This document shows, one piece after another, positions 1 to 5,060 of a stretch of 5,060 bases of DNA. The stretch is from contig JARGFV010000152.1 in assembly GCA_029210545.1 (NCBI GenBank), positions 1 through 5,060 on the forward strand, written 5' to 3'. Source of the stretch: a bacterium. Its GTDB lineage: Bacteria; BMS3Abin14. Every line of letters starts with the position of its first letter. Positions within the stretch are counted from its first letter, which is position 1. Both the position numbers and the translations under genes were made by a program. The notes below the pieces were generated by a model. It searched no databases, was not told the origin of the DNA, and was given only the letters and a program-made list of their open reading frames with translations.

Positions 1-20
1 GCCTTTCCCCGATCTTCTCC

Positions 21-105
21 GTGGTAAATGCCCTTGAGGGCCTTTACGGCATACGCCGGGAGCCCCCCCGGGTGAGGCTGCCTTTACCGACTTTATAGAA
101 CCCGT
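21..105 (-). repeat. Dispersed intergenic repeat, copy A
   Basis: This stretch aligns with 2195-2284 in the same orientation. Shared blocks in order are GTGG (21 / 2195), TGCCCTTGA (29 / 2205), GGCATA (48 / 2223), a C-run preceded by AG (61 / 2235), GGT-AGG, and a CCTTT...GACTTT end. Spacing between blocks agrees within 1-2 bases. The strand is given as minus because the A/G-rich form (ACCACGGAG-type) reads on the minus strand, as in the downstream repeats at 4598-4863, which read on plus. Positions 25-46 also form an inverted repeat (arms of 10 with one mismatch, 2-base loop). No coding potential is visible. The outer boundaries are uncertain, and the element may begin before the window. Confidence 0.5.
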
Positions 106-132
106 GTTTCTCTCTGCACCCTGCACTGCGTA

Positions 133-201
133 TTCCGGACCAAACTGACCACCGATTCCGGGGCAAATTGACCACCTGTTCCGTTCCAAACTGATCAGCC
201 G
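133..201. mobile_element. Remnant of an IS21-family terminus (three 23-bp repeats)
   Basis: Three imperfect direct repeats begin at 133, 156 and 179, an exact 23-bp period. Each starts TTCCG and contains CAAAYTGAYCA: TTCCGGACCAAACTGACC, then TTCCGGGGCAAATTGACC, then TTCCGTTCCAAACTGATC. IS21-family elements are known for long termini built of several such repeats that bind the IstA transposase. No istA or istB coding sequence is present on either side, so this is at most an orphan end left by deletion or recombination. The IS21 assignment rests on the repeat layout and on memory of similar TTCCGG...CTGACCACC ends, not on a match to a named element. Confidence 0.5.
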
Positions 202-230
202 GAGTATGAAGTTTGATGGCTTCGCAAAAA

Positions 231-270
231 GTCATCAACGCACCCCGCGCGGGGTGCCCAAATCAATGAC
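231..270. repeat. Palindromic REP-like element
   Basis: Positions 240-257 are a perfect 18-bp GC palindrome (GCACCCCGC / GCGGGGTGC). It sits between outer inverted pentamers GTCAT (231-235) and ATGAC (266-270). The preceding 211-230 (TTTGATGGCTTCGC followed by an A-run) probably belongs to the same element. A strong hairpin can form on either strand. There is no adjoining T-tract and no gene ending here, so a terminator role is unlikely. It looks like a dispersed REP or MITE-type element next to the IS21-like end. I believe similar sequence recurs in deltaproteobacterial genomes, but that is memory only. Confidence 0.4.
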
Positions 271-515
271 TAGCCGCGCCTGGAAGAGGTGCTGGGAGTC
301 GATTCCGTTATTTTTCAAAGTAAAAGCAGGCACGGTTAACGTCTCCGGTGTGATCATGGGAGCTCATTTTTTTACATAAAGCATCCCTGAAAGAAAAAAA
401 GTTGAGAATGTGAGGTGAGGCGAGGTGATGAGGAGTTGGTTAATGTGCGACAAAACCGACAAGTGGAATGTCCTTGAATCCGTTAATAGACTCTGGTAAG
501 TTTTAACCATCATCC
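271..515. other. Stretch with no supported gene
   Basis: Nothing convincing is coded here on either strand. The one item of note is an open frame at 428-499 (ATG to TAA, 23 codons). Its internal Met at 443 would give MCDKTDKWNVLESVNRLW. It follows a GAGG-rich stretch (411-425) that could serve as a ribosome-binding site, and it ends 17 bp before the hairpins at 516-563. I do not recognise the peptide; it may be a gene remnant. Positions 300-410 are AT-rich with A- and T-runs, and I see no clear promoter pair. Confidence 0.4.
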
Positions 516-575
516 CGCCTTGGGCTGCGGCCCAGGCGCTTCCCGCGGGCCACGGTTCGCGGGTTTGTTTTGTTT
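516..575 (+). terminator. Two GC hairpins then T-rich tract, terminator-like
   Basis: Hairpin one spans 516-538: CGCC/GGCG plus TGGGC/GCCCA with one bulged T at 520 and a TGCG loop. Hairpin two spans 542-563: CCCGCG (542-547) pairs with CGCGGG (558-563). It is followed directly by TTTGTTTTGTTT (564-575). Stem plus T-rich tail is the form of an intrinsic terminator reading on +. No intact gene lies upstream for it to serve; the only candidate is the unrecognised 428-499 frame. It may be left over from a deleted gene, and it would also shield the NYN pseudogene from upstream transcription. Confidence 0.45.
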
Positions 576-584
576 GGGGGAGTG

Positions 585-812
585 ATGGGCAAAATCCGCA
601 CTATTATGTTTCATCGATGGGTTCAACCTCTACCACTCTATCTGCGACCTGAACAAGGCTTATCTAAATGGGTGAACCTCCAGAAACTCACTGGGGTGTT
701 CCTGGATAGCAACGTCCATGAGCTGACTTCGATCTATTATTTTTCAGCGTATGCCTACTGGTTACCCAATGCTCATCAAAGGCATAAGAAGGGGATGAAT
801 TATGGCGTGCCT
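585..812 (+). pseudogene. NYN-domain protein (PIN-like RNase superfamily) pseudogene, frameshifted and truncated
   Basis: Reading from ATG 585 gives MGKIRTIMF, then sense is lost. Shifting frame near 610 gives FIDGFNLYHSICDLNKAYL (610-666). Returning to the first frame at 666 gives KWVNLQKLTGVFLDSNVHEL, then the segment containing SIYYFSAYAYWLPNAHQRH. This matches the N-terminal half of NYN-domain proteins: the xIDGFNLY strand with the acidic catalytic Asp, a KWxNL helix start, and a YFSAYA...R-HKK segment. One extra base around 609-612 and one missing base around 664-668 explain the two shifts, which compensate each other. After NYGV (about 809) the family similarity stops, so the later acidic residues of the active site are absent. 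A GGGGGAG stretch (576-582) may be the old ribosome-binding site. In the family such proteins are putative metal-dependent ribonucleases; this copy should be inactive. An open frame from TTG 570 to 971 spans the region but translates the 610-666 segment in the wrong frame. Confidence 0.8.
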
Positions 813-831
813 GACAAAGTTAATCGGATAT

Positions 832-868
832 GCCACAATTCAACACCTGACCCCTTTTTTCCTTTTTT
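832..868. repeat. Possible mobile or REP-type motif with pyrimidine tract
   Basis: A GCCACAATTCAACACCTGAC block (832-851), ending CCCC, is followed by a C/T-only tract up to about 869. It lies just past the point where the NYN pseudogene loses similarity. From memory, 'ATTCAA-ACCTGACCCC' phrases recur in deltaproteobacterial intergenic regions, often near Y1 (IS200/REP-type) transposase genes. No transposase is present here. It may mark the junction that removed the 3' half of the NYN gene. The identification is tentative. Confidence 0.25.
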
Positions 869-919
869 TCGCCGCATTCACCACCGAGAATTAAGTTTCT
901 TGAGTTTGAAGGAATTATT

Positions 920-982
920 ATGTCAGAAATTGATATTGATGATTTTACTGATGAAAAGAATGTATTTATAATTGTTCATTGA
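920..982 (+). CDS. Possible 20-residue acidic peptide, or 5' gene fragment
   Basis: An ATG at 920 is preceded by AAGGA (909-913) with a 6-base gap, a good ribosome-binding site. The frame reads MSEIDIDDFTDEKNVFIIVH and stops at TGA 980. The start of the peptide is strongly acidic and the end hydrophobic, and the codons are AT-rich compared with the genes downstream. I do not recognise it. It could be a leader peptide, or more likely the first codons of a gene whose remainder was deleted. The frame overlaps the predicted mscS promoter (944-972), so it is unlikely to share that transcript. It ends 56 bp before the channel gene. Confidence 0.3.
   Translation: MSEIDIDDFTDEKNVFIIVH
944..972 (+). 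promoter_or_regulatory. Sigma-70-like promoter for the MscS-family gene
   Basis: A perfect TATAAT (967-972) lies 17 bp after TTTACT (944-949), a 4/6 match to the -35 consensus. Transcription would start near 979-980, giving a leader of about 60 bases before ATG 1039. The surrounding sequence is AT-rich, as expected for a promoter. No operator-like palindrome was seen next to it. Confidence 0.55.
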
Positions 983-1038
983 GACCGGATCATATCTGGT
1001 TGATCTGAGAAAGTATCTTATTCTGGAGGATAGGGGAT

Positions 1039-2091
1039 ATGCACATTCTGGACCGGATTATTCTTGGCAACAGCATAACTGCCTGGTTAATTGCCCTTGC
1101 CGCGGCCATGTTGATTTATACCGTGCTCACTTTCTTGCGGCGCATGGTCGGGGGGCGCCTAAAGCTTCTTGCTGCAAAAACTACAACCGATCTCGATGAT
1201 TTTATAGCGGACCTTGTTCGTGTAAGGACAAAAAAAGCGACGTTCTTCGTTCTTTCCGTTTATGGTTCTTCCCTTTTCCTTGTTGTGCCGGCTCACATAA
1301 AAAGTATTGTTAACGGCGCTGTTTTCATCCTGCTGTTTCTCCAGGTCGGGATATGGGGCAACGGATTGATCAACTTTTACATCACCAGGAGAGCCGTTAA
1401 AGACGGGGAGGATGGACTTAACCTCGAGGCTTACTCGGTGATCACCTGGATAGCAAAGGCCTCGCTCTGGGCCATCGTTATCATGCTGGCCCTGAACAAC
1501 CTTGGTATTGAGATCACGGCGCTCATCGCTGGTCTTGGTATTGGCGGCATCGCGGTAGCCCTGGCCCTTCAGAACATTCTCGGAGACCTGTTCGCCTCCC
1601 TGTCGATCGTCCTCGACAAGCCCTTTGTCGCGGGGGATTTCATCATCGTGGGCGAGCAACTGGGGGCAGTGGAGCACGTGGGCCTCAAGACCACGCGGGT
1701 TCGCAGTCTGTCCGGCGAGCAGATCATCTTCGCCAACAATGACCTGCTAAACAGCCGGATCAGAAACTTCGGTCGCATGAATGAGAGGAGAGTGCTGTTT
1801 GACCTGGGAGTCACCTACCAGACTCCAAAGGATAAGCTGGAGAAGATCCCGGCGATTTTACGGGAGGCCATCGAGGCCCAGGACCAGGTGCGTTTCGACC
1901 GCTCCAACTTTTCCAAGTTCGGAGCCCATTCGCTCGATTTTGAAACGGTATACTATGTCCTCGACCGGGACTATAACCTGTACATGAATATCCAGGAAAA
2001 GGTCTATCTGGCGATCTACGAGCGCTTTGGCCAGGAGAACATCGAGTTCGCCTATCCGACGCAGACACTCTTCGTGGAGAAGAGGTCTTGA
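1039..2091 (+). CDS. MscS-family small-conductance mechanosensitive channel
   Basis: This 350-residue inner-membrane protein should open under membrane tension and release solutes during osmotic downshock. Hydrophobic segments lie at about 12-32, 68-84, 91-113, 134-152 and 157-180. That gives five helices, more than the three of E. coli MscS. The last carries the family's Gly/Ala-rich pore helix (IAGLGIGGIAVALALQNILG, 163-182). It is followed by the signature FASLSIVLDKPFVAGDFI (185-202) at the start of the beta domain. A RIRNF-type segment (240-244) leads into the cytoplasmic alpha/beta domain (about 250-345), which ends in a typical P-TQTLF (340-345). The start is supported by GGAGGA (1025-1030) 8 bases before ATG. 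The gene is intact and appears monocistronic, driven from 944-972. An IS3-type end begins 7 bp past the stop and may have replaced its terminator. The family is clear; whether it corresponds to MscS, YbdG or another paralogue is not, so no symbol is given. Confidence 0.93.
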   Translation: MHILDRIILGNSITAWLIALAAAMLIYTVLTFLRRMVGGRLKLLAAKTTTDLDDFIADLVRVRTKKATFFVLSVYGSSLFLVVPAHIKSIVNGAVFILLFLQVGIWGNGLINFYITRRAVKDGEDGLNLEAYSVITWIAKASLWAIVIMLALNNLGIEITALIAGLGIGGIAVALALQNILGDLFASLSIVLDKPFVAGDFIIVGEQLGAVEHVGLKTTRVRSLSGEQIIFANNDLLNSRIRNFGRMNERRVLFDLGVTYQTPKDKLEKIPAILREAIEAQDQVRFDRSNFSKFGAHSLDFETVYYVLDRDYNLYMNIQEKVYLAIYERFGQENIEFAYPTQTLFVEKRS

Positions 2092-2097
2092 GAGAGG

Positions 2098-2185
2098 TGG
2101 TCCCCAAAATTTGGACAGTGGTATAAGGTGGAAAACACGCCAAAGGAGGGACCATGTCCAAGTCGAAGTGTAAGCGTTATTCAGG
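2098..2185 (+). mobile_element. IS3-family left-end fragment
   Basis: TGGTCCCCAAAATTTGGACA (2098-2117) resembles the terminal inverted repeat of IS3-family elements of the 'TGGTCCCC...GGACA' type. It is followed by about 25 bases of spacer, a strong AAGGAGGG ribosome-binding site (2143-2150) and the first codons of an orfA-like transposase gene. This is the order expected inside an IS3 left end. Similarity stops near 2183, about 10 bp before repeat copy B begins. No orfB and no right end occur in the window. The element family is inferred from the combined layout. Confidence 0.6.
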
Positions 2186-2213
2186 GTGTACCCTGTGGTT
2201 CGATTGCCCTTGA
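2154..2213 (+). pseudogene. Truncated IS3-family transposase orfA (N-terminus only)
   Basis: ATG 2154 lies 3 bases after AAGGAGGG. The frame reads MSKSKCKRYS and then GCTLWFDCP before TGA at 2211. The first ten residues match the usual basic N-terminus of IS3-type OrfA proteins (MSKSKRKRYS followed by an EFK helix). The helix-turn-helix domain that should follow is replaced by unrelated sequence from about 2184. At 19 codons it cannot encode a working protein. Its strong ribosome-binding site is intact, so the fragment may still be translated if read-through from the channel gene occurs. Confidence 0.6.
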
Positions 2214-2284
2214 TGCATTTGTGGCATAAGCCTGAGCCCCCCCCCGGTCAAGGTTTTCCTTTGCGAAACTTTGCGGACTTTGCG
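2195..2284 (-). repeat. Dispersed intergenic repeat, copy B
   Basis: This is the second copy of the repeat at 21-105, in the same orientation, with shared blocks TGCCCTTGA, GGCATA and AG plus a run of nine C. Its 3' part (2256-2284), read on the minus strand, is CGCAAAGTCCGCAAAG followed by TTTCGCAAAGGAA. It matches 4621-4649 on the plus strand at 26 of 29 positions. The block is built of short CGCAAAG-like subrepeats. No coding sequence is apparent. Confidence 0.6.
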
Positions 2285-2322
2285 GTGAATCTGCTTTCAC
2301 CGCTTTCACAGGAAATAAGGTC

Positions 2323-2337
2323 TTAGCTGTCAGCTAA
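2323..2337. promoter_or_regulatory. Perfect 15-bp palindrome upstream of rlmKL
   Basis: TTAGCTG (2323-2329) and CAGCTAA (2331-2337) are perfect inverted arms around a single T. It could be a small operator for a dimeric regulator. It could equally be part of the repeat debris, because AGCTGTCAGCT-like strings are common in intergenic filler. It lies 54 bp before the rlmKL start and just before the left arm of the larger inverted repeat. Confidence 0.25.
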
Positions 2338-2342
2338 ACCCT

Positions 2343-2412
2343 GAATTCAAGTTTAGTAGACAGACGGATCTAATCCACATAGTCTGTAAGCATGTCTACT
2401 CAACTTGAATTC
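2343..2412 (+). repeat. 20-bp inverted repeat spanning the rlmKL start codon
   Basis: The left arm GAATTCAAGTTTAGTAGACA (2343-2362) and right arm TGTCTACTCAACTTGAATTC (2393-2412) are complementary at 19 of 20 positions (mismatch T2354 against C2401). The 30-base loop is 2363-2392. The right arm contains the last two bases of the start codon and codons 2-7 of rlmKL. In RNA this stem would bury the start codon. Inside the region, ACAGAC (2360-2365) and GTCTGT (2382-2387) offer an alternative pairing. Whether it acts as a translational switch depends on where transcription begins. Confidence 0.7.
2346..2374 (+). promoter_or_regulatory. Weak candidate promoter for rlmKL
   Basis: TCTAAT (2369-2374, 5/6 to the -10 consensus) lies 17 bp after TTCAAG (2346-2351, only 3/6 to the -35). 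If used, transcription would begin near 2381, leaving a leader of about 11 bases with no Shine-Dalgarno sequence. The left arm of the inverted repeat would then lie in the promoter rather than in the mRNA. No better pair was found between the IS fragment and the start codon. Confidence 0.2.
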
Positions 2413-4575
2413 TTCGCCTCCTGTCCTCTCGGCATCAACGACCTCCTCGCAAAGGAACTGGAATCGTTCGGGGCGACGGACTTGAAGGAGTCCGCCGCCG
2501 GGGTGTCCTTCAAGGGAACCCTGGAGACGGCCTACCGCGCGTGCCTGTGGTCCCGGGTGGCGAGCCGGGTCCACCTGCACCTGGCCACCTTTCCGGTTAT
2601 TACCGAAGATGATCTCTACAAGGGCGTCAAGGCTGTCGCGTGGGAAGATCACCTCTTTCCCGACCGGACCTTCGCGATCCAGACCAGCGGCAAGACCACC
2701 ACCGTCACCCACACCCATTACGCCTCGCTGAAGGCAAAGGACGCTGTCGTGGACCGTTTCCGGGAACTCACCGGCGAGCGGCCCTCCGTGCAGGTGCGCC
2801 AGCCAGATGCCAGGATCCACATTCACCTGGCCCGTGACAAGGGCACGGTGAGCCTGGACCTTTCCGGTGAGTCCCTCAACAAGCGGGGATACAGGCTCGA
2901 TATGGGAGAAGCTCCCCTCAAGGAGAACCTGGCGGCGGCCATCCTGCTGCGGGCCGGGTGGCCGGCCATCGCTGCCGAAGACGGCCCCTTCGTGGATCCC
3001 ATGTGCGGTTCCGGGACCCTGCTCGTCGAGGCGGCCCTCATGGCCGGCGACGTGGCTCCCGGGATATTTCGAACCGTCTGGGGATTTACCGGCTGGAAGA
3101 AGCACGAGAGCGGCATGTGGACCAACCTCCAGGTGGAGGCGCGCTACCGGATGAAGGAAGGCGGCGGCCGCTTCCCCGTCATGGTGGGTTACGACGCCGA
3201 ACGGAGTGCCATCCGCAAGGCCCTGGCCAACCTGGACCGTGCCGGTTTTGCTGGAAAGGTCCACGTCGAGCGCAGAAGTGTGGATTCCCTGGTTCCTCCC
3301 CCCGCCGCCAGGGGCCGTGAAGGGCTGGTAGCGGTCAACCCCCCCTACGGGGAGCGCCTGGGCGAGGTGCAGGAGCTCAAGGGGCTTTACGGGACCCTGG
3401 GCCGGGAGCTCAGGGCCCGGTTCCCGGGATGGAGGGCGGTCGTGTTCACCGGCAACCCGGAACTCGGCAAGGAGATGGGGATCCGGGCGGTGAAGACCAA
3501 CAACCTGTACAATGGTGACCTCAAGTGCCGCCTGCTGCACTTCGATATCCAGCCTGACCGGTTCGTCGAACCCGGACGCGGTCCCGTTCCTGGCCACGAC
3601 GCCAAAGGGGAGGCGCTCATGTTCGCCAACCGCCTCCGCAAGAACATCAGGACGGTGGGGAAGTGGGCCGAGCGGGAAGGGATCACCTGCTACCGGCTCT
3701 ACGACGCCGACATCCCGGAATTCAATGTCGCCGTGGACATGTACGAGGGTGAGGTTCACCTGCAGGAGTACGAGGCCCCTGACGGGATCGATCCGGATCG
3801 TGCGGCGGCCCGCCTTGCGGCGGCCCGGGATGCTGTCGGGGATGTGCTCGGCGTCTCCCCGGACCGGGTCCACCTCAAGGTCCGCCGCCGCCAGCGGGGC
3901 GTTTCCCAGTACGGGAAGATGGGGCAGGAAGGCAAATTCATCCAGGTCAGGGAGGGTGGTCTGAGTTTCCAGGTTAACCTCACCGATTATATCGACACCG
4001 GTCTGTTTCTCGATCATCGTATTACTCGCGCGATGATCCAGAAAATGGCCTCCGGTGTCGATTTCCTGAACCTGTTCTGCTACACGGGAAGCGCCACGGT
4101 CTACGCCGCGGCAGGCGGCGCGGCCGCCACCACCTCGGTGGACCTTTCCAGCACTTACCTGGACTGGGCCAGGCACAACATGAAACTGAACGGGTTCACG
4201 GGCTCCGGTCACAGGTTCGTCCGGGGCGACGTCCTGAAATGGATCGCTCAGGAGAAAGGCCGTTACGGTCTCATCTTCCTGGACCCTCCCAGCTATTCGC
4301 GTTCCAAGGGGATGGAGGGGGATTTCGATATCCAGAGGGATCACGGGATACTGGTCCGCCAGGCAGCCAGGTTGCTGAGTGCGGGCGGGATCCTTATCTT
4401 CTCCACCAACCGCCGCAAGTTCGAACTGGACACCGATACCCTGAAAGATCTGTATGTGGAAGACATCACCGATCGGACAATCCCCAGGGATTTCAGGAAA
4501 AGAAGGCAGCTGATTCACCGATGTTTTGAGATCAGAACGCAGAACACAGAACGCGGAACACAGAAGAAAGGCTGA
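2392..4575 (+). CDS. rlmKL: Bifunctional 23S rRNA (guanine) methyltransferase RlmKL
   Basis: This 727-residue cytoplasmic enzyme uses S-adenosylmethionine. In E. coli the N-terminal RlmL half makes m2G2445 and the C-terminal RlmK half makes m7G2069 in 23S rRNA during 50S assembly. The THUMP RNA-binding region is at about 45-155. The RlmL domain has the SAM-binding motif DPMCGSGT (202-209) and catalytic NPPYGERLG (316-324). The RlmK half has a PUA-like/EEHEAD-type stretch (about 435-540, with GLFLDHR at 537-543), SAM motif NLFCYTGSATV (560-570) and LDPPSYSRSKG (630-640). All key motifs are intact. Length is slightly over E. coli RlmKL (about 702). ATG 2392 is the only usable start: an in-frame TAG lies at 2380-2382, and the family N-terminus FFASCPLGINDLLA begins at residue 7. 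No Shine-Dalgarno sequence precedes it, and the start lies in an inverted repeat. The last residues (about QNTERGTQKKG) come from a 7-bp repeat and are not family sequence. Confidence 0.96.
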   Translation: MSTQLEFFASCPLGINDLLAKELESFGATDLKESAAGVSFKGTLETAYRACLWSRVASRVHLHLATFPVITEDDLYKGVKAVAWEDHLFPDRTFAIQTSGKTTTVTHTHYASLKAKDAVVDRFRELTGERPSVQVRQPDARIHIHLARDKGTVSLDLSGESLNKRGYRLDMGEAPLKENLAAAILLRAGWPAIAAEDGPFVDPMCGSGTLLVEAALMAGDVAPGIFRTVWGFTGWKKHESGMWTNLQVEARYRMKEGGGRFPVMVGYDAERSAIRKALANLDRAGFAGKVHVERRSVDSLVPPPAARGREGLVAVNPPYGERLGEVQELKGLYGTLGRELRARFPGWRAVVFTGNPELGKEMGIRAVKTNNLYNGDLKCRLLHFDIQPDRFVEPGRGPVPGHDAKGEALMFANRLRKNIRTVGKWAEREGITCYRLYDADIPEFNVAVDMYEGEVHLQEYEAPDGIDPDRAAARLAAARDAVGDVLGVSPDRVHLKVRRRQRGVSQYGKMGQEGKFIQVREGGLSFQVNLTDYIDTGLFLDHRITRAMIQKMASGVDFLNLFCYTGSATVYAAAGGAAATTSVDLSSTYLDWARHNMKLNGFTGSGHRFVRGDVLKWIAQEKGRYGLIFLDPPSYSRSKGMEGDFDIQRDHGILVRQAARLLSAGGILIFSTNRRKFELDTDTLKDLYVEDITDRTIPRDFRKRRQLIHRCFEIRTQNTERGTQKKG
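4536..4563 (+). repeat. 7-bp tandem repeat forming the rlmKL C-terminus
   Basis: Four consecutive heptamers, AACGCAG, AACACAG, AACGCGG and AACACAG, fit AACRCRG and lead into AAGAAAGGCTGA, which holds the stop codon. The array is translated as the hydrophilic tail QNTERGTQ. It resembles the CRCAGAG/CRCAAAG-type intergenic repeats found elsewhere in this window, suggesting that intergenic repeat sequence has moved the original stop codon. Confidence 0.7.
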
Positions 4576-4597
4576 TGGCTGCCGGCTGGTAGCAAAG

Positions 4598-4863
4598 AGC
4601 AAGATCAAGAGCTGACTAAACGCAAAGTACACAAAGTTACGCAAAGGAAGGCAAGATCAAAAGCCAACTAACCACAGGGTACAAGCGCAGCCGACTGAAG
4701 GTTGCATCACAGGGAAAGGCAAGATCAAGAGCGGACTCTCGCAGCTTGTCACGCCATAGCTCGGCATGTGAGGGCAAAGCTGAAAGCGACGCCCCAAGAG
4801 CGACGGCGGAGGACGCAGGGAACGCAGGATAAGATCAAAAGCAGACTAACCGCGGAGGGCGCA
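4598..4863 (+). repeat. Four spaced copies of an AAGATCAARAGC repeat with CGCAAAG/CGCGGAGG blocks
   Basis: AAGATCAARAGC starts at 4601, 4653, 4721 and 4831. Copies 1, 2 and 4 continue NNACTAAMC; copy 3 continues GGACTCTCGC. Between copies are blocks such as CGCAAAGTAC/ACAAAGTTAC/GCAAAGG (4621-4647) and GGACGCAGGGAACGCAGG (4811-4828). Spacing is 52, 68 and 110 bases, so these are not simple tandem repeats. The 4621-4649 block is the inverted partner of 2256-2284. A 62-codon open frame (4702-4890) crosses the region but has no ribosome-binding site or family resemblance. Nothing between 4576 and 4904 looks like a gene. Confidence 0.6.
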
Positions 4864-4904
4864 GAGGAAACCAACGTTCGTCATTGCTAGCATTGAATAG
4901 TCAA

Positions 4905-5060
4905 CTTCTACATTCTTCCTCCCCCTGCCAATAGCCCCTTTCCTTATTCTCCCTCTCCCCCTCATGTAGGCTCCCTTCCTTATCCTTCCTCCCCCTCGTG
5001 AAGGCCAACTTCCTTATCCTTCCTCCCCCTCGTGAAGGCCAACTTCCTTATCCTTCCTCC
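4905..5060. repeat. 34-bp tandem repeat array, running off the window
   Basis: Two identical 34-bp units (4975-5008 and 5009-5042) and the first 18 bases of a third (5043-5060) lie head to tail. The unit begins CTTCCTTATCCTTCCTCCCC and ends TCGTGAAGGCCAA. Two diverged units precede them (about 4905-4938 and 4939-4973), so units become more alike toward the window end. The + strand is almost pure pyrimidine apart from the GTGAAGG part. Units abut without unique spacers, so this is not a CRISPR array. No open frame is supported here. Confidence 0.75.

Follow-up and report, generated by a model that had tools for sequence, protein, structure and literature searches.

Strong structure at gene starts is normally avoided. 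In the fold-back inhibition of the IS10 and IS50 transposases, the mRNA made from the transposase's own promoter lacks the left arm of an inverted repeat, and read-through transcripts bury the start. Promoters of leaderless mRNAs carry a TANNNT motif about 6-7 nt before the start codon. At the DNA level, template switching reportedly gives rise to hairpins and maintains them, with compensatory changes (PMC8794818), and homogenises the arms of inverted repeats in coding DNA (PMC8604942).

The rlmKL locus described here resembles IS10 and IS50 in that sequence upstream of the gene and the start region form the two arms of an inverted repeat, the right arm lying over the start, and in that the gene's own promoter is predicted to make an mRNA without the left arm. 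It differs from them in that the stem covers the AUG and the following codons instead of a Shine-Dalgarno sequence, in an mRNA predicted to be leaderless, and in that rlmKL is a chromosomal housekeeping gene. Because rlmKL does not encode an insertion-sequence transposase, it stands outside the IS10/IS50 fold-back group. The locus shares with leaderless promoters a -10 element that ends 6 nt before the ATG and is conserved in relatives, together with the lack of a Shine-Dalgarno sequence; unlike those promoters, the putative rlmKL promoter is enclosed by a long conserved inverted repeat, occupying its loop, with the -35 element within one arm. As in the hairpins attributed to template switching (PMC8794818), the arms are reverse-complement copies with multi-base compensatory changes, whereas the joining of a non-coding arm to the first codons, and the recurrence at the same genes in several genera, set the locus apart from them.

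The window, a stretch of 5,060 nt of bacterial DNA, contains an MscS-type channel gene (1039-2091) followed by rlmKL (2392-4575), the product of which has the Pfam domains THUMP, UPF0020 and RlmL_1st. The near-perfect repeat straddling the rlmKL start, pointed out in the initial annotation, was confirmed: 2343-2362 and 2393-2412 pair at 19 of 20 positions, with 30 nt between the arms. When the rlmKL start was joined to 600 random stretches of 100 bases taken from this genome, the best score among the chimeras was 12, compared with 17 for the real repeat. The features of the locus are as follows.

2343-2362, + strand: left arm, non-coding, -49 to -30 from the ATG, kept and covarying in five genomes
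2357-2362, + strand: putative -35 element TAGACA (TGGACA in relatives), within the left arm, from sequence comparison
2363-2379, + strand: spacer of 17 nt, variable in sequence and constant in length
2380-2385, + strand: putative -10 element TAGTCT (TARTCT in all five carriers)
2392, + strand: predicted (inferred) transcription start of a leaderless mRNA, at the A of the ATG
2392-4575, + strand: rlmKL, 23S rRNA m7G2069/m2G2445 methyltransferase (NCBIfam NF008748, E 9e-278)
2393-2412, + strand: right arm, comprising the last two bases of the ATG and rlmKL codons 2-7

Start-straddling inverted repeats this strong are rare (about 1-2% per gene), yet starts are not enriched for them over stops, so that the rlmKL repeat is special through its conservation and not through its mere presence. 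A MITE or another mobile repeat was rejected as an explanation, since no further copies matching the arms were found in the genome; the flanking repeat gave one weak match only.

To follow the repeat among relatives, the genome of the window (G000) was considered within a set of twelve genomes, the other eleven all from its own family, the one family of the phylum covered. The rlmKL starts were compared in nine genomes and the rlmKL arms in five sequences; a contig scan also gave two distant RlmKL relatives, which were left out of the comparison. The same repeat is found at the same position of rlmKL in G000, G002, G003, G008 and G011, which represent three genera, and the RlmKL proteins of the latter four are about 66-69% identical to that of G000. 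It is absent from G001, G004, G007 and G009, four genomes of three more distant genera. Conservation in three genera excludes the recent inverted duplication scar that had been considered as an origin. The loop is exactly 30 nt long in all five carriers, and of the 20 arm pairs 11 are invariant and 5 show double-sided changes, for instance A-U to U-A or U-A to C-G. Paired cells amount to 94.9%, against 89.8% in shuffles, none of which (0 of 500) was as good, and slid registers of the arms reached at most 43% pairing. Thus, the compensatory stem changes for which the initial annotation had proposed to search the relatives are present, and the pairing of the start codon has been maintained long-term. 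Judging from these alignments, what is maintained at the rlmKL start is the pairing, not a particular sequence. The GAATTC noted at both outer edges is indeed there, but relatives have GAACTC/GAGTTC or GAACTC/AAGTTC, and the EcoRI site is therefore incidental. Between the closely related species G003 and G011, homology sets in at the first base of the left arm, with 94% identity from there on; immediately 5' of that base their sequences are unrelated, different genes and repeats having been inserted. In this comparison, the arm's outer edge looks functional.

The maintenance of pairing rather than of sequence argues against a DNA-level operator, in which the arms (-49 to -30 and +2 to +21) would be repressor half-sites bracketing the promoter. 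Middle positions of low information change jointly on both arms, a concert that half-sites do not need. In favour of an operator, the arms flank a promoter of constant geometry at constant spacing, and an autoregulatory operator is plausible at another start-straddling inverted repeat, that of an RpiR-family regulator gene in G002 (L070, 9885-9996), where TTGACA-17-TAATTT overlaps the left arm and the repeat is possibly an operator of this kind. At rlmKL, however, the half-site was found nowhere else in five genomes with up to two mismatches, and the other genes with comparable hairpins, described below, have no common sequence. A fixed DNA operator is disfavoured by both results. In addition, a search with a hairpin model returned only rlmKL below E 0.1. 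We consider the operator improbable.

Conservation does not extend to the weak promoter that had been proposed at 2346-2374; it is seen instead in the promoter-like elements at 2357-2362 and 2380-2385. Read by hand, the sigma-70-like geometry common to the five carriers is TDGACA, 17 nt, TARTCT, 6 nt, ATG. A -10-like hexamer 6 nt before the ATG is present in 8 of the 9 genomes compared, among them genomes without the inverted repeat: TATAAT-6-ATG in G001 and TAATAT-6-ATG in G004, which belong to two different genera, and TAACAG at the six-base distance in G009. G007 has no exact match. The putative rlmKL promoter matches the consensus weakly (5/6 at -35 and 3/6 at -10), and a simple sigma-70 promoter scan reported nothing at rlmKL. 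Among 2049 candidate starts of four genomes, TANNNT accompanied by a -35 element peaked at a six-base gap to the start, with 7 cases versus about 2 at other distances; the count of TANNNT without the -35 requirement gave no leaderless-gene signal, which appeared only once the -35 was required. A bidirectional promoter was rejected by eye, the other strand having no good -10. No Shine-Dalgarno sequence was found at rlmKL, in agreement with the initial annotation. From this arrangement, we predict that the rlmKL mRNA is leaderless, starting at 2392, and that it does not include the left arm.

RNA spanning 2310-2430 folds at -38.7 kcal/mol (z = -5.9), and none of 200 shuffles was equally stable. 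With the left arm present, the predicted probability of the U and G of the AUG being unpaired at 37 °C is 0.00-0.10; with the left arm absent, that of the AUG is 0.89-0.98. Such a very stable hairpin burying the start codon, with conserved pairing, would suit a classical mRNA switch in a normal leader, operated by temperature, a helicase, a protein or feedback, as was originally suggested. A switch of this type is nevertheless improbable. The sole conserved promoter predicts a start at 2392, 3' of the left arm, no conserved upstream promoter was found, and the sequence 5' of -49 is unrelated between species; since the predicted leaderless mRNA lacks the left arm, a simple 5'UTR switch is unlikely. 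The temperature variant is excluded in practice: the G of the AUG is still predicted to be paired at 80 °C with a probability of 0.91-0.97, and an RNA thermometer was rejected because the predicted stem stays shut up to about 80 °C. Comparison of the hairpin with Rfam gave no family above its threshold.

The best explanation that we can offer, although we would rate its chance as somewhat below even, is fold-back inhibition, similar to that of IS10 and IS50, by a hairpin enclosing a leaderless promoter. RNA polymerase would start at the A of the rlmKL ATG, and the gene's own mRNA would be leaderless, with the left arm missing and the AUG open. Transcripts entering from upstream genes would carry both arms and fold into the 20-bp stem, which would bury the AUG and codons 2-7, and the read-through RNA would go untranslated. 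RlmKL would thus be made from its own promoter only, whatever is inserted upstream. As the promoter inside the repeat would keep the hairpin off the normal mRNA, the natural effect of the hairpin would be on read-through transcripts, and read-through into rlmKL is possible because the genes 5' of it are co-directional where readable. Several points speak against fold-back inhibition: in a leaderless gene that lacks a Shine-Dalgarno sequence, translation from an internal AUG might be poor in any case, making the block redundant; it is not obvious what an rRNA methyltransferase would gain from being shielded against read-through; and the logic does not obviously fit the comparable genes described next, which have no evident internal promoter.

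Straddling repeats were surveyed in stretches of five genomes (0.3-0.8 Mb per genome), with starts called mechanically. Start-straddling repeats showed a small excess: with a score of at least 12, they occurred in 18 of 755 cases versus 8 of 1510 chimeras with swapped upstream regions, and for genes with homologues the counts were 3 of 581 versus 1 of 3486 in upstream-swapped controls. A genome-wide start-specific feature was rejected, as repeats are no commoner at starts than at stops. The repeat tends to be shared between orthologues: at a score of at least 11, both members carried one in 2 of 264 orthologue pairs (Fisher p 0.002). The nadD gene has an rlmKL-like architecture in G000, G003, G008 and G011. 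Its right arm consists of codons 2-6 together with the start codon, the arms match at 16-18 pairs, and covariation across the four genomes is strong, with double changes at 6 of 18 pairs. A shorter and weaker version extends to a further genus, being present in G006 and perhaps in G007, and no nadD hairpin was found in G004 or G009. The nadD start hairpins, with the start codon in the stem, are located as follows.

L217, 1454-1542: nadD start hairpin
L218, L219 and L221, 2095-2183 (-): nadD start hairpins

In ispF (G000, G003, G008), uppP (G000, G002, G003) and rlmB (G003, G008), the leader likewise pairs with early codons and the arms covary: the early codons differ synonymously between species, and the leader changes accordingly. 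The loops of the nadD, ispF and uppP hairpins contain a Shine-Dalgarno-like sequence, and the left arm mostly comes directly after lineage-specific repeat-like DNA. As nadD, ispF, uppP and rlmB carry comparable covarying hairpins that enclose their starts, rlmKL is part of a small lineage-specific class. No internal promoter was found in these four genes, where the hairpin would therefore act on every transcript. We tentatively put forward, as credible without being probable, that the hairpins of all five genes are cis-acting elements spread through the lineage, in each of which a short upstream copy, complementary to the gene's own first codons, encloses the start codon; pairing would be selected as codons drift, and the elements would insulate translation from upstream RNA. 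Contrary to the usual avoidance, strong structure has been kept over long evolutionary times at the starts of several housekeeping genes, beside fast-changing intergenic repeats. If selected, it would shield translation from read-through RNA one gene at a time, a kind of insulation that to our knowledge is otherwise known only from transposons.

The strongest rival to selection is quasipalindrome homogenisation, in which template switching at replication keeps a copy of the first codons, made by chance or by fold-back, complementary to them. We regard this as unlikely, though clearly less so than an operator or a leader switch, and hold the same view of its corollary that the left arm is functionless apart from its -35 box. 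Template switching is reported to make and keep such stems (PMC8794818, PMC8604942), the arm changes in G002 are clustered, and the hairpin registers of ispF and uppP vary among species. Also in favour of homogenisation, stop-straddling repeats are about as common as start-straddling ones, and G-U and A-C mismatches are about equal (a hand count over the examples gave about 5 to 4); as mismatches show no G-U bias, RNA-level selection is not proven. On the other hand, all five carriers kept the 14 outermost bases of the left arm although the adjoining non-coding DNA was fully replaced, even between close species, and this retention, as read from the alignments, favours selection. The same genes, moreover, bear the feature in several genera, although no more than about 1-2% of genes have one. 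If the pairing is not selected, the locus would clearly illustrate how template switching imitates RNA covariation in nature, a point that would matter for claims of conserved RNA structure that rest on compensatory changes.

Other repeats were observed in the window and elsewhere. Inverted intergenic copies surround rlmKL (2256-2295/4610-4649, 40 nt, and 2187-2214/4656-4683, 28 nt; 82-83%), so that the repeat-like DNA before the gene and that after it have opposite orientations. The nadD regions are similar, with purine-rich repeats after the stop of the upstream gene and pyrimidine-rich repeats before the start, as if in both regions the orientation of the repeats followed transcription. In G000, a 27-bp inverted repeat (L074, 744-882) joins the leader of a gene for an alpha/beta hydrolase to coding sequence that lies behind the signal peptide; in the G003 orthologue the repeat is a different one, of 13 bp. 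Within the window, positions 2095-2190 resemble the left end of an insertion sequence (GGTCCCCAAAATTTGGACA), followed by a short reading frame, MSKSKCKRY (by eye), and are probably an insertion sequence remnant. Three copies of a 19-nt direct repeat, TTCCGGACCAAACTGACCA, lie at 133-197 with 23-nt spacing, and a CT-rich tandem-like repeat (CTTCCTTATCCTTCCTCCCCCTCGTGAAGGCCAA) occupies 4902-5060, reaching the end of the contig.
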